From: Caulobacter sp. FWC2
Lineage (GTDB): Bacteria > Pseudomonadota > Alphaproteobacteria > Caulobacterales > Caulobacteraceae
DNA length: 64,000 bases
Direction of reading: 5' to 3'
Assembly (NCBI RefSeq): GCF_002742625.1
Contig: NZ_PEBF01000001.1
Coordinates: 2,790,001 to 2,854,000 of the forward strand
Shown here: positions 1-64,000 of the stretch, piece after piece
How the letters are laid out: each line of letters opens with the position of its first letter
Numbering within the stretch: the stretch's first letter is position 1
The notes under the pieces: generated by a model
Told to the model about the DNA's origin: nothing
Database searches by the model: none
What the model saw: only the letters and a program-made list of their open reading frames with translations
Translations under genes and position numbers: made by a program

Positions 1-559
1 GATCGGCCTGGGTGATCGGCAGGCCAAACCTTTGGTCGCAGGCCAGGCCCGCCGCCTCCAGGCGGCAATAGAGTTCGCAAACGAGATGGGCCATGCGGCT
101 GGCGGCATTCTGCTGGCCCAGGGTCACCAGCCATTGACGGTGGATGGCGCCGTCGACCACGGTCTCCAGCCAAAGAAGCCGGGTCAGGTGCGCGGCCGTC
201 TCGGTCAGGCGACGCAGATCGTCATGCGCCGCCGGTGCGATCACACAGTCGGCCAAGGCGATGACGCCGTGATCCATCTGGCGCATGAGCATGCTGTGGA
301 GATCGACGAAGTCGCCGGGCACATTGATCTCGGTGAGCTGGCGCCCGCCGTTCGGCGTCAGGCTGAAGCGGGCGCATAAGCCGCTCACCAGGAAGGTGCT
401 GAAACTGGGACGGTCGCCCGGTTCGATCAGCATCTTGCCGGCGGCCACGGTGCGAACCGGCCCAAGCAAGGTGGAGAGCGCTTGGCGCTCGGCCGGCGAG
501 ATCGCGTCGCGCCGCGCCATCTTTTCGATCAGTGGCGCGATCGCCGAGGATGGGGCCAT
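1..559 (-). CDS. Crp/Fnr-family regulator, C-terminus outside window
   Basis: The frame starts at ATG 559-557 and is still open at the left edge after 186 codons, so the DNA-binding end is missing here. The visible part has the family's beta-roll sensor domain, with the hallmark stretch GGRQLTEINVPGDFVDLH at residues 71-88, then the long dimerisation helix leading into the helix-turn-helix (HLVCELYCRLEA). I cannot see a clear cAMP-binding Arg-Ser signature, so the ligand is unknown. It is transcribed away from a second regulator of the same family at 906-1661. The two share domain order and motif spacing and look like paralogues. The frame is not seen to close, but the family assignment is firm. 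Confidence 0.85.
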   Translation of the reverse strand, partial: MAPSSAIAPLIEKMARRDAISPAERQALSTLLGPVRTVAAGKMLIEPGDRPSFSTFLVSGLCARFSLTPNGGRQLTEINVPGDFVDLHSMLMRQMDHGVIALADCVIAPAAHDDLRRLTETAAHLTRLLWLETVVDGAIHRQWLVTLGQQNAASRMAHLVCELYCRLEAAGLACDQRFGLPITQAD

Positions 560-672
560 GGGCTTGTCTGGGAGCAACCGTCCCTCTCCGGTTTGCGATG
601 TGGGCGAGCGTCCACCCAATGGCCGATCAAAAGATCAGCGCCAATAACCTAGATCAACGCGCGCCGCCGCCG

Positions 673-909
673 ATGGGCTTAACCGTTCGGGCTCACGCGG
701 AGGTTTTCTTGCTCCCCAGCCTCATCTTTCTCGGCGTCGCCGGTGATCGGACGTCCACGTTCGTCGATATCGACATTGATGTGGCCGATCCGGAAAAGCG
801 CGCGCGCGAACTGCTCGCCGAGCATCGCAGCTGCGATCGGGTCGAGGTCTGGCGCGATGAGCGCTGCATCGGCGTGATCGCCCGCGCCCGGTCCCAGGAG
901 TCCCTGTGA
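673..909 (+). CDS. Small hypothetical protein coupled to the downstream Crp/Fnr regulator
   Basis: A 78-residue protein of unknown function. The C-terminal half (VEVWRDERCIGVIAR) resembles the end of small alphaproteobacterial proteins found beside regulators; the N-terminal half is hydrophobic (VFLLPSLIFLGVAG) but too short and polar-flanked to call a membrane segment. Its TGA overlaps the GTG start of the next regulator (GTGA at 906-909), which suggests translational coupling. I chose ATG 673 because in-frame ATGs further upstream (532, 550, 598, 619) run back into the divergent gene and add nothing that looks conserved. No convincing ribosome-binding site is visible, so the start is uncertain. 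Confidence 0.55.
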   Translation: MGLTVRAHAEVFLLPSLIFLGVAGDRTSTFVDIDIDVADPEKRARELLAEHRSCDRVEVWRDERCIGVIARARSQESL

Positions 910-1661
910 GCCGCCTTCTGATCGCCAGCCTGGATCGCTTCGGCCCGCTGCGCGACGGCGTGCGCGAACGACTGGCGGCCTGTGACCAGAAGGCGGAAAC
1001 CTTCGAGCCCGGCCAAGTGATCTTCGCGGCCGGCGCGCGCTCCAAATTGCGCCTGCTGGCGCGTGGCTTGGCGATCAAGGTTGCGGTGCTCCCGGAGGGC
1101 GGGCGGCAGATCTTCGCCGTGGCCGTCCCCGGCGACCTGATCGATCTTGCCGGTCTCTTTGTCGGTTGCGATCACGAGGTGCGCGCCTTGGGGCCCTGCG
1201 AAGTCCGCTCGCTCAGCAGCGGAGACGTCCGCGCCCTGCTGCAAGATCATCCAAGCCTGGTGGCCGCGCTCTGCCGCGCCGTGCTGACCGAGGCTCGCAT
1301 CCAGCGCAACTGGATGGTCAGTCTTGGTCGAAGGTCGGCCGCGGCGCGCACGGCCAATCTGCTTTGCGAGGTCTATTGGCGTCAGAAGGCGCTGGCGCTC
1401 GCGGGGGATGGCCGTTGCGCGCTGCCGGCGGTGCAAAGCGATATCGCCGACGCCCTGGGGCTTTCGGCCATTCACATCCATCGCGTTCTGCGCACCCTTC
1501 GCGACGAAGGCCTGGCCACCTTGCGAAACGGGGCGCTGCACATCCAGGATTGGGAACGCCTGGCCGCCTTGGGCGCGTTCGACCCCGATGTCCTGCGGCC
1601 GCAATGCGATCCGGAAAGCGCCGGTGGCGTCTATCGCGCGATGGCGGGCCAGACCGCCTAG
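906..1661 (+). CDS. Crp/Fnr-family transcriptional regulator
   Basis: A 251-residue one-component regulator starting at GTG. Residues about 30-115 form the cyclic-nucleotide-binding-like beta-roll, with GGRQIFAVAVPGDLIDL at 65-81. A long helix follows at 118-160, and the Crp-type winged helix-turn-helix sits at 173-204 (LPAVQSDIADALGLSAIHIH then RVLRTLRDEGL). No N-terminal cysteine cluster for an Fe-S centre is present, so it is not a classic oxygen-sensing Fnr; the effector is unknown. It overlaps the preceding small gene by 4 bases and is probably co-transcribed with it. It is a likely paralogue of the truncated regulator at 1-559, transcribed in the opposite direction. Confidence 0.9.
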   Translation: MSRLLIASLDRFGPLRDGVRERLAACDQKAETFEPGQVIFAAGARSKLRLLARGLAIKVAVLPEGGRQIFAVAVPGDLIDLAGLFVGCDHEVRALGPCEVRSLSSGDVRALLQDHPSLVAALCRAVLTEARIQRNWMVSLGRRSAAARTANLLCEVYWRQKALALAGDGRCALPAVQSDIADALGLSAIHIHRVLRTLRDEGLATLRNGALHIQDWERLAALGAFDPDVLRPQCDPESAGGVYRAMAGQTA

Positions 1662-1911
1662 ACGCGACGATCAATTGATTGTCGCGGCCGACCAAAAAGC
1701 GCCTCGCTAGGGCCTGACGCGCCAGATTGGATGAAGGCCTGGAACGGTCCGGGCGGCGGCGATTTGGCTTGGGGAGGCATTGTTCATCCACCGGCGCGTC
1801 ACGCCCGTGACTCCGGCGGCTGAGCTTAGGGAGCAGCGACATGATGATCATCCGCCGCCTTCGGCGTCGTCCTGCGCGGCCCAGCGGACCTCGCGCGCCG
1901 AGGAGCCGGCG

Positions 1912-2130
1912 ATGAGGACCTATCACTTCGACATCTTGAGCGACGGGGCGGCGGCGACCGAGGTCGCCGAGGCCGCCGATGACGGCGCGGCCGTTCGCCA
2001 GGCCCTGCTGCTCCTTTCCGAAATTGTCCGCGACCGGGCGCTCTCCAACGGACGCGCCATCACGGTGGAGCTCGCGGTTCGAGACAGCGAGGGCCGGGCC
2101 CTCTGGACCGGCTCGGCCAGCGGCCGCTAG
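1912..2130 (+). CDS. DUF6894-like small protein
   Basis: A 72-residue protein opening MRTYHFDILSDG, followed by an alternating acidic/alanine helix and a C-terminal strand pair (VELAVRDSEGRALW). This is the layout of the small DUF6894-type proteins common in Rhizobiales and Caulobacterales. I chose ATG 1912 because a strong GAGGAG ribosome site lies just upstream; the in-frame ATG at 1780 would add 44 low-complexity residues. A weak GGAAC-N16-ATTT element at 1741-1765 is the only promoter-like feature seen. Function unknown. Confidence 0.65.
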   Translation: MRTYHFDILSDGAAATEVAEAADDGAAVRQALLLLSEIVRDRALSNGRAITVELAVRDSEGRALWTGSASGR

Positions 2131-2140
2131 GCCGCCAAGC

Positions 2141-2165
2141 GGAACCAAGATTTGGCCCGGCCCTT
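2141..2165 (+). promoter_or_regulatory. Candidate EcfG-type stress promoter for the ligase leader and ligase
   Basis: GGAAC at 2141-2145, 16-base spacer, CCTT at 2162-2165 (one mismatch to GGAAC-N16/17-CGTT). The leader-peptide ribosome site starts about 12 bases after the -10. The same GGAAC-N16-CCTT form precedes the hemerythrin gene at 52617. Confidence 0.55.
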
Positions 2166-2187
2166 CTTCAAACGACGAGGAGCGAAG

Positions 2188-2262
2188 ATGACCACACGAT
2201 CCCGTGGCGCGGACACGCCAGCTTCGCCGTCCACAACGCAGCCACCGGCCCGCCTCGCATGA
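2188..2262 (+). CDS. 24-codon upstream ORF overlapping the ligase start
   Basis: ATG 2188 to TGA 2260-2262 encodes a 24-residue Thr/Pro/Ala-rich peptide (MTTRSRGADTPASPSTTQ...). It has the better ribosome-binding site of the pair (ACGAGGAGCGAAG before the ATG), and its stop overlaps the ligase start as ATGA at 2259-2262. The ligase ATG has no clear Shine-Dalgarno of its own. Either the short ORF delivers ribosomes to the ligase by termination-reinitiation, or it is the remnant of a lost upstream gene. No regulatory run of one amino acid is present, so classical attenuation is not suggested. Confidence 0.5.
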   Translation: MTTRSRGADTPASPSTTQPPARLA

Positions 2263-3248
2263 GCCGTCCCCGCGTGCGGCTCACCAGCGCCCAGGCCATG
2301 GAAGCGCGGTCGGCCGCGACGCTGCCGACGGAGCCTGGCTGGTGGTACGAGCCCAAGTGGGACGGCTTTCGCTGCCTGGCGTTCCGCCAGGGCCCCGAGG
2401 TCGTCCTGCAGGCCAAGTCCGGCAAGTCTTTGACCCGTTACTTTCCAGAAGTGGTCGCGCGTCTGGCCGCCCTGCCGCAAGACAGCTTCGCTCTGGATGG
2501 CGAGCTCTTGATCGCCATCGGCGGCCAGACCTCGTTCGAGGCCTTGCAGCTGCGACTGCATCCGGCCCAAAGCCGCATCCAGCGCCTTGCCACGGAAACC
2601 CCCGCCAGCCTGACCGCCTTCGACATGCTTCAGGCCGCCGACGGCGAGGACCTGCGCCCGGCCCCGCTCACCCGCCGCCGGGCCGTCCTGGAGGATCTCC
2701 TAAGCGGGCTGACCGGTGAGGGCCTCAGCTTGACGCCGGGTGCCGATGACCCGGCCTTGGCCCAGGCCTGGCTTGACGAAGGCAAGCTCGAAGGGATCGT
2801 CGCCAAAAGGCTCGACGGACCCTATGTCGAGGGCGAGCGCGCCATGATCAAGGTCAAGCGCCAGCGTACGGCCGACTGTGTCGTCGGCGGCTTTCGCTAC
2901 GGCAAGGACAGCGGTCTGGTCGCCTCGCTGCTGCTGGGCCTCTATAATGATGACGGCCGCCTGGACCATGTCGGCTTCACGTCGGGCCTGGCGGCGGTCG
3001 ACCGCGTCGCCTTGACCAAACGGCTGGAAGCCCTGGCCGGCGGCGAGGGCTTTACCGGAGACGCGCCGGGCGGCCCAAGTCGATGGGCGAGCGAACGCTC
3101 CAGTCAGTGGACGCCGCTGGACCCCAAGATCGTCGTTGAGGTCTCGTTCGACCACGTCTCGGGCGGGCGCTTTCGCCACGGCACGCGGTTGATCCGGTTT
3201 CGGCCCGACAAGGCGCCGCGGCAGTGCCGGCTGGACCAGATCGCCTGA
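2259..3248 (+). CDS. ATP-dependent DNA ligase (LigC-type, stand-alone)
   Basis: A 329-residue ligase that joins nicked DNA through a lysine-AMP intermediate. Motif I is YEPKWDGFR with adenylated Lys33; motif III is FALDGELL, motif IV is EGIVAKRLDGPY and motif V is IKVKRQR. The C-terminal OB-fold ends KIVVEVSFDHVSGGRFRHGT. There is no polymerase or phosphoesterase domain, so this is the short LigC class rather than LigD; a full LigD lies at 48687-51341. LigC enzymes work in backup end joining and base-excision repair. It has an EcfG-like promoter and a leader ORF upstream, and converges on the gene at 3262-3678. Confidence 0.92.
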   Translation: MSRPRVRLTSAQAMEARSAATLPTEPGWWYEPKWDGFRCLAFRQGPEVVLQAKSGKSLTRYFPEVVARLAALPQDSFALDGELLIAIGGQTSFEALQLRLHPAQSRIQRLATETPASLTAFDMLQAADGEDLRPAPLTRRRAVLEDLLSGLTGEGLSLTPGADDPALAQAWLDEGKLEGIVAKRLDGPYVEGERAMIKVKRQRTADCVVGGFRYGKDSGLVASLLLGLYNDDGRLDHVGFTSGLAAVDRVALTKRLEALAGGEGFTGDAPGGPSRWASERSSQWTPLDPKIVVEVSFDHVSGGRFRHGTRLIRFRPDKAPRQCRLDQIA

Positions 3249-3261
3249 ACCGGCCGCCCCG

Positions 3262-3678
3262 TCAGGCGGGCGTGGCCATCCAGACCTCGATCTCATGCAC
3301 GGCGCCGGGGCCTTCCGGGTTGAGGCCGAGCGAGACGCGCCAGGCGGCGAGATCCGGGTGGCTTGCGAAAAAGCCCAGGTCGTGGGCGGCGTGCGCGATG
3401 AAGGTGGCGTCCGCCTGGCGGGCGGGAATGGCGTGATTGACCGGCACGGTCTCCTGAGCGGGCGCGACACCGGGCTTGAGCCAGACCAGCACGTCCCACA
3501 GCGCAAGGTCCGCTTCCCCCGCCTTCATCGTCACCTTGTAGGTCGCCACCTGTGGGTGACGGTCCCAGAACGCCTGGTCATGGGGCCGGGCCCTGACCAG
3601 AAGATCGGCGCCCTCCGGCGCGGCGGGCGCGGGGATCGGCGCGGCTTGGGCCGGGTCGGCTGAAACGGTTTCCAGCAT
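3262..3678 (-). CDS. Hypothetical protein
   Basis: A 138-residue protein I do not recognise. After an Ala/Pro-rich N-terminus of about 22 residues it is a compact mixed domain with regularly spaced aromatic and charged residues (FWDRHPQVATYKVTMKAGEA, ALWDVLVWLKPG, HEIEVWMATPA). There is no signal peptide, cysteine pair or membrane segment. It converges on the DNA ligase gene with a 13-base gap and diverges from the alkyladenine glycosylase. Codon use is like its neighbours, and this strand reads more like protein than the opposite frame. Confidence 0.65.
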   Translation of the reverse strand: MLETVSADPAQAAPIPAPAAPEGADLLVRARPHDQAFWDRHPQVATYKVTMKAGEADLALWDVLVWLKPGVAPAQETVPVNHAIPARQADATFIAHAAHDLGFFASHPDLAAWRVSLGLNPEGPGAVHEIEVWMATPA

Positions 3679-3841
3679 CGGGCTTTCCTTATCCAGCGCG
3701 CCCAGGACGGGCGTGCCTGTGAAGGCGCGAGGCGACGTCGGCGCGCCTCACGCTCCTCAAACCGCGCTCGCGGGGAAAGGTTTCGCTGATGATCGCCTTG
3801 CTTCAAGCACCGGGCCGTCGCGGCGGCGCCCGGCGTGCGCC

Positions 3842-4393
3842 ATGATCGATTGGCTGGCGCTGACGCCGCAAGCGGCCGCGCGGCGGCTGATCGGCGCGAC
3901 CCTGATGCTCGACGGCGTGGGCGGGCGGGTGGTCGAGACCGAGGCCTACGACGCCGAGGATCCCGCCTCCCATAGTTTCGCCGGACAAACGCCACGGAAC
4001 GCGGCGATGTTCGGCCCGGTCGGGCGGGCCTATGTCTATCGCGCCTATGGGCTGCATTGGTGCCTGAACCTGGTCTGCGGGTCGCGTCCCGGCGGCGCGG
4101 TTCTCTTTCGGGCCCTGGAGCCGCTGACGGGCATCGACCGGATGATCGACCGTCGCGGCCTGACCGATCTTCGGCGCTTGGCGTCTGGGCCGGGCCGGCT
4201 CTGCCAGGCGCTAGCGGTCGGGGCCGAGCACAACGGACTTGAGATGACGGCCCCGCCCTTCACCCTCGCGCTGGCTGCGGATCGGGCGCAGATCGCCAGC
4301 GGACCCCGCATCGGCATCACCAAGGCGGCGCACCAGCCCTGGCGCTACGGTCTGGCCGGCTCGCCGTTCCTCAGCCGGCCGATCAAGCCTTGA
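3842..4393 (+). CDS. 3-methyladenine DNA glycosylase (AAG/MPG family)
   Basis: A 183-residue base-excision repair glycosylase that removes alkylated purines from DNA and leaves an abasic site. The family signature is complete: VETEAYDAEDPASHSFAG (catalytic glutamate region, residues 31-48), TPRNAAMFGPVGRAYVYRAY (50-69) with the tyrosine that flips the base, then HWCLNLV. The C-terminus GPRIGITKAAHQPWRYGLAG matches the domain end. I chose ATG 3842 (MIDWLALTPQ) because the in-frame extension to 3713 is Arg/Ala-rich and unconserved. It complements AlkB (20048) and exonuclease III (22394) in the same window. Confidence 0.92.
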   Translation: MIDWLALTPQAAARRLIGATLMLDGVGGRVVETEAYDAEDPASHSFAGQTPRNAAMFGPVGRAYVYRAYGLHWCLNLVCGSRPGGAVLFRALEPLTGIDRMIDRRGLTDLRRLASGPGRLCQALAVGAEHNGLEMTAPPFTLALAADRAQIASGPRIGITKAAHQPWRYGLAGSPFLSRPIKP

Positions 4394-4552
4394 AAGAGAC
4401 CGGGCGTAAGCGGCGGCGAGCGACGCAATGAACCGACGATATCAAAAGATGACCTCGCAACCCGAGCTTGGCTTTGACGTTGTCCAGCGGGGCGGTCTGT
4501 TGCAAGGAAGGGCTCCCCGCCCTTCAACCCTTGTCGGACCGCGCCGCGCCCT

Positions 4553-7500
4553 ATGATCTCGAACGATAGACCGCTCGCGGCTCGCGGGGATGTCGCCGAA
4601 CGGCTCGCGGCCGGCGATTGGCGGCAAGATCTTCTGGGTCCGACCAGCCAGTGGCCGCACGCCCTGCGCCAGCAGATCGAGGTTCTGCTCAACGCCGCCT
4701 TCCCGATGTTCCTGGTCTGGGGTCCAGCGCGGGCCCTGATCTACAATGACGCCTATCGGGCCATCCTGGGAGACAAGCACCCAGGGGCTCTTGGGCGAGG
4801 CTTCTGGGACGTCTGGCCCGAGGTGCGCGCGCAGATCGAGCCGGTGATCGAGACCGCCTTCGCCGGCCAGGCCTCGTTCTTCGAGAACCTGCAGGTCGAT
4901 CTTGATCGCGGCGGGACGCTCGAACCGGCCTGGTTCACCTTCTCCTACAGTCCGATCCCGGCCGACGACCGCATTCCGGGGGTCCTCTGCGTCTGCGTTG
5001 AAACCACCACTTTCGCTCTCGAACGCGCCGCGCGCCAGGAGAGCGAGGACACCCTGCTGTTCCTCGACCGGCTGACCCGCGCGACCTCGGCCTTGGCCAG
5101 CGCCGACGCGGTCATGGTCCAGACCACGCAACTCCTGGGACAGCAGATGGGGGTGAGCGTCTGCGCCTATGCCGACATGGACGAAGACGAGGACGGCTTC
5201 ACCATCCGCGGGGACTGGGCCGCGCCTGGCGCGCGCTCGATCGTGGGGCGTTACCGCCTGGCCGATTTCGGGCGACGGGCCGTGGAAAACCTGTCGCGCG
5301 GCCTGCCTTTGGTCATCAACGACAACCGCGTCGAGATCGCCCCACACGAGGCCGCCACATTCCAGGCCATCGGCATCGGCGCGACGATCTGCATGCCGCT
5401 GGTGCGCGACGGACGGCTGCGCGCCCTGATGGCGGTGCACCACGCTGGAGCGCATGCTTGGACCGATCGCGAGCAGGCGCTGGTGCGTGAAGTCACCGAG
5501 CGGTCCTGGGCCTTTGTCGAGCGTGTCGGCGCCGAGGCGGAGGTGCGCCAGGCCGCCGACGAGCTGCGCAGCGTCACCGACGCGGTGCCCCTGCTGATCT
5601 CCTATGTGGATCGCGAGCAGCGCTACAGCTTCGTCAACCATGCCTACGAGACCTGGTTTGGCAGGCCGCGCGACCAGATCAACGGCCGGCTGGTCGCCGA
5701 GGTCCTGGGTCCGGCCTATGGCGAGGTTCGCCCGCGCCTGGAGGAGGCCCTGGCCGGCGCGCGGGTCAGTTTCGAAAGCCGGATGGCCTATCCCGACCTT
5801 GGTCAGCGCGACATCCAAGTTGACTATGTTCCGCGTCGCGATGCGGGCGGCGAGGTCATTGGCGTCTATGCCGTGGTCGCCGACATCACCAAGCGGGTGG
5901 AAGCCGAACGCGCCCTGGTGGGCAGTGAGACGCGTTTGCGCCTGGCCACCGAGTTTGCCGAGGTCGGACTTTGGGATGTCGACGAGGTCGGCGGGGAGCT
6001 CTTCTGGGACGATCGGGTCCGGGCGATGTTCGGCGTCGCCCCGGGCGCCCCGGTCTCGATGACCACCTTCTATGACGGCCTGCATCCCGACGATCTGGAC
6101 GCTACGGCCGCGGCCTATGCCGCCGCCGCCGATCCGGCCCGGCGCGCGCTTTACGACGTGGAGTATCGCGCCGTCGGTGTGGAGGACGGGGCGGTGCGCT
6201 GGGTGGCGGCCAAGGGGCGAGGCCTCTTCGACGCGGACGGCCGCTGCCTTCGGGTCGTGGGCACCGCCATCGACATCACCGAGCGCCAGCGCCTGGCGCG
6301 GCGGCTGCGCGAGGAATCCGAGCGTGTGCAGCTGGCCCTGGACGCCGGCGCGATCATCGGCACCTGGGTGTGGCACATTCCCACCGACACGATCACCGCC
6401 GATGAGCGCTTCGCCCATGCCTTTGGCCTGTCGCCCGAGGCGTGTCGGGAAGGCCTGCCGCTGTCGGCCGCGTTCGGCTCGATCCACCCCGACGACGCGC
6501 CGCGCGTCGAGGCGGCCATTGCCGCGGCCCTGGCCGGTCCTGGCCCCTATCGGTGCCAATACCGCGTGCGCCAGGCCCAGGGCTACCGCTGGATCGAAGC
6601 CAATGGCCGCGTCGAGCGCGGCGATGACGGCGCGCCCTTGCGCTTCCCGGGCGTCCTGCTCGATGTCGAGGCCCGACGCGCGATCGAGGCTCAACGCGAC
6701 CAGGCCATCGACCTGCTGTCGCGGTTCGTCGAGGCGGCGCCGGGCATCGTCTACGCCAAGGATCGCGCCGGACGGATGACCTTGGCCAATCGCGGCCTTT
6801 TCGCGCTCCTGGGCCGCGAGCCCGCGGAGGTGCTTGGCAAGACGACCGCGGAGATCTTCGGCCAGAGCGAAACCGACGGCTTGCTGATGGCCAGCGATGA
6901 AGAGGTCATGCGCAGTGGCCAGGCCGACCAGCGCGAGGAGTTCGTCGCCACGGCGGACGGCCAGATCACCTATTGGCAGTCCAACAAGGCCCCGCTCCGC
7001 GACGAGGGCGGCCAGATCACCGGCCTGGTCAGCACCTCGGTCGACATCACCGCGCGCAAGCACGCCGAAGAGGCGCGCGACCTGCTGATGCGGGAGGTCG
7101 ATCACCGGGCTCGCAATTCGCTGGCCGTCATCCAGTCTGTCGTGCGGCTCACCGATGCGGCCGACCCCGCGGCCTTTCGCCAGGCCATCCACGGCCGCAT
7201 CGAGGCCATGGCCCGGGCCCAGGCGGCCCTGGCCAAGAGCCAGTGGCGGGGCGGGACCATCGGCGAGGTGGTGCGCGATGAGCTTTTGTCGTCGGTGACC
7301 GCGGCCTCGCGCGTGCGGCTGTCGGGGGCCGAGATCCCCCTGCCCGCCGACCACGTCCAACCGCTCAGCATGGTTCTCCACGAGCTGGCGACCAACGCCA
7401 CCAAGTATGGAGCTCTGTCCGTGCGCGAGGGCGTCATCGATATCCGCTGGGCCTCGACCTCCGAAGGCTGGAGCCTGGACTGGCAGGAACGCGGCGGACC

Positions 7501-7642
7501 GCCGGCCGCCCCGCCGTCGCGCACCGGCTTTGGATCTCGGCTGATGAACAGCCTGGCCCGGCAACTGAATGGCAAGCTCGAGTTCGATTGGGGCGCGGAC
7601 GGCCTGTCAGTGACCCTGACGAGCGGCCGCCCGAAACCCTAG
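4553..7642 (+). CDS. Multi-PAS/GAF HWE-family sensor histidine kinase
   Basis: A soluble 1029-residue kinase with no membrane segment. Reading from the N-terminus: a PAS-like domain (about 40-165), a GAF-like domain (about 175-330), then four PAS domains, three of them closed by linkers such as VVADITKRVEAERALVG, GTAIDITERQRLAR and STSVDITARKHAEE. The HWE catalytic core begins near residue 840: phospho-acceptor His851 in MREVDHRARNSLAVIQS, N-box HELATNATKYGAL from His943, and the diagnostic WxE (Trp977-Gln-Glu979). HWE kinases often feed single-domain receivers or PhyR-type stress regulators; which partner is used here is not shown. No receiver is adjacent (the nearest is at 58819). GTG/ATG alternatives further upstream are absent. 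Confidence 0.93.
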   Translation: MISNDRPLAARGDVAERLAAGDWRQDLLGPTSQWPHALRQQIEVLLNAAFPMFLVWGPARALIYNDAYRAILGDKHPGALGRGFWDVWPEVRAQIEPVIETAFAGQASFFENLQVDLDRGGTLEPAWFTFSYSPIPADDRIPGVLCVCVETTTFALERAARQESEDTLLFLDRLTRATSALASADAVMVQTTQLLGQQMGVSVCAYADMDEDEDGFTIRGDWAAPGARSIVGRYRLADFGRRAVENLSRGLPLVINDNRVEIAPHEAATFQAIGIGATICMPLVRDGRLRALMAVHHAGAHAWTDREQALVREVTERSWAFVERVGAEAEVRQAADELRSVTDAVPLLISYVDREQRYSFVNHAYETWFGRPRDQINGRLVAEVLGPAYGEVRPRLEEALAGARVSFESRMAYPDLGQRDIQVDYVPRRDAGGEVIGVYAVVADITKRVEAERALVGSETRLRLATEFAEVGLWDVDEVGGELFWDDRVRAMFGVAPGAPVSMTTFYDGLHPDDLDATAAAYAAAADPARRALYDVEYRAVGVEDGAVRWVAAKGRGLFDADGRCLRVVGTAIDITERQRLARRLREESERVQLALDAGAIIGTWVWHIPTDTITADERFAHAFGLSPEACREGLPLSAAFGSIHPDDAPRVEAAIAAALAGPGPYRCQYRVRQAQGYRWIEANGRVERGDDGAPLRFPGVLLDVEARRAIEAQRDQAIDLLSRFVEAAPGIVYAKDRAGRMTLANRGLFALLGREPAEVLGKTTAEIFGQSETDGLLMASDEEVMRSGQADQREEFVATADGQITYWQSNKAPLRDEGGQITGLVSTSVDITARKHAEEARDLLMREVDHRARNSLAVIQSVVRLTDAADPAAFRQAIHGRIEAMARAQAALAKSQWRGGTIGEVVRDELLSSVTAASRVRLSGAEIPLPADHVQPLSMVLHELATNATKYGALSVREGVIDIRWASTSEGWSLDWQERGGPPAAPPSRTGFGSRLMNSLARQLNGKLEFDWGADGLSVTLTSGRPKP

Positions 7643-7655
7643 CCGCCTCGCCCCG

Positions 7656-9404
7656 CTATGAGGACAGGCCAAAACCCCGCACGAAGCCGGCGACCTCGCC
7701 AGCCGGCATTGGTCTGGCGAAATGGTAGCCCTGCACCTGGTCGCAGCCATAGGCGCTGAGCGCGGCCAGCTGGTCGGGCCTCTCGACGCCTTCGGCCACG
7801 ACCTTCATGCCCATGCTGGCGCCCAGATTGATCACGGCCCGGACGATGGCGTCATCCTCGGCGTTCTGGACAAAGGACTTGTCGATCTTCAGCCGATCGA
7901 CCGGAAATTGCCGCAGGTTCGCCAAGCTGGCGTAGCCTGTGCCGAAGTCGTCCAGCGCGATGAGCACCCCGGTGGCGTGCAGCGCGCACACCGTCTCGGC
8001 CACGACGTCCGCGCCCCAGCCCATATAGACGTTCTCGGTGACTTCAATGGTCAGGCGGTCGGCCGGCACGTTCCAGGCCGCCAGCTTTTCAGCGATATCC
8101 TTGGCCAGGCGCCCGGTGCGGAACTGCTCGCTGGAGATGTTGACCGCCACGCGGCCAAACTCGACCCCTTCGTCCATCCAGGCGCGCATCTGGCCAAGCG
8201 CGCGCTCGAAGGCGACCTCGCCCAGTTGCAGGGCCAGGTCGGTGTCTTCGAAGGCGGCCATGAAGGCGGCCGGCGGCAAGACGCCTTGCTCGGGATGGCG
8301 CCAGCGCATCAGGGCCTCGAAGCCGGCGACCTCGTTGGCCTCCAGGTCGACGACGGGTTGATAGTAGAGGTCGAACTCGCCCTGGGCGATGGCCAGGCGC
8401 ACCTCGCGCAAGAGCTCAATGCGTTGTTCGACCTGGGTGCGCATCGAGGGCTTGAAGACGACGCAGCGGTTGCGGCCGCCGGACTTGGCCTCGTACAGCG
8501 CCACGTCGGCGTTCTTGAGCAGGTGCAATGGGTCGGCGTCGGGATCGTCGTGGATTGCCGCGCCAAGGCTGGCGCTGATCGTGAAGCTGCGGCCGGCGTG
8601 CTCGACCGGCTTGCGAAGATGGCTCTGCAGCACTTCGATCGGCCGCAGGAGGTCCTCGGGCCCGTTGAGGCCGCGCAGCACCACGGCGAATTCGTCGCCG
8701 CCCAGGCGCGAGACCGTGTCGCCGCGGCGGAAAGCCTTGCCCAGGGTCCTGGCCAGGTTCAGCAGCAGGGCGTCGCCGGCGTCGTGGCCCAGGGTATCGT
8801 TGATGTCCTTGAAATGGTCGACGTCGATCATGATCACGCCGAACATCTCGCCGGTGCGTTCAGCCGCCTCGACCGCCGCATCGAAGCTGCGCTGAAACTC
8901 CGTGCGATTGGGCAGGCCCGTCAAGGTGTCGCGATAGGCCAGGAACTCGATCTTGGCCGAGGCCGCGATCCGATCGGTGATGTCCTCGTGGGTGGCGACA
9001 TAGCCGCCATCCTCGATGGGGGTGTGGGAGATGCGGATGGTGCGTCCGTCGGCCAGCGCCAGTTCGCCGATGATCGACTGGCCCGGCTGGGCCTCGGCGC
9101 TGCGCGCCAGATACTCGCTCACGCCGGAGATCGGACCCTGGCCCGAGGAGAACCCGTGCTCAAGAATGGCTTCGCGCGACGTGCCCGGCGCGGTGAGCGC
9201 TGGCGTTAGTCGGTACATGGCCGTGAATGCTGGATTGCACAGGATCAGCCGCGCGTCTGCGTCCACCATGCAAAGCCCATGGGGCATGTTGTTCAAGGCC
9301 GCGGAGAGCAGGTGGATCTGCCCCGCCAGCCGCGCGCGCTCGGACTCGCCGGGGCGTCCGTGCGGGTGATGGCGATCGAGGGTGACAACGTTGGAAGACG
9401 ACAT
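7656..9404 (-). CDS. PAS-GGDEF-EAL c-di-GMP turnover protein
   Basis: A 582-residue cytoplasmic protein. A PAS domain (about 30-150, [20 protein letters not shown]) is followed by a diguanylate cyclase domain with intact active loop [10 protein letters not shown] and by a phosphodiesterase domain with [27 protein letters not shown] and [13 protein letters not shown]. Both catalytic signatures look complete, so the protein could make or break c-di-GMP; in such hybrids usually one activity dominates. No RxxD inhibitory site is visible five residues before GGDEF. It converges on the HWE kinase gene (13-base gap) and is divergent from the XRE regulator. Confidence 0.93.
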
Positions 9405-9574
9405 GGGCGCGATCTCGGTTCAGACCTGGAGTTTGCTCGGCGATGGCTAACAACTCGTCGCCAACGGGACGTGACCTTCGGCCGCAGAGACTTCGCGCCC
9501 CCACTGGACAAGATTTCACAAGAGCGCCGACGCTCGGTCTGCGCGCTTGCGAGAACATGTCGGATGGGCGACTT

Positions 9575-9595
9575 AAGTTCGGCGTTGCAGAACTT
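9575..9595. promoter_or_regulatory. Inverted repeat AAGTTC-N9-GAACTT, possible operator
   Basis: A perfect 6+6 dyad 46 bases upstream of the XRE regulator start. The right arm runs into TTGACC (9594-9599), which could be a -35 element. It may be the regulator's own binding site. Confidence 0.35.
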
Positions 9596-9640
9596 GACCG
9601 TCCTGGTCCACTCCTCTGGCTTCACTGAAGAGAGACGCCC

Positions 9641-10054
9641 ATGGCTCAGGCCCTAGCCCCCGCCGCAAATCCGGTGGACCTGCATGTCGGGTCGCGCGTT
9701 CGCATGCGCCGGAAAATTCTCGGGGTCAGCCAACAGCAGCTGGCCGACAGCCTGGGCCTGACCTTCCAACAGGTGCAAAAATACGAGCGCGGCGCCAACC
9801 GGATCAGCGCCAGCAAGCTCTACGCTGTAGCCACGGCTCTTCAGACGCCGGTGTCATACTTTTTCGAAGGCCTGGCCGACCCCCAGACTGGCGCGCCGGA
9901 CGGCGCCGGCGACGCATCAGCGCTAGCGGTGCAGTCCTTCCTCAACACGCCCGAGGGGCTGGAACTCGCTGCGCTTTTTGCGCGCCTGGGTCGCGGCGCG
10001 GTTCGGCGCCAAGTGCTCCACCTGGTTCGCGCCGTCGCCTTGAACGACGACTAA
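9641..10054 (+). CDS. XRE-family helix-turn-helix regulator
   Basis: A 137-residue DNA-binding protein. The Cro/CI-type HTH lies at about residues 16-70 (RRKILGVSQQQLADSLGLTF then QQVQKYERGANRISASKLY), followed by VATALQTPVSYFFEGL. This is a widespread alphaproteobacterial subtype with a short variable linker and a C-terminal helix (LELAALFARL) that probably mediates dimerisation. The ribosome site is GAAGAGAG before ATG 9641. It is divergent from the c-di-GMP gene; the 236-base gap holds the dyad at 9575-9595. Target genes are unknown. Confidence 0.88.
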   Translation: MAQALAPAANPVDLHVGSRVRMRRKILGVSQQQLADSLGLTFQQVQKYERGANRISASKLYAVATALQTPVSYFFEGLADPQTGAPDGAGDASALAVQSFLNTPEGLELAALFARLGRGAVRRQVLHLVRAVALNDD

Positions 10055-10200
10055 AAGGTCGCCGCGATCGGCGCGGGAGGCGGACGCGACCAAGGCCTTC
10101 CCCGCGACAATTTGGCCGCGCCTCCAGGTCGCCTTACCCCTTTGAACTGGGTGAGAAGTTCCTATCTAAGACCCTGACAAAACAAGGGAGTTTAGGGTCG

Positions 10201-10464
10201 ATGGCCGGCGGTTGGACACATGACGGGGGCGTTCTGGATCAGATCGAGGACACCGTCACCGACGGCGTCCTCAATGCGCGCGCCCGCCTCCCGGCGGGTG
10301 AAAGCCTGCTGTTCTGCGTCGCGTGCGGCGAAGACATTCCCGAGGCCCGGCGCCGCGCCCTGCCCGGCTGTCGAACCTGCATCGAATGCCAAGCTGGACG
10401 CGATAAAGAGGTCGTCTTCAGCAGCATCAATCGCCGCGGCAGCAAGGACAGCCAGCTGCGCTGA
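10201..10464 (+). CDS. DksA/TraR-family zinc-finger protein
   Basis: An 87-residue protein with the C4 zinc finger of DksA/TraR proteins: CVACGEDIPEARRRALPG, then CRTCIECQ, about residues 39-64. Short members of this family bind the secondary channel of RNA polymerase or are of unknown use. Residues 10-25 give a short helix in place of the long DksA coiled coil. The ribosome site GGGAGTTTAGG precedes ATG 10201. It sits alone between the XRE regulator and a hypothetical gene. Confidence 0.85.
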   Translation: MAGGWTHDGGVLDQIEDTVTDGVLNARARLPAGESLLFCVACGEDIPEARRRALPGCRTCIECQAGRDKEVVFSSINRRGSKDSQLR

Positions 10465-10599
10465 CCGGTGTTCCTCAGGGGCCGGGACGGGCCTGCCGCC
10501 TTCAAGACGCGCGGCGATACCTGGACTCTGGCCCGGCGCCTTGGCCTTGGGTCCCTTCTTTGCGTTGTATCCTAACCCTTCAAGGATCAGTCCGCCGCC

Positions 10600-10944
10600 A
10601 TGACCCGTGAACGCCTCGCCGCCGCCAGGTCGCTGATCGCCATCGACCTCGTCGGTGAGCCTACCTATCTCCAGACCCTTCCGGCCACGATGCATTTGGG
10701 CGTCGGCCAGGGTGGCCGTGTCCTCGTCTGGCTGGGCGATGACGCGGGCGATGAACCTCTGCTCGATCCGGTCCGGCCCGATCGACCGCCGGAGGTCGAG
10801 CTTCACGGTGAAGGCGCGCTGCCCCGGGCGGTGCTGAACCATCCGCGGGCGCAGCACGTGGAGACGTTCTTCGATGGCTTGGGCGACCCCGAGGCCGCGC
10901 CCTTGGGCTGGTGGCATGCGCGCGTTTGGCTGAGGGCTGCATAG
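10600..10944 (+). CDS. Hypothetical protein
   Basis: A 114-residue protein of unknown function with no signal peptide or membrane segment. It has a mixed composition with a central proline-rich turn (PVRPDRPPEVELHGEG) and an aromatic C-terminus (GWWHARVWLRAA). It ends 70 bases before the start codon of the interrupted SRAP gene. The opposite strand carries a long open frame over the same bases, but that frame is Gln/Arg/Gly-rich and also crosses the DksA-like gene, so I prefer this strand. Confidence 0.45.
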   Translation: MTRERLAAARSLIAIDLVGEPTYLQTLPATMHLGVGQGGRVLVWLGDDAGDEPLLDPVRPDRPPEVELHGEGALPRAVLNHPRAQHVETFFDGLGDPEAAPLGWWHARVWLRAA

Positions 10945-11017
10945 CGCCTGGTCGAGCGCGCTTTTCAGCGGCTTGCGCCATCGCTAGCGTCAGGAACCAT
11001 CGCAGGAGCCTTCAATG

Positions 11018-12395
11018 TGTTGGTGTGGACGGCCTCTCATCCCAACGGTTTGATGGCGCTTAGCGTCAACAAGCCAGTCGAGAGGAGAGCAACATGGTTA
11101 CACCAGTGCGTATCGGCATGGACACGGCTAAGTCCGTGTTCCAGCTCCACGGAGTGGATGAGAACGAGATTGTAGTTCTGCGGCGCCAGCTCCGGCGCGC
11201 CGACATGATCCGCTACTTCGAAAAGCTTCCGCCGGCCCTTGTCGCCATCGAGTCCTGCGGCAGTTCCCACCATTGGGCGCGGCTCCTGGAGTCATTCGGC
11301 CACGAGGTGAAGCTGATCCCGCCGCAGTACGTGAAGCCGTACGTTAAGCGCGGGAAGAACGACGCGGCCGACGCCGAAGCGCTCTGCGAGGCCGTCACCA
11401 GGCCGACGATGCGCTTCGTGCCTGTAAAGTCCAAGGAGCGTCAGGCGGCCTGCATGTTGATGACCGTGCGCGAACGCCTGGTCATGGTGAAGTCGCAGCT
11501 CAGCAACGCTTTCCGGAGCTATGCGGCGGAGTTTGGGATCGTGGGCCCGTCCGGCCGGCAGAACGTCAACGGTCTGATCGCGCGTGTCCTCGAAGATGAC
11601 ACGCTGCCGGAACTGGCCCGCGAGCTGTTCCACTTCCAGGCCAAGGAGTACGCCGCAGTCGAGGCGCGCCTGGCGGAGATCGACGCGAAGCTAATGAAGT
11701 GGCACCGCGCTGACGAGCTGAGCCGGCGCATCGCCACCATTCCCGGCGTCGGTCCTATTGGCTCGACGATGCTGAGCATGAAAGCGCCGCCGGCGGAGAC
11801 CTTCGGCTCCGGGCGCGACTTCGCGGCCTGGCTTGGTCTCACGCCGCGAGACCATTCGACGGGCGGTCGATCAAGGCTCGGCGGGATCACCAAGGCCGGA
11901 GATCCATCGATCCGGTCAACGCTGATCGTCGGGGCCACAGCGCTGCTGCGCCATGTGCGCCTCGGGCATACAAAGCCATCGCCATGGCTGGCCAAGCTCA
12001 TGGAGCGGAAGCCGCCCAAGCTGGTCGCGGTAGCGATGGCCAACAAGTTCGCCAGGATCGCTTGGCGGCTGATGGTGTCGGGCGGAGTATACACCCGACC
12101 CGCAGCGCTGAACCCGACCTGATCTGAGACCGGCGCCCGGAAGCCAACGAGGCTGCACCCGGACCGCCCAGGAGACTTGCACGAACGAATAGATGGAAAT
12201 GACCGATCGGTCGGTACGCGCGACATTCCGAAGATTGCACTGGCACCCAGATGTCGCCAATGTGTTTGGAGCGCGAGTAGCGAACACCATCTTGGCCAGC
12301 GAGGTTTCCTCGCGCAAAATAGGCCGGACATCTGATAGCAAGCGATTAGGTCAGACAGTCTATGCGTTCACTGCAAGCGGGGGGCCGTCCACATC
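11018..12395 (+). mobile_element. IS110-family (IS1111-like) insertion sequence
   Basis: An element of about 1.38 kb bounded by the two halves of the SRAP gene. It carries 11-base subterminal inverted repeats TGTGGACGGCC at 11024-11034 and, inverted, 12383-12393; subterminal rather than terminal repeats are typical of the IS1111 subgroup. A TG flanks both sides (11018-11019 and 12396-12397), so the edges are uncertain by about 2 bases and no longer target duplication is seen. One transposase gene reads in the direction of the host gene. The roughly 270 bases after it (12123-12395) hold no gene. Confidence 0.85.
11094..12122 (+). CDS. IS110/IS1111-family DEDD transposase
   Basis: A 342-residue transposase, full length for the family. 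The N-terminal RuvC-like DEDD domain shows GMDTAKSVFQLHG, VAIESCGSSHHWARLL and KRGKNDAADAEALCEA. The C-terminal Transposase_20 domain shows IATIPGVGPIGSTMLS and the catalytic-serine region FAAWLGLTPRDHSTGGRSRL, then GGITKAGDPSIRSTLI. GAGAGGAGAGCAAC upstream is a good ribosome site. No frameshift or stop is present, so the element may still be active. Confidence 0.95.
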   Translation: MVTPVRIGMDTAKSVFQLHGVDENEIVVLRRQLRRADMIRYFEKLPPALVAIESCGSSHHWARLLESFGHEVKLIPPQYVKPYVKRGKNDAADAEALCEAVTRPTMRFVPVKSKERQAACMLMTVRERLVMVKSQLSNAFRSYAAEFGIVGPSGRQNVNGLIARVLEDDTLPELARELFHFQAKEYAAVEARLAEIDAKLMKWHRADELSRRIATIPGVGPIGSTMLSMKAPPAETFGSGRDFAAWLGLTPRDHSTGGRSRLGGITKAGDPSIRSTLIVGATALLRHVRLGHTKPSPWLAKLMERKPPKLVAVAMANKFARIAWRLMVSGGVYTRPAALNPT

Positions 12396-13153
12396 TGCAA
12401 CCTCTACGCCCTGATGAAGGCGCGCGCCGAAGTCGCCGCCTTGGCGCGGGCGATGACCGATCTCAACAACAACCAGCCGCCCATGCCCGGGATTTATCCG
12501 GACTATGCCGCGCCGATCATCGTCAATGGCGACGATGGGCGCAGGATGATGCGCGATGCGCGCTGGGGCATGCCGTCTTCGAAGGAAGCCCTGTTCGCAG
12601 CCGCGACCAAGAGGGCCGACAAGCTCCGCGCCAAGGGCGCAGAGTTCGACTTCGCCGAACTGCTGAAGATGGAGCCCGACAAGGGCACCACCAATGTGCG
12701 CAACACGGTCAGCTTGAAGACCGGCAGGATCAATACCCACTGGAAGGCCTGGCTGGGTCCGGAAAACCGCTGCCTCGTCCCCTTCACGTCGTTCGCCGAA
12801 CCCGACCAGGACCATGAGAAGACCCGCAAGAACATCTGGTTCGCCCTCGATGAGAGCCGTCCCGTCGCCTTCTTCGCCGGCCTCTGGACGCCGCACGCCT
12901 GCGTCAGAATGATCAGCAAGGGTTGGGAGGATGTCGTCGCCTATGGCTTCCTGACCACGGACTCCGCCGAGCCGGTCAGAACCTACCATTCACAGGCCAT
13001 GCCGGTGATCCTGACCGAACCGGAGGAATGGGATCTGTGGATGAGCGACGCGCCATGGAGCGAGGTCGCCAGGCTTCAGCGTCCGCTTCCGGAACGCCTG
13101 AAGATCGTCGCGGTCGGCGGCAAGAGCGACGAGATCATTCCAGCCTGATCGGC

Positions 13154-13543
13154 TCAGCGGTCCGGCGGCGTCCAGGACCAGACGCCATCGTAGAGGTGCG
13201 GAAAGACGGCCACGTCCTTGGAACCGCAGCCCTCCTCGCCGGTGCAGGACAGGCGCGCGGCGATATCGGCGATCTTGACGTCGACCCGACGCTCGAACTT
13301 CTGGACCAAGTCCTCCGGCGTCCATTCGATCAGCCGTGGGCACGCGCGACAGCAGATCGCCAGCGAGTAGCCCTTGGTGAGGTAGGTCCGGACCGTGTCG
13401 GCGCCGACCTGGCCAAGGTGGAACCGGCGGATTAGCGCGTCGGGCGGGCGCTTGAGGGTCGAGGGTGGCTTCGGCGCCAAGGGCGATCTCCGGATCAACA
13501 GCGCAGATATCAGATCGCCCGAGGGCGTCACAGCCTGTAGCAA
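13154..13543 (-). CDS. Zinc-ribbon-like hypothetical protein, start uncertain
   Basis: The C-terminal 75 residues carry two cysteine groups about 40 residues apart (ICCRACPRLIEW and LSCTGEEGCGSKDV) around a helical segment (LVQKFERRVDVKIADIAARL). This is the layout of a small zinc-ribbon seen in alphaproteobacterial hypothetical proteins. The frame contains no ATG: possible starts are TTG 13543, GTG 13531 or an internal TTG near 13498, none with a good ribosome site. It may therefore be 5'-degraded. It converges on the disrupted SRAP gene. Confidence 0.55.
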   Translation of the reverse strand: MLQAVTPSGDLISALLIRRSPLAPKPPSTLKRPPDALIRRFHLGQVGADTVRTYLTKGYSLAICCRACPRLIEWTPEDLVQKFERRVDVKIADIAARLSCTGEEGCGSKDVAVFPHLYDGVWSWTPPDR

Positions 13544-13576
13544 ATCGGCCAGGCGTCCGGCTTGGGCAAGCCCGCG

Positions 13577-13945
13577 TCAGTGCCCTCCTTCGACCCAGGG
13601 CACGCCGGCGTCACGGAAAGCCTGGGCCAAGGCCGCCTCCAGGTCGAGCGACTCCCACGGGCGCATGGGGTTCAAATGTTGCGTCAGGGCCGGCGCCAAC
13701 CGCACGCCAAAGCGCTTGGCCGCGCCGCTGGCCTTGTAGCCTGCCTTGTGCTGGTCGAAGCGCAGGTGCGGATCCCGCGAGGTCTGGCCGACATAGAGGC
13801 CCCAGGGGTCGGTGCGGCGCGGGTCGTGCAGGATGACGACGTAGACAGAGTGCTTGGCGCCCTTGGCGCGGTGGGTTGTCGCCTTGAAGCCGCGCGCGGC
13901 GCGTTCGGCTCTCGGCCACCAGGCGGGAAGGCTGGACTGGACCAT
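13577..13945 (-). CDS. GIY-YIG-like nuclease domain protein
   Basis: A 122-residue protein. Residues about 33-75 look like a divergent GIY-YIG endonuclease core: SVYVVILHDP (first strand, GIY equivalent), GLYVGQTSRDPHLRFDQHKA (YIG equivalent followed by the conserved Arg) and a lysine-rich helix. The C-terminal half (PWESLDLEAALAQAFRDAGV) has the acidic helix expected of the fold. GGAGG abuts the ATG directly, so the annotated start is not ideal. Some family members nick DNA in repair or restriction; this one is uncharacterised. Confidence 0.6.
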   Translation of the reverse strand: MVQSSLPAWWPRAERAARGFKATTHRAKGAKHSVYVVILHDPRRTDPWGLYVGQTSRDPHLRFDQHKAGYKASGAAKRFGVRLAPALTQHLNPMRPWESLDLEAALAQAFRDAGVPWVEGGH

Positions 13946-13977
13946 CCTCCGAGCCTAGGTCGTGGGGTCTTTCAAGC

Positions 13978-14331
13978 CTAGTCGTCGTCGGGTGATCCGA
14001 ACAGGCGCACCACCAGGATCGCGTCCGGGTCGCCGTCGTCAGCCATTTCCAGGGTCTGAGGGCTGGTTGTCTCGGCGACGAAGATGTCGAGATGGGCCTC
14101 ATGGACCTCGGTCCAGTTCAGCATCTCGCCCGGCATGACGACCCGCATATCCGGATCGAACCGTCGCAGCTGCGCGATCAGCTCGCCGACCGTGAGGGCG
14201 CCATAGGGGTCGCGTCGGGCGGCGATGGCGTCCTGTCGCCGCTGCAGATAGGCCCAGGCGCGACGCAGGGCGACGAGCGGTTTGCGCCGCCAGCGCTGGG
14301 GGCGTGGGTCAGACAGCTTGAGCCCTGGCAT
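13978..14331 (-). CDS. Hypothetical protein
   Basis: A 117-residue protein. The N-terminal 45 residues are basic and helical (QRWRRKPLVALRRAWAYLQR), and the C-terminal domain has LTVGELIAQLRRFDPDMRVV followed by two strands ending DAILVVRLFG, resembling small phage or host proteins of unknown function. I chose ATG 14331 (MPGLKLSD), with GGAG 10 bases upstream, over ATG 14406, which would add a Pro/Ser-rich tail without a ribosome site. It is 32 bases upstream of the GIY-YIG-like gene and on the same strand, so the two may share a transcript. Confidence 0.6.
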   Translation of the reverse strand: MPGLKLSDPRPQRWRRKPLVALRRAWAYLQRRQDAIAARRDPYGALTVGELIAQLRRFDPDMRVVMPGEMLNWTEVHEAHLDIFVAETTSPQTLEMADDGDPDAILVVRLFGSPDDD

Positions 14332-14454
14332 AGATGGACGGCTCCATTGGCGCGAAGGCGAAACAGCCGGCGTCGGAGCAGCCGCGTCCTCCCTCTTGGT
14401 GACCAAGGCGCGAGGACGGCGCGCGGTTCCTCGCGCTCATCGTTCTTGGATAGC

Positions 14455-14485
14455 CCCAACCGGCCCAACCGGCCCAACCGGCCCA
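14455..14485. repeat. Short tandem repeat, period 9
   Basis: Three full copies of CCCAACCGG and part of a fourth in the gap between 14331 and the imuA promoter. The rest of this 280-base gap holds only the LexA site. Confidence 0.7.
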
Positions 14486-14611
14486 GCTTACGTCAACCCC
14501 GGTCGCCGCCAAAAAATTCCGATTCCCCTCAAAGCCTTGGCGCGCCTGCATCTTGGCCTTGGCGTGCGCCTGCGCCGCACCCAGGCCCCGTTGACTCTCG
14601 CTGATCGACGA

Positions 14612-14626
14612 GAACAAAGATGGAAC
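14612..14626. promoter_or_regulatory. LexA (SOS) box for the imuA-imuB-dnaE2-alkB operon
   Basis: GAAC-AAAGATG-GAAC, the reverse complement of the alphaproteobacterial LexA box GTTC-N7-GTTC, with exact half-sites and 7-base spacing. It lies 17 bases before the imuA ATG and just after a TTGACT (14591-14596). Repression by LexA and induction by DNA damage is the known control of this cassette in Caulobacter. Confidence 0.9.
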
Positions 14627-14643
14627 ATATCCATTTTAGCAGC

Positions 14644-15432
14644 ATGACCCCTTCAAGCCCCTCACCCCCGCCCCCTGTCGCGCTCGACGCGCTTCGCCGC
14701 CAGGTTCACGCCCTCGAGGTCGAAGGCCGTGCGACGCGCGCGGTGTTGCCGTTTGGCGTCGCCCAGATCGATGAGCGGTTGCCCGGTGGCGGCTTGCTGC
14801 TCGGCGGGCTGCACGAGGTGGCCGGCGGCGCGGATGGCGCGCTGCACGGCGCGGCCGCGGCGCGCTTCGCCGCCGGGATCCTGGCCCGCGCCGACGGCGA
14901 TGTCCTGTGGTGCCTTCGCCAGCGCGACCTTTTCGCCCCGTCCCTGGCCCAGGTCGGCCTGCCGCCCGAGCGGGTGATCTTCGCCGAGGCCGGCGACGAG
15001 GCCGGCGTCCTGGCCTCGATGGAGGAAGGCCTGCGTCACCCGGGCCTGGCCGGGGTGGTCGGCGAGGTCGCCAAGCTGTCGATGACCGCCTCGCGCCGCC
15101 TGCAGCTGGCGGCCGAGAAAAGCGGCGCGATGTGCATCGCCATCCGAAGATGGAGACGGGTGGCGGACGCGGCCGATCTTGGCCAGCCGACCGCGGCCCT
15201 GACCCGATGGCGGGTGTCGGCCCTACCCTCCTCACCGTTGCCTGTTCCCGGCGTGGGCCGTCCCCGCTGGTTTCTCGAACTTCTCCGCTGCCGCGCCGGC
15301 GACGCCTTCGACATCGAGCTGGAAGCCTGTGACGCCAAGGGTCATCTCCGTATTCCTGCCCCGCTGGCCCACCGACCGGTTGGCCCGGATGCAGGCCAGA
15401 ACGCCCCCGGCTGGGACCGCACCGCCGCCTGA
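14644..15432 (+). CDS. imuA: ImuA, SOS mutagenesis cassette protein
   Basis: A 262-residue RecA-like/SulA-related protein of the inducible mutasome; it works with ImuB and DnaE2 in translesion synthesis. After a proline-rich N-terminus, the family core reads LPFGVAQIDERLPGGGLLLG, then HEVAGGADGALHG, a strand LWCLRQRDLFAPSLAQVGLP, and GVVGEVAKLSMTASRRLQLA. I chose ATG 14644 because the in-frame ATG at 14620 lies inside the LexA box. Its last 104 bases overlap the start of imuB in another frame. It is first gene of a four-gene SOS operon. Confidence 0.93.
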   Translation: MTPSSPSPPPPVALDALRRQVHALEVEGRATRAVLPFGVAQIDERLPGGGLLLGGLHEVAGGADGALHGAAAARFAAGILARADGDVLWCLRQRDLFAPSLAQVGLPPERVIFAEAGDEAGVLASMEEGLRHPGLAGVVGEVAKLSMTASRRLQLAAEKSGAMCIAIRRWRRVADAADLGQPTAALTRWRVSALPSSPLPVPGVGRPRWFLELLRCRAGDAFDIELEACDAKGHLRIPAPLAHRPVGPDAGQNAPGWDRTAA

Positions 15433-16882
15433 CGTCCCTATCGTCATGGTCGGACGGGTCGGCCGGCGCCGGGCGATCGCGCATATGAACCTGGCCGCCG
15501 CCCGCACGGGTCTGCGCCTTGGCCAGGCGGTCGCCCACGCCACGGCCCTGGTCCCGGGCCTGGTGCTGCGCGATCTCGACGCGGCCGGCGACCAGGCCGC
15601 GCTCGAGCGGTTGGCCCTGTGGGCCCAGCGGCTCTACTCGCCCACGGTCGCGGCCGACCCGCCCGATGGCCTGGTCATCGACGCCAGCGGCTGCGCGCAT
15701 CTGTTCGGCGGCGAGGAGGCGATGCTGATCGACATCCGCCAGCGCCTGGCCAAGGTCGGTTTGGCCGCGCAGGTCGCCATCGCCGACAGTTGGGGCGGCG
15801 CCCACGCCCTGGCCCGCTACGGCCGCCGGGCGATCTTCATGGCCGCGCCCGGCGCGACCGGCCGTGACCTGCGCGACCTGCCGGTGGCGGCGCTGCGGCT
15901 GCCGGGTCCGCTGGTCCAGGTCCTCGCCAAGCTTGGCTTCGACACCATCGGCGAGCTGGAGGCCACGCCCAAGGGGCCGCTGGCCCATCGCCTGGGCCTG
16001 GAGCCCATCCGCCGGCTCGACCAGGCCTTCGGCCGCGAGCGCGAGGCGCTCGAGCCGGTGTTCGCGCCCCAGACCCTGCGCACGGCCAGGGTGTTCGCCG
16101 AGCCGATCGGCGCGCCCGAGACCCTGGCGCGGTATCTGGGCGCGCTGACCCTGGAGCTTTGCGCCCTGCTGGAGGCCGCCAGCCTGGGCGCAAGGTCGCT
16201 CGACGCCTTCTTCTTCCGGGTCGACAACCGCATCGAGACCGCGCGGATCGGCCTGGCCGTCCCGGCCCGCGACGCCAAGCGCCTGACCCGGCTGCTCTGC
16301 GAGAAGCTTCAAACCGTCGATCCGGGCTTTGGCGTCGACAGGATGGTGCTGGCCGCGCCGGGGGCCGAGCCCCTGGCCTATCGCCAGGACGAGGTGGCGT
16401 TAGGCCCCAAGGCCGGCCCCGGACACGACGCCGACCACGCCGGCCTGATCGATATCCTCTCCAACCGCCTGGGGCCCGAGCACGTCTATCGCCTGACCAG
16501 CGCCGACAGCGACCTGCCCGAACGCAGCGTGCGCAAGGCGCCGGCCCTGGCTCGGCCGCCGGCCTTCTCCTGGCCGGCCGATTGGCCAAGGCCCACCCGC
16601 TTTCTGCCGCGTCCCGAACCGATCGAGACCCTGGCCTTGCTGCCCGATCAGCCCCCGGCCTCGTTCACCTGGCGCGGGGTGCGCCGGCGCGTGCGGTGCG
16701 CCGACGGCCCCGAGCGCGTGTTTGGAGAATGGTGGAAGGCCGACGCGGAGCTGGCGCGCAGCAGAGACTATTTCCAGGTCGAGGACGAGGCCGGAGAGCG
16801 CTACTGGATCTATCGCGACGGCGACGGCGAGGATCCGGCCAGCGGCACGCAGCGCTGGTTCATGGCCGGGGTGTTTGGATGA
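15329..16882 (+). CDS. imuB: ImuB, catalytically inactive Y-family polymerase
   Basis: A 517-residue Y-family-like protein that links DnaE2 to the sliding clamp. The N-terminus [18 protein letters not shown] is the family's altered version of the polymerase motif, lacking the catalytic aspartate of DinB. The palm and fingers follow ([34 protein letters not shown]), then a little-finger region and the ImuB C-terminal domain ending [19 protein letters not shown]. It overlaps imuA by 104 bases and dnaE2 by 4 (ATGA at 16879-16882), so translation of the set is coupled. Confidence 0.94.
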
Positions 16883-19800
16883 ACAATCCCGCGCAAGGCC
16901 TTGAAGACCTGGGCGATTACGTCGAGCTGCAGTGCGCCTCGCACTTCTCCCTGCTGCGCGGCGCCTCTTCGCCGGGCGAGCTCTTCGACGAGGCCCAGCG
17001 CCTGGGCTACCGGGCCTTGGCGCTCTGCGACCGCAACAGCCTGGCGGGCTTGGTGCGCGCCCACATCGCCGCCAAGGCCACCGGCGTGCGGCTGATCGTC
17101 GGCTGCGAACTGGTGCTGCGCGAGGGCATGACGGTCCTGGTCTATCCCACCGACCGGCCCGCCTATGGCCGGCTGTGCCGGCTGCTGTCCTTGGGCAAGA
17201 GCCGGGCCGGCAAGGGCGCGTGCGACATCGACCTTTCCGACCTGGCCGCCCATGCCCAGGGCCTGATCGCCATCCTGGTCCCCGACCGGCCCGACGCGGC
17301 CTGCGCCGTCCAGCTCAAGAAACTCAAGGCCGTCTTCGGCCCGGAGGCCCATGTCGCCCTGACTCTGCACCGACGGCCTGGCGACGCCCTTCGGCTGCAT
17401 GAGCTGGAGGCGCTGGCCCGCGCGGCGGGCGTGACGCCGGTGGTGACCAACCGGGTGCTCTTCCACGACAAGGACCGGCGCCTGCTGCAGGACGTCGTCA
17501 CCTGCATCCGGGAGAACACCACCATCGACGATGTCGGCTTCAAGCGCGACCGTCACGCCGACCGTCATCTGAAGGCCCCGCGCGAGATGCTGCGGCTCTT
17601 CCCGCGCCACCCCGCGGCCCTCGCCGCGTCGGCGGCGATCGCGGCGCGATGCCTCTTTTCGCTCGACGAACTGACCTACCAGTATCCCCGCGAGGTCGCC
17701 GAGCCCGGCCAGACTCCCCAAGAGACCTTGGCGCGCCTGACCTGGGCCGGCGCGGCCCGCCGTTTTCCCGAGGGGGTGACGCCGGAGGTCAAGGCGATCC
17801 TCGATCATGAGCTGAAGCTGATCGGGACCTTGGGCTATGCGCCCTATTTCCTGACCGTCAACGCCATCGTCGCCTATGCCCGCAGCCAGGACATCCTCTG
17901 CCAGGGCCGCGGCTCGGCCGCCAATTCGGCGGTCTGCTACGTGCTGGGGATCACCTCCATCGACCCCGAGCGCAATGATCTGCTGTTCGAGCGCTTCGTC
18001 AGCCAGGAGCGCGACGAGCCGCCCGACATCGATGTCGACTTCGAGCACGGTCGGCGCGAGACCGTCATGCAGTGGGTGTTCGAGACCTACGGCCGTCACC
18101 GCAGCGCCCTGGTCGCCGTCGTCCAGCGCTTTCGGCCGCGCGGGGCGGTGCGCGACGTGGGCAAGGTGCTGGGCCTGCCCGAGGACATGACCAAGGGCCT
18201 GTCCAGCCAGATCTGGAGCTTCAGCCGCGAGAAGATCGAGGAAAAGCACGCCCGCGACCTCGGCCTGGACCTGTCGGATCGCCGGCTGCGCCTGACCCTG
18301 ACGCTGGCCCAGCAGCTGCTCAACACGCCGCGACACTTTTCCCAACACCCGGGAGGCTTCGTCCTGACGCACGACCGGCTCGACGAGCTCGTGCCGATCG
18401 AGCCGGCGCGGATGGAGGGCCGCCAGATCATCGAATGGGACAAGGACGACATCGACGCGCTGAAGTTCATGAAGGTCGACTGCCTGGCGCTGGGCATGCT
18501 CACCTGCCTGAAGCGCGGCCTTGATTTACTGAAGGATCACAAGGGCGTGGCGCTGGATCTTGCCACCATTCCGCCGGAGGACCCGCGCACCTATGCGATG
18601 ATCCGCAAGGCCGACACCCTGGGGGTCTTCCAGATCGAGAGCCGGGCCCAGATGGCCATGCTGCCCCGGCTCAAGCCTCGCTCGTTCTACGACCTGGTCA
18701 TCGAGGTGGCGATCGTGCGACCCGGCCCGATCCAAGGCGACATGGTCCATCCCTATCTGCGTCGGCGCGAAGGCAAGGAAAAGGTCTCCTATCCCAAGCC
18801 GGAGCTCGAGAAGGTGCTGGGCAAGACCTTGGGGGTGCCGCTCTTCCAGGAGCAGGCCATGCGGGTGGCGATCGAGTGCGCCGGTTTCACGCCGGGCGAG
18901 GCCGACCAGCTGCGCCGGGCCATGGCGACCTTCAAGTTCACCGGCGGGGTCAGCCACTTCAGGACCAAGCTGGTTGGCGGCATGGTCGAGCGCGGCTACC
19001 CGCAGGACTTCGCCGAGCAGACCTTCTCCCAGCTGGAGGGCTTTGGCTCCTATGGCTTCCCCGAAAGCCACGCCGCCAGCTTCGCACTGCTGGCCTACGC
19101 CTCCTCCTGGCTCAAATGCCATCATCCCGAGGTCTTTTGCGCGGCCCTGCTCAACAGCCAGCCGATGGGTTTCTACCAGCCCGCCCAGATCGTCCGCGAC
19201 GCGCTCGAGCACGGGGTCGAGGTGCGCCCGATCTGCGTCAACGCCTCGCGCTGGGACTGCACGTTGGAGGAAAAATCCGATGGCGTCCTGGCTGTGCGCC
19301 TGGGGCTGCGCATGGCCGGCAAGCTGGCGGAGGCGGACGCGGCCCGCCTGGTCCTGGCCCGCGCCGAAGACCCGTACCGCTCGGTCGACGACGTCTGGCG
19401 CCGCGCCCAGATCGGGACCGGCGCCCTGTCGCGCCTGGCCGAGGCCGACGCCTTCCAGCCCAGCCTGAAGCTGGGGCGGCGCGAGGCGGCCTGGGCCATC
19501 AAGGGTCTGCGCGACGTCGCCCTGCCGCTGTTCGACCAGCCGGGCGCGGCGGAACTGAACGAGGCCGCGCCGGCCCTCAAGGCCATGACCGAGGGTCGCC
19601 AGATCGTCGAGGACTACAGCCATGTGGGCTTGAGCCTGCGCCGCCATCCTTTGGCCCTGCTGCGCGAGGACCTGGCGGGTCTCGGCCGCGTCCCTTGCCA
19701 GGTCGCCACCGGCGCGCGCGACAGCCGTCACGTCAAGACCGCGGGCCTGGTTTTGGTGCGACAGACGCCGGGCACCGCCAAGGGGGTGATGTTCATGACC

Positions 19801-20043
19801 ATCGAGGACGAGACGGGCGTATCGAACCTGGTGATCTGGAAATCCCTCTACGAGAAGCAGCGGCGCATCGCCCTGGGCGCCCACCTTATCGGCGTGGATG
19901 GACGCATCCAGCGCGAGGGCGATGTCGTTCACCTGGTGGCCTACAAGCTTCATGACCTTTCGGGCCTGATGGCGACCCTGCAGGATCGCGGCGCCGACGC
20001 CGGCGATCTGTCCTGGGCTCGCCGCAGCCGCAACTTCTGTTGA
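16879..20043 (+). CDS. dnaE2: DnaE2, error-prone DNA polymerase III alpha subunit
   Basis: A 1054-residue C-family polymerase, the mutagenic polymerase of the ImuAB cassette. The N-terminal PHP domain starts [17 protein letters not shown] and continues [17 protein letters not shown]. The palm has [18 protein letters not shown] and the catalytic aspartates in [16 protein letters not shown], followed by [19 protein letters not shown] and [20 protein letters not shown]. The C-terminal helix-hairpin and OB-fold ([18 protein letters not shown]) close the protein. ATG 16879 overlaps the imuB stop; the same frame is open far upstream inside imuB but that part is not DnaE2-like. It is followed after 4 bases by alkB. 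Confidence 0.96.
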
Positions 20044-20047
20044 GCCG

Positions 20048-20656
20048 ATGAGCGACCAGCCTAGCCTCTTTAAGCTTACCGACGCGCCGCGCGCCGCGCC
20101 GCCGCGCGGGCTGCCGGACGGCCTGGTCTACCAGCCGGACCTCGTCGGCGCCGAGGACGAGAGGGCCCTCGTCGCCGCGGTCGCCGACCTGCCGCTCAAG
20201 CCGTTCCAGTTCCAGGGCTATGACGGTCATCGCCGCGTGGTCTCGTTCGGCTGGGCCTACGACTTTGCCCGCCAGGTCCTGGAGCCGGCCGAGCCGATGC
20301 CGGCGTTCCTCCGGCCGCTACGCGACAGGGTGGCGGCCCTGGCCGGGCGCGATCCGGAGGATTTCCAGCAGGCCTTGGCGATCGAATATGCCCCGGGCGC
20401 GGGGATCGGCTGGCATCGCGACCGGCCGCAGTTCGACATCGTGGCCGGCGTCTCGCTGCTGTCCAGCTGCCCTTTCCGGTTCCGGCGGCGAACCGGTGAG
20501 CGCTGGGAGCGCGCGACGCTTCGGCCCGCGCCGCGCTCGGCCTATGTCCTGACCGGGCCCGCGCGCACCGCGTGGGAGCACTCGATCCCGCCCGTGGAGG
20601 CGCTGCGTTATTCGTTGACCTTCCGCACCTTTCGGACGCGTCCCGGCGCGGCCTAG
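20048..20656 (+). CDS. alkB: AlkB-type 2-oxoglutarate/Fe(II) dioxygenase
   Basis: A 202-residue DNA dealkylase that reverses 1-methyladenine and 3-methylcytosine lesions. Iron ligands are His123 and Asp125 in GIGWHRDRPQF and His178 in WEHSIPP. The 2-oxoglutarate arginine pair lies in RYSLTFRTFR (Arg187 onward). Residues 63-75 (RVVSFGWAYDFAR) form the substrate-lid region of the short AlkB/ALKBH2-like forms. It starts 4 bases after dnaE2 and is almost certainly part of the LexA-controlled operon, placing direct alkylation reversal under SOS control. Confidence 0.92.
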   Translation: MSDQPSLFKLTDAPRAAPPRGLPDGLVYQPDLVGAEDERALVAAVADLPLKPFQFQGYDGHRRVVSFGWAYDFARQVLEPAEPMPAFLRPLRDRVAALAGRDPEDFQQALAIEYAPGAGIGWHRDRPQFDIVAGVSLLSSCPFRFRRRTGERWERATLRPAPRSAYVLTGPARTAWEHSIPPVEALRYSLTFRTFRTRPGAA

Positions 20657-20988
20657 TCGCCGGGCTTTTTCTCGGCCGCCCAGGCCGATGGCCCGTCGGG
20701 GACGATGCGGGCGTCCTGGAACGGGGCTTGCGGGGTTTGGATCGGCCGCAAGGTCGACTCGCAGGCATTGGCGTCCGACGGCGGCTCGACCGGGGCCGGG
20801 ATGGTGTGGACGACCTTGGCGATCTGGTCGGGATCGTCGACGAAAGCGTCATGGCCAGGGATCGGTCCGCGGGCCACGACGACGGGCTCGGCGCTCGCCG
20901 CGGGAGCGGGCGCGGGCGCCCTCGGCTCGGCCACCTTGTGGACGCCGCCCAGGCCGTCGGCGGTTTGGGGATCCTTGCCCGTGCTCAT
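20653..20988 (-). CDS. Pro/Ala-rich hypothetical protein
   Basis: A 111-residue low-complexity protein (MSTGKDPQTADGLGGVHKVA...), with a proline/alanine-rich middle and no signal peptide or membrane segment; probably disordered. Its stop overlaps the end of alkB on the other strand by 4 bases. The case that it is real rests on a good GAAAC-N16-CGTT stress promoter 34 bases upstream and a usable start. I do not recognise the family. Confidence 0.55.
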   Translation of the reverse strand: MSTGKDPQTADGLGGVHKVAEPRAPAPAPAASAEPVVVARGPIPGHDAFVDDPDQIAKVVHTIPAPVEPPSDANACESTLRPIQTPQAPFQDARIVPDGPSAWAAEKKPGD

Positions 20989-21021
20989 GATCGCGCTCCT
21001 TGGCTTGATGGCTGGAAGACC

Positions 21022-21046
21022 AACGCACGGCCGCCCGGACCGTTTC
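21022..21046 (-). promoter_or_regulatory. Candidate EcfG-type promoter for the 20653-20988 gene
   Basis: On the minus strand GAAAC-N16-CGTT (one mismatch). -10 CGTT at 21025-21022, 34 bases before ATG 20988. The same GAAAC form precedes ku and the gene at 52457. Confidence 0.6.
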
Positions 21047-21068
21047 TGTCCAGCTTCAGGGCTCCCGC

Positions 21069-21473
21069 TCAGGCCAAGGGGTCCGCCGCGTCTCCCAGGT
21101 CCAGGGAGACCAGGTAGGCCTCGATCAGCGGCGCGGCCATGGCCTCGAACTTGCCCGACAGGACCTTGGGGATGCGGGCCGCCGCGCCGCCGAGGCTTCG
21201 GGTCAGGGCCCCGCCGGTCAGGCCGACGATCAGCTCCAGTTGGGCGGCCGCGTCGCGGGACGCGCCGCTGGACCCCAGCGCGGCGACCCGCGCGCCTGGC
21301 GGGATCACGAAGCGAAAGACCACCACCGGCCGGGTGGCGGCGGCATAGGCCTGGAGGCGCTCGCGCCGTTGGGCGATGTCGTCCAGATCGACGATCTGGG
21401 CGTCAAGGCGCGCCTCGGCCTCGTCCTGGGCCAGGGGCGTTTGGGCGGCCAGGGCCGCGAAAATCGGGGGCAT
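21069..21473 (-). CDS. Hypothetical protein
   Basis: A 134-residue helical protein (from ATG 21473, MPPIFAALAAQTP; ATG 21482 would add three residues). Acidic N-terminal helix (EAEARLDAQIVDLDDIAQRR), a strand region RPVVVFRFVIPPGARVAALG, then a helical C-terminus ending SLDLGDAADPLA. No known motif. It lies in a run of short minus-strand genes (21958 to 21069). Confidence 0.5.
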   Translation of the reverse strand: MPPIFAALAAQTPLAQDEAEARLDAQIVDLDDIAQRRERLQAYAAATRPVVVFRFVIPPGARVAALGSSGASRDAAAQLELIVGLTGGALTRSLGGAAARIPKVLSGKFEAMAAPLIEAYLVSLDLGDAADPLA

Positions 21474-21535
21474 GGATATCATATGGGAAGCCCCCGCCGC
21501 CCTGCCAGGGGGGCGCCGGACCGCGATGGGCCATC

Positions 21536-21769
21536 CTAGAAAAGCGTTCGCTGATCGGGCTCGGCTGCCGGCCCGGTGACCGGGACGCCCGTGAAACGGT
21601 CGCGGATGGCGGTATTGAAGTACTCGCCCTTGGCGAAGGCCAGGCGCAGGCCTTGGGCGATGTCGGCGGGCACGTCCTGGTAGGCGTAGACGCGCCCGCT
21701 GACGAAGGTGAGGGTCAGGACCTGGCCTTCGGGGTCGTAGGCAAAGGCCTTGATGACCGTAGAGGGCAT
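21536..21769 (-). CDS. KTSC-domain protein
   Basis: A 77-residue protein that is almost entirely one KTSC domain: MPSTVIKAFAYDPEGQVLTL, then FVSGRVYAYQDVPADIAQGL and an aspartate/asparagine turn (GEYFNTAIRDRFTG). The domain is found alone or fused to lysyl-tRNA synthetase-like proteins and has no established biochemical role. It starts 10 bases after the end of the upstream gene (21779-21958), so the two are probably one operon. Confidence 0.85.
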   Translation of the reverse strand: MPSTVIKAFAYDPEGQVLTLTFVSGRVYAYQDVPADIAQGLRLAFAKGEYFNTAIRDRFTGVPVTGPAAEPDQRTLF

Positions 21770-21778
21770 GGCCGCGCC

Positions 21779-21958
21779 TTAGGTCTGGCGATCGCCCTTG
21801 TCGCCCTGGCCCTTGCCGGCGTCGTGCTTGGCGTGCTGGCGCTGGTCGGCGGCCAGGGACTTGCCGACATCGACCTGCTCGGAGAACTGGCCCTTGTCGT
21901 CACGGCGCGCGAAGCGCTTGTCGCCGGGGTTGGGTTCGATCAGTTCGCGTTTGGACAT
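21779..21958 (-). CDS. Conserved small basic protein
   Basis: A 59-residue highly charged protein: MSKRELIEPNPGDKRFARRD, then DKGQFSEQVDVGKSLAADQR and a Gly/Lys/Gln-rich tail. I recognise this as a family widespread in alphaproteobacteria without assigned function, usually near stress genes. AGGAGGAG upstream of ATG 21958 is an excellent ribosome site. On its strand a GGAACC lies about 50 bases upstream, but without a matching -10, so its promoter is not settled. It diverges from the DUF3606 gene. Confidence 0.8.
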   Translation of the reverse strand: MSKRELIEPNPGDKRFARRDDKGQFSEQVDVGKSLAADQRQHAKHDAGKGQGDKGDRQT

Positions 21959-22021
21959 GGTGGTCTCCTCCTGTTGCAAAGCGAATCCGCGACTCAGGCG
22001 ATCGGTTCCCGCAGCGTGACT

Positions 22022-22046
22022 GGAACGGGGGGCGGCCGGGTTCGTT
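22022..22046 (+). promoter_or_regulatory. EcfG-type stress promoter, exact match (DUF3606-xthA)
   Basis: GGAAC at 22022-22026, 16-base spacer, CGTT at 22043-22046: an exact consensus. The DUF3606 ATG lies 20 bases beyond the -10, after AGGAGG. Confidence 0.85.
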
Positions 22047-22066
22047 ACCCGGCCAGGAGGCGCCCC

Positions 22067-22387
22067 ATGGCCAACCCGCCCTATGATACGCCAAGCCAGG
22101 TCCAGCCGATCGACGGCGAGGTCGTCGTCATCGGCCCCGGCGCGACGGGACTGTCGGTCACGCCCGAGGCGGCCCGCCAGACGGCCGCGCGGCTGACACG
22201 GGCCGCCGAGCAGGCCGACGACGGCCACGTCGAGCAGATCGATCCCGACGACGCCGAAGCCCTCGCCCGCTGGGCCGAGCGCCTGGGCGCGTCGGTCCAG
22301 GCGGTGCGCAATGCTGTCCTGGCGGTTGGCGGCGATAGTGAAGCCGTGGCGCTGCGGCTAGGGTCGGCGCGCGGCGCGGCCGACTGA
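22067..22387 (+). CDS. DUF3606 domain protein
   Basis: A 106-residue protein. Residues about 57-100 are a DUF3606 domain (IDPDDAEALARWAERLGASV then QAVRNAVLAVGGDSEAVALR), a small helical stress-associated module. The N-terminus has a strand GEVVVIGPGATGLSVTPEAA resembling another short stress-protein motif (compare ADVIDGGVVITGPNGFQSTM in the gene at 52272). It is preceded by an exact EcfG promoter and CCAGGAGG, and followed 6 bases later by xthA, so the exonuclease is probably stress-induced too. Confidence 0.85.
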   Translation: MANPPYDTPSQVQPIDGEVVVIGPGATGLSVTPEAARQTAARLTRAAEQADDGHVEQIDPDDAEALARWAERLGASVQAVRNAVLAVGGDSEAVALRLGSARGAAD

Positions 22388-22393
22388 CCGCGC

Positions 22394-23167
22394 GTGAAGA
22401 TCGCCACGCTCAACATCAACAACGTCAATGCCCGGCTAGGGCCGCTGACCGCTTGGCTCGAGGCCGAGGCGCCCGATGTGGTCTGCCTGCAAGAGCTCAA
22501 GGCCGACCAGGGTGCATTTCCGCAAGAACCGCTCGCGGCGCTGGGCTATGAGGCCGTCTGGCGCGGCCAGCGCACCTGGAACGGCGTGGCGATCCTGGCG
22601 CGGGGGATGACGCCGATCGTCACCCGAACCGCCCTGCCCGGCGACCCCGACAAGACCCAGGCGCGCTACATCGAGGCGGCGGTGAACGGCGTGTTGATCG
22701 GCTGCCTCTACTTGCCCAACGGCAATCCGCATCCGGGACCCAAGTTCGACTACAAGCTGGCCTGGTTCGAGCGCTTCAACGCCCATGCCGCCACCCTGCT
22801 CGCCTCGGGCGCGCCAGTCGTCCTGGCCGGCGACTATAATGTCGTGCCGACCGAGGCCGATCTCTATCCAAACCATTCCTACGGCGACAACGCCCTGCTC
22901 GCCCCGCAAAGCCGGGCGGCCTTCCAGCGGCTGCTGGACCAGGGCTGGACCGACGCCCTGCGCGCCGTCCATCCGGAGGGGCCGCTATGGACCTTCTGGT
23001 CGTATCTGCGCCACCGCTGGCCCAATGACAAAGGCCTGCGGATCGACCACCTGCTGTTGAGCCCGGAGCCTCGCGGCCAACTCATCGACGCCGGGGTCGA
23101 TCGCTGGGTGCGGGGCCTGGAGGGCGCCAGCGACCACGCGCCGGCCTGGATCGTGCTCGATCGATGA
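22394..23167 (+). CDS. xthA: Exodeoxyribonuclease III (AP endonuclease, XthA family)
   Basis: A 257-residue endonuclease/exonuclease/phosphatase-fold enzyme that cuts at abasic sites and trims 3' ends. Motifs: MKIATLNINNVNAR, metal ligand in VVCLQELKAD, catalytic Asp/Asn in VLAGDYNVVPTEAD, FWSYLRHRWPNDKGLRIDHL, and the terminal ASDHAPAW histidine. Length is typical. It completes the base-excision pathway begun by the glycosylase at 3842 and is downstream of an exact stress promoter. Its ATGA stop overlaps the next gene. Confidence 0.94.
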   Translation: MKIATLNINNVNARLGPLTAWLEAEAPDVVCLQELKADQGAFPQEPLAALGYEAVWRGQRTWNGVAILARGMTPIVTRTALPGDPDKTQARYIEAAVNGVLIGCLYLPNGNPHPGPKFDYKLAWFERFNAHAATLLASGAPVVLAGDYNVVPTEADLYPNHSYGDNALLAPQSRAAFQRLLDQGWTDALRAVHPEGPLWTFWSYLRHRWPNDKGLRIDHLLLSPEPRGQLIDAGVDRWVRGLEGASDHAPAWIVLDR

Positions 23168-23505
23168 GCGGGTCGGCGACCAAGGCGGGGCCGCCGACGA
23201 CGCCCGACGGTCGCTACATTGTCGTGCGCGGCCGGCTCTGGCGCGCCGCCAATCCGCATTTGTCGCAAGCCGCCCGCCGAGCCCTTGTTGATCAATTGAT
23301 GAGCGCGCGCCGCGCCGTGCGCGAGGCCCGCATGAGCGCCGACCCCGAGCGCGTGGCGCGAGCGCGCGAGCAGGTGCAGGCCGCCAAGGTCGGGCTGGGC
23401 GAGCGGGGTCCGGTGTGGTGGGACGACAGCGCGCCCGATCTCAACCGCCACCTGGCCCGGACCACGTCCTATGCCGATTGGTGGGCCAAGTTCGACGCCG
23501 GCTAG
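23164..23505 (+). CDS. Conserved hypothetical protein coupled to xthA
   Basis: A 113-residue protein opening with a conserved strand motif, DGRYIVVRGRLWRAANPHLS, then a long charged helix (ALVDQLMSARRAVREARMSA) and a tryptophan-rich end (GPVWWDDSAPDLNRHLARTT). This pattern recurs in alphaproteobacterial hypothetical proteins often placed beside xthA. Its start overlaps the xthA stop by 4 bases. One copy of the decamer ATCAATTGAT lies inside it (23291-23300). Function unknown. Confidence 0.8.
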   Translation: MSGSATKAGPPTTPDGRYIVVRGRLWRAANPHLSQAARRALVDQLMSARRAVREARMSADPERVARAREQVQAAKVGLGERGPVWWDDSAPDLNRHLARTTSYADWWAKFDAG

Positions 23506-23529
23506 CGCGGCCATGAGCGGCGCCTTACC

Positions 23530-23664
23530 ATGAGCCCCATGCCCGCTCGTTCCCGCCCCACCGCCCGCCTGTTGACCCCCGCTGGATGGCTGGGCGTCCT
23601 GGCCGTGGCCGCGCTCGCCGTCGCGGCGATCGTCTGGGCGCTGTCGGCCTTGCCCCGGGTTTAA
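23530..23664 (+). CDS. Small single-span membrane protein
   Basis: A 44-residue ORF with a basic N-terminus (MSPMPARSRPTARLLTPAGW) and one strong hydrophobic segment (LGVLAVAALAVAAIVWALSA). It follows the xthA-linked gene by 24 bases on the same strand and may be the last gene of that operon. Start at ATG 23530 or the internal ATG 23539; ribosome site weak. Function unknown. Confidence 0.5.
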   Translation: MSPMPARSRPTARLLTPAGWLGVLAVAALAVAAIVWALSALPRV

Positions 23665-23711
23665 AGGCGTAGACGCTCTCACGGGCTCGCCTTCCGGGGC
23701 GCGGCGTCAGG

Positions 23712-24239
23712 TCAGGCGCGCCAAAAGACATGGACCTTGTCGTGGGCGGTCTCGACCGTAAACAGCTCGCCGTTCAGCCGCGCGTCGCGGGCCATGGCCT
23801 CATAGTCGATATAGAGCCGCAGGCTTTCGGGTATGACCGTGGTCTCCTCGGTCAGCTCTTGGAGGCACTCGGCCAGGCTGGCGAAGGCGCCATGGTACTG
23901 CTCGTCCAGAGCCCTGCCAGCCGCCTCAAGGTCGCCGCCGACCTCGGCCAGCACCAAGGCGCCGAGCGCGCCGCGCGCCCGCAGGAAGGCGGCGATCTCG
24001 ACGACCGTCGCGATGCTGGCGTATTCAGCGATCTCCACACCGCCAAAGCCCTCATGGTCGTGAATGGCGAATTCCTCGGCCATAGGCTCGGGCGAGGCCT
24101 TCAGCATCGCCCGGATCGCGGCCCAAACCGCGTCTTCCTCCTCGACTTCGATCCAGGCCCCATGCAGCACGCCGCTGTTGTAGGCGGCCAGGCACGCCAC
24201 ATAGATGCGGGGCGCAAGATCATCGGCAGCTTGTCCCAT
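23712..24239 (-). CDS. ardA: ArdA-type antirestriction protein
   Basis: A 175-residue acidic protein matching ArdA along its length: PRIYVACLAAYNSGVLHGAW at the N-terminus, AEEFAIHDHEGFGGVEIAEY in the middle, and TTVIPESLRLYIDYEAMARD plus FTVETAHDKVHVFW at the end. ArdA dimers mimic about 40 base pairs of bent DNA and block type I restriction enzymes; they normally protect plasmids and integrative elements on entry. The motif set is complete, with no truncation. No conjugation or replication genes are nearby. A 22-base palindrome lies 18 bases before its start. Confidence 0.88.
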   Translation of the reverse strand: MGQAADDLAPRIYVACLAAYNSGVLHGAWIEVEEEDAVWAAIRAMLKASPEPMAEEFAIHDHEGFGGVEIAEYASIATVVEIAAFLRARGALGALVLAEVGGDLEAAGRALDEQYHGAFASLAECLQELTEETTVIPESLRLYIDYEAMARDARLNGELFTVETAHDKVHVFWRA

Positions 24240-24256
24240 CGTCTTATCCTCAAGGC

Positions 24257-24278
24257 AGGGTTCGAGTCCTCGAACCCT
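24257..24278. promoter_or_regulatory. Perfect palindrome in front of ardA, probable operator
   Basis: AGGGTTCGAG-TC-CTCGAACCCT: 10-base arms with a 2-base centre, directly upstream of the GAGGAT ribosome site of ardA. The position suits a repressor site or a structured 5' leader. The bases between it and 24486 (about 200) hold no gene that I can support. Confidence 0.6.
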
Positions 24279-24486
24279 TGCCCGTCGGCGAGACCGGGGG
24301 TGCAAGCGGCGTGGCCGGCTTCGCGGGGACCCGGCTGCAGGCCGGCCGCAGGACGGCCGAAGCTGGGCGGAAGCCGGTCCGAAGCGCGCCGGGGGCGGAG
24401 CCCCAAGCTGGCCGGGCGCGGAGCGCCCGAAGGAGAGTTGGCCGGCGATAGGGCCTGGCGGGCTTTGCTGGCCGCCGCGCGATCCG

Positions 24487-24735
24487 TCACCGCCGGGGCA
24501 ATCGCCGCCGACGCGTCGCGAACCGAGCAGGCCCGACAGGTCCAACAGGCCGGCGCGCTATGGGCGGTCGACGCGTCTTGAACGCCAGGACCTGGCCCAA
24601 CCGATCAAGGCCTTGTCTCAGGGTCCAGGCCCGCCTCCGCTGACCGAGATAGACGCAGATCAGGATGAGCAGCACCGCAAGCTTCAGACCCAGGAAGACA
24701 AGGGTCCTGGAATCGAGCGTGTCGGCGCCATTCAT
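24487..24735 (-). CDS. Small membrane protein
   Basis: An 82-residue protein with one membrane segment near the N-terminus (TLVFLGLKLAVLLILICVYL) followed by a very basic tail of about 45 residues (RRRAWTLRQG..., ending RRRRLPRR). The topology suggests an N-out anchor with a cytoplasmic, perhaps nucleic acid-binding, tail. No clear ribosome site precedes ATG 24735. A GGAAC-N16-CGCT stress-promoter candidate lies 56 bases upstream. Function unknown. Confidence 0.5.
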   Translation of the reverse strand: MNGADTLDSRTLVFLGLKLAVLLILICVYLGQRRRAWTLRQGLDRLGQVLAFKTRRPPIARRPVGPVGPARFATRRRRLPRR

Positions 24736-24790
24736 CGCGCGGCCACCAGTTTGGCGAAGGACAAGGTCGGGCTCCGCAGATCACGCGGCT

Positions 24791-24815
24791 AGCGTTCGCC
24801 TAGAGCCGCTGTTCC
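24791..24815 (-). promoter_or_regulatory. Candidate EcfG-type promoter for the 24487-24735 gene
   Basis: Minus strand GGAAC (24815-24811)-N16-CGCT (24794-24791), one mismatch in the -10. It faces away from the exact site at 24909-24933, forming a divergent pair. Confidence 0.5.
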
Positions 24816-24908
24816 GTCCAACAGGACCGATCGCCGGCCGCCTGACGCGTGGCGACCGGTTTTCGCCGTCCAGGGCCATCAATTGATAGCGGCGCGCGCC
24901 GCGTCGGC

Positions 24909-24933
24909 GGAACGCTCCGGCCCCCAGGCCGTT
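24909..24933 (+). promoter_or_regulatory. EcfG-type stress promoter, exact match (diacylglycerol-kinase-like gene)
   Basis: GGAAC-N16-CGTT with no mismatch. It lies 21 bases before ATG 24955 and downstream of the alternative in-frame ATG 24883, which fixes 24955 as the start. Confidence 0.85.
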
Positions 24934-24954
24934 GGCTGGCCACAAGGGGGAGCC

Positions 24955-25905
24955 ATGGACACGCTTGCCGACATCAAACCCGATAGCCCGCTGGATTTCG
25001 CCGCCGTGGGACCTAGTCTCTACCGGGCCGCGCCGACGCTCTCCACGCTCAAGGTCGGCGCGGTGATCAACACCGCCAGCGGAAGCTGCGACGCCGACGC
25101 CGAGGTCGACCTGGCGATGATCTGCGAGCGGGCGGGCCTGCCGCTCGCCAAGATCTGGTGCGCCAGCGGCGCCGACCTGGCGCCGGCGCTGGACGAGGCC
25201 AAGGACGAGGCGCTCGACCTGCTGATCGTGCTGGGCGGCGATGGCACCATCCGCTCGGCCGCCGCCCTCTGCGCCGCCGAGGGACCCTTGCTCATTCCGT
25301 TGCCGGGCGGGACCATGAACATGCTGCCCAAGGCCCTTTATGGCGAGCGAGACTGGAAGCAGGCCCTGGAGGCGACGCTCGCGGCGCCGGTGCTGCAATC
25401 GGTCAGCGCGGGCCAGGTGGCCGGCGAGCGGTTCTATGTAGCCGGCATCTTCGGGGCGCCCTCCCTGTGGGCCAGGGCGCGGGAGGCCGTCCGCGTCGGC
25501 GACCTGACCACCGCGCTCGGCCACGGACAGGTCGCGCTCGAGAAGAGTTTTTCAGAGCCTGTGCGCTACAGCCTGCCCGGCGAGCAAGCCCAGGCCCAGG
25601 CGGTCTCGGTCCTGTGCCCGCTGACCTCCAAGGCCTTGCCGGCCGACGCCCCGGCCCTGGAAGTGGCCGCCCTCAATCCCGATGGGGCATTCAGCGCCCT
25701 GAAACTGGCCTTGCGCGGCCTGGTGGCCGACTGGCGCGACGACCCCAGCGTCACCGTCCATCGGTCGGCCAGCGTCGCCCTGGCCAGCGACGAGCCGATC
25801 CCCGCCATCCTCGACGGCGAAAGCCTGACCCTGTCGCCTACCGAAACCGTGACCTTCGTGGCGGAGGCCTTCACCGCCGTCCGGCCCTCGCCGCACAGGG
25901 CCTGA
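24955..25905 (+). CDS. Diacylglycerol kinase-family lipid kinase
   Basis: A 316-residue DAGK-catalytic-domain protein. The nucleotide-binding loop GGDGTIRSAA is at residues 94-103 and PLPGGTMNMLP at 115-125. An N-terminal strand KVGAVINTASGSCDADAE carries the usual Asn-Ser/Gly turn, and the C-terminal sandwich ends with LDGESLTLSPTETVTFVAEA. Such enzymes phosphorylate diacylglycerol or sphingoid lipids at the membrane face; the substrate here is unknown. GGGGGAG precedes the ATG, and an exact EcfG promoter makes it a general stress gene. Confidence 0.9.
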   Translation: MDTLADIKPDSPLDFAAVGPSLYRAAPTLSTLKVGAVINTASGSCDADAEVDLAMICERAGLPLAKIWCASGADLAPALDEAKDEALDLLIVLGGDGTIRSAAALCAAEGPLLIPLPGGTMNMLPKALYGERDWKQALEATLAAPVLQSVSAGQVAGERFYVAGIFGAPSLWARAREAVRVGDLTTALGHGQVALEKSFSEPVRYSLPGEQAQAQAVSVLCPLTSKALPADAPALEVAALNPDGAFSALKLALRGLVADWRDDPSVTVHRSASVALASDEPIPAILDGESLTLSPTETVTFVAEAFTAVRPSPHRA

Positions 25906-25922
25906 GCCGAAAGGCCAGAGCG

Positions 25923-26147
25923 TCAAGTCCCGGGCTGGCGCGCGGCTTCGGTCTTGGCCGACTTGGCGGTCGGGCGCCCGTCATTGACCGGATCGGGAAG
26001 CTTTTCGCGGGTGGCGCCGACGCCGGCGGGCGCGGAAGCGGCGGCTTTGTCCGAACTGCTCTCGGGCGTCGGCGGCGGCGCGCGGTCCGAACAGGCTCCC
26101 AGAAGAAGGGTGGCGGTGAAGGCTAGCAGGAGGGGGGTCTTGGTCAT
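25923..26147 (-). CDS. Small lipoprotein
   Basis: A 74-residue secreted lipoprotein. Signal sequence MTKTPLLLAFTATLLLGACS with lipobox LGAC, then a Pro/Ser/Ala-rich mature part with no recognisable domain. I chose ATG 26147 because the upstream in-frame extension (to 26270) breaks the signal peptide. It converges on the lipid-kinase gene with a 17-base gap. Confidence 0.65.
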   Translation of the reverse strand: MTKTPLLLAFTATLLLGACSDRAPPPTPESSSDKAAASAPAGVGATREKLPDPVNDGRPTAKSAKTEAARQPGT

Positions 26148-26341
26148 GGGGACTCCGAGGTTTGACGCCTGGCCGCCAACACCGACTGGCCACGGGCTGT
26201 GGGCCAACGCCCCGGCCCGCGTTTGGAGCCCGAGCCGCAACACCGCCTCGTGGGGTCGATCCGGCTTCACGCCACGCGCCGCCCGCTTTCACCAGCGCGT
26301 GCGCCCCAGCGCCTTATCAAAAGACGGTTTCGCGAGCCCCG

Positions 26342-28183
26342 CTAGAGCGCCGCCAGGATCCCGTCCAGCCGTCGCCGCGCCCCCGGCACCGGGTCCAGAT
26401 GCGGAAATCGGTGCCCGCCGTCATAGTCCAGGCGAAGATCCTCATGGTGCAGACCCCGCTTGACGCGCAGCACCAGCGGCGCGTCCTGCCGCGTCGCCGC
26501 GACGGCGCGCCAGATCGCATCGATGCTGAAGTCGCGGCCATTGACAGCCAGGATCGACGCGCCCGCCGTCAAGCCCGCCTGAAAGGCCGGGCTTTCCCAC
26601 ATGACCTCCTGTACCAAGCCGGCGGCATTGACGGCCAGCCCCAGCGAGAACCGCAGATTGACGATGTCGCTGAGGGCGTCGGCCTGGGCCGCGAAAGGCG
26701 TGGGCGTGTCGCGGTAGACCAGTTGGTAGCCGCCCCGCGTAAGGCCCTCCAGATGCGTTCCGGCCTCGCGGCTTTCGAGGCGCTCGATCAGAAGCCCGGC
26801 CCAGTCGTAGGGCGCCAGATCGCTCAAGGCCGCCACCACGTCGTCGAACCGATAGGTCCGGGTAACCTCATTCATGGCCGGCGCGAAGAACGTCCTGGCG
26901 AAGCCGTCCAGGCTGGCGGTCTCGCCGGACAGTTCGCGCAGCAAGGTGTCGATCTCAAGCCACAGCAATTGGCCTTCGGAATAGTAGTCCTCGCTCCGCT
27001 GCCAGCTAAGCCAGGGAAGCGGTTGACGGCTGGCGATGATCGGATCGCGGGTGGTGTCGCTCATCGGTCGCCAGCGGCCGCCGGCCCGGTTGGCATAGAC
27101 CGCCGCCGTCACGGCCAGGGAGTCCAGGGCCTGCTGGCGCGTCCATAGCCCCGAGCGGGCCGCCAGGACCTGGCCCCAATACTGGGTCTGGCCTTCATAG
27201 ACCCACATCAGGCTGTTACGGATCGGTTGCTCGAAACTGGCGGTCCAGGAGTCCGCCCCGCGCCGGTGCTTGCCGTTCCAGGCATGGACATATTCGTGGG
27301 CCGCCACATCGCGCCGCGAGGCGTTGGTCTCCCAGGCCGAGAAGTAGTCGGGAGGGGTGGCGATCTCGCAGGAGCAATGGTGCTCCACGCCCATCCCGCC
27401 CAGCGCGCCGCTAAGCGCCAGCAGGAAGTCATAACGCTCGAAGGGCCGGCCCCCGAACAGTCGGTCGGCCTGGACGACGAGGGCGCGATGGGCATCGATC
27501 TGCGCATCGGTAACGTCCAGCTGGTCGGGGCGGTCGGAAAAGAGGTTGAGCGCCACCGCCCCGTCGTCATCCAGCGGGATGCGGCGAAAACATTGGCCGG
27601 CGAACAACGGCGAGTCGACCAGGACATCCAGGCCCACTGGCTTGAAGCGGGCCTCGCCCGGCGCGATCGGCTCCAGCGCGCAGGCGAAGGCCCAGTCTCG
27701 CGGCAGTTGGACCTCGGCCTGGACCTGGACGCGACGCGCGAAATAGCCAGCCGGATAAAGCAGGACCGTGTTCCACCGCAGCGCCTGCAGGTCGGGCGTC
27801 ACGACCACATCACCCTGGCTTTGGGCGGTCGGGGTCAGGAACTGGAGCTCGATCTCCAGCGCCTGCGCGCCGGCCGGGACGTCGACATGGAACGCATAGA
27901 CCTCCACGGGGTCGCGCCGCCAAGCCAAGTCCTCGCCGAGGGCGGCGATCCGCAGGCCGGCGAGCAGCTCGATCGGCGCGGCCGGGCTGTGATAACCCGG
28001 CAACCACTTGGGGAACATCAGCACCTGGGGTCCAGCCTGGGCGACCGGCAGGCTCTGGCGCGCCCGGATGATTCCGCGCCGCACATCGGTGGCGTCGACC
28101 TCCAGGGTGATCACGCCAGGATAGGCGATGTCGCGCGGGGCCGGGATCGAGGGTGGCGGCGGCAGGGGATTAGGCTCTGTCAT
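26342..28183 (-). CDS. M61-family (glycyl aminopeptidase-like) metallopeptidase with PDZ domain
   Basis: A 613-residue peptidase. The N-terminal beta domain (about 20-190) is followed by a thermolysin-like core: zinc site HEYVH at residues 296-300 in RRDVAAHEYVHAWNGKHRRG, and the third ligand in MWVYEGQTQYWG. A PDZ domain sits near the C-terminus (NAAGLVQEVMWESPAFQAGL then TAGASILAVNGRDF). M61 enzymes from Caulobacter relatives are usually exported, but this one begins MTEPNPLPPPPSIPAP with no signal peptide, so it is probably cytoplasmic unless a start further upstream was lost. It stands alone. Confidence 0.92.
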   Translation of the reverse strand: MTEPNPLPPPPSIPAPRDIAYPGVITLEVDATDVRRGIIRARQSLPVAQAGPQVLMFPKWLPGYHSPAAPIELLAGLRIAALGEDLAWRRDPVEVYAFHVDVPAGAQALEIELQFLTPTAQSQGDVVVTPDLQALRWNTVLLYPAGYFARRVQVQAEVQLPRDWAFACALEPIAPGEARFKPVGLDVLVDSPLFAGQCFRRIPLDDDGAVALNLFSDRPDQLDVTDAQIDAHRALVVQADRLFGGRPFERYDFLLALSGALGGMGVEHHCSCEIATPPDYFSAWETNASRRDVAAHEYVHAWNGKHRRGADSWTASFEQPIRNSLMWVYEGQTQYWGQVLAARSGLWTRQQALDSLAVTAAVYANRAGGRWRPMSDTTRDPIIASRQPLPWLSWQRSEDYYSEGQLLWLEIDTLLRELSGETASLDGFARTFFAPAMNEVTRTYRFDDVVAALSDLAPYDWAGLLIERLESREAGTHLEGLTRGGYQLVYRDTPTPFAAQADALSDIVNLRFSLGLAVNAAGLVQEVMWESPAFQAGLTAGASILAVNGRDFSIDAIWRAVAATRQDAPLVLRVKRGLHHEDLRLDYDGGHRFPHLDPVPGARRRLDGILAAL

Positions 28184-28340
28184 CCGCAGCTAATCGCAGC
28201 TCGCGCCAAGCGTTCCGTCCTCTCTTCCCGCGGCCTCACGCCGTCGCGATCACCAGGCCGCCGCGCACGCCTGGCGACCCGCCGGGCCTCGCCCTCCCAT
28301 CGTCAAATGATGACCCCGAGGCGGTCGGGCGCCGATCCGG

Positions 28341-30653
28341 TCAGGCGGTCGCCTGCCCGGCCTCGCGCAGCAACCTCACCGGCACGGACTTGGCGGCCGG
28401 CGTTTTGCTCTCCTCGGCATGGTGGCCGACAGGGATCAGGACATTGCACTCGGGGTAGTAGGAGCCCAGGCATCCGACCGGGATGTCATAGGGGGTGACC
28501 CGCAGACCCGGCTTGACGCGCGACAGCCCGTCGTCGATCGCCGAGGCCAGGCTGACGATCGCCCCCTCCTCCAGGCCAAGGCGGGCCATGTCGGACCGAT
28601 TGATCAGCACGACCTCGCGCGTGCCCTCGATGCCCCGGAACCGGTCATCGTAGCCGTAGACGGTGGTGTTGAACTGGTCGTTGGAGCGCAGGGTCATAAG
28701 GCGAAAGACATCGTCCTGCGCCGCGAACCCGGTAGCCGACAGGCTAAGCGGGGTGATGAAGGCGGCCTTGCCGCCTTCGACCTCGCTGAAGTCGCGCTCG
28801 CGGGCCTTGTTGGGACGGTGAAAGCCGCCGGGCTGGCCAAAGCGCTGGTTGAAGCCCGAGAACCACTGGGGATAGGTCGCTTCGATGGCGTCGCGGACCT
28901 TGGAATAATCGCCTACCCAGGCGTCCCAGTCGACCTTGGGATTGGGGGCCAGCAGGGCCTTGGCGAGTCCGGCGACGATGGCGGCTTCGGACTTCAGGTT
29001 CGCGCTTGCCGGGCGCTGGTCGCCATAGGAAGCGTGGATGCAGCTGGTGGAGTCTTCCATCGAGACGGTCTGCGGCCCGCTGGCCTGCTCGTCGCGTTCG
29101 ATCCGGCTCAGGCAGGGCAGAAGATAGGCGATCTTGCCGTTGACGAGATGGCTGCGGTTGAGCCGCGTGGCGATCTGGACGGTGAGCTCCAGGTTCGGCC
29201 AAGCCGCCTCGATGCGCGGACTATCGGGGACGGCGCGCAGGAAGTTGCCGCCCAGCCCGACATAGGCGCGAACCTTGCCTGACAAAATCCCCTCGCAGAC
29301 CTCAACGGTGTTGAGGCCTTTCTCGCGCGGCGGCGCGAAGCCGTACTGCTCGGCCAGCCGGTCGAGCGGCGCCAGTTCCGGCTTTTCCGTAATGCCGACC
29401 GTGCGTTGACCCTGGACGTTGGAATGGCCGCGCACCGGGCAGAGTCCCGTCCCCGGCCGCCCGACATTACCCTTCAGCATCATCAGGTTACAGACCATGT
29501 GGACGTTGTGCACGCCCAGCCGATGCTGGGTCAGGCCCATGCCATAGACGCCGATGGTCGCGGCGCTGGCCCCGTAGGTCGAGGCGGCCTTGGACAGGTC
29601 GGCCCGCGTCAGTCCGCTGGCCGCTTCGATAGCCGCCCAGGGCGTCTGGCGGCAAAAGCCGGCGAACGCCTCGAAGCCTTGGGTGTAGGTGGCGATGAAG
29701 GCGTGATCGAGGACCGGTTCGCGTCCCGCCTGGCGCGCCTCGTCGTCGGCTTCGATCAGCCATTTACAGAGGCCCGTCATGGCCGCGATGTCGCCGCCGG
29801 CCATCAATTGATAATATTGCGACGAGATCGGCGTCGAAGATCCGGTGAGCATCTGGAACGGCGACTGGGGGTTGGCGAAGCGCTCAAGGCCCCGTTCGCG
29901 CAGCGGATTGAAGGTGATGATCGCCGCGCCGCGGCGGGCGGCGTGCTGCAGGTCGTGGAGCATGCGCGGGCTGTTGGAACCGACGTTCTGGCCGAAGAAG
30001 AACAGGCAATCGGCCTTTTCGAAATCCTCCAGCGTCACCGTCCCGACCGGCGCGCCGATGCTCTTCTTGAGGCCCACCGACGTACTCTCGTGGCACATGT
30101 TGGAGCTGTCGGGGAGGTTCTGGCTGCCGTACATCCGCGCCATCAGGGCGTACATGTAGGACGTCTCCAGCGAGGCCCGGCCGGACGCGTAGAACACCGC
30201 CGCCGTCGGCTCGATCGCCTGGAGCGCCTGGCCGATGGCCCTGAACGCCTCATCCCAGCCGCAGGCTACGTAGCGGTCCGATGCTGCGTCATAGCGCATC
30301 GGGTCGGTCAGTCGGCCCAGCTGTTCCAGGTCGTAGTCGCTCCACCCGCGCAGGGCCGTCAGCGTGTGCTGGGCCAGGACATCGGGCGTGCAGCGCTTGG
30401 GCGTCAGGTCCCAGGCCGTGGCCTTGGCGCCGTTCTCGCAGAACTCGGCCGGGTGGGGCTTGGCGGGCTTGGCCCAGGCGCAGCTGACGCAGGCGAAACC
30501 GTCAGGCTTGTTCTGGCGAAGGAGCTGGCGCATCGGCGCGACCTCTTCGCGCTTGAACACCTTGGCGATCCCGATCAGCGAGCCCCATCCCCCGGCCGGT
30601 CCTGTGTAGGACGTGAACTTGACCTTGCCGACGGTTCGAGGGGAACGGGCCAT
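28341..30653 (-). CDS. Formate dehydrogenase-like molybdopterin oxidoreductase (FdhF/YdeP family)
   Basis: A 770-residue DMSO-reductase-family molybdoenzyme of the YdeP/Fdh-alpha-like group. N-terminal cysteines occur as CVSCAW (Cys55, Cys58) and FCENGAK (Cys72). The active-site loop has Cys187 in SSNMCHESTS, in place of selenocysteine. MGD-binding signatures follow: FFGQNVGSNSPRM, MLKGNVGRPGTGLCPVRGHS, LRSNDQFNTTVYGYDDRFRG. No Tat signal is present, so it is cytoplasmic. The electron acceptor is unknown. It is divergent from the cytochrome oxidase operon (40-base gap), which contains fdhD, whose product sulfurates the molybdenum cofactor of formate dehydrogenases; this suggests the two belong together. 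Confidence 0.9.
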   Translation of the reverse strand: MARSPRTVGKVKFTSYTGPAGGWGSLIGIAKVFKREEVAPMRQLLRQNKPDGFACVSCAWAKPAKPHPAEFCENGAKATAWDLTPKRCTPDVLAQHTLTALRGWSDYDLEQLGRLTDPMRYDAASDRYVACGWDEAFRAIGQALQAIEPTAAVFYASGRASLETSYMYALMARMYGSQNLPDSSNMCHESTSVGLKKSIGAPVGTVTLEDFEKADCLFFFGQNVGSNSPRMLHDLQHAARRGAAIITFNPLRERGLERFANPQSPFQMLTGSSTPISSQYYQLMAGGDIAAMTGLCKWLIEADDEARQAGREPVLDHAFIATYTQGFEAFAGFCRQTPWAAIEAASGLTRADLSKAASTYGASAATIGVYGMGLTQHRLGVHNVHMVCNLMMLKGNVGRPGTGLCPVRGHSNVQGQRTVGITEKPELAPLDRLAEQYGFAPPREKGLNTVEVCEGILSGKVRAYVGLGGNFLRAVPDSPRIEAAWPNLELTVQIATRLNRSHLVNGKIAYLLPCLSRIERDEQASGPQTVSMEDSTSCIHASYGDQRPASANLKSEAAIVAGLAKALLAPNPKVDWDAWVGDYSKVRDAIEATYPQWFSGFNQRFGQPGGFHRPNKARERDFSEVEGGKAAFITPLSLSATGFAAQDDVFRLMTLRSNDQFNTTVYGYDDRFRGIEGTREVVLINRSDMARLGLEEGAIVSLASAIDDGLSRVKPGLRVTPYDIPVGCLGSYYPECNVLIPVGHHAEESKTPAAKSVPVRLLREAGQATA

Positions 30654-30693
30654 GGTGTCCTGCGTATTGTCAGCCTAGGGCCAGGGGGAACGG

Positions 30694-31200
30694 ATGGACG
30701 CCGTCAAGGTTCGCCGTCACGCAACGCCAGTTTCGAAGCTGTGCACGCCGCTAATATGCGTGCTCGCCCTGCTGCTGGTCGGCTGCGGCGCCGAAAAGCG
30801 CCACCTCGGCGCCGCCGTCCCCCTCACCCCGCCGATCCTGGCCGACGACCCCCGCGCCGCTGGCCTGGAGACCAATGCCTTTGAGCTCTCCGAGGGCGGC
30901 CGCCAGTTTCGATGGGCGGCCTGTGGCCAATGTCATGGCAGTCAGGCTCAAGGCGCCGCCCGCCTCGACGACGACGCCTGGCGGTGCGGCGGGACCACCA
31001 CGCAGATCTATCGTTCGATCGCCCAGGGCTGCGGCGCGGCCATGCCGGCCTACGCCGCCAAAGCCACGCCCGACCAGATTTGGCGCATGGCCGCCTATGT
31101 CCACAGCCTGTCCAGGACCGACGCGAAAAAGCGCCGCCGCGCCGACAACGCCCTGGCTGGAGAGCCCCAGGGTTCGACTTGGAAAGGACCGCTGACATGA
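30694..31200 (+). CDS. Lipid-anchored monohaem c-type cytochrome
   Basis: A 168-residue exported protein. A signal sequence with lipobox LLLVGCGA anchors it in the membrane; the haem site is CGQCHG near residue 77 and the distal methionine probably lies in GAAMPAYAAKATPD. The domain resembles the small cytochromes that donate electrons to oxidases. The tail is basic. It is the first gene of the oxidase operon and overlaps coxB by 4 bases (ATGA). GGGGGAACGG is a usable ribosome site. Confidence 0.88.
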   Translation: MDAVKVRRHATPVSKLCTPLICVLALLLVGCGAEKRHLGAAVPLTPPILADDPRAAGLETNAFELSEGGRQFRWAACGQCHGSQAQGAARLDDDAWRCGGTTTQIYRSIAQGCGAAMPAYAAKATPDQIWRMAAYVHSLSRTDAKKRRRADNALAGEPQGSTWKGPLT

Positions 31201-32201
31201 CCCGGGTCCTGCTGAGATTGGGCCTTGCGACCGCTCTGACCGCCGTGGCCGGATGCGCCGGCGAGCAATCCGTCCTGGCGCCGGGCTCTGACCAAGCCCG
31301 CGACCTGCTGGTCCTGGGCGTCCTGCTGACCCTGACCTGCGCGTTGGCCTATCTCGTCGTGCTGACCTTCCTGAGCGCGGCCCTGGCCCGGCGACGCCGA
31401 ACCGCCGCCGCGGCGGACGGCGCGGGCGACCCAGGCGACGACGCGCGGCTGGCGCGCGGCCTCAAGCTGTGGATCGGCTTCGTGGGGGCCGGCGTCTGCT
31501 TGCTGTCGGTCGCCAGCTTCACCGCGGACCGGGTGTTGGCCAGACCCGCCGCCAGCCCACCGCTGGACGTGCGCATCACCGGCCACCAGTGGTGGTGGCG
31601 CATCGCCTATCGCGACCCCACGAGCGGCCAGTGGATCGAGACCGCCAATGAGCTGCACCTGCCGTTGGGCCGCCCCGTCCGCCTCGAGTTGACCTCGGCC
31701 GACGTCATTCACAGCTTCTGGGTCCCCGGCCTGCACGGCAAGCTCGACATGATCCCGGGACGGACCAACGTCCTGGCCATCACCCCCCAAAAGGCTGGCT
31801 GGACCCGCGGCCAGTGCGGCGAATTCTGCGGCCTGCAACACGCTCAGATGGCGCTCTGGACCAAGGTCGAGGCCCCTGGCGCCTTCGACGCCTGGCTGGC
31901 CAACCAGGTCCGCCCCGCCCAAGCGCCGGCCTCGCCGGGTCTGCAACTGATCGAGACCGGGCCCTGCGCGGCCTGCCATACGGTGCGGGGCACGCGGGCG
32001 GCGGGACGCGCCGGCCCCGACCTCACCCACCTGGCCGCGCGGCGCGATCTGGCGGCCGGGACCCTGCCCTTCACGCGCGGCGGCCTGGCCGGTTGGATCA
32101 GCCAGCCCCAGGCGCTCAAGCCGGGCGCCGAGATGCCGCCTTCGGGCCTGGACGGCCAGCAGACCCAACAGGTCGTGGCCTATCTGGAGGCGCTCAAATG
32201 A
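31197..32201 (+). CDS. coxB: Cytochrome c oxidase subunit II with fused cytochrome c (caa3 type)
   Basis: A 334-residue subunit. Lipobox AVAGCAG (Cys20), membrane segments at about 35-62 and 90-112, then the cupredoxin domain. CuA ligands: His172 in ADVIHSFWVP, Cys207 and Cys211 in RGQCGEFCGL, His215 and Met218 in LQHAQM. The aromatic electron entry GHQWWWRIAY is present. A C-terminal cytochrome c domain has CAACH (Cys257, Cys260, His261) and a methionine in GAEMPPSG. The fused haem domain marks the caa3 class. Starts overlap both neighbours by 4 bases. Confidence 0.94.
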   Translation: MTRVLLRLGLATALTAVAGCAGEQSVLAPGSDQARDLLVLGVLLTLTCALAYLVVLTFLSAALARRRRTAAAADGAGDPGDDARLARGLKLWIGFVGAGVCLLSVASFTADRVLARPAASPPLDVRITGHQWWWRIAYRDPTSGQWIETANELHLPLGRPVRLELTSADVIHSFWVPGLHGKLDMIPGRTNVLAITPQKAGWTRGQCGEFCGLQHAQMALWTKVEAPGAFDAWLANQVRPAQAPASPGLQLIETGPCAACHTVRGTRAAGRAGPDLTHLAARRDLAAGTLPFTRGGLAGWISQPQALKPGAEMPPSGLDGQQTQQVVAYLEALK

Positions 32202-34117
32202 CCGCCGCCAAGACCCGCGCGATCGATCGCGACAAGGCGGCGGCGCGCTGTGAGGTCGCCTGGCGCGACGCCCCCGGGCTGTGGGGGTTCCTGACGACGG
32301 TGGATCACAAGCGCATCGCCGCGCGCTACGTCCTCACCACCCTGGCGCTGCTGTTCCTGGCCGGAATGCTGGCCCTGGACATGCGGCTGCAGCTCACCTT
32401 CCCCTCCCTGCATCGGATGGGCGCCCAGGGCTATAACGAGGCCTTCACCCTGCACGGCTCGACCATGCTGTTCCTGGTCTCGGTGCCCGTGATGGAGGCC
32501 ATGGCCATGTGGCTGACGCCGCTGATGCTGGGCCAGCGCAATATGGCTTTCCCGCGCCTGAACGCCTTCAGCTACTGGATGTACCTGGGCGGGGTGTTGA
32601 TGCTGTGGGTCCCGCATGCGCTCAATATCACGCCGGACCTGGGCTGGTTTCAGTATCCGCCGCTGTCTGGACCCGGCTACGCGCCGGGCCATCGGGCCGA
32701 CATCTGGGCGCAGATGATCACCTTCACCGAGGTGGCGGCCCTGTCGGTGTCGGTCAATACGGTCGCGACGATCCTGCGCATGCGCCCGCCCGGCATGACC
32801 CTGGCGCGCATGCCGCTCTTTCTTTGGGCGATGCTGGTGGCGGCGGGCATGACGATCCTGGCCCTGCCGGCTGTGATGCTGGTCACCAGCATGTTGATCG
32901 CCGACCGCCTGGTCTCCACCCACTTCTTCGATCCGGTGGCCGGGGGTGACGTGGTGCTGTTCCAACATCTCTTCTGGTTCTTCGGCCACCCGGAGGTCTA
33001 CATCATCTTCGTGCCGGCCCTGGGGTTCGTGGGTCAGATCGTCGAGACCTTCTCGCGCCGGCGGGTGTTCGGCTACACGCCGATCGTCCTGTCCTTGCTG
33101 ACCATCGCCATCCTGGCCTTTGGCCTTTGGGTGCACCACATGTTCGCCGTGGGCCTGCCCAAGCTTGGCGCCAGCTTTTACACCGCCGCCAGCATGGCCA
33201 TCGCCCTGCCCACCGGCCTGCAGATCTATTGCTGGATCGCCACCCTGTGGGGCGGACGGCCACGCTTCGACACGCCCCTGTTGTGGGTGATCGGCTTTAT
33301 CGTCACCTTCGTGATCGGCGGACTGTCGGGCGTGATGACCGCCTCGGCGCCGCTCGACCTGCAGCTGACCGACACCTATTTTATCGTCGCCCACCTCCAC
33401 TATGTGCTGATCGGCGGCGCGCTGTTCCCGTTGTTTGGGGCCTTTTGCTACTGGTTTCCCAAGGCCACCGGGCGGCTGTTGTCCGAGCGCCTGGGCAAGG
33501 TCAGCTTCTGGCTCGTGTTTAGCGGGTTCAATCTCGGCTTCTTCCCGATGCACATCCTGGGCCTGATGGGCATGCCGCGCCGCATCTATACCTATGGTCC
33601 GCAAATGGGTTGGCAGGCCCTCAACATCGTCGCCACCGCCGGGTCGGCGATCGCCATGGTCGGCGCCCTGCTGTTCGTCGCCAACGCCTGGCTGAGCCTG
33701 CGGCGCGGCGCGGCCGCCGGCCCCAACCCGTGGGGCGCGCCCACCCTGGAATGGGCCGTGGCCAGCCCGCCGCCGCCCTATAACTTCACGCATCCGCCGG
33801 TGGTCGACAGCCTCACGCCCTTATGGCCGCCTCCCGAGACAATGGCCGTGGTCACCGGCGTCTCGCTGGATCGCCGCGAGGTGCTGGTGACCAGCGCCGT
33901 GGACGCCGAGCCCGTTCATCTTCAGGCTTCGGCGGAGCCCTCGATCTGGCCCCTGGCGGCGGCGATCGCCACCAGCGCCATGTTCGTGGCCAGCATCTTC
34001 ACCCCGTGGGCGCTGGTCTGGGGGGCCTTGCCGGTCTTGGTGACCCTGACCGGCTGGTTCTGGCCGCATCGCAGCCTGACCCCTGGCGTTCGCCGGATGC
34101 TGGGGCGGGCGTCATGA
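32198..34117 (+). CDS. coxA: Cytochrome c oxidase subunit I
   Basis: A 639-residue, 12+ span haem-copper oxidase subunit that reduces oxygen to water and pumps protons. Ligands are all present: low-spin haem His86 (EAFTLHGSTMLF) and His401, CuB His264 with crosslinking Tyr268 (FGHPEVYI), His313-His314 (WVHHMF), and haem a3 His399 (VAHLHYVLIGG). The subunit carries an extra C-terminal region with two further hydrophobic segments, as in SoxM-type caa3 enzymes. The same frame is open into coxB, but homology starts at ATG 32198, which overlaps the coxB stop. Confidence 0.96.
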   Translation: MTAAKTRAIDRDKAAARCEVAWRDAPGLWGFLTTVDHKRIAARYVLTTLALLFLAGMLALDMRLQLTFPSLHRMGAQGYNEAFTLHGSTMLFLVSVPVMEAMAMWLTPLMLGQRNMAFPRLNAFSYWMYLGGVLMLWVPHALNITPDLGWFQYPPLSGPGYAPGHRADIWAQMITFTEVAALSVSVNTVATILRMRPPGMTLARMPLFLWAMLVAAGMTILALPAVMLVTSMLIADRLVSTHFFDPVAGGDVVLFQHLFWFFGHPEVYIIFVPALGFVGQIVETFSRRRVFGYTPIVLSLLTIAILAFGLWVHHMFAVGLPKLGASFYTAASMAIALPTGLQIYCWIATLWGGRPRFDTPLLWVIGFIVTFVIGGLSGVMTASAPLDLQLTDTYFIVAHLHYVLIGGALFPLFGAFCYWFPKATGRLLSERLGKVSFWLVFSGFNLGFFPMHILGLMGMPRRIYTYGPQMGWQALNIVATAGSAIAMVGALLFVANAWLSLRRGAAAGPNPWGAPTLEWAVASPPPPYNFTHPPVVDSLTPLWPPPETMAVVTGVSLDRREVLVTSAVDAEPVHLQASAEPSIWPLAAAIATSAMFVASIFTPWALVWGALPVLVTLTGWFWPHRSLTPGVRRMLGRAS

Positions 34118-34734
34118 CCCAGAGCCTGCCCAAACTCACCGCCGCCCTGGACGTCTCCCATCTGCCCAACGCCGCCATGGGTCCGGCGAGCCTGGTGTGG
34201 TGGGGGACGTTGGGGTTCATGCTGATCGAAGGGACAGGCTTTGTCCTCGGCGGCGGCGCGCTCCTCTACCTGGCCGCACAAGCTCCGCAATGGCCGCCGC
34301 GCGGCGACGCCCTGCCCGACCTGGCGTTCGGCACGGCTTTCACGGTGCTGATCCTGCTCAGCGCCATCCCCAACCTCTGGCTGGAGCGCCGGGCCCGCCA
34401 ATGCGACCTCGCCGCCTGCCGATGGGGCCTGGTGGTCATGAGCCTGATCGGGGTCGCCCTGCTGGTGCTGCGCGGCTACGAGATGGCCCATCTCAACGTG
34501 CGCTGGGACGCCGACGCCTACGGCTCGCTCGTCTGGCTGATGATCTTTCTGCATCTGACCCATGTCATCACCGATTTGGCCGACACGCTGGTCATCGGCG
34601 CCTGGCTCTTCACCCATGAGCCGGGACACCCACAGTACGCCGACATCAGCGACAACGCCGGCTATTGGAGCTTCGTGATCCTGGCCTGGCCGCCGATCTA
34701 TATTCTGGTCTACTGGCTGCCGAGGTGGTCATGA
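34114..34734 (+). CDS. coxC: Cytochrome c oxidase subunit III
   Basis: A 206-residue membrane protein with about five hydrophobic spans. Family features: MLIEGTGFVLGGGALLYLAA, the conserved RGYEMAHLNVRWDADAYGSL, HLTHVITDLADTLVIGAWLF and the C-terminal YWSFVILAWPPIYILVYW. It is shorter than mitochondrial-type subunit III, as usual for the bacterial five-helix form. It overlaps coxA and the next gene by 4 bases each. Confidence 0.93.
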   Translation: MTQSLPKLTAALDVSHLPNAAMGPASLVWWGTLGFMLIEGTGFVLGGGALLYLAAQAPQWPPRGDALPDLAFGTAFTVLILLSAIPNLWLERRARQCDLAACRWGLVVMSLIGVALLVLRGYEMAHLNVRWDADAYGSLVWLMIFLHLTHVITDLADTLVIGAWLFTHEPGHPQYADISDNAGYWSFVILAWPPIYILVYWLPRWS

Positions 34735-35066
34735 CCAGCGTCGCCAAGCTGCGCTCACGTCTCATGCAAGCCCGCCCCTGGTGCGGGATGGTCGTCGCCC
34801 CGATGGCCTGGCTGGCCCTGCAGCAAGGCCTGGGAATCCTGGTCTATTGGGCCTGCGCCCAGGGCGGCCCGCCTTTGGGCCCTACCGCCGGGATCGCCGC
34901 CTGCGCGTCCTGTCTGGCCGCGGCCTGGGTCTCAGGCCATCGCCTGCCCGCCGCGGGACGGACGCGGTTCGTCGGCCAGGCCGCCGCGGGCCTCGCCGCC
35001 CTCCTGGCGTTTGCCTGCGCCCTCCTGACCCTTTCGGCCGTCCTGGTGCCCGCATGCGCACGGTAG
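34731..35066 (+). CDS. Small membrane protein of the oxidase operon
   Basis: A 111-residue protein with three hydrophobic segments (about 20-36, 47-64, 80-105). I see no cofactor ligands. In related operons a short subunit IV-like or hypothetical membrane protein takes this place, so a structural or assembly role is plausible but not shown. It overlaps coxC by 4 bases and the following cytochrome gene by 13. Confidence 0.75.
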   Translation: MTSVAKLRSRLMQARPWCGMVVAPMAWLALQQGLGILVYWACAQGGPPLGPTAGIAACASCLAAAWVSGHRLPAAGRTRFVGQAAAGLAALLAFACALLTLSAVLVPACAR

Positions 35067-35491
35067 CCGCTGGTCCCTCCGCCTGGCCCGCGGCGCTGGC
35101 CATGACCATGGGTCTGCTGGTCCTGGCGCTCTTGGCCGGGGCCGTCTCCCTGGTCGTGCAAAAGCGCCAGTCCAATGTCGAAAAGACCCGCGCCGCCGCG
35201 GCCATGACCGGCGGCGATCCCCAGGCTGGCCTGACGGCGATGGCCCGCCATGGCTGCGGCGCCTGTCATCAGGTCCCCGGCCTGCCCCAAGCCGATGGGC
35301 GCGTGGGCCCGTCCCTGGACAAGGTCGCCACGCGCGCCTTCATCGGCGGGTCGCTGCCCAACCAGCCGGCCGCGATGGCGCGGTTCGTCGCCCAGCCGCA
35401 ACATCTCCAGCCCCAAGGCGGCATGCCGGACATGCCCGTCACGCCGGGCGAAGCGCGCGACATCGCCGCCTATCTCTACACGTTGCGCTGA
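35054..35491 (+). CDS. Membrane-anchored monohaem cytochrome c
   Basis: A 145-residue protein with an uncleaved N-terminal anchor (LAMTMGLLVLALLAGAVSLV) and one haem site CGACH (residue about 70) in a class I cytochrome c domain; the sixth ligand is probably a methionine in QGGMPDMPVTPGE. It is likely to pass electrons into the oxidase. It overlaps the small membrane protein gene by 13 bases and fdhD by one (TGATG). Confidence 0.88.
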   Translation: MRTVAAGPSAWPAALAMTMGLLVLALLAGAVSLVVQKRQSNVEKTRAAAAMTGGDPQAGLTAMARHGCGACHQVPGLPQADGRVGPSLDKVATRAFIGGSLPNQPAAMARFVAQPQHLQPQGGMPDMPVTPGEARDIAAYLYTLR

Positions 35492-36357
35492 TGACGATCG
35501 CTCTGCCCGACCCCCGTGGGGCGCGCCCCCTCCCTGTTCTCCAGGTCATCGACGGCAAGGCCGCCGCCGCCACCCGATGGACGCCCGAGGAGGTGGCCGT
35601 CGCCCTGGTTCACGACGCGGGGACGACGGCGGTGATGATGGCCACGCCAAGCGACATCGAGGACTTGGCCATCGGTTTTAGCCTGACCGAAGGGATCATC
35701 GAGTCTCCAGCCGAGATCGCCCGCCTGGAGGTGGTCAGCACCGATCTTGGCGTTGAGGCGCGCCTGTGGCTGGTCGCGGCGCGGTCGGCGAAACTGGCGA
35801 GCCGTCGTCGCAGCCTGGCCGGGCCGACGGGCTGTGGCCTGTGCGGCGTCGACAGCCTCAAAGCCGTCGCGCGGCCCTTGCCCAAGGCCGGAGGCGACCT
35901 TCGCCTGACGGCGCAGGACGTCCAGGCCGCGCTGAAGACCCTGTCGGAGCGGCAGGACCTGGGAAGGGCCACCCGCGCGGCGCACGCCGCGGCCTGGTGG
36001 ACGCCGGGCGAGGGCCTGGTCATGGCGCGCGAGGATGTCGGCCGCCATAACGCCCTGGACAAGCTGGCCGGCGCCCTGGCCCAAGACCCGATCGCGCGTG
36101 CGCCCGGCGCCGTGGTCCTGACGAGCCGGGTTTCGATCGAAATGGTCCAGAAGGCGGCGATGATCGGCGCGGAGGCCATCGTGGCGATCTCCGCGCCCAC
36201 CGCCCTGGCGGTCGAGGCCGCCGACCAGGCGGGGATCACCCTGGTGGCGATCGCGCGGGACGACGGGTTCATGGTCTTCAGCCATCCCCAGCGGCTGGTC
36301 GGCCTGGGCCGCGACCCGAACGGCGACGCTGTCACCCTTGTCAGGAGCGCGCGATGA
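35491..36357 (+). CDS. fdhD: FdhD, sulfurtransferase for formate dehydrogenase cofactor
   Basis: A 288-residue accessory protein. It carries sulfur from IscS to the Mo-bisMGD cofactor of formate dehydrogenases; the transfer cysteines are in GPTGCGLCGVDS (Cys115, Cys118). Other family signatures: DIEDLAIGFSLTEGII, AREDVGRHNALDKLAGAL and VSIEMVQKAAMIGAEAIVAI. It is unusual in lying inside a cytochrome oxidase operon, between a cytochrome c and ctaG, overlapping both. The molybdoenzyme at 28341-30653 is the obvious client. Confidence 0.93.
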   Translation: MTIALPDPRGARPLPVLQVIDGKAAAATRWTPEEVAVALVHDAGTTAVMMATPSDIEDLAIGFSLTEGIIESPAEIARLEVVSTDLGVEARLWLVAARSAKLASRRRSLAGPTGCGLCGVDSLKAVARPLPKAGGDLRLTAQDVQAALKTLSERQDLGRATRAAHAAAWWTPGEGLVMAREDVGRHNALDKLAGALAQDPIARAPGAVVLTSRVSIEMVQKAAMIGAEAIVAISAPTALAVEAADQAGITLVAIARDDGFMVFSHPQRLVGLGRDPNGDAVTLVRSAR

Positions 36358-37130
36358 GCGACCGTCCATGGCGACCCTATTGCGGCCCGGGGCCAACGCC
36401 CGGCGAGCTTCTAGGGCGCTGGAACCTTGATCCGTTGCTGCTGGCCGGCCTGGTCGGTCTTGCGGTCCTGATGTGGTCGGCGACGCGCGGCGCGCCGCGG
36501 CGGCGGCGATGGGCCTTGGCGGCCTTGACGCTCCTGATCGTCACCTTCGTGTCGCCGCTCTGCGCCTTGAGCTCGGCGCTGTTCGCGGCCCGCACGGCGC
36601 ACCACATCCTGCTGGTCGCGCTGGCCGCGCCGCTTCTGGCGCTGTCCTGTCCTCCGGCCCGCGCAAAGCTGCCGCTGTCGGCCCTGACGGTCCTGCACAT
36701 CGCGATCCTGTGGGCGTGGCACATCCCCGCCGCCTATTCGGCGGCCCTGGCCGACACCCTGGTCTATGCGGCGATGCAGGTCTCGCTGCTCGGCTCGGCG
36801 GTGCTGTTCTGGCGGGCGGCCTGGGCGGCGCGGCCTTGGCCGGGCGCCTTGGCCTTCACCGCGGCCATGATGCAGATGGGCCTCTTGGGCGCCCTGATCA
36901 CTCTGGCTCCTTTCGCCCTTTATGCGCCGCATCTGGCGACCACGGCGGCCTGGGGCGTGTCGCCGCTTGAGGACCAGCAATTGGCGGGGCTGATCATGTG
37001 GATCCCGGCCGGCGGGATCTATCTGGCCGCCGCCGTCGCCTCGGCGCGCAGGGCGCTCGTCTCGCGGCCGACCGAGGCCAAGCCGCTGGCGGCGGGGACC
37101 TTCGCCCGCCCCGCCATCGACGAGGGGTGA
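36354..37130 (+). CDS. ctaG: CtaG-type cytochrome c oxidase assembly factor (caa3_CtaG)
   Basis: A 258-residue polytopic membrane protein of the caa3_CtaG family, which helps put copper into caa3 oxidases. Six to seven hydrophobic spans are visible. Signature residues: TAHHILLVALAAPLLALSCP, WAWHIPAAYSAALADTLVYA, and DQQLAGLIMWIPAGGIYL near the end. It is the last clear gene of the 30694-37130 operon and overlaps fdhD by 4 bases. A 21-codon ORF (37133-37198) follows and may not be real. Confidence 0.92.
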   Translation: MSDRPWRPYCGPGPTPGELLGRWNLDPLLLAGLVGLAVLMWSATRGAPRRRRWALAALTLLIVTFVSPLCALSSALFAARTAHHILLVALAAPLLALSCPPARAKLPLSALTVLHIAILWAWHIPAAYSAALADTLVYAAMQVSLLGSAVLFWRAAWAARPWPGALAFTAAMMQMGLLGALITLAPFALYAPHLATTAAWGVSPLEDQQLAGLIMWIPAGGIYLAAAVASARRALVSRPTEAKPLAAGTFARPAIDEG

Positions 37131-37199
37131 CCATGGACGCCCTGCGAACCGCCAAGCCGGCCGGCCGCCCGTCCTGGCGCCGGCTCAGGCCCGTCTAGC

Positions 37200-37475
37200 A
37201 TGTCCAGCCCGCTGCGCGATGGCCCGCCGCCCAACGCCCACGACCGGTGGGCCGCGAGCGCGCGCCTGGTCTCGCAGAGCGGCGGTCTTGCGACGGTGGA
37301 GCTCAGCTTCCGCAACCAAGCGCTTGGCCCGCTTCCGGCGGTTCGGCTGACCATCAGTTGGAAACCCGGCATGGAGGCTCGCGACGTGGAGGCGCTGGCC
37401 CTGCAGTTGGCCGGCCAGTCTCTGGCCTTCCTCAGCCGCGCCTGCCTGGAGGCCGCCGCCGCCAAGACGATCTGA
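37200..37475 (+). CDS. Hypothetical protein
   Basis: A 91-residue soluble protein: a charged N-terminus, a central strand (GGLATVELSFRNQALGPLPA) with a second strand VRLTISWKPGME, then a helix (EALALQLAGQSLAFLSRACL). No signal peptide or known motif. It lies 70 bases after ctaG on the same strand and ends just before the terminator at 37501-37526. No ribosome site stands out. Confidence 0.55.
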   Translation: MSSPLRDGPPPNAHDRWAASARLVSQSGGLATVELSFRNQALGPLPAVRLTISWKPGMEARDVEALALQLAGQSLAFLSRACLEAAAAKTI

Positions 37476-37494
37476 TCGGCGCGCCGCCAGCGCC

Positions 37495-37526
37495 AAAGAA
37501 AAGGCCCCGGGGCGTCCCGGGGCCTT
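37495..37526 (-). terminator. Rho-independent terminator for the 38721-37552 operon
   Basis: Stem AAGGCCCCGGG (37501-37511), loop GCGT, stem CCCGGGGCCTT (37516-37526). Read on the minus strand it is followed by TTTTCTTT, giving a good terminator 25 bases past the 37552 stop. On the plus strand it has no U tract. Confidence 0.8.
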
Positions 37527-37551
37527 GGCGGTCCGATGAACCGGACGCTGA

Positions 37552-38322
37552 CTAGACGGCGCTGGAGCCAAGGCCCGTGACCGGGCGATCGGCGTCTTCG
37601 CGACGCAGCCGCTCGACCTCGTCGGGCAGCGCCCCGTCGTCGGCGTTCGCGAACGATCGATCCTCGCCGCGATAGAGCGAGCGCTCGCGTTCGATCTGCT
37701 CGGCGCTGTAGGGCTCGGCGTCGGGGTCGAAGCGCGACCAGCCGGCTTGGCGATAGGCCTCGCCGCGGCCCAGGGCGTCGACACCGCGGCGGCCGTTGAG
37801 CACGCGCTCGATCTCGGCGACCCGCGCCTCGTCGGCCTTGACGCTGACCAGGGTTCCGCCGCGCCGCACGCCTTCGGAATAGACATTGGCCTCCTCGTCC
37901 GAGTGGCCGGCGTCCTTCAGGGCGCCCAGCAAGCCACCCGTGGCGCCGCCCGCCGCCGCGCCGACCAGGGCGCCAACGGCCGTGGAGGCCAGCCAGCCGG
38001 CGGCCACCACCGGGCCCAGGCCCGGGATCGCCAGCATGCCAAGGCCCGCCAGCAGGCCGGCGCCGCCGCCGATCAGGCCGCCGGTGGTCGCGCCCTTGCC
38101 CGCGCCCTCGGCCACGTCGTTGTCGCCATCACGATCGGCGTCGCCCAGGGGGCCATCGGTGCCCAAGGCGCGGCCGGTCCGCCAGTCTCCGGCGTGCCAG
38201 TTGTCGGCGTTGTTGGAGACCAGGCTGATGCGGTCGCGATCGACGCCGGCGCGTTGCAGATCGTCCACGGCGTCGAGGGCTTGGATATGGGTATCGAACA
38301 GTCGCGTGATGGTCTTGGTCAT
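37552..38322 (-). CDS. YflT/general stress protein 17M-like protein with glycine-zipper core
   Basis: A 256-residue protein. Residues 1-40 (TKTITRLFDTHIQALDAVDD then LQRAGVDRDRISLVSNN) match the heat-induced YflT/GSP17M domain. The middle (about 75-135) is a Gly/Ala-rich glycine-zipper, GGLIGGGAGLLAGLGMLAIP, likely membrane-associated. A second GSP17M-like segment follows (GVRRGGTLVSVKADEARVAE), then an acidic Arg/Asp-rich tail. It lies 48 bases after the lipoprotein gene at 38371-38721 and is probably co-transcribed from the EcfG-like promoter upstream of that gene. Confidence 0.8.
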   Translation of the reverse strand: MTKTITRLFDTHIQALDAVDDLQRAGVDRDRISLVSNNADNWHAGDWRTGRALGTDGPLGDADRDGDNDVAEGAGKGATTGGLIGGGAGLLAGLGMLAIPGLGPVVAAGWLASTAVGALVGAAAGGATGGLLGALKDAGHSDEEANVYSEGVRRGGTLVSVKADEARVAEIERVLNGRRGVDALGRGEAYRQAGWSRFDPDAEPYSAEQIERERSLYRGEDRSFANADDGALPDEVERLRREDADRPVTGLGSSAV

Positions 38323-38370
38323 GGGAATTTCCCTTGAACTATCTTTTGATGAGTTTGGCGGGCTGCGCGC

Positions 38371-38721
38371 CTAGTTCTTTGTGATGGCGCCCTTGTAGTC
38401 GACCGAGACGCTGACAGCCTGGCCGTCCTTGGTCGCCTTGCCCTGCCACAGGCCGTTGGCGTTTTGCGTCAGGGGGCCGACGCCGGTGTAGCCCGCCGTC
38501 TCAATCGCGCTCTTGGCTTGGGCTTCGGTGTAGGAGCTGGCGCCCGGCGTGGGGCCGGTTTCGCCCGTGGTCGGGGCCGTATCGACCGCTTCGTTGCGCG
38601 GTTCCTGCGACGTCGAGACCACGGGCCCCTCCGTCCGGGCCGGCTCGGTCTTCTCGCTCTTGGGACCGCAGGCGGCGAGCAAGGCGGCCGCGGCGACCAG
38701 CGTCATCATCGGTTTGATCAT
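38371..38721 (-). CDS. PepSY-like small lipoprotein
   Basis: A 116-residue exported lipoprotein: signal MIKPMMTLVAAAALLAACGP with lipobox LAAC, a Thr/Glu/Pro-rich linker of about 45 residues, then a small domain SYTEAQAKSAIETAGYTGVG then WQGKATKDGQAVSVSVDYKG resembling PepSY/stress periplasmic domains. GGGAGACACC precedes ATG 38721. It is the first gene of a minus-strand stress operon. Confidence 0.75.
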   Translation of the reverse strand: MIKPMMTLVAAAALLAACGPKSEKTEPARTEGPVVSTSQEPRNEAVDTAPTTGETGPTPGASSYTEAQAKSAIETAGYTGVGPLTQNANGLWQGKATKDGQAVSVSVDYKGAITKN

Positions 38722-38748
38722 GGTGGTGTCTCCCTTGGGAGCCAGGAC

Positions 38749-38774
38749 AAGGCGCACAGGCCGCGCGCGGTTCC
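38749..38774 (-). promoter_or_regulatory. Candidate EcfG-type promoter for the lipoprotein/YflT operon
   Basis: Minus strand GGAAC (38774-38770)-N17-CCTT (38752-38749). It is 27 bases before ATG 38721 and faces away from the plus-strand site at 38807-38831. Confidence 0.5.
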
Positions 38775-38806
38775 GAAACGACCACCCCGAAAGCGCCATG
38801 CCGGCT

Positions 38807-38831
38807 GGAACAGCGGCCGGGCCAGACAGTT
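38807..38831 (+). promoter_or_regulatory. Candidate EcfG-type promoter for hemerythrin and catalase
   Basis: GGAAC at 38807-38811, N16, AGTT at 38828-38831 (one mismatch). 37 bases before the hemerythrin ATG. Confidence 0.65.
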
Positions 38832-38868
38832 TAGGTCGCGCCCTTCAACACTATGTGGAAGTCGATCC

Positions 38869-39408
38869 ATGGCCACGACGGCGAAGACCAAAGCCAAGCT
38901 TAAATCCGCGCGCGCCGCCACCAAGGCGCAAGCCGCGCCGAAGACCCGCGGACCCGACGCGATAGCCTTGCTGGAGGCTGATCACCGCGAGGTCGAAGAC
39001 TATTTCGAGACCTATGAAAGCTTGACCGATGCGACCGAAAAGAAAGCCTTGGCCGACAAGATCTGCCTGGCGCTGAAGGTCCACACCCAGATCGAGGAAG
39101 AATTCTTCTATCCGCCGGCCCGCGAGAAGACCGGCGACGGCGACCTGATCGACGAGGCCGTCGTCGAGCACATGGGCGCCAAGACCCTGATCGCCCAGAT
39201 CGAGGCGGGATTGCCCGGCCAGCCGCTCTACGACGCCAAGGTCAAGGTGCTCGGCGAGCAGGTGCGCCACCATGTCGAGGAAGAAGAGCAAGAGCTCTTC
39301 CCGGAGGTGCGCGCCACCGATCTCGATCTGGACGCGCTGGGCGCCAAGTTGGCGGCGCGCAAGGCCGAGCTGATGGCCGCGCTGGCTCCGCCGCCGCCCG
39401 CCGCCTGA
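38869..39408 (+). CDS. Hemerythrin HHE-domain protein
   Basis: A 179-residue protein. A Lys/Ala-rich N-terminal tail (about 30 residues) precedes a four-helix hemerythrin-like domain with its di-iron ligands in [51 protein letters not shown] and [17 protein letters not shown]. Such proteins bind oxygen or handle reactive oxygen and nitrogen species. I chose ATG 38869, just downstream of the stress promoter; the frame is open upstream but not protein-like. Catalase follows after 43 bases, probably on the same transcript. Confidence 0.9.
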
Positions 39409-39451
39409 TCCCAACCTCAGTTCCGCCGCCCTCCCAACGCCAGGACAACCC

Positions 39452-41593
<2,142 letters not shown>

Positions 41594-41754
41594 GCCCCGG
41601 GCCAAGCCGTCTCGGCGCGCCCGTCAGGGCGCGTCGGGGCGACCCGCGCCGCTCCCCCGTCCCGCCACGCCCGTCGGCGGCGACAGCTTTTCCGTAAGAC
41701 CGCGCGTTCGCGCCGCGGCCGCCTTCGCGGCCGCTTCTTCAATCAAGGTCCGCC

Positions 41755-42924
41755 ATGCCCCTGACCGTCCTCGCACGCTGGACCCTGTCCCTGGCCTCCC
41801 TCGCCGTTCTGGGCGCCAGCTTCTATCTCCTTTGGTCGTGGTGGGACGGCGCATGGTTGGTGGACGCCGCCAGCGTGGCGCATCATCTGCGCCAGCCCTG
41901 GCGCCTGTGGACGGGCCTTGGACTCCTGGCCTGGTCGTTCCTTGGCCGCTCGCCAATCACCTGGCTGCTGGCCAAGCCCGACAGCGATCCGACCCGGCCC
42001 GAACGCGGCGATCATCAGATGATCGCCAGCCCGACGGGATCGACGCTCTATGTCGAGATCTCCGGTCCCGCCGACGCCCCGCCGGTGATCCTCACCCATG
42101 GCTGGGGCCTGGACAGCACCATCTGGTATTATCTGCGCCGTGACCTGGCCAAGCGCTTCCGGGTCATCGTCTGGGACCTGCCGGGCCTGGGTCGCTCGCG
42201 CGCCGCGAGCGGCAAGGCCATCGACCTTAGCCACTTCGCCCAGGACCTGAAGGCGCTGCTAGCCCTCACAGACGGCAAGCCCGCGGTGCTGGTGGGGCAC
42301 AGCATCGGCGGCATGACGCTGCAGACCCTGGTGCGCGACCATCCAGAGGTCCTGGCTGGCCCCGTCGCGGGCCTGGTGCTGGTCAACACCACCTACACAA
42401 ATCCTCTGCGCACCATGGTGCTGAGCGGCTTGGCCCAGGCGCTGCGATGGCCCTTGCTGGAGCCGATGTTCCGTTTGGCGATCTGGCTGCAACCCTTGGC
42501 CTGGCTCAGCGCGTGGCAGAGCTATCTGAGCGGCTCGGCTCACCTGGCCAATCGCCTGGGCTTCGCCGGAGAGGTCACGCGCAGCCAGCTTGAACACAAC
42601 ACCCTCCTGGCGACGCGCAATCCGCCGGCCGCCTTGGCGCGCGGCAACCTGGCGATGTTCCGATGGGACGCGCACGGCGCGCTCCAAGGCATCGCCGCGC
42701 CCATCCTGATCCTGGCCGGCGACAGCGATCTGGTCACCAAGCGCGAGGCCAGCCAGGTGTTGGCGCAGGCGGCGCCGGCCGCTCGCCTGGAGGTGATTTC
42801 CAACGCCAATCACATGGGCTTCCTGGAACGTTCAGCGCTTTACAATCGCCAGATCGAGGCCTTTTGCGAGACCGCCCACGCCCAGGCGGCGGCCGACCGC
42901 GAGCCCACCCGCACTCAGGCCTGA
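41755..42924 (+). CDS. Membrane-anchored alpha/beta hydrolase
   Basis: A 389-residue protein with two N-terminal hydrophobic segments (about 8-30 and 50-72), then an alpha/beta-hydrolase fold: oxyanion HGWGLDSTIWYY, nucleophile elbow VGHSIGGMTLQ (catalytic Ser), acid in LILAGDSDLVT and histidine in NANHMGFLE. Substrate unknown. It lies between the catalase and the GH65 gene, 161 bases after catalase; that gap shows only a weak hairpin and no EcfG site. Confidence 0.88.
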   Translation: MPLTVLARWTLSLASLAVLGASFYLLWSWWDGAWLVDAASVAHHLRQPWRLWTGLGLLAWSFLGRSPITWLLAKPDSDPTRPERGDHQMIASPTGSTLYVEISGPADAPPVILTHGWGLDSTIWYYLRRDLAKRFRVIVWDLPGLGRSRAASGKAIDLSHFAQDLKALLALTDGKPAVLVGHSIGGMTLQTLVRDHPEVLAGPVAGLVLVNTTYTNPLRTMVLSGLAQALRWPLLEPMFRLAIWLQPLAWLSAWQSYLSGSAHLANRLGFAGEVTRSQLEHNTLLATRNPPAALARGNLAMFRWDAHGALQGIAAPILILAGDSDLVTKREASQVLAQAAPAARLEVISNANHMGFLERSALYNRQIEAFCETAHAQAAADREPTRTQA

Positions 42925-42929
42925 TCTCG

Positions 42930-42954
42930 GAAACCAGCCTTCCGCTCGCGCATT
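42930..42954 (+). promoter_or_regulatory. Weak EcfG-like promoter for the GH65 gene
   Basis: GAAAC (42930-42934)-N16-CATT (42951-42954), one mismatch in each box. 44 bases before ATG 42999. Confidence 0.35.
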
Positions 42955-42998
42955 TTGCCGGTCAGATCTTCGACGTTCGACGCCAGGGGAGCGCGATC

Positions 42999-45089
42999 AT
43001 GAACCAGCCGATCAATCCACCGACCGTCCGCGGATCAGGGCGGCGCGAGCTTCCCGCCTACGTCAGTAACGGCGTGATCGGTCTGCGCGTGCGCGAGCTG
43101 CCGCTGACGTCCGGCATGACCTTGGTGAGCGGATTCAGCGGCGAGCATTTCGAGCGGCGGATCGAGGCGGCCGCCGTCGCGCCCTACCCCATCGCCGGCG
43201 ACATCGCCATCGACGGGGTGTGGCTGTCGGACGTCCCGCACCAGGCGGAGAACCTTGAACAGGACTACGATTTCGCGTCAGGCGAACTCACGACGCGATT
43301 TGAATTTCGCGCCGAGGGCCGCTTGGCCAAGGTCGAGGTCTTGACCTTCTGCAGTCGGCAGGATCCGACGCTCGTCTGCCAAGAGGTCGCCGTTACGCTC
43401 GACGGCGCCTGCGCCTTGGGCCTGCGCGCCGCCATCGACGCGGGCGGGGTCGATGGCCGGGCGCTGCGCCACAGCCGCCAGACACCCGGTGAAGCCGAGC
43501 CGGCCACGGATGGAACCCTGCTTTGGGAGGCGGCCGGCGCCCTGTCCACCTGCGGCCTGGCGCTGGTCACCCAGGTGCTCGGCGCCGGCGATCTGCAACC
43601 CGAACGGCCGCCGCTGCGCGACCACCGCCTGACGAGCGAATATGGCCTGCGCGCCCGTGCCGGACGCACGGTGCGCTTGCGTCAGATCGCGTCGGTTATC
43701 CCCAGCGCCATGCACGCCATGCCCGATCAACAGGCCGCGCGCCTGGCGGCCAAGGCTGGCGCGGATGGGTTCGACCTTATTCGCAAGCAAAACCGGTTGG
43801 CCTGGGACGAGCTCTGGAAGGGGCGCATCCGGGTGACGGGGGCCAGCGAGCGCTGGCAAGGCCTCATCGATGCGGCCGTCTTCTATCTCAACAGCTCGGT
43901 CCACGCCTCCTCGCCCGCTTCGACCTCGATCTTTGGCTTGGCGACCTGGCACGACTATCACTACTATTTTGGCCATGTGATGTGGGACATCGAGGCCTTC
44001 GCCGTTCCCCCGCTTTGCGTCCTCCAGCCCCACGCGGCCGCCGCCCTTCTGGCCTACCGCAGCGAGCATCTGGCCGGAGCCCGGCGCAACGCCCAGATCA
44101 TGGGCCGCCGGGGGCTGCAGTTTCCCTGGGAGAGCGCCCCGGCCAGCGGCGAGGAAGCCGCGCCCCTGCCCGGCTCGGCCGCCTGGCACGAGGATCACGT
44201 CTCGCTCGACGTCGCCCGGGCTTTCGCCCTCTTCGCCGATGTCACCGGCGATCGCGAGTTTCTGCGCACCCGCGCCTGGCCGGTGCTGTCGGGCGTCAGC
44301 CAGTGGATCGCCAGCCGGGTGACCCCGACGCGCGACGGCTATGCGATCAACGCCTCCATGGGCATCGCCGAGCGGGAAAATCCGGTCGACAACGCCGCCT
44401 TCACCAACATGGGGGCGGTGGTGGTGCTGCGCGAGGCCGTGCGGGTGGCCCAGGCCCTGGGCCTGGAAGCCGATCCTGCCTGGACGACGATCGCCGAGAG
44501 CCTGCACATCCCGATGCGTGGTAAGGCCGTGATCTCGCATGACGCCTACCGGACAGACGAGGAGAAGGGCGCCACGCCCGACCCCCTGATGGGCCTCTTC
44601 CCGTTCGGCTTTCCGCTCGACGCCGATCACGAGCGCGCGACGCTGGATCTCTATCTTGGCCTGGCCCAGGACTATATCGGCAGCCCGATGCTGTCGGCGC
44701 TCTACGGCGCCTGGGCGGCGCGGTCGGGCGACCGGTCGCTGGCGCTGAAGCTGATGGAGGACGGCTATGGCGCGTTTTGCGTCGGCAGGTTCCTGCAGAC
44801 GCTGGAGTACAGGGCCGACCGTTTTCCCGAGCAACCGCAGGCCGGGCCGTTCTTCGCCAATATCGGCGGGTTTCTGACCGGACTGCTGTTTGGATTCACG
44901 GGCCTGGAACCGGGCCCGGAAGACGACCCGCAAAGCTGGTCCCGGCGTCCGGCCAACCTTCCGGCCGGCTGGACCGCGATCGAGGTCGATCGCCTGTGGA
45001 TCCGCGGCCGGCCCATGCGCCTGACCGCGCGCCAGGGGGAACTCGCCGAGTTGAGACCCGTTGCGGGCCAGGTCATGGCGTTGTCCTGA
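42999..45089 (+). CDS. Glycoside hydrolase family 65-like protein (acid trehalase / ATHL1 type)
   Basis: A 696-residue cytoplasmic protein with the GH65 plan: an N-terminal beta-sandwich (about 15-270, YVSNGVIGLRV near the start) and an (alpha/alpha)6 barrel (about 290-640) with YYFGHVMWDIEAF in place of the family's WDTE motif, ERENPVDNAAFTNMGAVVVL with the likely general-acid glutamate region, and FFANIGGFLTGLLFGFTGLE near the end. GH65 members act on trehalose, maltose or glucosyl-hydroxylysine; the substrate here is not certain. GGGGAGCGCG precedes ATG 42999. Confidence 0.85.
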   Translation: MNQPINPPTVRGSGRRELPAYVSNGVIGLRVRELPLTSGMTLVSGFSGEHFERRIEAAAVAPYPIAGDIAIDGVWLSDVPHQAENLEQDYDFASGELTTRFEFRAEGRLAKVEVLTFCSRQDPTLVCQEVAVTLDGACALGLRAAIDAGGVDGRALRHSRQTPGEAEPATDGTLLWEAAGALSTCGLALVTQVLGAGDLQPERPPLRDHRLTSEYGLRARAGRTVRLRQIASVIPSAMHAMPDQQAARLAAKAGADGFDLIRKQNRLAWDELWKGRIRVTGASERWQGLIDAAVFYLNSSVHASSPASTSIFGLATWHDYHYYFGHVMWDIEAFAVPPLCVLQPHAAAALLAYRSEHLAGARRNAQIMGRRGLQFPWESAPASGEEAAPLPGSAAWHEDHVSLDVARAFALFADVTGDREFLRTRAWPVLSGVSQWIASRVTPTRDGYAINASMGIAERENPVDNAAFTNMGAVVVLREAVRVAQALGLEADPAWTTIAESLHIPMRGKAVISHDAYRTDEEKGATPDPLMGLFPFGFPLDADHERATLDLYLGLAQDYIGSPMLSALYGAWAARSGDRSLALKLMEDGYGAFCVGRFLQTLEYRADRFPEQPQAGPFFANIGGFLTGLLFGFTGLEPGPEDDPQSWSRRPANLPAGWTAIEVDRLWIRGRPMRLTARQGELAELRPVAGQVMALS

Positions 45090-45189
45090 TCGACGCGCAG
45101 ACGCCCACGGCCTCCTGATCCGCCGCCGAGCGCGGAACGCCCGGTGGCTAGGGGCTTTGAGAAAGACGCATGAGCTTTCCCAACCTGGA

Positions 45190-45224
45190 ACGACCCGCCG
45201 CGACGCGCGGCGGGTCGTCTTTTC
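45190..45224 (+). terminator. Rho-independent terminator after the GH65 gene
   Basis: A perfect stem of 13 bases (ACGACCCGCCGCG at 45190-45202 pairing with 45206-45218), loop ACG, followed by CTTTT. It lies between two convergent genes. Confidence 0.8.
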
Positions 45225-45238
45225 AGCGCATCGTTCGA

Positions 45239-45916
45239 CTAGGACTTCGTCTTGTCGGCCGCCTTGCCCAAGGCGTTGGTCTTGGCCGCCGTGCCGGCTC
45301 CGGCCTCATCATCGGCGTTGGTCGACCGGTCCAGCTTGGTCACCATCTGGGCGTGGTGCTCGAGCTTGGGAGCCGTCTGCGCCGCGAACGCCTTGACCTC
45401 GGCGTTGTCGCCGGCCTTGGCGTAACCGTTGAAGGCCAAGAGGGCCTCGTGGTGCGCCATGGTCTGCTGATCAAGATAGCGGTCGTCGAAGTCCTTGGCC
45501 GCCGCGCCGGTGAGGTTGTCCAGCATGCCCTTGCGACGCTCGTCCAATGCCGCCGGAAGCGGACCTGGCGCCTTGCCGGCCGCCACCAGGGCCTTGAGCT
45601 TGGCGTCGGCCGCGCTGTGATCGTCGATGATCATCTGGGCCGCCGCCTTGACGTCGGGGTTTAGCGAACGCTTCAAGGCGAGCTTGCTGGACTCGATCTC
45701 ATAGAGCCCGCCGATCGCCGCATCCTTGACGAAAGCCTCGGTGTCCAAGGCGCCCGCCGCCCCGGTCGCCACGCCCGTGGCCGCGGCGGCCACGTCCTGG
45801 GCGATATTGACCGGTTCGTTCTTCTGTCCCTCGGCGCGCTGTTCGCCCGGTTTTGGCCCACAGGCGGTCAGCAACAGGCCGGCCAGGCCCGCGACCATCA
45901 CTCCACGGTGCATCAT
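45239..45916 (-). CDS. DUF4142 stress lipoprotein
   Basis: A 225-residue exported lipoprotein. Signal and lipobox: MMHRGVMVAGLAGLLLTACG. The DUF4142 helical domain follows (FVKDAAIGGLYEIESSKLAL, DVKAAAQMIIDDHSAADAKL, YLDQQTMAHHEALLAFNGYA), a ferritin-like four-helix fold without iron ligands and of unknown role. I chose ATG 45916 because GGAGGG lies 4-5 bases before it; ATG 45928 would contain the ribosome site. It has an EcfG-like promoter. A paralogue is at 54711-55316. Confidence 0.85.
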   Translation of the reverse strand: MMHRGVMVAGLAGLLLTACGPKPGEQRAEGQKNEPVNIAQDVAAAATGVATGAAGALDTEAFVKDAAIGGLYEIESSKLALKRSLNPDVKAAAQMIIDDHSAADAKLKALVAAGKAPGPLPAALDERRKGMLDNLTGAAAKDFDDRYLDQQTMAHHEALLAFNGYAKAGDNAEVKAFAAQTAPKLEHHAQMVTKLDRSTNADDEAGAGTAAKTNALGKAADKTKS

Positions 45917-45958
45917 CTTGCCCTCCATCGAAGATCCCGTCGATCTTCCGCCAAGCTC

Positions 45959-45983
45959 AACGCAAACCTGGCAACGGGGTTCT
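45959..45983 (-). promoter_or_regulatory. Candidate EcfG-type promoter for the DUF4142 gene
   Basis: Minus strand AGAAC (45983-45979)-N16-CGTT (45962-45959): one mismatch in the -35. Start ATG 45916 is 42 bases on. Confidence 0.65.
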
Positions 45984-46008
45984 CTGCGGGGCTTTGGTCC
46001 CCGCAGAG
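45982..46008. repeat. Perfect 10-base hairpin upstream of the stress promoter
   Basis: CTCTGCGGGG (45982-45991), loop of 7, CCCCGCAGAG (45999-46008). No U tract on either strand, so termination alone is doubtful. It abuts the terminator at 46018-46047. Confidence 0.5.
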
Positions 46009-46017
46009 ACGCGCGGA

Positions 46018-46047
46018 AAGGGCCCCTGGAGCGATCCAGGGGCCCTT
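46018..46047 (-). terminator. Terminator after the GlsB/YeaQ gene
   Basis: A 13-base stem (AAGGGCCCCTGGA and its complement) with loop GCGA. On the minus strand it is followed by a short T run (CCCTTTCC). It lies 27 bases past the stop at 46075. Confidence 0.65.
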
Positions 46048-46074
46048 AAACCAAGGTCTCGTCGAGGCGCCGGG

Positions 46075-46332
46075 CTAGAGCGCGCGTCGGCCCGCCAGCA
46101 GGTGGTAGATCCACAGCACGACCACCGCGCCGATCGTGGCCACCAGCAGGCTGTAGAGATTGAAGCCGGTCACGCCGGCGCTGCCGAACTGGTTGAACAG
46201 GAACCCGCCGACCACCGCGCCAACGATGCCCAGAACGAGGTCGAGGACCAGGCTGCCGCCCGTGCGGCTGACCAGCTTGCTGGCGATAAATCCCGCGACA
46301 AGGCCAAGAACGACCCAAGCCAGAATGGACAA
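46075..46332 (-). CDS. GlsB/YeaQ/YmgE family small membrane protein, TTG start
   Basis: An 85-residue transglycosylase-associated (GlsB/YeaQ) membrane protein with three hydrophobic spans: SILAWVVLGLVAGFIASKLV, GGSLVLDLVLGIVGAVVGGF, and LYSLLVATIGAVVVLWIYHL. I start it at TTG 46332 because GGAGGAAGAACC is the ribosome site directly before it; the ATG at 46362 would translate that site as Gly-Gly-Arg-Thr. Members are induced by osmotic and general stress. A GGAAC-N16-GCTT element lies 47 bases upstream. Confidence 0.85.
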   Translation of the reverse strand: MSILAWVVLGLVAGFIASKLVSRTGGSLVLDLVLGIVGAVVGGFLFNQFGSAGVTGFNLYSLLVATIGAVVVLWIYHLLAGRRAL

Positions 46333-46378
46333 GGTTCTTCCTCCGATGTGATGCGCCGTCACCGGCTGAAGCCTTCAA

Positions 46379-46403
46379 AAGCGCCTCCCGCCCGAATGGT
46401 TCC
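46379..46403 (-). promoter_or_regulatory. Weak EcfG-like promoter for the GlsB/YeaQ gene
   Basis: Minus strand GGAAC (46403-46399)-N16-GCTT (46382-46379); perfect -35, two mismatches in -10. The same GCTT form occurs at 56539-56563. Confidence 0.35.
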
Positions 46404-46548
46404 CGCCGCGGTTCGCGTCGCGAGGGCGCGGCCGAGGGCGGGCGTGGCGCGCCGGACACGATCTCGAGCCTTCGCGCCGTTTACCGTGAAAGCCGCTTGC
46501 GGCGGTCCGCGATCAAGCCAACTCTTGGACAGTTTCCCAGGTAGCCCG

Positions 46549-46851
46549 ATGATCTTGGTCCAACGCCACGTCGCCAACGACAACCGCCAGGTCTCGCGCG
46601 CCTTGGCGGCGCTGGTTGTGGCCCTGACCGCGCTCTTTGGCCTGGTTGTCGCCGTCGTTTTCCTGGGAACCAGCCCGATGCCCGCGGCCTCGGGGTCGGG
46701 CCGGACCTCCTCGGCCGCCAGCAGTTCGGCGCTGGCAGACACCCCCGCCTGCAGGGCCGCGCTGGCGCGGGCCCGGGCCAGCCAGGCCTTAGGCGGCCAG
46801 GAGGCGGTGGCGGCGTCCACGGCCATGCTGCGGGTTTGCCGAGGCGCGTAA
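46549..46851 (+). CDS. Small membrane protein
   Basis: A 100-residue protein opening MILVQRHVANDNRQVSRALA (the VANDN sequence is common at the start of Caulobacter small proteins), one membrane segment (LAALVVALTALFGLVVAVVF), a Ser/Ala-rich linker and a helix with two cysteines (TPACRAALARARASQALGGQ ... VCRGA). No clear ribosome site or stress promoter. The opposite strand is also open but not protein-like. Function unknown. Confidence 0.5.
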   Translation: MILVQRHVANDNRQVSRALAALVVALTALFGLVVAVVFLGTSPMPAASGSGRTSSAASSSALADTPACRAALARARASQALGGQEAVAASTAMLRVCRGA

Positions 46852-46865
46852 AGTCCGGCCAGACC

Positions 46866-46891
46866 GGAATCCTTTGTCGCCCTCGCGCGTT
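46866..46891 (+). promoter_or_regulatory. Candidate EcfG-type promoter for the DUF5961-like gene
   Basis: GGAAT (46866-46870)-N17-CGTT (46888-46891), one mismatch. 21 bases before ATG 46913. Confidence 0.6.
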
Positions 46892-46912
46892 GACAAGGCC
46901 AAGGAGCCCCTC

Positions 46913-47155
46913 ATGACCCAGGCCGCCAACGACGATCGCCGTTTCAGCGTCCACGCCCGACACGCCGGGCCCCATCACGCGCGCATCGTCCAGGAACCGA
47001 GTTTCGAGGCCGCAGCGGTGGCCTATGTCGAGGACCTGGCCATCGCGCCCGATGACGGCGGCGAGATCAGCGTCGTCGTGCGCGACCTGGACACCCACCA
47101 CGAGCACTGCTTCCGCATCGACCTGGAAACCGGCGAAACGGCGGCCTGCGGATAG
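46913..47155 (+). CDS. Small DUF5961-like protein
   Basis: An 80-residue soluble protein with a compact alpha/beta layout: RRFSVHARHAGPHHARIVQE, then SFEAAAVAYVEDLAIAPDDG, then EISVVVRDLDTHHEHCFRID and a short tail. I think it belongs to DUF5961, a small family of Caulobacter-type bacteria. AAGGAGCCCC precedes ATG 46913. It lies between a stress-promoter candidate and ku, on the same strand. Confidence 0.7.
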   Translation: MTQAANDDRRFSVHARHAGPHHARIVQEPSFEAAAVAYVEDLAIAPDDGGEISVVVRDLDTHHEHCFRIDLETGETAACG

Positions 47156-47156
47156 C

Positions 47157-47181
47157 GAAACGAATCACCCGGCTCGTCGTT
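47157..47181 (+). promoter_or_regulatory. Candidate EcfG-type promoter for ku
   Basis: GAAAC (47157-47161)-N16-CGTT (47178-47181), one mismatch in the -35 and a perfect -10. 53 bases before the ku ATG. Confidence 0.65.
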
Positions 47182-47234
47182 GAGTCCGCACGCCCCTCTC
47201 GACACAGGCCCGGTGGGCGGCAAGGAACCTCGAC

Positions 47235-48125
47235 ATGGCATACCGCCCGACCTGGCAAGGACATCTTCGGCTCTCGCTCGTGACCTGCCCGGTGGCGCTC
47301 TATACGGCCACCAATGCCGGGGGCGAGGTCCATTTCAACCTGATCAATCCCAAGACCAACAACCGCATCAAGATGATCACGACCGACCCCGACACAGGGC
47401 CGATCGAGCGCGCCGACCTGGTCAAGGGCTATGAGGTCTCCAAGGGCGAATACATCCTGCTGAGCCAGGACGAGATCAACAGCGTCAAGCTGGAGAGCAC
47501 CAAGACCATCGACATCGAGAAGTTCGTGCCCGCCGAGGACATCGACCGGGTCTATTGGGACAATCCCTATTATCTGGTCCCCGACGGCAAGCTGGCCCAA
47601 GAGGCCTTCGCGGTGATCCGGGAGTCCATGGCCAGGGCCGGCCAGATCGGTATCGGGCGGGTGGTGATGTCCAGCCGTGAGCGCATCGTGGCCCTGGAGC
47701 CGCGCGGCAAGGGCATCCTGGCCTATACCCTGCGGACCGACGCGGAGGTGCGCAAGGAGGACGAGATCTTCGGCGGGATCAGCGACAAGGATCCCGATCC
47801 TCAAATGATCGCCATCGCCCAGAAGATCATCGAGCAGCAGGAAGGCCCATTCGATCCGTCCCAGTTCGTGGACCGCTATGAGGAAGCGCTCAAGGAGCTG
47901 ATCGCCGCCAAGCAGAAGGGCCACAAGGTCGCCAAGGTCGAAGAACCCGAAGACACCAATGTCATCGACCTGATGGCCGCCTTGCGCGCCAGTCTGTCGG
48001 CCAAGGACGCGCCGGCCGCCAAGGCCCCGGCGAAGGCCGGCGCGAAGGCCAAGGCCGCCGAGAAGCCCGCCGCCAAGACCAAAGCCAAGGCTCCCGCCAA
48101 GACCGCGCACAAGAAGGCGAGCTAG
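47235..48125 (+). CDS. ku: Bacterial Ku, DNA end-binding protein
   Basis: A 296-residue Ku homodimer subunit that threads onto double-strand ends and recruits LigD. The Ku core spans about residues 5-235 (WQGHLRLSLVTCPVALYTAT, ISDKDPDPQMIAIAQKIIEQ). The C-terminal 45 residues are a Lys/Ala-rich tail (KAPAKAGAKAKAAEKPAAKT), as in Ku proteins where the tail aids DNA binding. GGCAAGGAACC precedes the ATG. It converges on the ligD operon and has its own stress-promoter candidate; S. meliloti ku2 is a known RpoE2-dependent gene, which agrees with this arrangement. Confidence 0.95.
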   Translation: MAYRPTWQGHLRLSLVTCPVALYTATNAGGEVHFNLINPKTNNRIKMITTDPDTGPIERADLVKGYEVSKGEYILLSQDEINSVKLESTKTIDIEKFVPAEDIDRVYWDNPYYLVPDGKLAQEAFAVIRESMARAGQIGIGRVVMSSRERIVALEPRGKGILAYTLRTDAEVRKEDEIFGGISDKDPDPQMIAIAQKIIEQQEGPFDPSQFVDRYEEALKELIAAKQKGHKVAKVEEPEDTNVIDLMAALRASLSAKDAPAAKAPAKAGAKAKAAEKPAAKTKAKAPAKTAHKKAS

Positions 48126-48126
48126 G

Positions 48127-48684
48127 CTAGGCCTCTCCGCCGTTCGCGCGATAGTCCCGCCGCGCCTTGTCCAGTTCGTCTTGCGCCGCTTTTCGCGCCT
48201 TGGCCCAGCGCTGTCGCGCGGCCAGGGCGTCGGCTTCCAGCGCGTCGCGACGGCGCTGGAGTTCCCCCTCTTCGGCCAGGCGCTCGGTGTTGAGGGCCGT
48301 GAGCCGCTGCTCGGCGGCGGCGAGGCCTGAGCGGTCGGGCGGCGGCTTGAAGGCTGGCGCGGGTGGCGGCGCAGCTTCCTTGGCCACCAGTTTCAGCCGT
48401 GGCTTGGGACGCGAAGGCCCGGCCGGCGCCTGGGGCAGCCCCGGCTCCAGGCTGAAGGGGTCGTCCGATCCCACGGCCCGACGCAACGGGATCTCCGGAT
48501 GCGCCAAGGCCGCGGCGACCGCGTCAGGATCGTCGGTCACCTTGGCTCGGCCCTCGGCGAAGAGGTTCTGGCGGATGCCCCAGGCGGCCAAGGCCGCGAC
48601 CTGGCTGGGCGCGGCGACCACCGAGTCATGGAAGCCGAACTGGGCCTGGAAAACCTTCAGGCGTCGCGCCGGCGCCTTAGCCAT
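48127..48684 (-). CDS. Conserved coiled-coil protein in the ligD operon
   Basis: A 185-residue protein. The N-terminal 75 residues are a conserved domain seen in alphaproteobacterial hypothetical proteins (RRLKVFQAQFGFHDSVVAAP, SQVAALAAWGIRQNLFAEGR, HPEIPLRRAVGSDDPF). A Pro/Lys linker follows, then a long charged coiled coil (ALNTERLAEEGELQRRRDAL). It starts 2 bases after the ligD stop, so it is co-transcribed with ligD, and ends 1 base from ku. It could be an NHEJ accessory, but that is inference from position only. Confidence 0.75.
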   Translation of the reverse strand: MAKAPARRLKVFQAQFGFHDSVVAAPSQVAALAAWGIRQNLFAEGRAKVTDDPDAVAAALAHPEIPLRRAVGSDDPFSLEPGLPQAPAGPSRPKPRLKLVAKEAAPPPAPAFKPPPDRSGLAAAEQRLTALNTERLAEEGELQRRRDALEADALAARQRWAKARKAAQDELDKARRDYRANGGEA

Positions 48685-48686
48685 GG

Positions 48687-51341
48687 CTAGACCCGACCCA
48701 GGCGCTGGATGGCCGGTTCGAGCGGCCGCTCACCGTCGCAATAGTCCTCCCAGGCCGTCAGCTTGCGCACGAGGGCCGGGACGGTGCGAACGGTGTACTT
48801 GGCTGGGTCCAGCCCTTTCTTGACCTGGGTCCAGGAGATCGGCATCGAAACCGGCGCGCCAGGGCGGCCGCGCGGCGACAGCGGCGCCACTGCCGTGGCC
48901 ATGCGATCGTTGCGCAGATAGTCCAGGAAGATCCGTCCGCCGCGATCCTTCTTGGCCATGGTGATCAGGTAGCGTTCGGGGTCATCGGCGGCCATCGCCT
49001 TGCAGACATCGCGGGCGAAGGCCTTGGCGATATCCCAGGTGAGCCCCTCGGCCGACAGCGGGGTGACCACGTGCAGGCCCTTGCCGCCGGTCGTCTTGCA
49101 GAACGAGACCAGGCCTAGGTCGGCGAGGCGATCGCGCACCTCGCGCGCGCCCTCGATCACCCGGTCGAACGGCACGTCGGGCGCGGGATCCAGATCGAAC
49201 ACCAGCCGGCCGGGCTGTTCGGGCAAGAAGGGTTCGCTGTTCCAGGGATGCAGCTCCAGGGCTCCGACCTGGGCGGCGGCCACCAGGGCCTCGACCTTGT
49301 CGAACTGCAGGTAGGGCTTGCGGTCGCCCCAGACCTCCACTTCGGTGATCAAGGCCGACTGGCCCTGGCCGGTGTGGCGCTGGAAGAACTTCTGCTCGCC
49401 CTCGATGCCGTCTGGCATGCGGATCATCGAGCAGGGTCGGCCACGCACGTGCTCGATCATCCAGGCGCCGACCGCCTCGTAATATTGCGCCAGGTCCAGC
49501 TTGGTGACCAGCCGGCCATCGCCCGCGTCCGGCCAAAGGGTCTTGCCGGCGTTGGAAATAGTCTGGCCCATGACCACGGCCGAACCCTTTGGACTGACGG
49601 TCGGCGATGTGACCGTCGCCGCAGCGGAGGCGGCCTTCTGGGCCTTGGGCTCGGCCACCTTGGCGCCGGCCGGCGCGGGCGTTTCGGCCTCGACCTCGGC
49701 GGCCGGCTTGTCCGCGCGCAGCCCCTTGAAGGCGGCTTGTCGGATCTGGCCGTCGGCGGTGAAGCCTTCGTACTCGATCTCGGCGACCAGTTCGGGACGC
49801 ACCCAGTGGACCTCGCCGAGCCTTCCGGCCCGGCTCTTGCCCTCCTTGCCGTCGAACGGCGACGTAGGGGTTTCCAGCGCCTTGAGCCGCGGCAGGATCG
49901 TGGCGACCTTGTCGCGGCCAAACCCGGTGCCCACCCGGCCGACATGGATGAGCTTGCCGCCCTGGTGCACCCCGGCGATCAGCGAGCGAAAGGCGCCGTT
50001 GGTCGTGGTGTAGCCGCCGATCACCACCTCATGGCCGGCGCGGCACTTGGACTTGGTCCAGGTTTCGCCGCGCCCCGAGCGATAGGGCGCGTCCAGGCGC
50101 TTGGAGACGATGCCTTCCAGATCCATGCGGCAGGCCGACAACAGCACCGCGTCCCCGGCCGTGATGAAATGGTCCACATAGCGCAGACGCGGCCCCGCGC
50201 CGTCGACATGGGCGGCCAGCCGGTCCTTTCGCGTCGCCAGCGGCAGGTCGCGCAGATCCTCCGGGCCCTCGAACAACTGGTCGAAGACGAAGAACACCAG
50301 GTCGGCGGTCTTGCCCTCGGAAATGGCCGCTTGCAGGGCCGCGAAATCCGGCGCGCCGCTGTGATCCAGCGCGCAGATTTCGCCGTCGATGATCCCGTCG
50401 CCAAGCGCCGCGCCGGCCGCGGTGATCTCGGGGAACTTGGCCGACCAGTCCAGGCCCTTGCGCGTGCGCAAGGTCGCCTTGCCGTCCACCGTGCGCAGTT
50501 GCATGCGGTAGCCGTCGAACTTGATCTCGTGGGCCCAGCCCGGCCCGGCGGACGGCTTTTCGACCGGCTTGGTGAGCTGCGGCTCGACGAAGTCTGGCAG
50601 GACCTTGACGGTCTTGGTCTTGGCCGGCGACGAGGCCTTCAGCGGCTTGATCAGGCCCGCCGGGGCGCTGTCGTCGCGATCGCTTTGCCAGACCGCACCG
50701 GCGTCGGCGCCCTCCCCGGTCATGAACGGCGTGGCGGCCTTGCCCTTGCCATTGGCGATCTCGGTCATGGTCCGGCCCGAGGCGATCGAACGGTCCTCGT
50801 CGGTCGGACCGCCGGGATTGCCGGGCTGGGCGGCTTCGTCGCGATGTTTGATCAAGATCCAGCTGGCCCGGCCGCGGCTGTCGCGCTTGGTGCGCACGAT
50901 CACCCAGGAGCCGTGCATGCGTCCGCCTTCCATGACGAACTTCAGCTCGCCCTTGCCCAGCGCCGCGCCGATCTTTTCGAAGCCCTTTTCAGGCGCCCAG
51001 TAGCCGCGATCCCACAGCATCACCGTGCCGCCCCCATACTGGCCCTTGGGGATCGTGCCTTCGAAGTCGCCGTAATCGAGGGGATGGTCCTCGACCTCCA
51101 TGGCCAGCCGCCGCTCGGCCGGGTCCAGCGAAGGTCCCTTGGGCACCGCCCAGGACTTGAAAGTCCCGTCATATTCCAGGCGCAGGTCGAAATGCAGGTG
51201 ACTGGCGGCGTGCTTCTGGATGACGAACCGCAAGGCTTGCGACGGCGCGACCTTGACCTTGCCCGACGGCTCGGCCGTCTGCGAGAAGTCGCGCATCGCC
51301 TGGTATTTCGAAAGCTTCGACGGGGGTTTCGCGACGGCCAT
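48687..51341 (-). CDS. ligD: LigD, multifunctional NHEJ DNA ligase
   Basis: An 884-residue enzyme with the order phosphoesterase, ligase, polymerase. The N-terminal 3'-phosphoesterase (about 25-170) has RFVIQKHAASHLHFDLRLEY (His44, His48, His50, Asp52) and MEVEDHPLDYGDFEG (His86). The ligase (about 245-540) has adenylation Lys274 in HEIKFDGYRM, and VIDGEICALD and EGIVSKRLDAPY equivalents. After a Pro/Ala linker comes the AEP-type polymerase (about 600-884) with metal aspartates in LVFDLDPAPDVPF and FCKTTGGKGLHVVTPL. With Ku it repairs double-strand breaks. The promoter candidate is at 51361-51385. Confidence 0.96.
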   Translation of the reverse strand: MAVAKPPSKLSKYQAMRDFSQTAEPSGKVKVAPSQALRFVIQKHAASHLHFDLRLEYDGTFKSWAVPKGPSLDPAERRLAMEVEDHPLDYGDFEGTIPKGQYGGGTVMLWDRGYWAPEKGFEKIGAALGKGELKFVMEGGRMHGSWVIVRTKRDSRGRASWILIKHRDEAAQPGNPGGPTDEDRSIASGRTMTEIANGKGKAATPFMTGEGADAGAVWQSDRDDSAPAGLIKPLKASSPAKTKTVKVLPDFVEPQLTKPVEKPSAGPGWAHEIKFDGYRMQLRTVDGKATLRTRKGLDWSAKFPEITAAGAALGDGIIDGEICALDHSGAPDFAALQAAISEGKTADLVFFVFDQLFEGPEDLRDLPLATRKDRLAAHVDGAGPRLRYVDHFITAGDAVLLSACRMDLEGIVSKRLDAPYRSGRGETWTKSKCRAGHEVVIGGYTTTNGAFRSLIAGVHQGGKLIHVGRVGTGFGRDKVATILPRLKALETPTSPFDGKEGKSRAGRLGEVHWVRPELVAEIEYEGFTADGQIRQAAFKGLRADKPAAEVEAETPAPAGAKVAEPKAQKAASAAATVTSPTVSPKGSAVVMGQTISNAGKTLWPDAGDGRLVTKLDLAQYYEAVGAWMIEHVRGRPCSMIRMPDGIEGEQKFFQRHTGQGQSALITEVEVWGDRKPYLQFDKVEALVAAAQVGALELHPWNSEPFLPEQPGRLVFDLDPAPDVPFDRVIEGAREVRDRLADLGLVSFCKTTGGKGLHVVTPLSAEGLTWDIAKAFARDVCKAMAADDPERYLITMAKKDRGGRIFLDYLRNDRMATAVAPLSPRGRPGAPVSMPISWTQVKKGLDPAKYTVRTVPALVRKLTAWEDYCDGERPLEPAIQRLGRV

Positions 51342-51360
51342 GTGGATCCTCCAGGGCTTG

Positions 51361-51385
51361 AACGGCCAGCCAGGCCTGGCGATCC
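51361..51385 (-). promoter_or_regulatory. Candidate EcfG-type promoter for ligD
   Basis: Minus strand GGATC (51385-51381)-N16-CGTT (51364-51361): one mismatch. -10 is 19 bases before the ligD ATG, close for a leader but workable. Confidence 0.55.
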
Positions 51386-51396
51386 TTGATCGCGCT

Positions 51397-51996
51397 TCAG
51401 ATCACGCCGCGGATGAGGCCCAAGGCCTTGGCTTCCTGGGCTTCTAGGTACCAATTGGCGGGGGCCCGCTGGAGCACCTCCTCCATGGTCACGGCCGAAC
51501 CGCGCACGAGGTTCTCAAAGCCCTCGTTCTGGATGGCGATCGAATGCTCGATCTCGTGCAGCAGGGCCCGGACAGACGCGACGCACGTGGTCAGGGGTCC
51601 GTTGATCTGCAGCGTCTTGTCCAGCTTGCGCTCGTGGATCATCAGCCGCGCGCCCCGCGTCAGATAGCGATTGGGCGTGGCGAAGAAGCTCATGAAGGTC
51701 GCGCCGGCCGAGTAGATCGCCGCCTTGCCCAGAAAGGCCAGCCGCCGCTCGGGGCGCACCTCGCTCTGGAAGCGGATATCCTCGCCCATCATCCGGGCGA
51801 CCTCGGGGTCGCCGCCTAGGGTCGATAACTCCACGACGACCAGGCCCTGCGCCGGGGCCGCGTCGAGCTGGTCGCGAAAACTGTTGTACATGGCGTAGTC
51901 GACAGGGCCGGCCAGCCGGATGCGCGGACCGGCGAAGTCGGCGGGGCCAAGCGTCAGGCCATCGTCGGCCGGCGCCTGGGCGATATCGTAGCCCAT
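51397..51996 (-). CDS. ClpP/crotonase-fold serine protease-like protein
   Basis: A 199-residue protein of the ClpP (S14) fold without a signal peptide. Oxyanion loop equivalent STLGGD at residues 58-63; putative nucleophile Ser96 in KAAIYSAGATFMSFF; putative His121 in RLMIHERKLDKTLQ; C-terminal helix EEVLQRAPANWYLEAQEAKA then LGLIRGVI. It is divergent from housekeeping ClpP and resembles stand-alone alphaproteobacterial ClpP-like enzymes of unknown substrate. It is the last gene of a minus-strand run with 52017 and 52272. Confidence 0.85.
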   Translation of the reverse strand: MGYDIAQAPADDGLTLGPADFAGPRIRLAGPVDYAMYNSFRDQLDAAPAQGLVVVELSTLGGDPEVARMMGEDIRFQSEVRPERRLAFLGKAAIYSAGATFMSFFATPNRYLTRGARLMIHERKLDKTLQINGPLTTCVASVRALLHEIEHSIAIQNEGFENLVRGSAVTMEEVLQRAPANWYLEAQEAKALGLIRGVI

Positions 51997-52016
51997 GGTC
52001 TCAAGTCCTATAGGTG

Positions 52017-52265
52017 TTAGGCGGCCTGGCTGAACCGGGCGGGCGCGGCCAAGGTGTAGCGCTCACCGCGCCAGGCCCCGAGCAGGCCGCCGTCGGCGTC
52101 GAGGATCCGGATTTCGGCGAGCCAGCCCTTGACCTCATGGCGCATGGCCAGCCATCGCGCCCGGGTCTCGGCCTTTGTGAAGTCGTCGAACGTCAGGCCT
52201 TCGGTCGCGTCCTGCTCAGTCAGACGCCAGCCGCCGCGTCCAGGCCTGATCTCCCAAACCTGCAT
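52017..52265 (-). CDS. Small hypothetical protein
   Basis: An 82-residue soluble protein with a DUF2188-like alternation of strands and helix: MQVWEIRPGRGGWRLTEQDA, FTKAETRARWLAMRHEVKGW, LAEIRILDADGGLLGAWRGE. It lies between the ClpP-like gene (20 bases downstream) and the 61-residue gene (6 bases upstream) and is likely in their operon. Function unknown. Confidence 0.7.
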   Translation of the reverse strand: MQVWEIRPGRGGWRLTEQDATEGLTFDDFTKAETRARWLAMRHEVKGWLAEIRILDADGGLLGAWRGERYTLAAPARFSQAA

Positions 52266-52271
52266 GGCGTT

Positions 52272-52457
52272 TCAACCCAGCGGCTTTTGATAGGTTTCCG
52301 GCTCGCCGACGGCGCCGAGCACGGCCTGAAGCCGCGCCACCGTGGCCTTGGCCGCGTCCAGGGTCATCGTGCTTTGGAAACCGTTGGGACCGGTGATCAC
52401 CACGCCGCCGTCGATCACGTCGGCCTGGAGAGGAGTATCGAGGATTTGCTGTGTCAT
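52272..52457 (-). CDS. Small hypothetical stress protein
   Basis: A 61-residue protein: ADVIDGGVVITGPNGFQSTM then LDAAKATVARLQAVLGAVGE. The strand-helix motif is like the N-terminus of the DUF3606 protein at 22067 (GEVVVIGPGATGLSVTPEAA), suggesting a shared mini-domain. First gene of the operon leading to the ClpP-like protease, with an EcfG-type promoter candidate directly upstream (-10 only 8 bases before the ATG, so the transcript may be nearly leaderless). Confidence 0.65.
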   Translation of the reverse strand: MTQQILDTPLQADVIDGGVVITGPNGFQSTMTLDAAKATVARLQAVLGAVGEPETYQKPLG

Positions 52458-52465
52458 GGCGTGCA

Positions 52466-52490
52466 AACGCAGAAAGCGAGACCGGGTTTC
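52466..52490 (-). promoter_or_regulatory. Candidate EcfG-type promoter for the ClpP-like operon
   Basis: Minus strand GAAAC (52490-52486)-N16-CGTT (52469-52466), one mismatch. It points away from the plus-strand site at 52561-52585. Confidence 0.55.
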
Positions 52491-52560
52491 AGCGCCACGG
52501 CCGTCCGGCGAAAGGCGCCCGCTTCCCTCGTGCGAACGCCCTGCAACTAGCCTTGCCATG

Positions 52561-52585
52561 GGAACCGCCCTCGCCCTCGTCCCTT
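52561..52585 (+). promoter_or_regulatory. Candidate EcfG-type promoter for the second hemerythrin gene
   Basis: GGAAC (52561-52565)-N16-CCTT (52582-52585), one mismatch. 31 bases before ATG 52617. Confidence 0.6.
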
Positions 52586-52616
52586 GATCTTTCGACGCTT
52601 TTACGGGAGCCGACAC

Positions 52617-53324
52617 ATGTCGATCGTGGACAAGATACTGGGCGCCGTCACCCCGCCGGAATCCGAAGAGGCCCGGTCCAAGGCGACCGCCAAAGCCCGC
52701 GCCGCCGCCGCGCCTGGCGACTGGTTGTCGATGGCGCTCGACCATCACGGTCAGATTCGTTCGGCCTTCGAGCGGGCCAAGAGCGCGGGCTCCGCCGAGG
52801 ACCGCTTGGCGGCGTTCAAGGCCCTGGCCACCGTGCTCAATGGACATTCGCTGGCCGAGGAGGTGGTGCTCTACCCGGCCCTGGCCAAGAATGGCGAAAA
52901 AGCTCATGCCGGTTTGGCCTATACCGAGCAGACCACGGCCAAGATGCAAATGGCCGAGTTGGAGCGCATCAATCCGGCCGACGCGGCCTGGCGCGATAAG
53001 CTCGAGCACATCCAGGGCGCGGTCCTGCATCACATGTTCGAGGAGGAAGGAACCTGGTTTCTGGAGCTGAAGGAAAAGGCCCCCGACCAGGATTTCCTCA
53101 CCAAGCGCTTTGCCGAGGAATACGGTCGCTACGTCTTCGGCGTGAGCGAAGCCCCGCAGGGTCAGGCCGCCGCTGAACCCCGCTCGTTCGCCGACCAGAC
53201 CAGCGAGGTCAGCGGCGCGGCCAGCGGCGAAAGCGACGCCGCCCTTGAAGAGATCGGCCGCTCCGACGCGGGGCCCTTGCAGCTTGGCGATCGCACGCAA
53301 GACGAGGCTGGCGGCCGCCCCTAG
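52617..53324 (+). CDS. Hemerythrin HHE-domain protein
   Basis: A 235-residue protein. The four-helix di-iron domain (about 35-175) has ligands in MALDHHGQIRSAFERAKSAG, TVLNGHSLAEEVVLYPALA, and LEHIQGAVLHHMFEEEGTWF. A disordered acidic C-terminus follows (about 185-235). It differs from the hemerythrin at 38869 in having a shorter N-terminal tail and a longer C-terminal one. ACGGGAG lies before ATG 52617. Its stop overlaps the end of the convergent hydrolase gene by 4 bases. Confidence 0.9.
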   Translation: MSIVDKILGAVTPPESEEARSKATAKARAAAAPGDWLSMALDHHGQIRSAFERAKSAGSAEDRLAAFKALATVLNGHSLAEEVVLYPALAKNGEKAHAGLAYTEQTTAKMQMAELERINPADAAWRDKLEHIQGAVLHHMFEEEGTWFLELKEKAPDQDFLTKRFAEEYGRYVFGVSEAPQGQAAAEPRSFADQTSEVSGAASGESDAALEEIGRSDAGPLQLGDRTQDEAGGRP

Positions 53325-54220
53325 GCCGGCGACAGGGCCGCGACAGCCTGGGTCACCGCCTGGGGCGCGGCGTGGTGGATCATATGGCCAACCCCGGGCA
53401 GGAGCGTGAACCGGCCGCGCGGCGCTAGGGCCGCCAGCATCTGTCCGTGCAACAGGTTGTTGACGACCAGGTCGGCCGACCCGCCTAGCACATGGAGCGG
53501 CGCCGCCAAGCTCGGCGCGCAGGCCAGCAACGCCATCAGGTCTGGACCGACCGACAGGCTGTCTTCACCCGCCCATCGCGTCGCCTCCGCCTCGCCGGCC
53601 AGAGCGAAGGGGAAGTCGGCCTCCAGCCGCGGGGGCATGGCCTGCGGGAGGAACATGGCGCGCCAGAGCAGCGGCAGCAGCCGCTCGTCTAAGCCCGCGT
53701 GGCGCCAACCCGACAGCCAACCGCCGAGCACCGGCGCGCCGCGCGGTCCAAACAGCAATTGCTCCAGCCGCGCTTCGGGCAGGACCAGGGGGGCCAGCGA
53801 CACCACGCCATGGACGCGCTCGGGAGCGGCCATCGCCATGGCCAGGGCGACAGGCGCGCCGAACGAATGGCCGACCAGGACGGCGGGGCCCAGGTTCAAG
53901 GCCTCGAGCGCCTGGTTCAGCCGCCGGGCCTGGCGCAGCACCCCCGCGTCCAGGCCGGTGCGGCGAGGGCTTTGGCCAAACCCTGGACGATCCAAGGCGA
54001 TGATCCGGTAGTCGGCCAGACCGTCGGCCAAGGCCATTAGCATGTCGTCGAGCGCCGTCAGGACGCCGTGCACGAGGACCACCAGGCGATCACCGGTCCC
54101 CACCTGGGCGTAGGCGATCGGACCACCATCGGTCTCGACCCGCCGGCGCATGAAGGGCCGACCGGGCCGACGCAGCAGCCCGTCGCCCGACACCGGGGTC
54201 GAGGCGGCCAGAGGGCTCAT
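53321..54220 (-). CDS. Alpha/beta hydrolase
   Basis: A 299-residue soluble alpha/beta hydrolase: VVLVHGVLTALDDMLMALAD (oxyanion), LDRPGFGQSPRR, nucleophile elbow VLVGHSFGAPVALAM (catalytic Ser), acid in VLGGSADLVVNNL and His in LLPGVGHMIHHAAPQAV. Substrate unknown. An alternative start at the internal ATG before RRRVETDGGP would drop about 23 residues. It converges on the hemerythrin gene; upstream is a 67-base gap without promoter signals. Confidence 0.88.
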   Translation of the reverse strand: MSPLAASTPVSGDGLLRRPGRPFMRRRVETDGGPIAYAQVGTGDRLVVLVHGVLTALDDMLMALADGLADYRIIALDRPGFGQSPRRTGLDAGVLRQARRLNQALEALNLGPAVLVGHSFGAPVALAMAMAAPERVHGVVSLAPLVLPEARLEQLLFGPRGAPVLGGWLSGWRHAGLDERLLPLLWRAMFLPQAMPPRLEADFPFALAGEAEATRWAGEDSLSVGPDLMALLACAPSLAAPLHVLGGSADLVVNNLLHGQMLAALAPRGRFTLLPGVGHMIHHAAPQAVTQAVAALSPA

Positions 54221-54287
54221 GCGCGCCGAACCAGCGAAATCTTGGCCAGACCCGCAAGCCGGCCCGCCGCTGGTCCGGCGCGCTGGC

Positions 54288-54686
54288 TCATCGGTAGAAG
54301 CTTTCGGGGACCTGGCCGCCGTTTTCAGCCAGCTTCTTCATCACCGCCTTGTGCAGGGCGATGTTCTGCTCGGCGCTGCCGGGTTCGCCGGCATGGACGT
54401 TCAGCTCGTCGGCCAAGCCCTTGCGCGCCTCCAGGCTGGAATCCAGCCGCAAGAGCTTGAGCAGGTCGACGATCGACGCACGCCAGTTGCCGCCGCCGCC
54501 CTCGATCTGCGCCATCGAGGCCAGCACGGCCTCGACATCGACCGGCGCGGGGCTCGACGCCGTTGTCGCCGCAGCCGTGGCTTGGGGCGCGGCCGCGGGC
54601 GGCGCCGAGCCCTGGCCCGCCGGGGCGGCGGGCGCGGCGCGGTCATGGTGGAAGATTTTGTCGACAATCTTGGAGAAGAGACCCAT
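54288..54686 (-). CDS. DUF3597 domain protein
   Basis: A 132-residue protein. N-terminus MGLFSKIVDKIFHHD, a Pro/Ala-rich linker, then the DUF3597 domain (about 48-132): VDVEAVLASMAQIEGGGGNW, RASIVDLLKLLRLDSSLEAR, QNIALHKAVMKKLAENGG and a C-terminal VPESFYR. LysM-like or cell-envelope roles have been guessed for the family; none is proven. It follows the DUF4142 gene by 24 bases and is probably expressed from the same exact EcfG promoter. Confidence 0.85.
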   Translation of the reverse strand: MGLFSKIVDKIFHHDRAAPAAPAGQGSAPPAAAPQATAAATTASSPAPVDVEAVLASMAQIEGGGGNWRASIVDLLKLLRLDSSLEARKGLADELNVHAGEPGSAEQNIALHKAVMKKLAENGGQVPESFYR

Positions 54687-54710
54687 CAGGCGCTCCCTAT
54701 CAAATGATGA

Positions 54711-55316
54711 CTAGTGAGCGCTGGAGGCCAGGCCCTGGACGTGTTCGAGGTGGGCCTTGATCTTGGGCAGCGCCTTGGCCGCGCCGCCCTTCAGGCCCGC
54801 GTCATCGCCATGGTCGGCATAGCCCTGCATCAGGGTCAGGGCCTCGTTATGGGCGGCTTCCTGCTGGCTGATGTAGACCTTGTCGAAGTCGGCGGGCGCG
54901 GCGGCGCTGAGGTTGTCGATCAGGCCCTTGCGGCGCTCGTCCAGGCCAGCGGGCGCGGTCTTGCCGGCGGCGATAATCAGCGGCTTCATGGCGTTGGACA
55001 GCGCGGTGTGGTCGGTGACCATCTGCTTGCCGAACGCCTTGACGGCGGCCGACTGGCCTTTGGTCTGGGCGATCTGGCCGGCCTGGATCTCGTACATGTC
55101 GCTGATGGCGGCGTTGGCGACGAAGGCGTCAGTGGAGGCGGGTCCGGTCACCGCGGCGGCGGTCCCCACGGCGGTCGAGGTGGCGTCCTGGGCGGCGTTG
55201 ACGGCGGCATTGCCCGTGCCGGGATCGGTCGGCGCCGGCGCGGCGTCCTTCTTCTGGCAAGCGACAAGCGACAGGGCCGACAAGGCTGCGGCGGCCAGTA
55301 GGGTGTGACGAGCCAT
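54711..55316 (-). CDS. DUF4142 stress lipoprotein
   Basis: A 201-residue exported lipoprotein. Signal MARHTLLAAAALSALSLVAC with lipobox LVAC; Ala/Thr-rich linker; DUF4142 domain with FVANAAISDMYEIQAGQIAQ, AVKAFGKQMVTDHTALSNAM, YISQQEAAHNEALTLMQGYA and a C-terminal helix. Paralogue of 45239-45916, sharing domain, linker type and promoter class. I chose ATG 55316; upstream codons do not give a signal peptide. Confidence 0.88.
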   Translation of the reverse strand: MARHTLLAAAALSALSLVACQKKDAAPAPTDPGTGNAAVNAAQDATSTAVGTAAAVTGPASTDAFVANAAISDMYEIQAGQIAQTKGQSAAVKAFGKQMVTDHTALSNAMKPLIIAAGKTAPAGLDERRKGLIDNLSAAAPADFDKVYISQQEAAHNEALTLMQGYADHGDDAGLKGGAAKALPKIKAHLEHVQGLASSAH

Positions 55317-55349
55317 GGGTGGCGTCTCCGTGGTTGGGGATGTCCCCTG

Positions 55350-55374
55350 AACGGAGCACGCCTGGCAACGTTCC
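55350..55374 (-). promoter_or_regulatory. EcfG-type stress promoter, exact match (DUF4142-DUF3597)
   Basis: Minus strand GGAAC (55374-55370)-N16-CGTT (55353-55350), no mismatch. -10 is 33 bases before ATG 55316. Confidence 0.85.
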
Positions 55375-55475
55375 CGTCGCTCGCCTCGAGGATGGCAAGA
55401 CAGCGGTGGAGCTATGGCGAAGCGCGCTGGCGTCTCGAATTCCACAGCCGTGCAGTCCATCCGGCGAACTGGCGG

Positions 55476-55895
55476 TCAGCCAGTGTCGCCGATCACACGC
55501 TCGCGCGGATGCTGCGGCGCCAGGAGCGGCGCGAGCCAGGGTTCGCGGCGCACCGTCCAGCTTTCATATTGCGGGCCAAACCACCCTGTCGCGTCGAAGC
55601 TGCCCAGGGAAAGCTCGTACTCCCGGCCGCTGTCTCCGTGGCTGTTTTCGGCCAGGACGCGCCCGCCGCAGGTCCCGCAGAAATAGCGGACATAACCGGG
55701 CGAACTTTCCCAGGCCGACATCGCCCCTGTGATCTCGACGTCCCGTGGGTCGTAGACCACGAAGGGATTGAAGGCGGCGGCATGGGCCTTGCGGCAGGTC
55801 ATGCAGTGGCAAAGCCCGCCGCGTTTGGGCTCGGCCAGGGTGTTGAAGCGGACGGCTCCGCAGGCGCAGCCCCCCGCGCGGCGTTCAGACGTCAT
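55476..55895 (-). CDS. GFA-family (DUF636) zinc protein
   Basis: A 139-residue protein of the GFA/CENP-V zinc-binding fold: GGCACGAVRFNT, LCHCMTCRKAHAAAFNPFVV, YVRYFCGTCGGRVLAENS hold the two sets of zinc cysteines. Named after glutathione-dependent formaldehyde-activating enzyme, but most members have other or unknown roles. Gly-Gln-type C-terminus not conserved. It stands alone with GGGAGGATCGCC before ATG 55895. Confidence 0.9.
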   Translation of the reverse strand: MTSERRAGGCACGAVRFNTLAEPKRGGLCHCMTCRKAHAAAFNPFVVYDPRDVEITGAMSAWESSPGYVRYFCGTCGGRVLAENSHGDSGREYELSLGSFDATGWFGPQYESWTVRREPWLAPLLAPQHPRERVIGDTG

Positions 55896-55985
55896 GGCGA
55901 TCCTCCCTGTGGGGCCCTCTAGCCCTCGGCGCCCCCGGGCCAGGGGGCTGAGCGGTCCATGCGCCGTCCTGGCCGCGACGGAGGC

Positions 55986-56456
55986 CTAGGGTCTGGGTCT
56001 GACGGCCAGCGCCACGACCGCGGCGCCGACGCCGACCACCAGCGCGTCCTCGATAAGGCCGCTGCGGGTCTGCCCCAGGCCGGCCATGGCCCGCTTGCGC
56101 CCGGCCAGGGTGAGGTAGGCCAGGGGCGTCGCGGTCGCCACGGCGATCAGCGCGCCGGCCCGCGCCTTGCCGCGTGGGGCCAGGGCGGCGCCGGCGATGC
56201 CGGCGCTCAGCGCCCGCGCCAAAAGGCCCAGGAAGACCGTGCGGTCAGGCGCGGACTTCATCTTGTCGCCCAAGAGCTCCCCCGCCCCCATGGCCAGGGC
56301 GCCGAACTTGAACACGGGGTGGTCGAGAAGCAGCAGCGGGCCAGGCGTGCGCGCCCCCGCCAAGCGCGCGGCCGCGAGCGCCGCCATGGGGGTCATCGAC
56401 CGCGCGCTGGCGACCGCGCCGATCAGGGCCGAAGGCCAAAGCCGAGAACTGTTCAT
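55986..56456 (-). CDS. DUF4126-like membrane protein
   Basis: A 156-residue membrane protein with four weakly hydrophobic segments: WPSALIGAVASARSMTPMAA, HPVFKFGALAMGAGELLGDK, LLARALSAGIAGAALAPRGK and IEDALVVGVGAAVVALAVRP. The GELLGDK and IEDAL signatures match DUF4126. Role unknown. I chose ATG 56456; the frame is open further upstream but Arg-rich. A poor TGAAC-N17-AGTT element lies upstream on this strand. Confidence 0.75.
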   Translation of the reverse strand: MNSSRLWPSALIGAVASARSMTPMAALAAARLAGARTPGPLLLLDHPVFKFGALAMGAGELLGDKMKSAPDRTVFLGLLARALSAGIAGAALAPRGKARAGALIAVATATPLAYLTLAGRKRAMAGLGQTRSGLIEDALVVGVGAAVVALAVRPRP

Positions 56457-56538
56457 GCCGGGCTCAACTCGCCAGGGCGCGCAAAGGTTCACGCCCCTGG
56501 GCCGCCCCGCCGCACCGAACCGCACAGGTCTCGTCCGC

Positions 56539-56563
56539 GGAACCGCCGGCGGGGCTTTGGCTT
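56539..56563 (+). promoter_or_regulatory. Weak EcfG-like promoter for the 56587 gene
   Basis: GGAAC (56539-56543)-N16-GCTT (56560-56563): perfect -35, two mismatches in the -10. Confidence 0.35.
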
Positions 56564-56586
56564 TCGAGAGCGGCAAAGGAGATCCC

Positions 56587-56808
56587 ATGCCCCCTGCCCC
56601 GAGCACGCCAGACGCGCCGCAGACCGCCATGATCGAACTGACGGGTGGTCGCGTGACCTTGCGCGCGGAGGTTCGCGTCACGCCCAAGGGCCTCCTGGCG
56701 GTCGGCGCTCTGGTTTCCGGCGTCCTTCTGTCCACGGCGGCCCTGGTCTGGACCGCCACGTCGGTGGCGCGGCGCCACCCCTTGGCCACGCGCATCAAAC
56801 CAAGATAG
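56587..56808 (+). CDS. Small single-span membrane protein
   Basis: A 73-residue protein: a hydrophilic N-terminus with a strand (AMIELTGGRVTLRAEVRVTP), one membrane segment (LLAVGALVSGVLLSTAALVW) and a short basic tail. AAAGGAGATCCC is a strong ribosome site before ATG 56587. Function unknown. Confidence 0.65.
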   Translation: MPPAPSTPDAPQTAMIELTGGRVTLRAEVRVTPKGLLAVGALVSGVLLSTAALVWTATSVARRHPLATRIKPR

Positions 56809-56939
56809 GCCGGTCGTTCAAAAGCCCCGCCCGTAAGCCAAGGCGGCTAACCGGCGGCTGGGCGGTCCTGCGCGCATTGGCGCCCTGGGAGGCTCTCCGG
56901 GCGCCACCGTCCATTTGACCCTAGGCCGTCCCGCGACCG

Positions 56940-56964
56940 TGAACGTGGCGCGCGCAACGGCGTT
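56940..56964 (+). promoter_or_regulatory. Candidate EcfG-type promoter for the 57012 gene
   Basis: TGAAC (56940-56944)-N16-CGTT (56961-56964), one mismatch. 47 bases before ATG 57012. Confidence 0.6.
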
Positions 56965-57011
56965 AAAAAGCCCAACGGCGCGCTCTTGCGTCCATCAATA
57001 TGGAGTCTGCG

Positions 57012-57212
57012 ATGTTCACCCCTGAGGTGCTCTGGCCTATCGGCGCCCTGCTCCTGCTCGGCGTCCTCATCTACGGGATGATCCAATACAAAACGCGCAA
57101 CCGGCGCAACGATCCCATCACAGAGGCGGCGGCCAAGCGTCTGTTCGACGATCCGGCGAGCTATGACGAGGCCACCCGAGCGGAGCTGGAAAAGGGCGTG
57201 CGTCCATCCTAG
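57012..57212 (+). CDS. Small single-span membrane protein
   Basis: A 66-residue protein: MFTPEVLWPIGALLLLGVLI gives one membrane anchor, then a basic stretch (KTRNRRN) and a cytoplasmic helix (DPITEAAAKRLFDDPASYDE). I chose ATG 57012, with GGAG 8 bases upstream, over ATG 57000, which overlaps that site. Stress-promoter candidate upstream. Function unknown. Confidence 0.7.
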   Translation: MFTPEVLWPIGALLLLGVLIYGMIQYKTRNRRNDPITEAAAKRLFDDPASYDEATRAELEKGVRPS

Positions 57213-57263
57213 CCGCCCAGCCGCCCGGCCTCGGATCGCCATAAGTCGCCTGAACCGCCGCCG

Positions 57264-57515
57264 CTAGGCCGCGCGCGTCAAAGGTGGAGCCATGGCGGGC
57301 GCGGCGGGGCAGACGAAGCGGCCCGCCACCGCGCCGTCTCGCAGCCGCAGTTCCAGCAGGCAGTCGAGGCCGGCTTGGCTCAGGCGATCGGCAAGGGCCC
57401 GCGCCGCGCCTTCAGCCTGGGCGCCGCTCCTGTAGAGCATGGGATTGTCAAAAAGCGCTGGGCAGCGAACGGCCCAGCCCGCGCCCTGGGGCGCGACCGA
57501 AATCATCGTCGGCAT
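57264..57515 (-). CDS. Small hypothetical protein
   Basis: An 83-residue protein (MPTMISVAPQGAGWAVRCPA then LYRSGAQAEGAARALADRLS, LELRLRDGAVAGRFVCPAAP), a strand-helix-strand layout like DUF2188 stress proteins. ATG 57506 is an alternative start. It is downstream of the hsp20 transcript but separated by a terminator. Function unknown. Confidence 0.55.
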   Translation of the reverse strand: MPTMISVAPQGAGWAVRCPALFDNPMLYRSGAQAEGAARALADRLSQAGLDCLLELRLRDGAVAGRFVCPAAPAMAPPLTRAA

Positions 57516-57534
57516 ATCGCTACAACACACAAGA

Positions 57535-57567
57535 CAAAAGGCGGCGGCCGGCCTTCCACCGGCCGCC
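57535..57567 (-). terminator. Rho-independent terminator of the hsp20 transcript
   Basis: Stem GGCGGCCGG (57543-57551) with CCGGCCGCC (57559-57567), loop of 7. On the minus strand it is followed by GCCTTTTG. It lies 7 bases past the TAA at 57574, so the frame that ends there is inside the hsp20 transcript. Confidence 0.7.
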
Positions 57568-57573
57568 CAACAG

Positions 57574-57849
57574 TTAAGCCACACTCATGGCGTCCAGGCG
57601 CCGCAAGGCGTCGAGCACCTCGCTCAACGGCACGGGCGCGTGGGTTCCCAGCAGCCATCGGTGGGTGGGTCGATCCTCCACCGCGCTGGCGTCCGAAGCC
57701 CAGGCCGCGAGAATCTCGCGCTTGGCCTCGGCGTCCAGGTCCGCGTCCTTGACGACTTCCAGGGGGTGGAGAAATCCTACCGCAGGGCGGCAGGGCCATG
57801 GTGCGCGCTTGGCGATCTCAGGGCCGGCAAGCCTGATGAGCCTCCGTCG
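57574..57849 (-). CDS. Conserved small protein behind hsp20 with no standard start codon
   Basis: Directly after the Hsp20 TGA and in the same frame, 91 codons stay open to TAA 57576-57574. The last 67 residues are strongly protein-like (GFLHPLEVVKDADLDAEAKR, EILAAWASDASAVEDRPTHR, LSEVLDALRRLD) and resemble a small alphaproteobacterial family that I recall with an EKRxILAxWASDAxAVE core. No ATG, GTG or TTG lies in frame before that core; GGAGG at the frame's start is followed by CTC ATC. Options are an ATC start, a 5' frameshift (an ATG at 57818-57816 is in the next frame), or readthrough of the Hsp20 UGA-C stop. Confidence 0.45.
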   Translation of the reverse strand, partial: RRRLIRLAGPEIAKRAPWPCRPAVGFLHPLEVVKDADLDAEAKREILAAWASDASAVEDRPTHRWLLGTHAPVPLSEVLDALRRLDAMSVA

Positions 57850-58323
57850 TCAGGCCGCTTTGCGGGCTTTTTCAGGCCCGGCCAGGCGCTGCTGCGAGGC
57901 TTGCCCGATCTCGATGCGGCGGGGCTTCAACGCCTCGGGGATCTCCCGCTCGAGTTCGATGGTCAGCAGGCCGTCGGCATGGCTGGCGGCCCGCACGACG
58001 ATATGATCGGCCAGTTCGAACCGCCGCTCGAACCCGCGCATGGCGACGCCGCGATGCAGAAAGTTACGCTGCCCCTCCTCGCCCTTGGCCTTCTTGCCGG
58101 AAATCACCAGCAGATTGGGTTGGGACGTGATCTCCAGTTCGGCCGGAGAGAAACCGGCGGCGGCCAGCGTGACGCGGTAGCTGTCCTGGCCGGTCTTTTC
58201 GACATCGAACGGCGGATAGCTGGTGTCGGCGCTGCTGCTGAGAGCGGCCTCCAGCACGTCCGCCATGCGGTCGACGCCGATCATCGAGCGGTACAGGGGG
58301 GAAAGATCAAACGCAGTGCTCAT
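57850..58323 (-). CDS. Hsp20 (alpha-crystallin) small heat-shock protein
   Basis: A 157-residue IbpA-type chaperone that holds unfolding proteins. The N-terminus MSTAFDLSPLYRSMIGVDRM is typical of the class; the alpha-crystallin domain (about 35-135) has YPPFDVEKTGQDSYRVTLAA, FLHRGVAMRGFERRFEL and GLLTIELEREIPEALKPRRI, ending in the IEI oligomerisation motif. I chose ATG 58323 because GAGGAG lies 6 bases before it; ATG 58329 is in frame but too close. Its leader carries a ROSE-type thermometer. Confidence 0.93.
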   Translation of the reverse strand: MSTAFDLSPLYRSMIGVDRMADVLEAALSSSADTSYPPFDVEKTGQDSYRVTLAAAGFSPAELEITSQPNLLVISGKKAKGEEGQRNFLHRGVAMRGFERRFELADHIVVRAASHADGLLTIELEREIPEALKPRRIEIGQASQQRLAGPEKARKAA

Positions 58324-58418
58324 TTCCATCTCCTCGCAAGCAAGTTGGACATGAGGGACGCCCGAAGCGTTCGGCGCCCCAGAACCGAACCCCTGAGGCA
58401 TTCGGCGCAACGAAATCT
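58324..58418 (-). ncRNA. ROSE-type RNA thermometer in the hsp20 leader
   Basis: The leader ends CUUGCU-UGCG-AGGAG (58344-58330). CUUGCU pairs with the AGGAG Shine-Dalgarno leaving one bulged G, which is the defining feature of ROSE elements that melt at heat-shock temperature. The upstream part (to about 58418) is about 75 bases and GC-rich with further pairing (GCGCCGAA, CGCTTCGGGCG). A TATATT at 58424-58419 would be the -10. The motif is exact; the full fold was not computed. Confidence 0.75.
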
Positions 58419-58547
58419 AATATACGCCAAGCCGGCGTCAATCACCCCCAAGCACATTTTTTTCGATCACACCCAGCGCGGCGTCGCGCGGCCTCCGTTG
58501 CTCTCAAACCCGAGCATAGCGCCAGCTTCGGGAGGTGACACAGATCG

Positions 58548-58562
58548 TCAATACAGTATTGA
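58548..58562. promoter_or_regulatory. AT-rich palindrome in the hsp20-receiver gap
   Basis: TCAATAC-A-GTATTGA, a perfect 7+7 dyad. It lies in the 400-base gap 58419-58818, which otherwise shows no gene that I can support. It could be an operator for the receiver gene 256 bases downstream. Confidence 0.35.
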
Positions 58563-58818
58563 TGCCGCTATCTGCAGCTTGACGGCGTGACATCTCAACC
58601 ACCTCGCTCTGACCTCTTGAACTCGGGGCGACAGGGCCCCGCGCCCGGCTAAACCATGCCTTGGCGGGCTGAGACGGCCGATCCTTTTGGCGCCGGCGGC
58701 GTGGACCGGCGGCGCGCCGCGACCCAGCAGCTGCGACGCCGCAGCCACAGACTCACTCTTTCACGCGATGAACGCCTTTGGGCCGGGAACGCGGCGCGCG
58801 GTCGGATGTTCGGTCGCC

Positions 58819-59184
58819 ATGTCCTCACGCCAACCCCTTGTTCTGATCGTCGAAGACGAACCCCTGATCCGGGAATTGGCTGGCCTTGCGGTCGCCGACG
58901 CGGGTTTTGACGTCGTGGAGGCCGCCGATGCGCAGCAGGCGCTGGAAATCCTGAACGCCCGCAGTGACGTCGGCGTGCTCTGCACCGATGTCGACATGCC
59001 CGGCGCCTTGAACGGGTTGGAACTGGCGCGTCTGGTGCACGAGCGCTGGCCCGCCATCCGCCTGGTCGTGACGTCCGGCCGCCCCCTCCCCGCGCCGGTC
59101 CCTGACGATGGCCGGTTCTTGAGCAAACCCTATTCGCTCGACGCCCTGACCCGGACCGTGGCGGACGTTTCAGACCCCTCCTGA
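58819..59184 (+). CDS. Single-domain response regulator receiver
   Basis: A 121-residue stand-alone CheY-like receiver. Acidic pocket in VLIVEDEPLIRELAG, phospho-acceptor Asp57 in VLCTDVDMPG, switch Ser/Thr in LVVTSGRPLP and Lys in RFLSKPYSLDAL. No output domain. Receivers of this FLSKPYS type often take phosphate from HWE or hybrid kinases; the HWE kinase at 4553 and the hybrid kinase at 59789 are candidates. I chose ATG 58819 because the frame upstream is not conserved. Confidence 0.9.
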   Translation: MSSRQPLVLIVEDEPLIRELAGLAVADAGFDVVEAADAQQALEILNARSDVGVLCTDVDMPGALNGLELARLVHERWPAIRLVVTSGRPLPAPVPDDGRFLSKPYSLDALTRTVADVSDPS

Positions 59185-59193
59185 GGCAGCGAC

Positions 59194-59397
59194 CTAGGTC
59201 GTCGGAGCGCTGTCGCGCAGCACCAACGCGCCCTGTGACAGGACGATACGCTCTCCCGGATGGGCCGTAAGCGCAGCCTCGAAAATGGCGTTGGCGAGGA
59301 TCATCGTGGCGGCGCGCCCAAGGAGACGCCCTGGGCCGCGGCTCGTCCGAAGTTCGACGGTGAAGGGAGCGCTGTCCTGAAAGGTCGCCGCAGCCAT
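59194..59397 (-). CDS. Small hypothetical protein, paralogue of the upstream gene
   Basis: A 67-residue protein: MAAATFQDSAPFTVELRTSR, then ILANAIFEAALTAHPGERIV and LSQGALVLRDS. It shares its layout with residues 36-95 of the next gene (PFTVEL/PFSVEL, then a helix with aromatic/Ala core, then PG-R-VVL). It starts 17 bases after that gene's stop. No clear ribosome site. Function unknown. Confidence 0.55.
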   Translation of the reverse strand: MAAATFQDSAPFTVELRTSRGPGRLLGRAATMILANAIFEAALTAHPGERIVLSQGALVLRDSAPTT

Positions 59398-59414
59398 GAG
59401 CCAAATCCGACCGG

Positions 59415-59702
59415 CTACTGGGGCTTGGCGTCCCAGCGGCTCATGATGCGATCCTGGTGGCGCAGCACGACGACGCGGCCGGGATATTCCCGCGTGGCGG
59501 CATAGTAGGCCGCGTAGCCAATCGATGGAGAGGCGCTGACGGCGACCACCTGTTCGAGGGCGCCCATATCGGACGACCAAAGCTCGACGCTGAACGGAAG
59601 ATCTTCCTCATCGCTTTGGAACTTCTGCCCCGGAGGCGGCGTTTTCGACCGACGGTCGAGGGGGCTGTCGGCGGGGCTTAGCTTGGCAATCTGCGGGGCC
59701 AT
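59415..59702 (-). CDS. Small hypothetical protein
   Basis: A 95-residue protein: a polar N-terminus of about 35 residues, then DLPFSVELWSSDMGALEQVV, IGYAAYYAATREYPGRVVVL and RHQDRIMSRWD. This strand-helix-strand module is also found in shorter form in the downstream gene. GGGAGGACATC is a strong ribosome site before ATG 59702. It diverges from the hybrid kinase gene. Function unknown. Confidence 0.65.
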   Translation of the reverse strand: MAPQIAKLSPADSPLDRRSKTPPPGQKFQSDEEDLPFSVELWSSDMGALEQVVAVSASPSIGYAAYYAATREYPGRVVVLRHQDRIMSRWDAKPQ

Positions 59703-59788
59703 GATGTCCTCCCGTGAGACATGGCAGGCTTGCTCCAGTGGATGCTTATGTCAATTAACAGATGCGAGCGGGACGGAAAGATCAGCAG

Positions 59789-62140
59789 ATGACTGAGCCC
59801 AACGATCGCCGGTTCGAACTGCTTGTCGAGTCGCTGACCGGCTACGGCGTCTACATGCTCGATCTCGCCGGCAAGGTCACAAGCTGGAACCGCGGCGCAC
59901 AGAACCTCAAGGGTTACAGCGCCGAGGAGATTCAGGGCCAGCCGTTCAGCCGTTTCTTCACGCCGGAGGACCGCCGCGCGGGCCTGCCCGAGCACCTAAT
60001 CGATCAAGCGCGAAAAGACGGTCGCGTCGACGGCGAAGGCTGGCGGGTGCGCAAGGACGGCAGTCAGTTCTGGGCGGTGGCGACGTTGCATCTGATGCGC
60101 GACGACCACGGCGAGCCGATCGGTTTCGCCAAGGTCACGCGCGACATGACCGAGCAGCGCGCCGCTCAGCAAGCCCTGATCGAGAGCGAGCGGCGCTTCC
60201 GCTACCTCGTCGAGGGCGTCGTCGATTACGCCATCTACATGCTCGACGTGAACGGCGTCGTCACCAACTGGAACCGCGGCGCGCAACGCATCAAGGGCTA
60301 CGACGCCGAGGAGATCGTCGGACGCCATTTCGGCGCCTTCTACACGCCTGAGGATCGCAGCGCGGGACGCCCCGCCCTGGCGCTGGCCACCGCCAAGGCC
60401 GAGGGCCGGTTCGAGGGCGAAGGCTGGCGGCTACGCAAGGACGCAAGCCGCTTTTGGGCGTCCGTGGTGATCGATCCGATCCATGACGAGGCCGGGACCC
60501 ATATCGGCTACGCCAAGATCACCCGCGACATCAGTGAGCGCAAGGCGGCCGAGGAGGCGCTAGCCCAGAGCGAACGCCAGTTTCGGATGCTGGTCGAAGG
60601 CGTGGTCGACTACGCGCTCTACATGCTCGATCCCAATGGCATCATCACCAACTGGAACGCCGGCGCGCAGAAGATCAAGGGTTACCAGGCCAGCGAGATC
60701 GTCGGTCAGCACTTCTCGAAATTCTACGCCCCGGAGGACCGGGCCGCCGGCCTGCCGCTGCAAGGTTTGCATCAGGCCGCCAGCGAGGGCCGCTTCGAGG
60801 CCGAGGCTTGGCGCGTGCGCAAGGACGGCACTCGCTTTTGGGCCAACGTCGTCATCGACCCGATCCGCGATGAGACCGGCCACCTGGTGGGTTATGCCAA
60901 GATCACCCGCGACATCACCGACAAGAAGCGCGCCCAGGCCGAGCTCGACCAGGCCCGCGAGCGGATCGCGCACAATCAGAAGATGGAGGCCCTGGGTCAG
61001 CTCACCGGGGGCGTGGCGCACGACTTCAACAACCTCTTGATGGTCGTTGGCGGCCAAGCCCACCTGCTTCGCGCCAAGGTGGGCGATGACGCCAAGGCCC
61101 ACCGCGCCCTTGACGCGATCGAGACCTCGGCGCTTCGCGGCCAGGACCTGACGCGACACCTGCTGTCCTTTGCCCGCCGTCAGCGCCTGCAAACGACCGT
61201 GGCCCCCTTCGCCGAGCGGATGAGCGGCGTGCGCGAACTGGTCGCCACCAGCCTACCGGCCAGCATCGAATTGGAACTGATCATCCCCGAAACCCTCTGG
61301 TCGGTCGAGGTCGACCAGGGCGAGCTGGATCTGGCCATCCTCAATCTGGCGGTCAATGCCCGCGACGCCATGCCGGCGGGCGGCAGACTGACGATTTCGG
61401 CGCGCAATACGAGCCTGCCCCCATCGGCTGGCGGGCTTGAAGGTGATTTCGTCGAGGTCTGCGTCGCCGACACCGGAACCGGCATCGCCCCCGATATCCT
61501 GGAGCGGATTTTCGAGCCGTTCTTCACGACCAAGGATATCGACAAGGGGACGGGCCTTGGCCTGAGCCATGTCTACGGGTTCGCCCAGCAGGCTGGAGGG
61601 GACGTCCAGGTCCATAGCGCGCTGGGCGCGGGCACGCGCTTTTCGATCCTCCTGCCCCGATCGCGTGAAACCGCGACGCCCAAGGTCCAGGCGTCGGCGG
61701 CGAGTGGTCAGATCGCGGCCGCCAAGGTGCTGCTCGTCGAAGACAATCCCGATGTGGCGGACGTGGCGACCGGATTGCTCGAGAGCCTGGGCCACCAGGT
61801 GTGGGTCGCTATCGACGCGGCGACCGCCCTGAGCGCGATGCAGAAGGAGCCGCTCCCGGATCTGGTGATCAGCGATATCGTCATGGCCGGTGAAATGGAT
61901 GGCGTGGGGCTGGCGCGGCTGCTGCGGGAGCGTCACCCCGATCTGCCGATCCTCTTGGCCACCGGCTACAGCCAGTCGGCCGAGCATCTGGCGAGCGAGT
62001 TTCGCATCCTTCGCAAGCCCTACAGCCTTGACGACCTCAGGGACGCGATCCAGATGACCATGACGCAGGCTTCGGCGATCAGCCAAGGCACGGTCATCCC
62101 CCTCGCGCGCTCGCGCGGCGGCCGTGAACGTTCGGCCTAA
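59789..62140 (+). CDS. Triple-PAS hybrid histidine kinase
   Basis: A 783-residue soluble sensor kinase. Three near-identical PAS domains in tandem (about 15-135, 140-260, 265-385), each with YMLD...NWNRGAQ-KGY, then FFTPEDR/FYTPEDR and a KITRDI-type closure. HisKA follows with His411 in [15 protein letters not shown], HATPase with [40 protein letters not shown] and [12 protein letters not shown], and a C-terminal receiver with Asp696 in [16 protein letters not shown]. Autophosphorylation and transfer can occur in one protein. I chose ATG 59789 ([12 protein letters not shown]). Signal unknown. Confidence 0.95.
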
Positions 62141-62286
62141 CCCCCCGCGGCGGATGCGCAGCTGGCGACCGCAAGCTTCGCCTCGCTTGCGATCCGCCCG
62201 CGACGGATCACTTGGCCCGCAGCGCCGTTGTCCTAAAGCCAGCGACGCTCCGTGCGCCGCGCCAGTGTCAACGCCAAGGGGCCAGC

Positions 62287-62562
62287 ATGAATCCTGGAGT
62301 CCGCGCGCACTATCGAACCGAGCTTGAGCGCATCACAGAGCTCGTTTCCGGACCGGCGAGCCACGCGACCTTTCTCTTCGACGACCTCGCCGCGGAAGCC
62401 GACTTCGTGTGCAGGGTCCACGCGGTGCCGTTCTGTACGGCGCTACGCGCGGCCGTCAGCGCTTTCCAGATCGCCTTTGTGTCGTCCAAGGACGCCGCGG
62501 TCGCCCACGCGGCCGCCTGCGCTCGGCTGGAGGTCATCGCCCTCCTGGCGGACGGGCGGTGA
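62287..62562 (+). CDS. Small helical hypothetical protein
   Basis: A 91-residue helical protein: MNPGVRAHYRTELERITELV, then FLFDDLAAEADFVCRVHAVP and DAAVAHAAACARLEVIALLA. Two cysteines lie far apart; no motif known. I chose ATG 62287 over the Arg-rich extension to 62212. It is 15 bases upstream of the DUF6880 gene on the same strand, which suggests co-transcription. Confidence 0.6.
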   Translation: MNPGVRAHYRTELERITELVSGPASHATFLFDDLAAEADFVCRVHAVPFCTALRAAVSAFQIAFVSSKDAAVAHAAACARLEVIALLADGR

Positions 62563-62577
62563 GCGCAGGCCTGGTCC

Positions 62578-63834
62578 ATGGCTAGATCAAGTGTCGCCGC
62601 TCTCAAGAAGGTGACGCCCGAGAACCTCGCGGGGCTCGGCGCCGAGCGGTTGGCCGAGATCCTGGTCGAGGTGGCCGACACCCGGACCGATCTCAAGCGG
62701 CGGCTGCGCATGGAACTGGCCGCCGGGCTTGGCGCGACCCACCTGGCGCCGGAGATCGACAAGCGGCTTGGAGCCCTGGAAACCAGCCGAGGCCAGGTGA
62801 CCTGGCGCCAGAAGCCGGCCTTCCTGCGGGACCTCGACGCGCTACGAGGCCTTATCGCCGAGCGGCTCGCGCGGCAGGAACCGGACGCGGCGCGCGAGCG
62901 GATGTGGCGCTTCCTGGCCACGGCGGGCCAGACATCGCCGCGGTTGCGCGATCCAGATGATGCGTTCGAGGCGATCTACGCCCGGGCGGCCGGCGATCTT
63001 GGCCGGCTGCTAGCCCCACATGATCCTCAGCTGGCGGCCAACGCTGTGGTCGAAGCGGCCCAGGCCGCGCCTCAGGCCTGGGCCAGATGGATGCCGAAGG
63101 TGATGGCCGCCCTGCCGGTCCAGACGGCGAAGGCGGCCCTGGCGCTCGCGCTGGCGCGCGCCAGGACCGCGCCTGGTTGGACGGTGGTGATCCGCCATCT
63201 CGCCGACGCGGCCGGTGACGTCGAGGCCTACCGCGACACCTATAGCGCCCCCGCCATGCAGACCCCGGCCGTGGCGGTCGAGCTCGCCCAGCGGTGGCTG
63301 GAGGTCGGCGAGGTCGAAGAGGCCGGCGCGGCCTTGCGTCTGGCTGCGCCCAAGCCCCAGGGCCAAGCGGCCCGTCTGGCCGCGCCGGACTTCGATTGGG
63401 AAACGGCCTGGCTCGACTATCTCGAGGCCACGGGTGAGGCCGCCGCCGCTCAGGCCGTACGGTGGGCCTCGTTCCAGCGCACCTTGGACATCGGCCGCGC
63501 CAAGGCCTTCGTCGGCCGGTTGGATGGGTTCGAGGACGTAGAGGCCGAAGGCCAGGCGCTGGCCCACGCCGCCACGCACCAGGACTTTCAAAAGGGCTTG
63601 GAGCTGTTGATGGCTTGGCCTGCTCTGCCCGAGGCCAGCCGCATGATCCTCGCGCGAGCCCAGGACGCCAAGATCGATCCCGAGCAGGCCGAGATTTGGG
63701 CCGCCAAGCTTCGCAAGCGCTTTCCCGCCGCCGCCCACCGGCTGTTGAGGCGGGGCGCGGCGACGGCGTTCAAACAGCGGGCGTTGAAGCTTTCGCAGCG
63801 ACTCTCCGAGGAGGCCGACACGATCGGTCTGTGA
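62578..63834 (+). CDS. DUF6880 family protein
   Basis: A 418-residue soluble, mostly helical protein. N-terminus LKKVTPENLAGLGAERLAEI, then LRMELAAGLGATHLAPEIDK and RQKPAFLRDLDALRGLIAER; the rest looks like TPR-type helical pairs (VAVELAQRWLEVGEVEEAGA, WLDYLEATGEAAAAQAVRWA). The layout matches DUF6880, an alphaproteobacterial family of unknown function; the repeats suggest a protein-protein role. Confidence 0.8.
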   Translation: MARSSVAALKKVTPENLAGLGAERLAEILVEVADTRTDLKRRLRMELAAGLGATHLAPEIDKRLGALETSRGQVTWRQKPAFLRDLDALRGLIAERLARQEPDAARERMWRFLATAGQTSPRLRDPDDAFEAIYARAAGDLGRLLAPHDPQLAANAVVEAAQAAPQAWARWMPKVMAALPVQTAKAALALALARARTAPGWTVVIRHLADAAGDVEAYRDTYSAPAMQTPAVAVELAQRWLEVGEVEEAGAALRLAAPKPQGQAARLAAPDFDWETAWLDYLEATGEAAAAQAVRWASFQRTLDIGRAKAFVGRLDGFEDVEAEGQALAHAATHQDFQKGLELLMAWPALPEASRMILARAQDAKIDPEQAEIWAAKLRKRFPAAAHRLLRRGAATAFKQRALKLSQRLSEEADTIGL

Positions 63835-63937
63835 CGCAGCGCCCCCAGACAAAAACGCCAGCCGCTTTCCGTTGGCATAGCCGCGGCGCAAGGCGCATCC
63901 TGCACGGATCGAGAGCGTCTCACCGGCCTGCTCCCGC

Positions 63938-64000
63938 TTAGGAGATCTCGTACTCCGGCCTCGCGGAGTAGAGCCCTTGTCGCTTCAGATTCGTCATCAC
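63938..64000 (-). CDS. Possible C-terminal end of a gene beyond the window
   Basis: On the minus strand a frame open from the right edge ends in TAA at 63940-63938 after 20 codons (VMTNLKRQGLYSARPEYEIS). It could be the end of a neighbouring gene or chance. The 103 bases between 63835 and 63937 hold nothing I can support. Confidence 0.25.
   Translation of the reverse strand: MMTNLKRQGLYSARPEYEIS

Follow-up and report, generated by a model that had tools for sequence, protein, structure and literature searches.

The window analysed here, a 64-kb stretch of the Caulobacter sp. FWC2 genome (G000), contains a SRAP gene (YedK/HMCES family, PF02586) whose initiation triplet is separated from the codon of the catalytic Cys2 by an insertion sequence of the IS1111 group (IS110 family), and close relatives of this element are found at the same start point in many bacteria, so that the split is no accident. 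The explanation that we hold with high confidence is that these elements represent a lineage programmed by a bridge RNA or seekRNA and homing in on those codons of the MCNLY-type SRAP genes that are under the strongest constraint. The initial annotation had recognised the type of element, its position and the loss of the start, and had missed both the recurrence at this site and the match of the site to the element's own RNA.

All features described below lie on the plus strand. The Met1 ATG of the split gene, preceded on its 5' side by AGGAG and identified from the sequence and from the empty site of a sister insertion (L156, see below), occupies positions 11015–11017; the element extends from 11018 to 12395 and the first SRAP codon after it is the Cys2 triplet TGC (12396–12398), from which an open frame continues to the stop (12396–13148). 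The product of this frame matches PF02586 from profile position 2 with 64.1 bits, as compared to a gathering threshold of 27.1 (Pfam). Placement of the element exactly between Met1 and Cys2, as initially proposed, is confirmed, with the qualification that the left core TG can be assigned to either the element or the target, so that this placement rests on the published 7/3 convention. In the source genome the start codon is no longer directly before Cys2, the two being split by the element, and the predicted loss of the normal start holds, since no in-frame ATG, GTG or TTG puts a Cys at position 2: the first of these triplets in the leftover frame is that at 12414, and the sole codon before a Cys able to start at all is the ATC at 12393–12395. 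A start codon inside the element, offering neither ATG nor GTG nor TTG in frame, was rejected. Nor do the relatives begin at the equivalent of the ATG at 12414; indeed, among 56 homologous SRAP loci (L127–L182) 47 have ATG or GTG straight before TGY, four have the ATC of a right end or of a right-end-like sequence, two carry another insertion and three are unaligned at the start.

Neither profile search nor protein search found a second SRAP in the source genome (5.5 Mb), bearing in mind that a SRAP copy can escape the profile search, as did one in G056 that was subsequently found by protein search. The interrupted gene, the sole SRAP detected there, is probably inactive, and the insertion would very probably abolish functional SRAP in this genome; natural hosts that may lack SRAP could be used to study abasic-site protection.

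The element is 1378 bp long, its limits being derived from the sequence, from Pfam and from the 7-bp/3-bp rule given in the available text of PMC11187229. It encodes a DEDD transposase/recombinase (tnp, 11094–12122) of 342 aa, within the range of about 330–350 aa of the group, with both PF01548 and PF02371 over the cut-off. The left end begins with the 7-bp extension TGTTGGT (11018–11024), the first TG of which is one copy of the core, followed by the subterminal inverted repeat GTGGACGGCC (11025–11034, or TGTGGACGGCC, 11024–11034, if read with one more base); the right repeat is GGCCGTCCAC (12383–12392, or, similarly extended, GGCCGTCCACA, 12383–12393) and is followed by the 3-bp extension. 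About 270 bases of non-coding DNA lie 3' of tnp and contain a predicted bridge/seekRNA region whose limits (12176–12342) are those of the consensus fold predicted from 23 elements and in which the match to the target top strand lies 5' of that to the bottom strand; an Rfam search of positions 10900–12500 returned no match up to E 1. Under the 7/3 convention there is no target duplication, as judged from the sister insertion L085 and its empty counterpart L156, the 5-bp overlap of their alignments reflecting similarity at the junctions. This layout agrees with that of the IS1111 elements in the accessible part of PMC11187229, and the identification of the element as IS1111-type is thus borne out by the tnp domains, the repeats and the extensions.

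Relatives of tnp were drawn from the contigs of GTDB representatives (80 best of 350) and from 150 related genomes, 24 of which had matches, and a clade was defined by a tnp identity of at least 72%. This clade comprises 31 elements after merging of duplicates, 29 having a readable right end; the duplicates L004, L086, L088 and L090 as well as L005 and L044, whose right end is lost, were dropped before counting, and L125 and L143, found via SRAP and not via tnp, stand outside the counts. Within this sample, in which right ends were located by a fixed string (two mismatches allowed for L039) that strongly altered ends would escape, 26 of the 29 elements lie in the same orientation at a SRAP start or at its remnant, while three (L009, L030 and L070) lie elsewhere. 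The SRAP-site elements span at least eight alphaproteobacterial families, the hosts of the clade including Caulobacter, Bradyrhizobium, Nitrobacter, Methylobacterium, Methylocapsa, Aurantimonas, Rhizobium, Paracoccus, Siccirubricoccus and Erythrobacter. What appears to be a natural lineage of RNA-guided transposons is pitted against the near-invariant start of one repair gene. In addition to the source-genome frame, 20 other downstream frames were scanned (five broken ones being left out) and PF02586 was recognised in 18, the exceptions being the short, broken frames of L022 and L026 (Pfam). The codon preceding the element is ATG in 20, GTG in two and TTG in one of the 23 SRAP-site left flanks that were parsed. 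Of the 26 SRAP-site rows 20 were entered in a tnp tree, where they form a single 100/100 branch together with L009 and with L070, the latter being a very long row. In Aurantimonas endophytica three SRAP genes each harbor one copy, and two of these genes are now broken; both SRAP genes found in G056 carry the right end of the element. Nonetheless, the element is rare: within the order, its right junction with SRAP occurs in just two of 249 sampled genomes (the source genome and G056); in a class-wide sample it was present at E 1e-120 or better in two of 385 genomes, the source genome included. Elsewhere, three distant tnp relatives (43–50%) were found in viral contigs and 152 plasmid records contained relatives, the best being 80–81%.

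Could an untargeted insertion sequence have hit SRAP by plain chance and been kept on account of the dispensability of this gene? A close homologue of the source-genome SRAP exists in only 34 of 149 genomes of the family, and another SRAP, scoring above 200 bits, is present in 17 of the 25 genomes that harbor clade elements; in all 12 cases that were read it begins with MCGR and lacks the AAY read by the guide, unlike the MCNLY-type target; both facts would suit dispensability. This explanation was nevertheless rejected and retains practically no probability, for it is contradicted by the recurrence at one and the same base, in one orientation, of 26 of the 29 elements and by the covariation of their guides.

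The alternative of one ancient insertion, thereafter transmitted by descent or mobilised as a composite unit that includes SRAP, finds some support in the correlation between SRAP and tnp distances (r 0.46, permutation p 0.012, 16 rows) and in the left flanks common to six Bradyrhizobium copies. On the other hand, the left flanks of the 23 SRAP-site elements fall into 17 clusters, the interrupted SRAPs are 22–93% identical (median 47) as opposed to 59–100% (median 84) for tnp, the elements of the source genome (L001) and of L085 are 98% identical yet their SRAPs differ with a dS of 0.68, and empty orthologues exist. A single ancient insertion was accordingly rejected as highly improbable and, for the L085 copy, is directly contradicted by the empty L156.

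Indeed, L085 (G056), an element 98% identical at the DNA level to that of the source genome and residing in a SRAP 86% identical to the source-genome SRAP, has in L156 (G053) a counterpart that lacks the element, matches its two flanks at 100% (1426 bp) and 99.9% (1228 bp) and reads ATGTGCAATCTCTAC at the site; the sister copy has therefore recently inserted into a near-identical locus. The search for an empty twin of the source-genome copy itself gave none, and this sister insertion serves as its empty-site control. Six of the 33 Bradyrhizobium SRAP rows bear the element and are interspersed with empty orthologues, with five changes vs 5.6 for shuffles on a tree in which only two of 27 inner branches are well supported; the pattern is compatible with repeated insertion, and the insertions look independent. 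As to the premise that clean excision would restore the gene, excision of this kind is unlikely to be routine, because with ISEc11 the circle was formed and the rejoined target was not detected, as far as the accessible text of PMC11187229 goes.

The mechanism that we infer is that the element produces an RNA, encoded 3' of its transposase, that would act as a two-part guide and direct insertion. One segment would pair with the target top strand from the core outward (G-TGC-AAY-CT) and the second with the CAATGTG bottom strand; the complex would thereby recognise the Met-Cys-Asn-Leu start of MCNLY-type SRAP genes, and the circular element would be inserted between Met1 and Cys2 in one orientation. 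Such a start would constitute a favorable site, since neither its ATG nor the codon of the catalytic Cys2 has much freedom to change. In the source genome the candidate right-target guide AAGATTGCAC (12231–12240) is complementary to the top strand GTGCAAYCT, i.e., to the Cys-Asn-Leu codons, and the candidate left-target guide GCCAATGTG (12256–12264) has the letters of the top strand CAATGTG. Positions 12234–12240 and 12258–12265 are placed by the consensus fold (RNAalifold, 23 elements) on opposite sides of one predicted internal loop (columns 61–67 and 86–93), and in eight of the 45 predicted pairs both partners have changed in one sequence or more. The order of the two guides is the one reported for the IS1111 seekRNA in the available portion of PMC11187229.

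The source-genome right guide pairs at eight of 10 positions, the mismatches being Asn3 and the outermost base. Among the outgroup elements, the right guide pairs with its own site at 10 of 10 positions in L027 and L028, at nine of 10 in L029, L033, L035, L036 and L037, and at six plus one wobble in L025. Seven outgroup elements with other targets, a set without L036 (a near-copy of L035), L031, L038 and L108 (guides unparsed) and L041 and L089 (ends unparsed), reach a score of 13.57 of 15 with their own target vs 5.52 with those of the others, three of 20,000 permutations being as high (the own order itself represents one of 5,040), and for all eight guides, i.e., these seven and that of the source genome, the own target is the best or tied. 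Within the clade alone (24 rows, including the non-SRAP L009, L030 and L070) the scores are 11.62 on the own target vs 11.04 on the others, with nine of 20,000 permutations as high and the own target best or tied for just six of 24. At the third base of Asn3 the guide/target combinations in 26 clade rows are G/C 6, G/T 1, A/C 3 and A/T 16 (Fisher p 0.0022, relatedness not being corrected for), a table without L006 and L070, which have no TGYAA after the element, and L039, whose guide is unparsed, the non-SRAP L009 and L030 being kept. The SRAP of L021 reads AAC-TTG and its guide has changed correspondingly. There is no covariation at the third base of Cys2, where a target C is opposed by the guide base A in 15 of the 26 rows and by T in one. 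The non-SRAP clade elements fit their own guide at nine of 10 positions (L009), at seven plus two wobbles (L030) and at five plus one wobble (L070). Guide changes that follow synonymous codon changes offer a natural guide–target series for working out the IS1111 rules. Finally, the third left base of the element and the guide base that follows TG are identical in all 32 parsed elements, outgroup included, as they should be if the donor end, too, is read by the guide.

The 11-mer ATGTGYAAYYT alone fails to explain the bias towards SRAP, since only seven of 30 unoccupied copies in 10 genomes are at SRAP starts and 23 are elsewhere, vs 26 of the 29 insertions, a rough comparison in that sites already occupied by the element are outside the 30. 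In the Caulobacter genomes of this set the 11-mer is uncommon: none is left in the source genome or in G005, the single one of G053 is the SRAP start, neither of the two in G056, both SRAPs of which are occupied, is in SRAP, and two of the three in G020 are. The excess points to a broader recognition, to selection against insertions at other sites or to some peculiarity of SRAP. A dedicated SRAP-homing element might gain more than a fixed safe site, either because its right end keeps SRAP weakly expressed or because it benefits from the silencing of SRAP, a protein that crosslinks abasic single-stranded DNA. This extension of the homing model, which we regard as rather unlikely, would explain the preference for SRAP despite the 23 free guide-core matches elsewhere, and weak expression, if true, would make the insertion nearly harmless.

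Weak expression could come from the right end itself, where a Shine-Dalgarno-like G-run, an 8-nt spacer and the ATC directly before Cys2 (12379–12395) form a candidate ribosome site and start, so that translation would survive at a low level and the Cys would keep position 2. All clade right ends that were parsed terminate in ATC whereas the outgroup ends with ATA, the search having required CGTCCACAT or a close variant in which only the last base was free; furthermore, GGAGG is present in six right ends (L013, L015, L018, L021, L022 and L023), the downstream SRAP frame is open for at least 190 codons in 18 of 26 cases, and ATC follows a right-end-like sequence in two SRAP genes (L159, L164) in which no element is detectable in the fetched upstream DNA. 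Residual translation is still quite unlikely in our estimate: ATC is a very poor bacterial start codon, the G-run lies next to an inverted repeat that has C-rich DNA after its left copy and may thus serve the element, and the downstream gene is broken in eight of the 26 cases. The low dN/dS of the downstream SRAP (0.05–0.13 for Bradyrhizobium pairs, 0.12–0.45 for five other pairs) says nothing on selection after insertion, since the insertions look independent and younger than the divergence of the genes. The eight broken genes fit inactivation, the 18 open ones recent insertion or residual use, and in the source genome we infer a loss of SRAP activity. The sequences preceding Cys2 in L159 (G753) and L164 (G829), GGAGCCGTCCACATC and GGACCGCCCACATC, without a tnp relative in the fetched upstream DNA, are possibly scars that left ATC before the Cys.

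The bridge RNA/seekRNA mechanism is already known, while the SRAP start is apparently an unreported target: no IS110/IS1111 element at SRAP starts was found among the titles and abstracts listed from the open-licence literature. In the available text of PMC11187229 the seekRNA elements ISEc11, ISKpn4 and ISPa11 share with the present one the DEDD transposase, the downstream non-coding region, the subterminal repeats with 7/3 extensions, the top-strand match located 5' of the bottom-strand match and the lack of target duplication, and differ in their targets, namely a short sequence for ISEc11, attC for ISKpn4 and a REP for ISPa11, as opposed to the start of an MCNLY-type SRAP gene. Similarly, the bridge RNAs of IS621/IS110 (PMC11208160, accessible part) have internal loops complementary to target, donor and core and a guide covarying with the target; there, the RNA of the IS110 group is in the left end and IS621 targets REP elements, whereas IS1111 members have a predicted RNA in the right end, as does the source-genome element. 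ISEc21 provides a precedent for the targeting of catalytic codons: its guide, according to the same portion of PMC11187229, is directed at the codons around the second D of the DDE in certain IS3-family elements, i.e., at a catalytic position within a conserved gene; ISEc21, however, is of the IS110 type, with an upstream RNA and a reversed match order, and its target is another transposon and not a cellular repair gene.

The SRAP start may be used by a second element as well, for in two Bradyrhizobium genomes (L127, L136; L032 right flank) this site is interrupted by another repeat, of the TTATGCCGAC type. In Bradyrhizobium diversitatis (L006 3797) the first SRAP codons after the element, Cys2 included, are missing. 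The sequence TGTGGACG of the left repeat (11024–11031) resembles the MCGR-type SRAP starts ATGTGTGGACGC (L219, L221, L222), probably by coincidence, since GTGGACG is common to the non-SRAP relatives. The source genome also contains a tnp relative that is 46% identical (G000:C1:2640458-2641453) and a tnp fragment, 49% identical and with a stop (G000:C2:58474-58755).

The description of the window as rich in abasic-site repair was overstated: repair genes are present, and they are of the translesion, alkylation-type and end-joining kinds. A Pfam scan of 25 window proteins, part of the ORFs, identified besides SRAP a DNA polymerase III alpha-type protein, which we read as DnaE2, a 2OG-Fe(II) oxygenase, Ku, LigD and another ATP-dependent ligase. 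The polymerase and oxygenase genes lie downstream of the SRAP gene, and Ku and LigD further on (14620–20653, 47235–51341); from position only, an imuA–imuB pair is suspected before the polymerase, the segment 14620–15429 being without a Pfam match.
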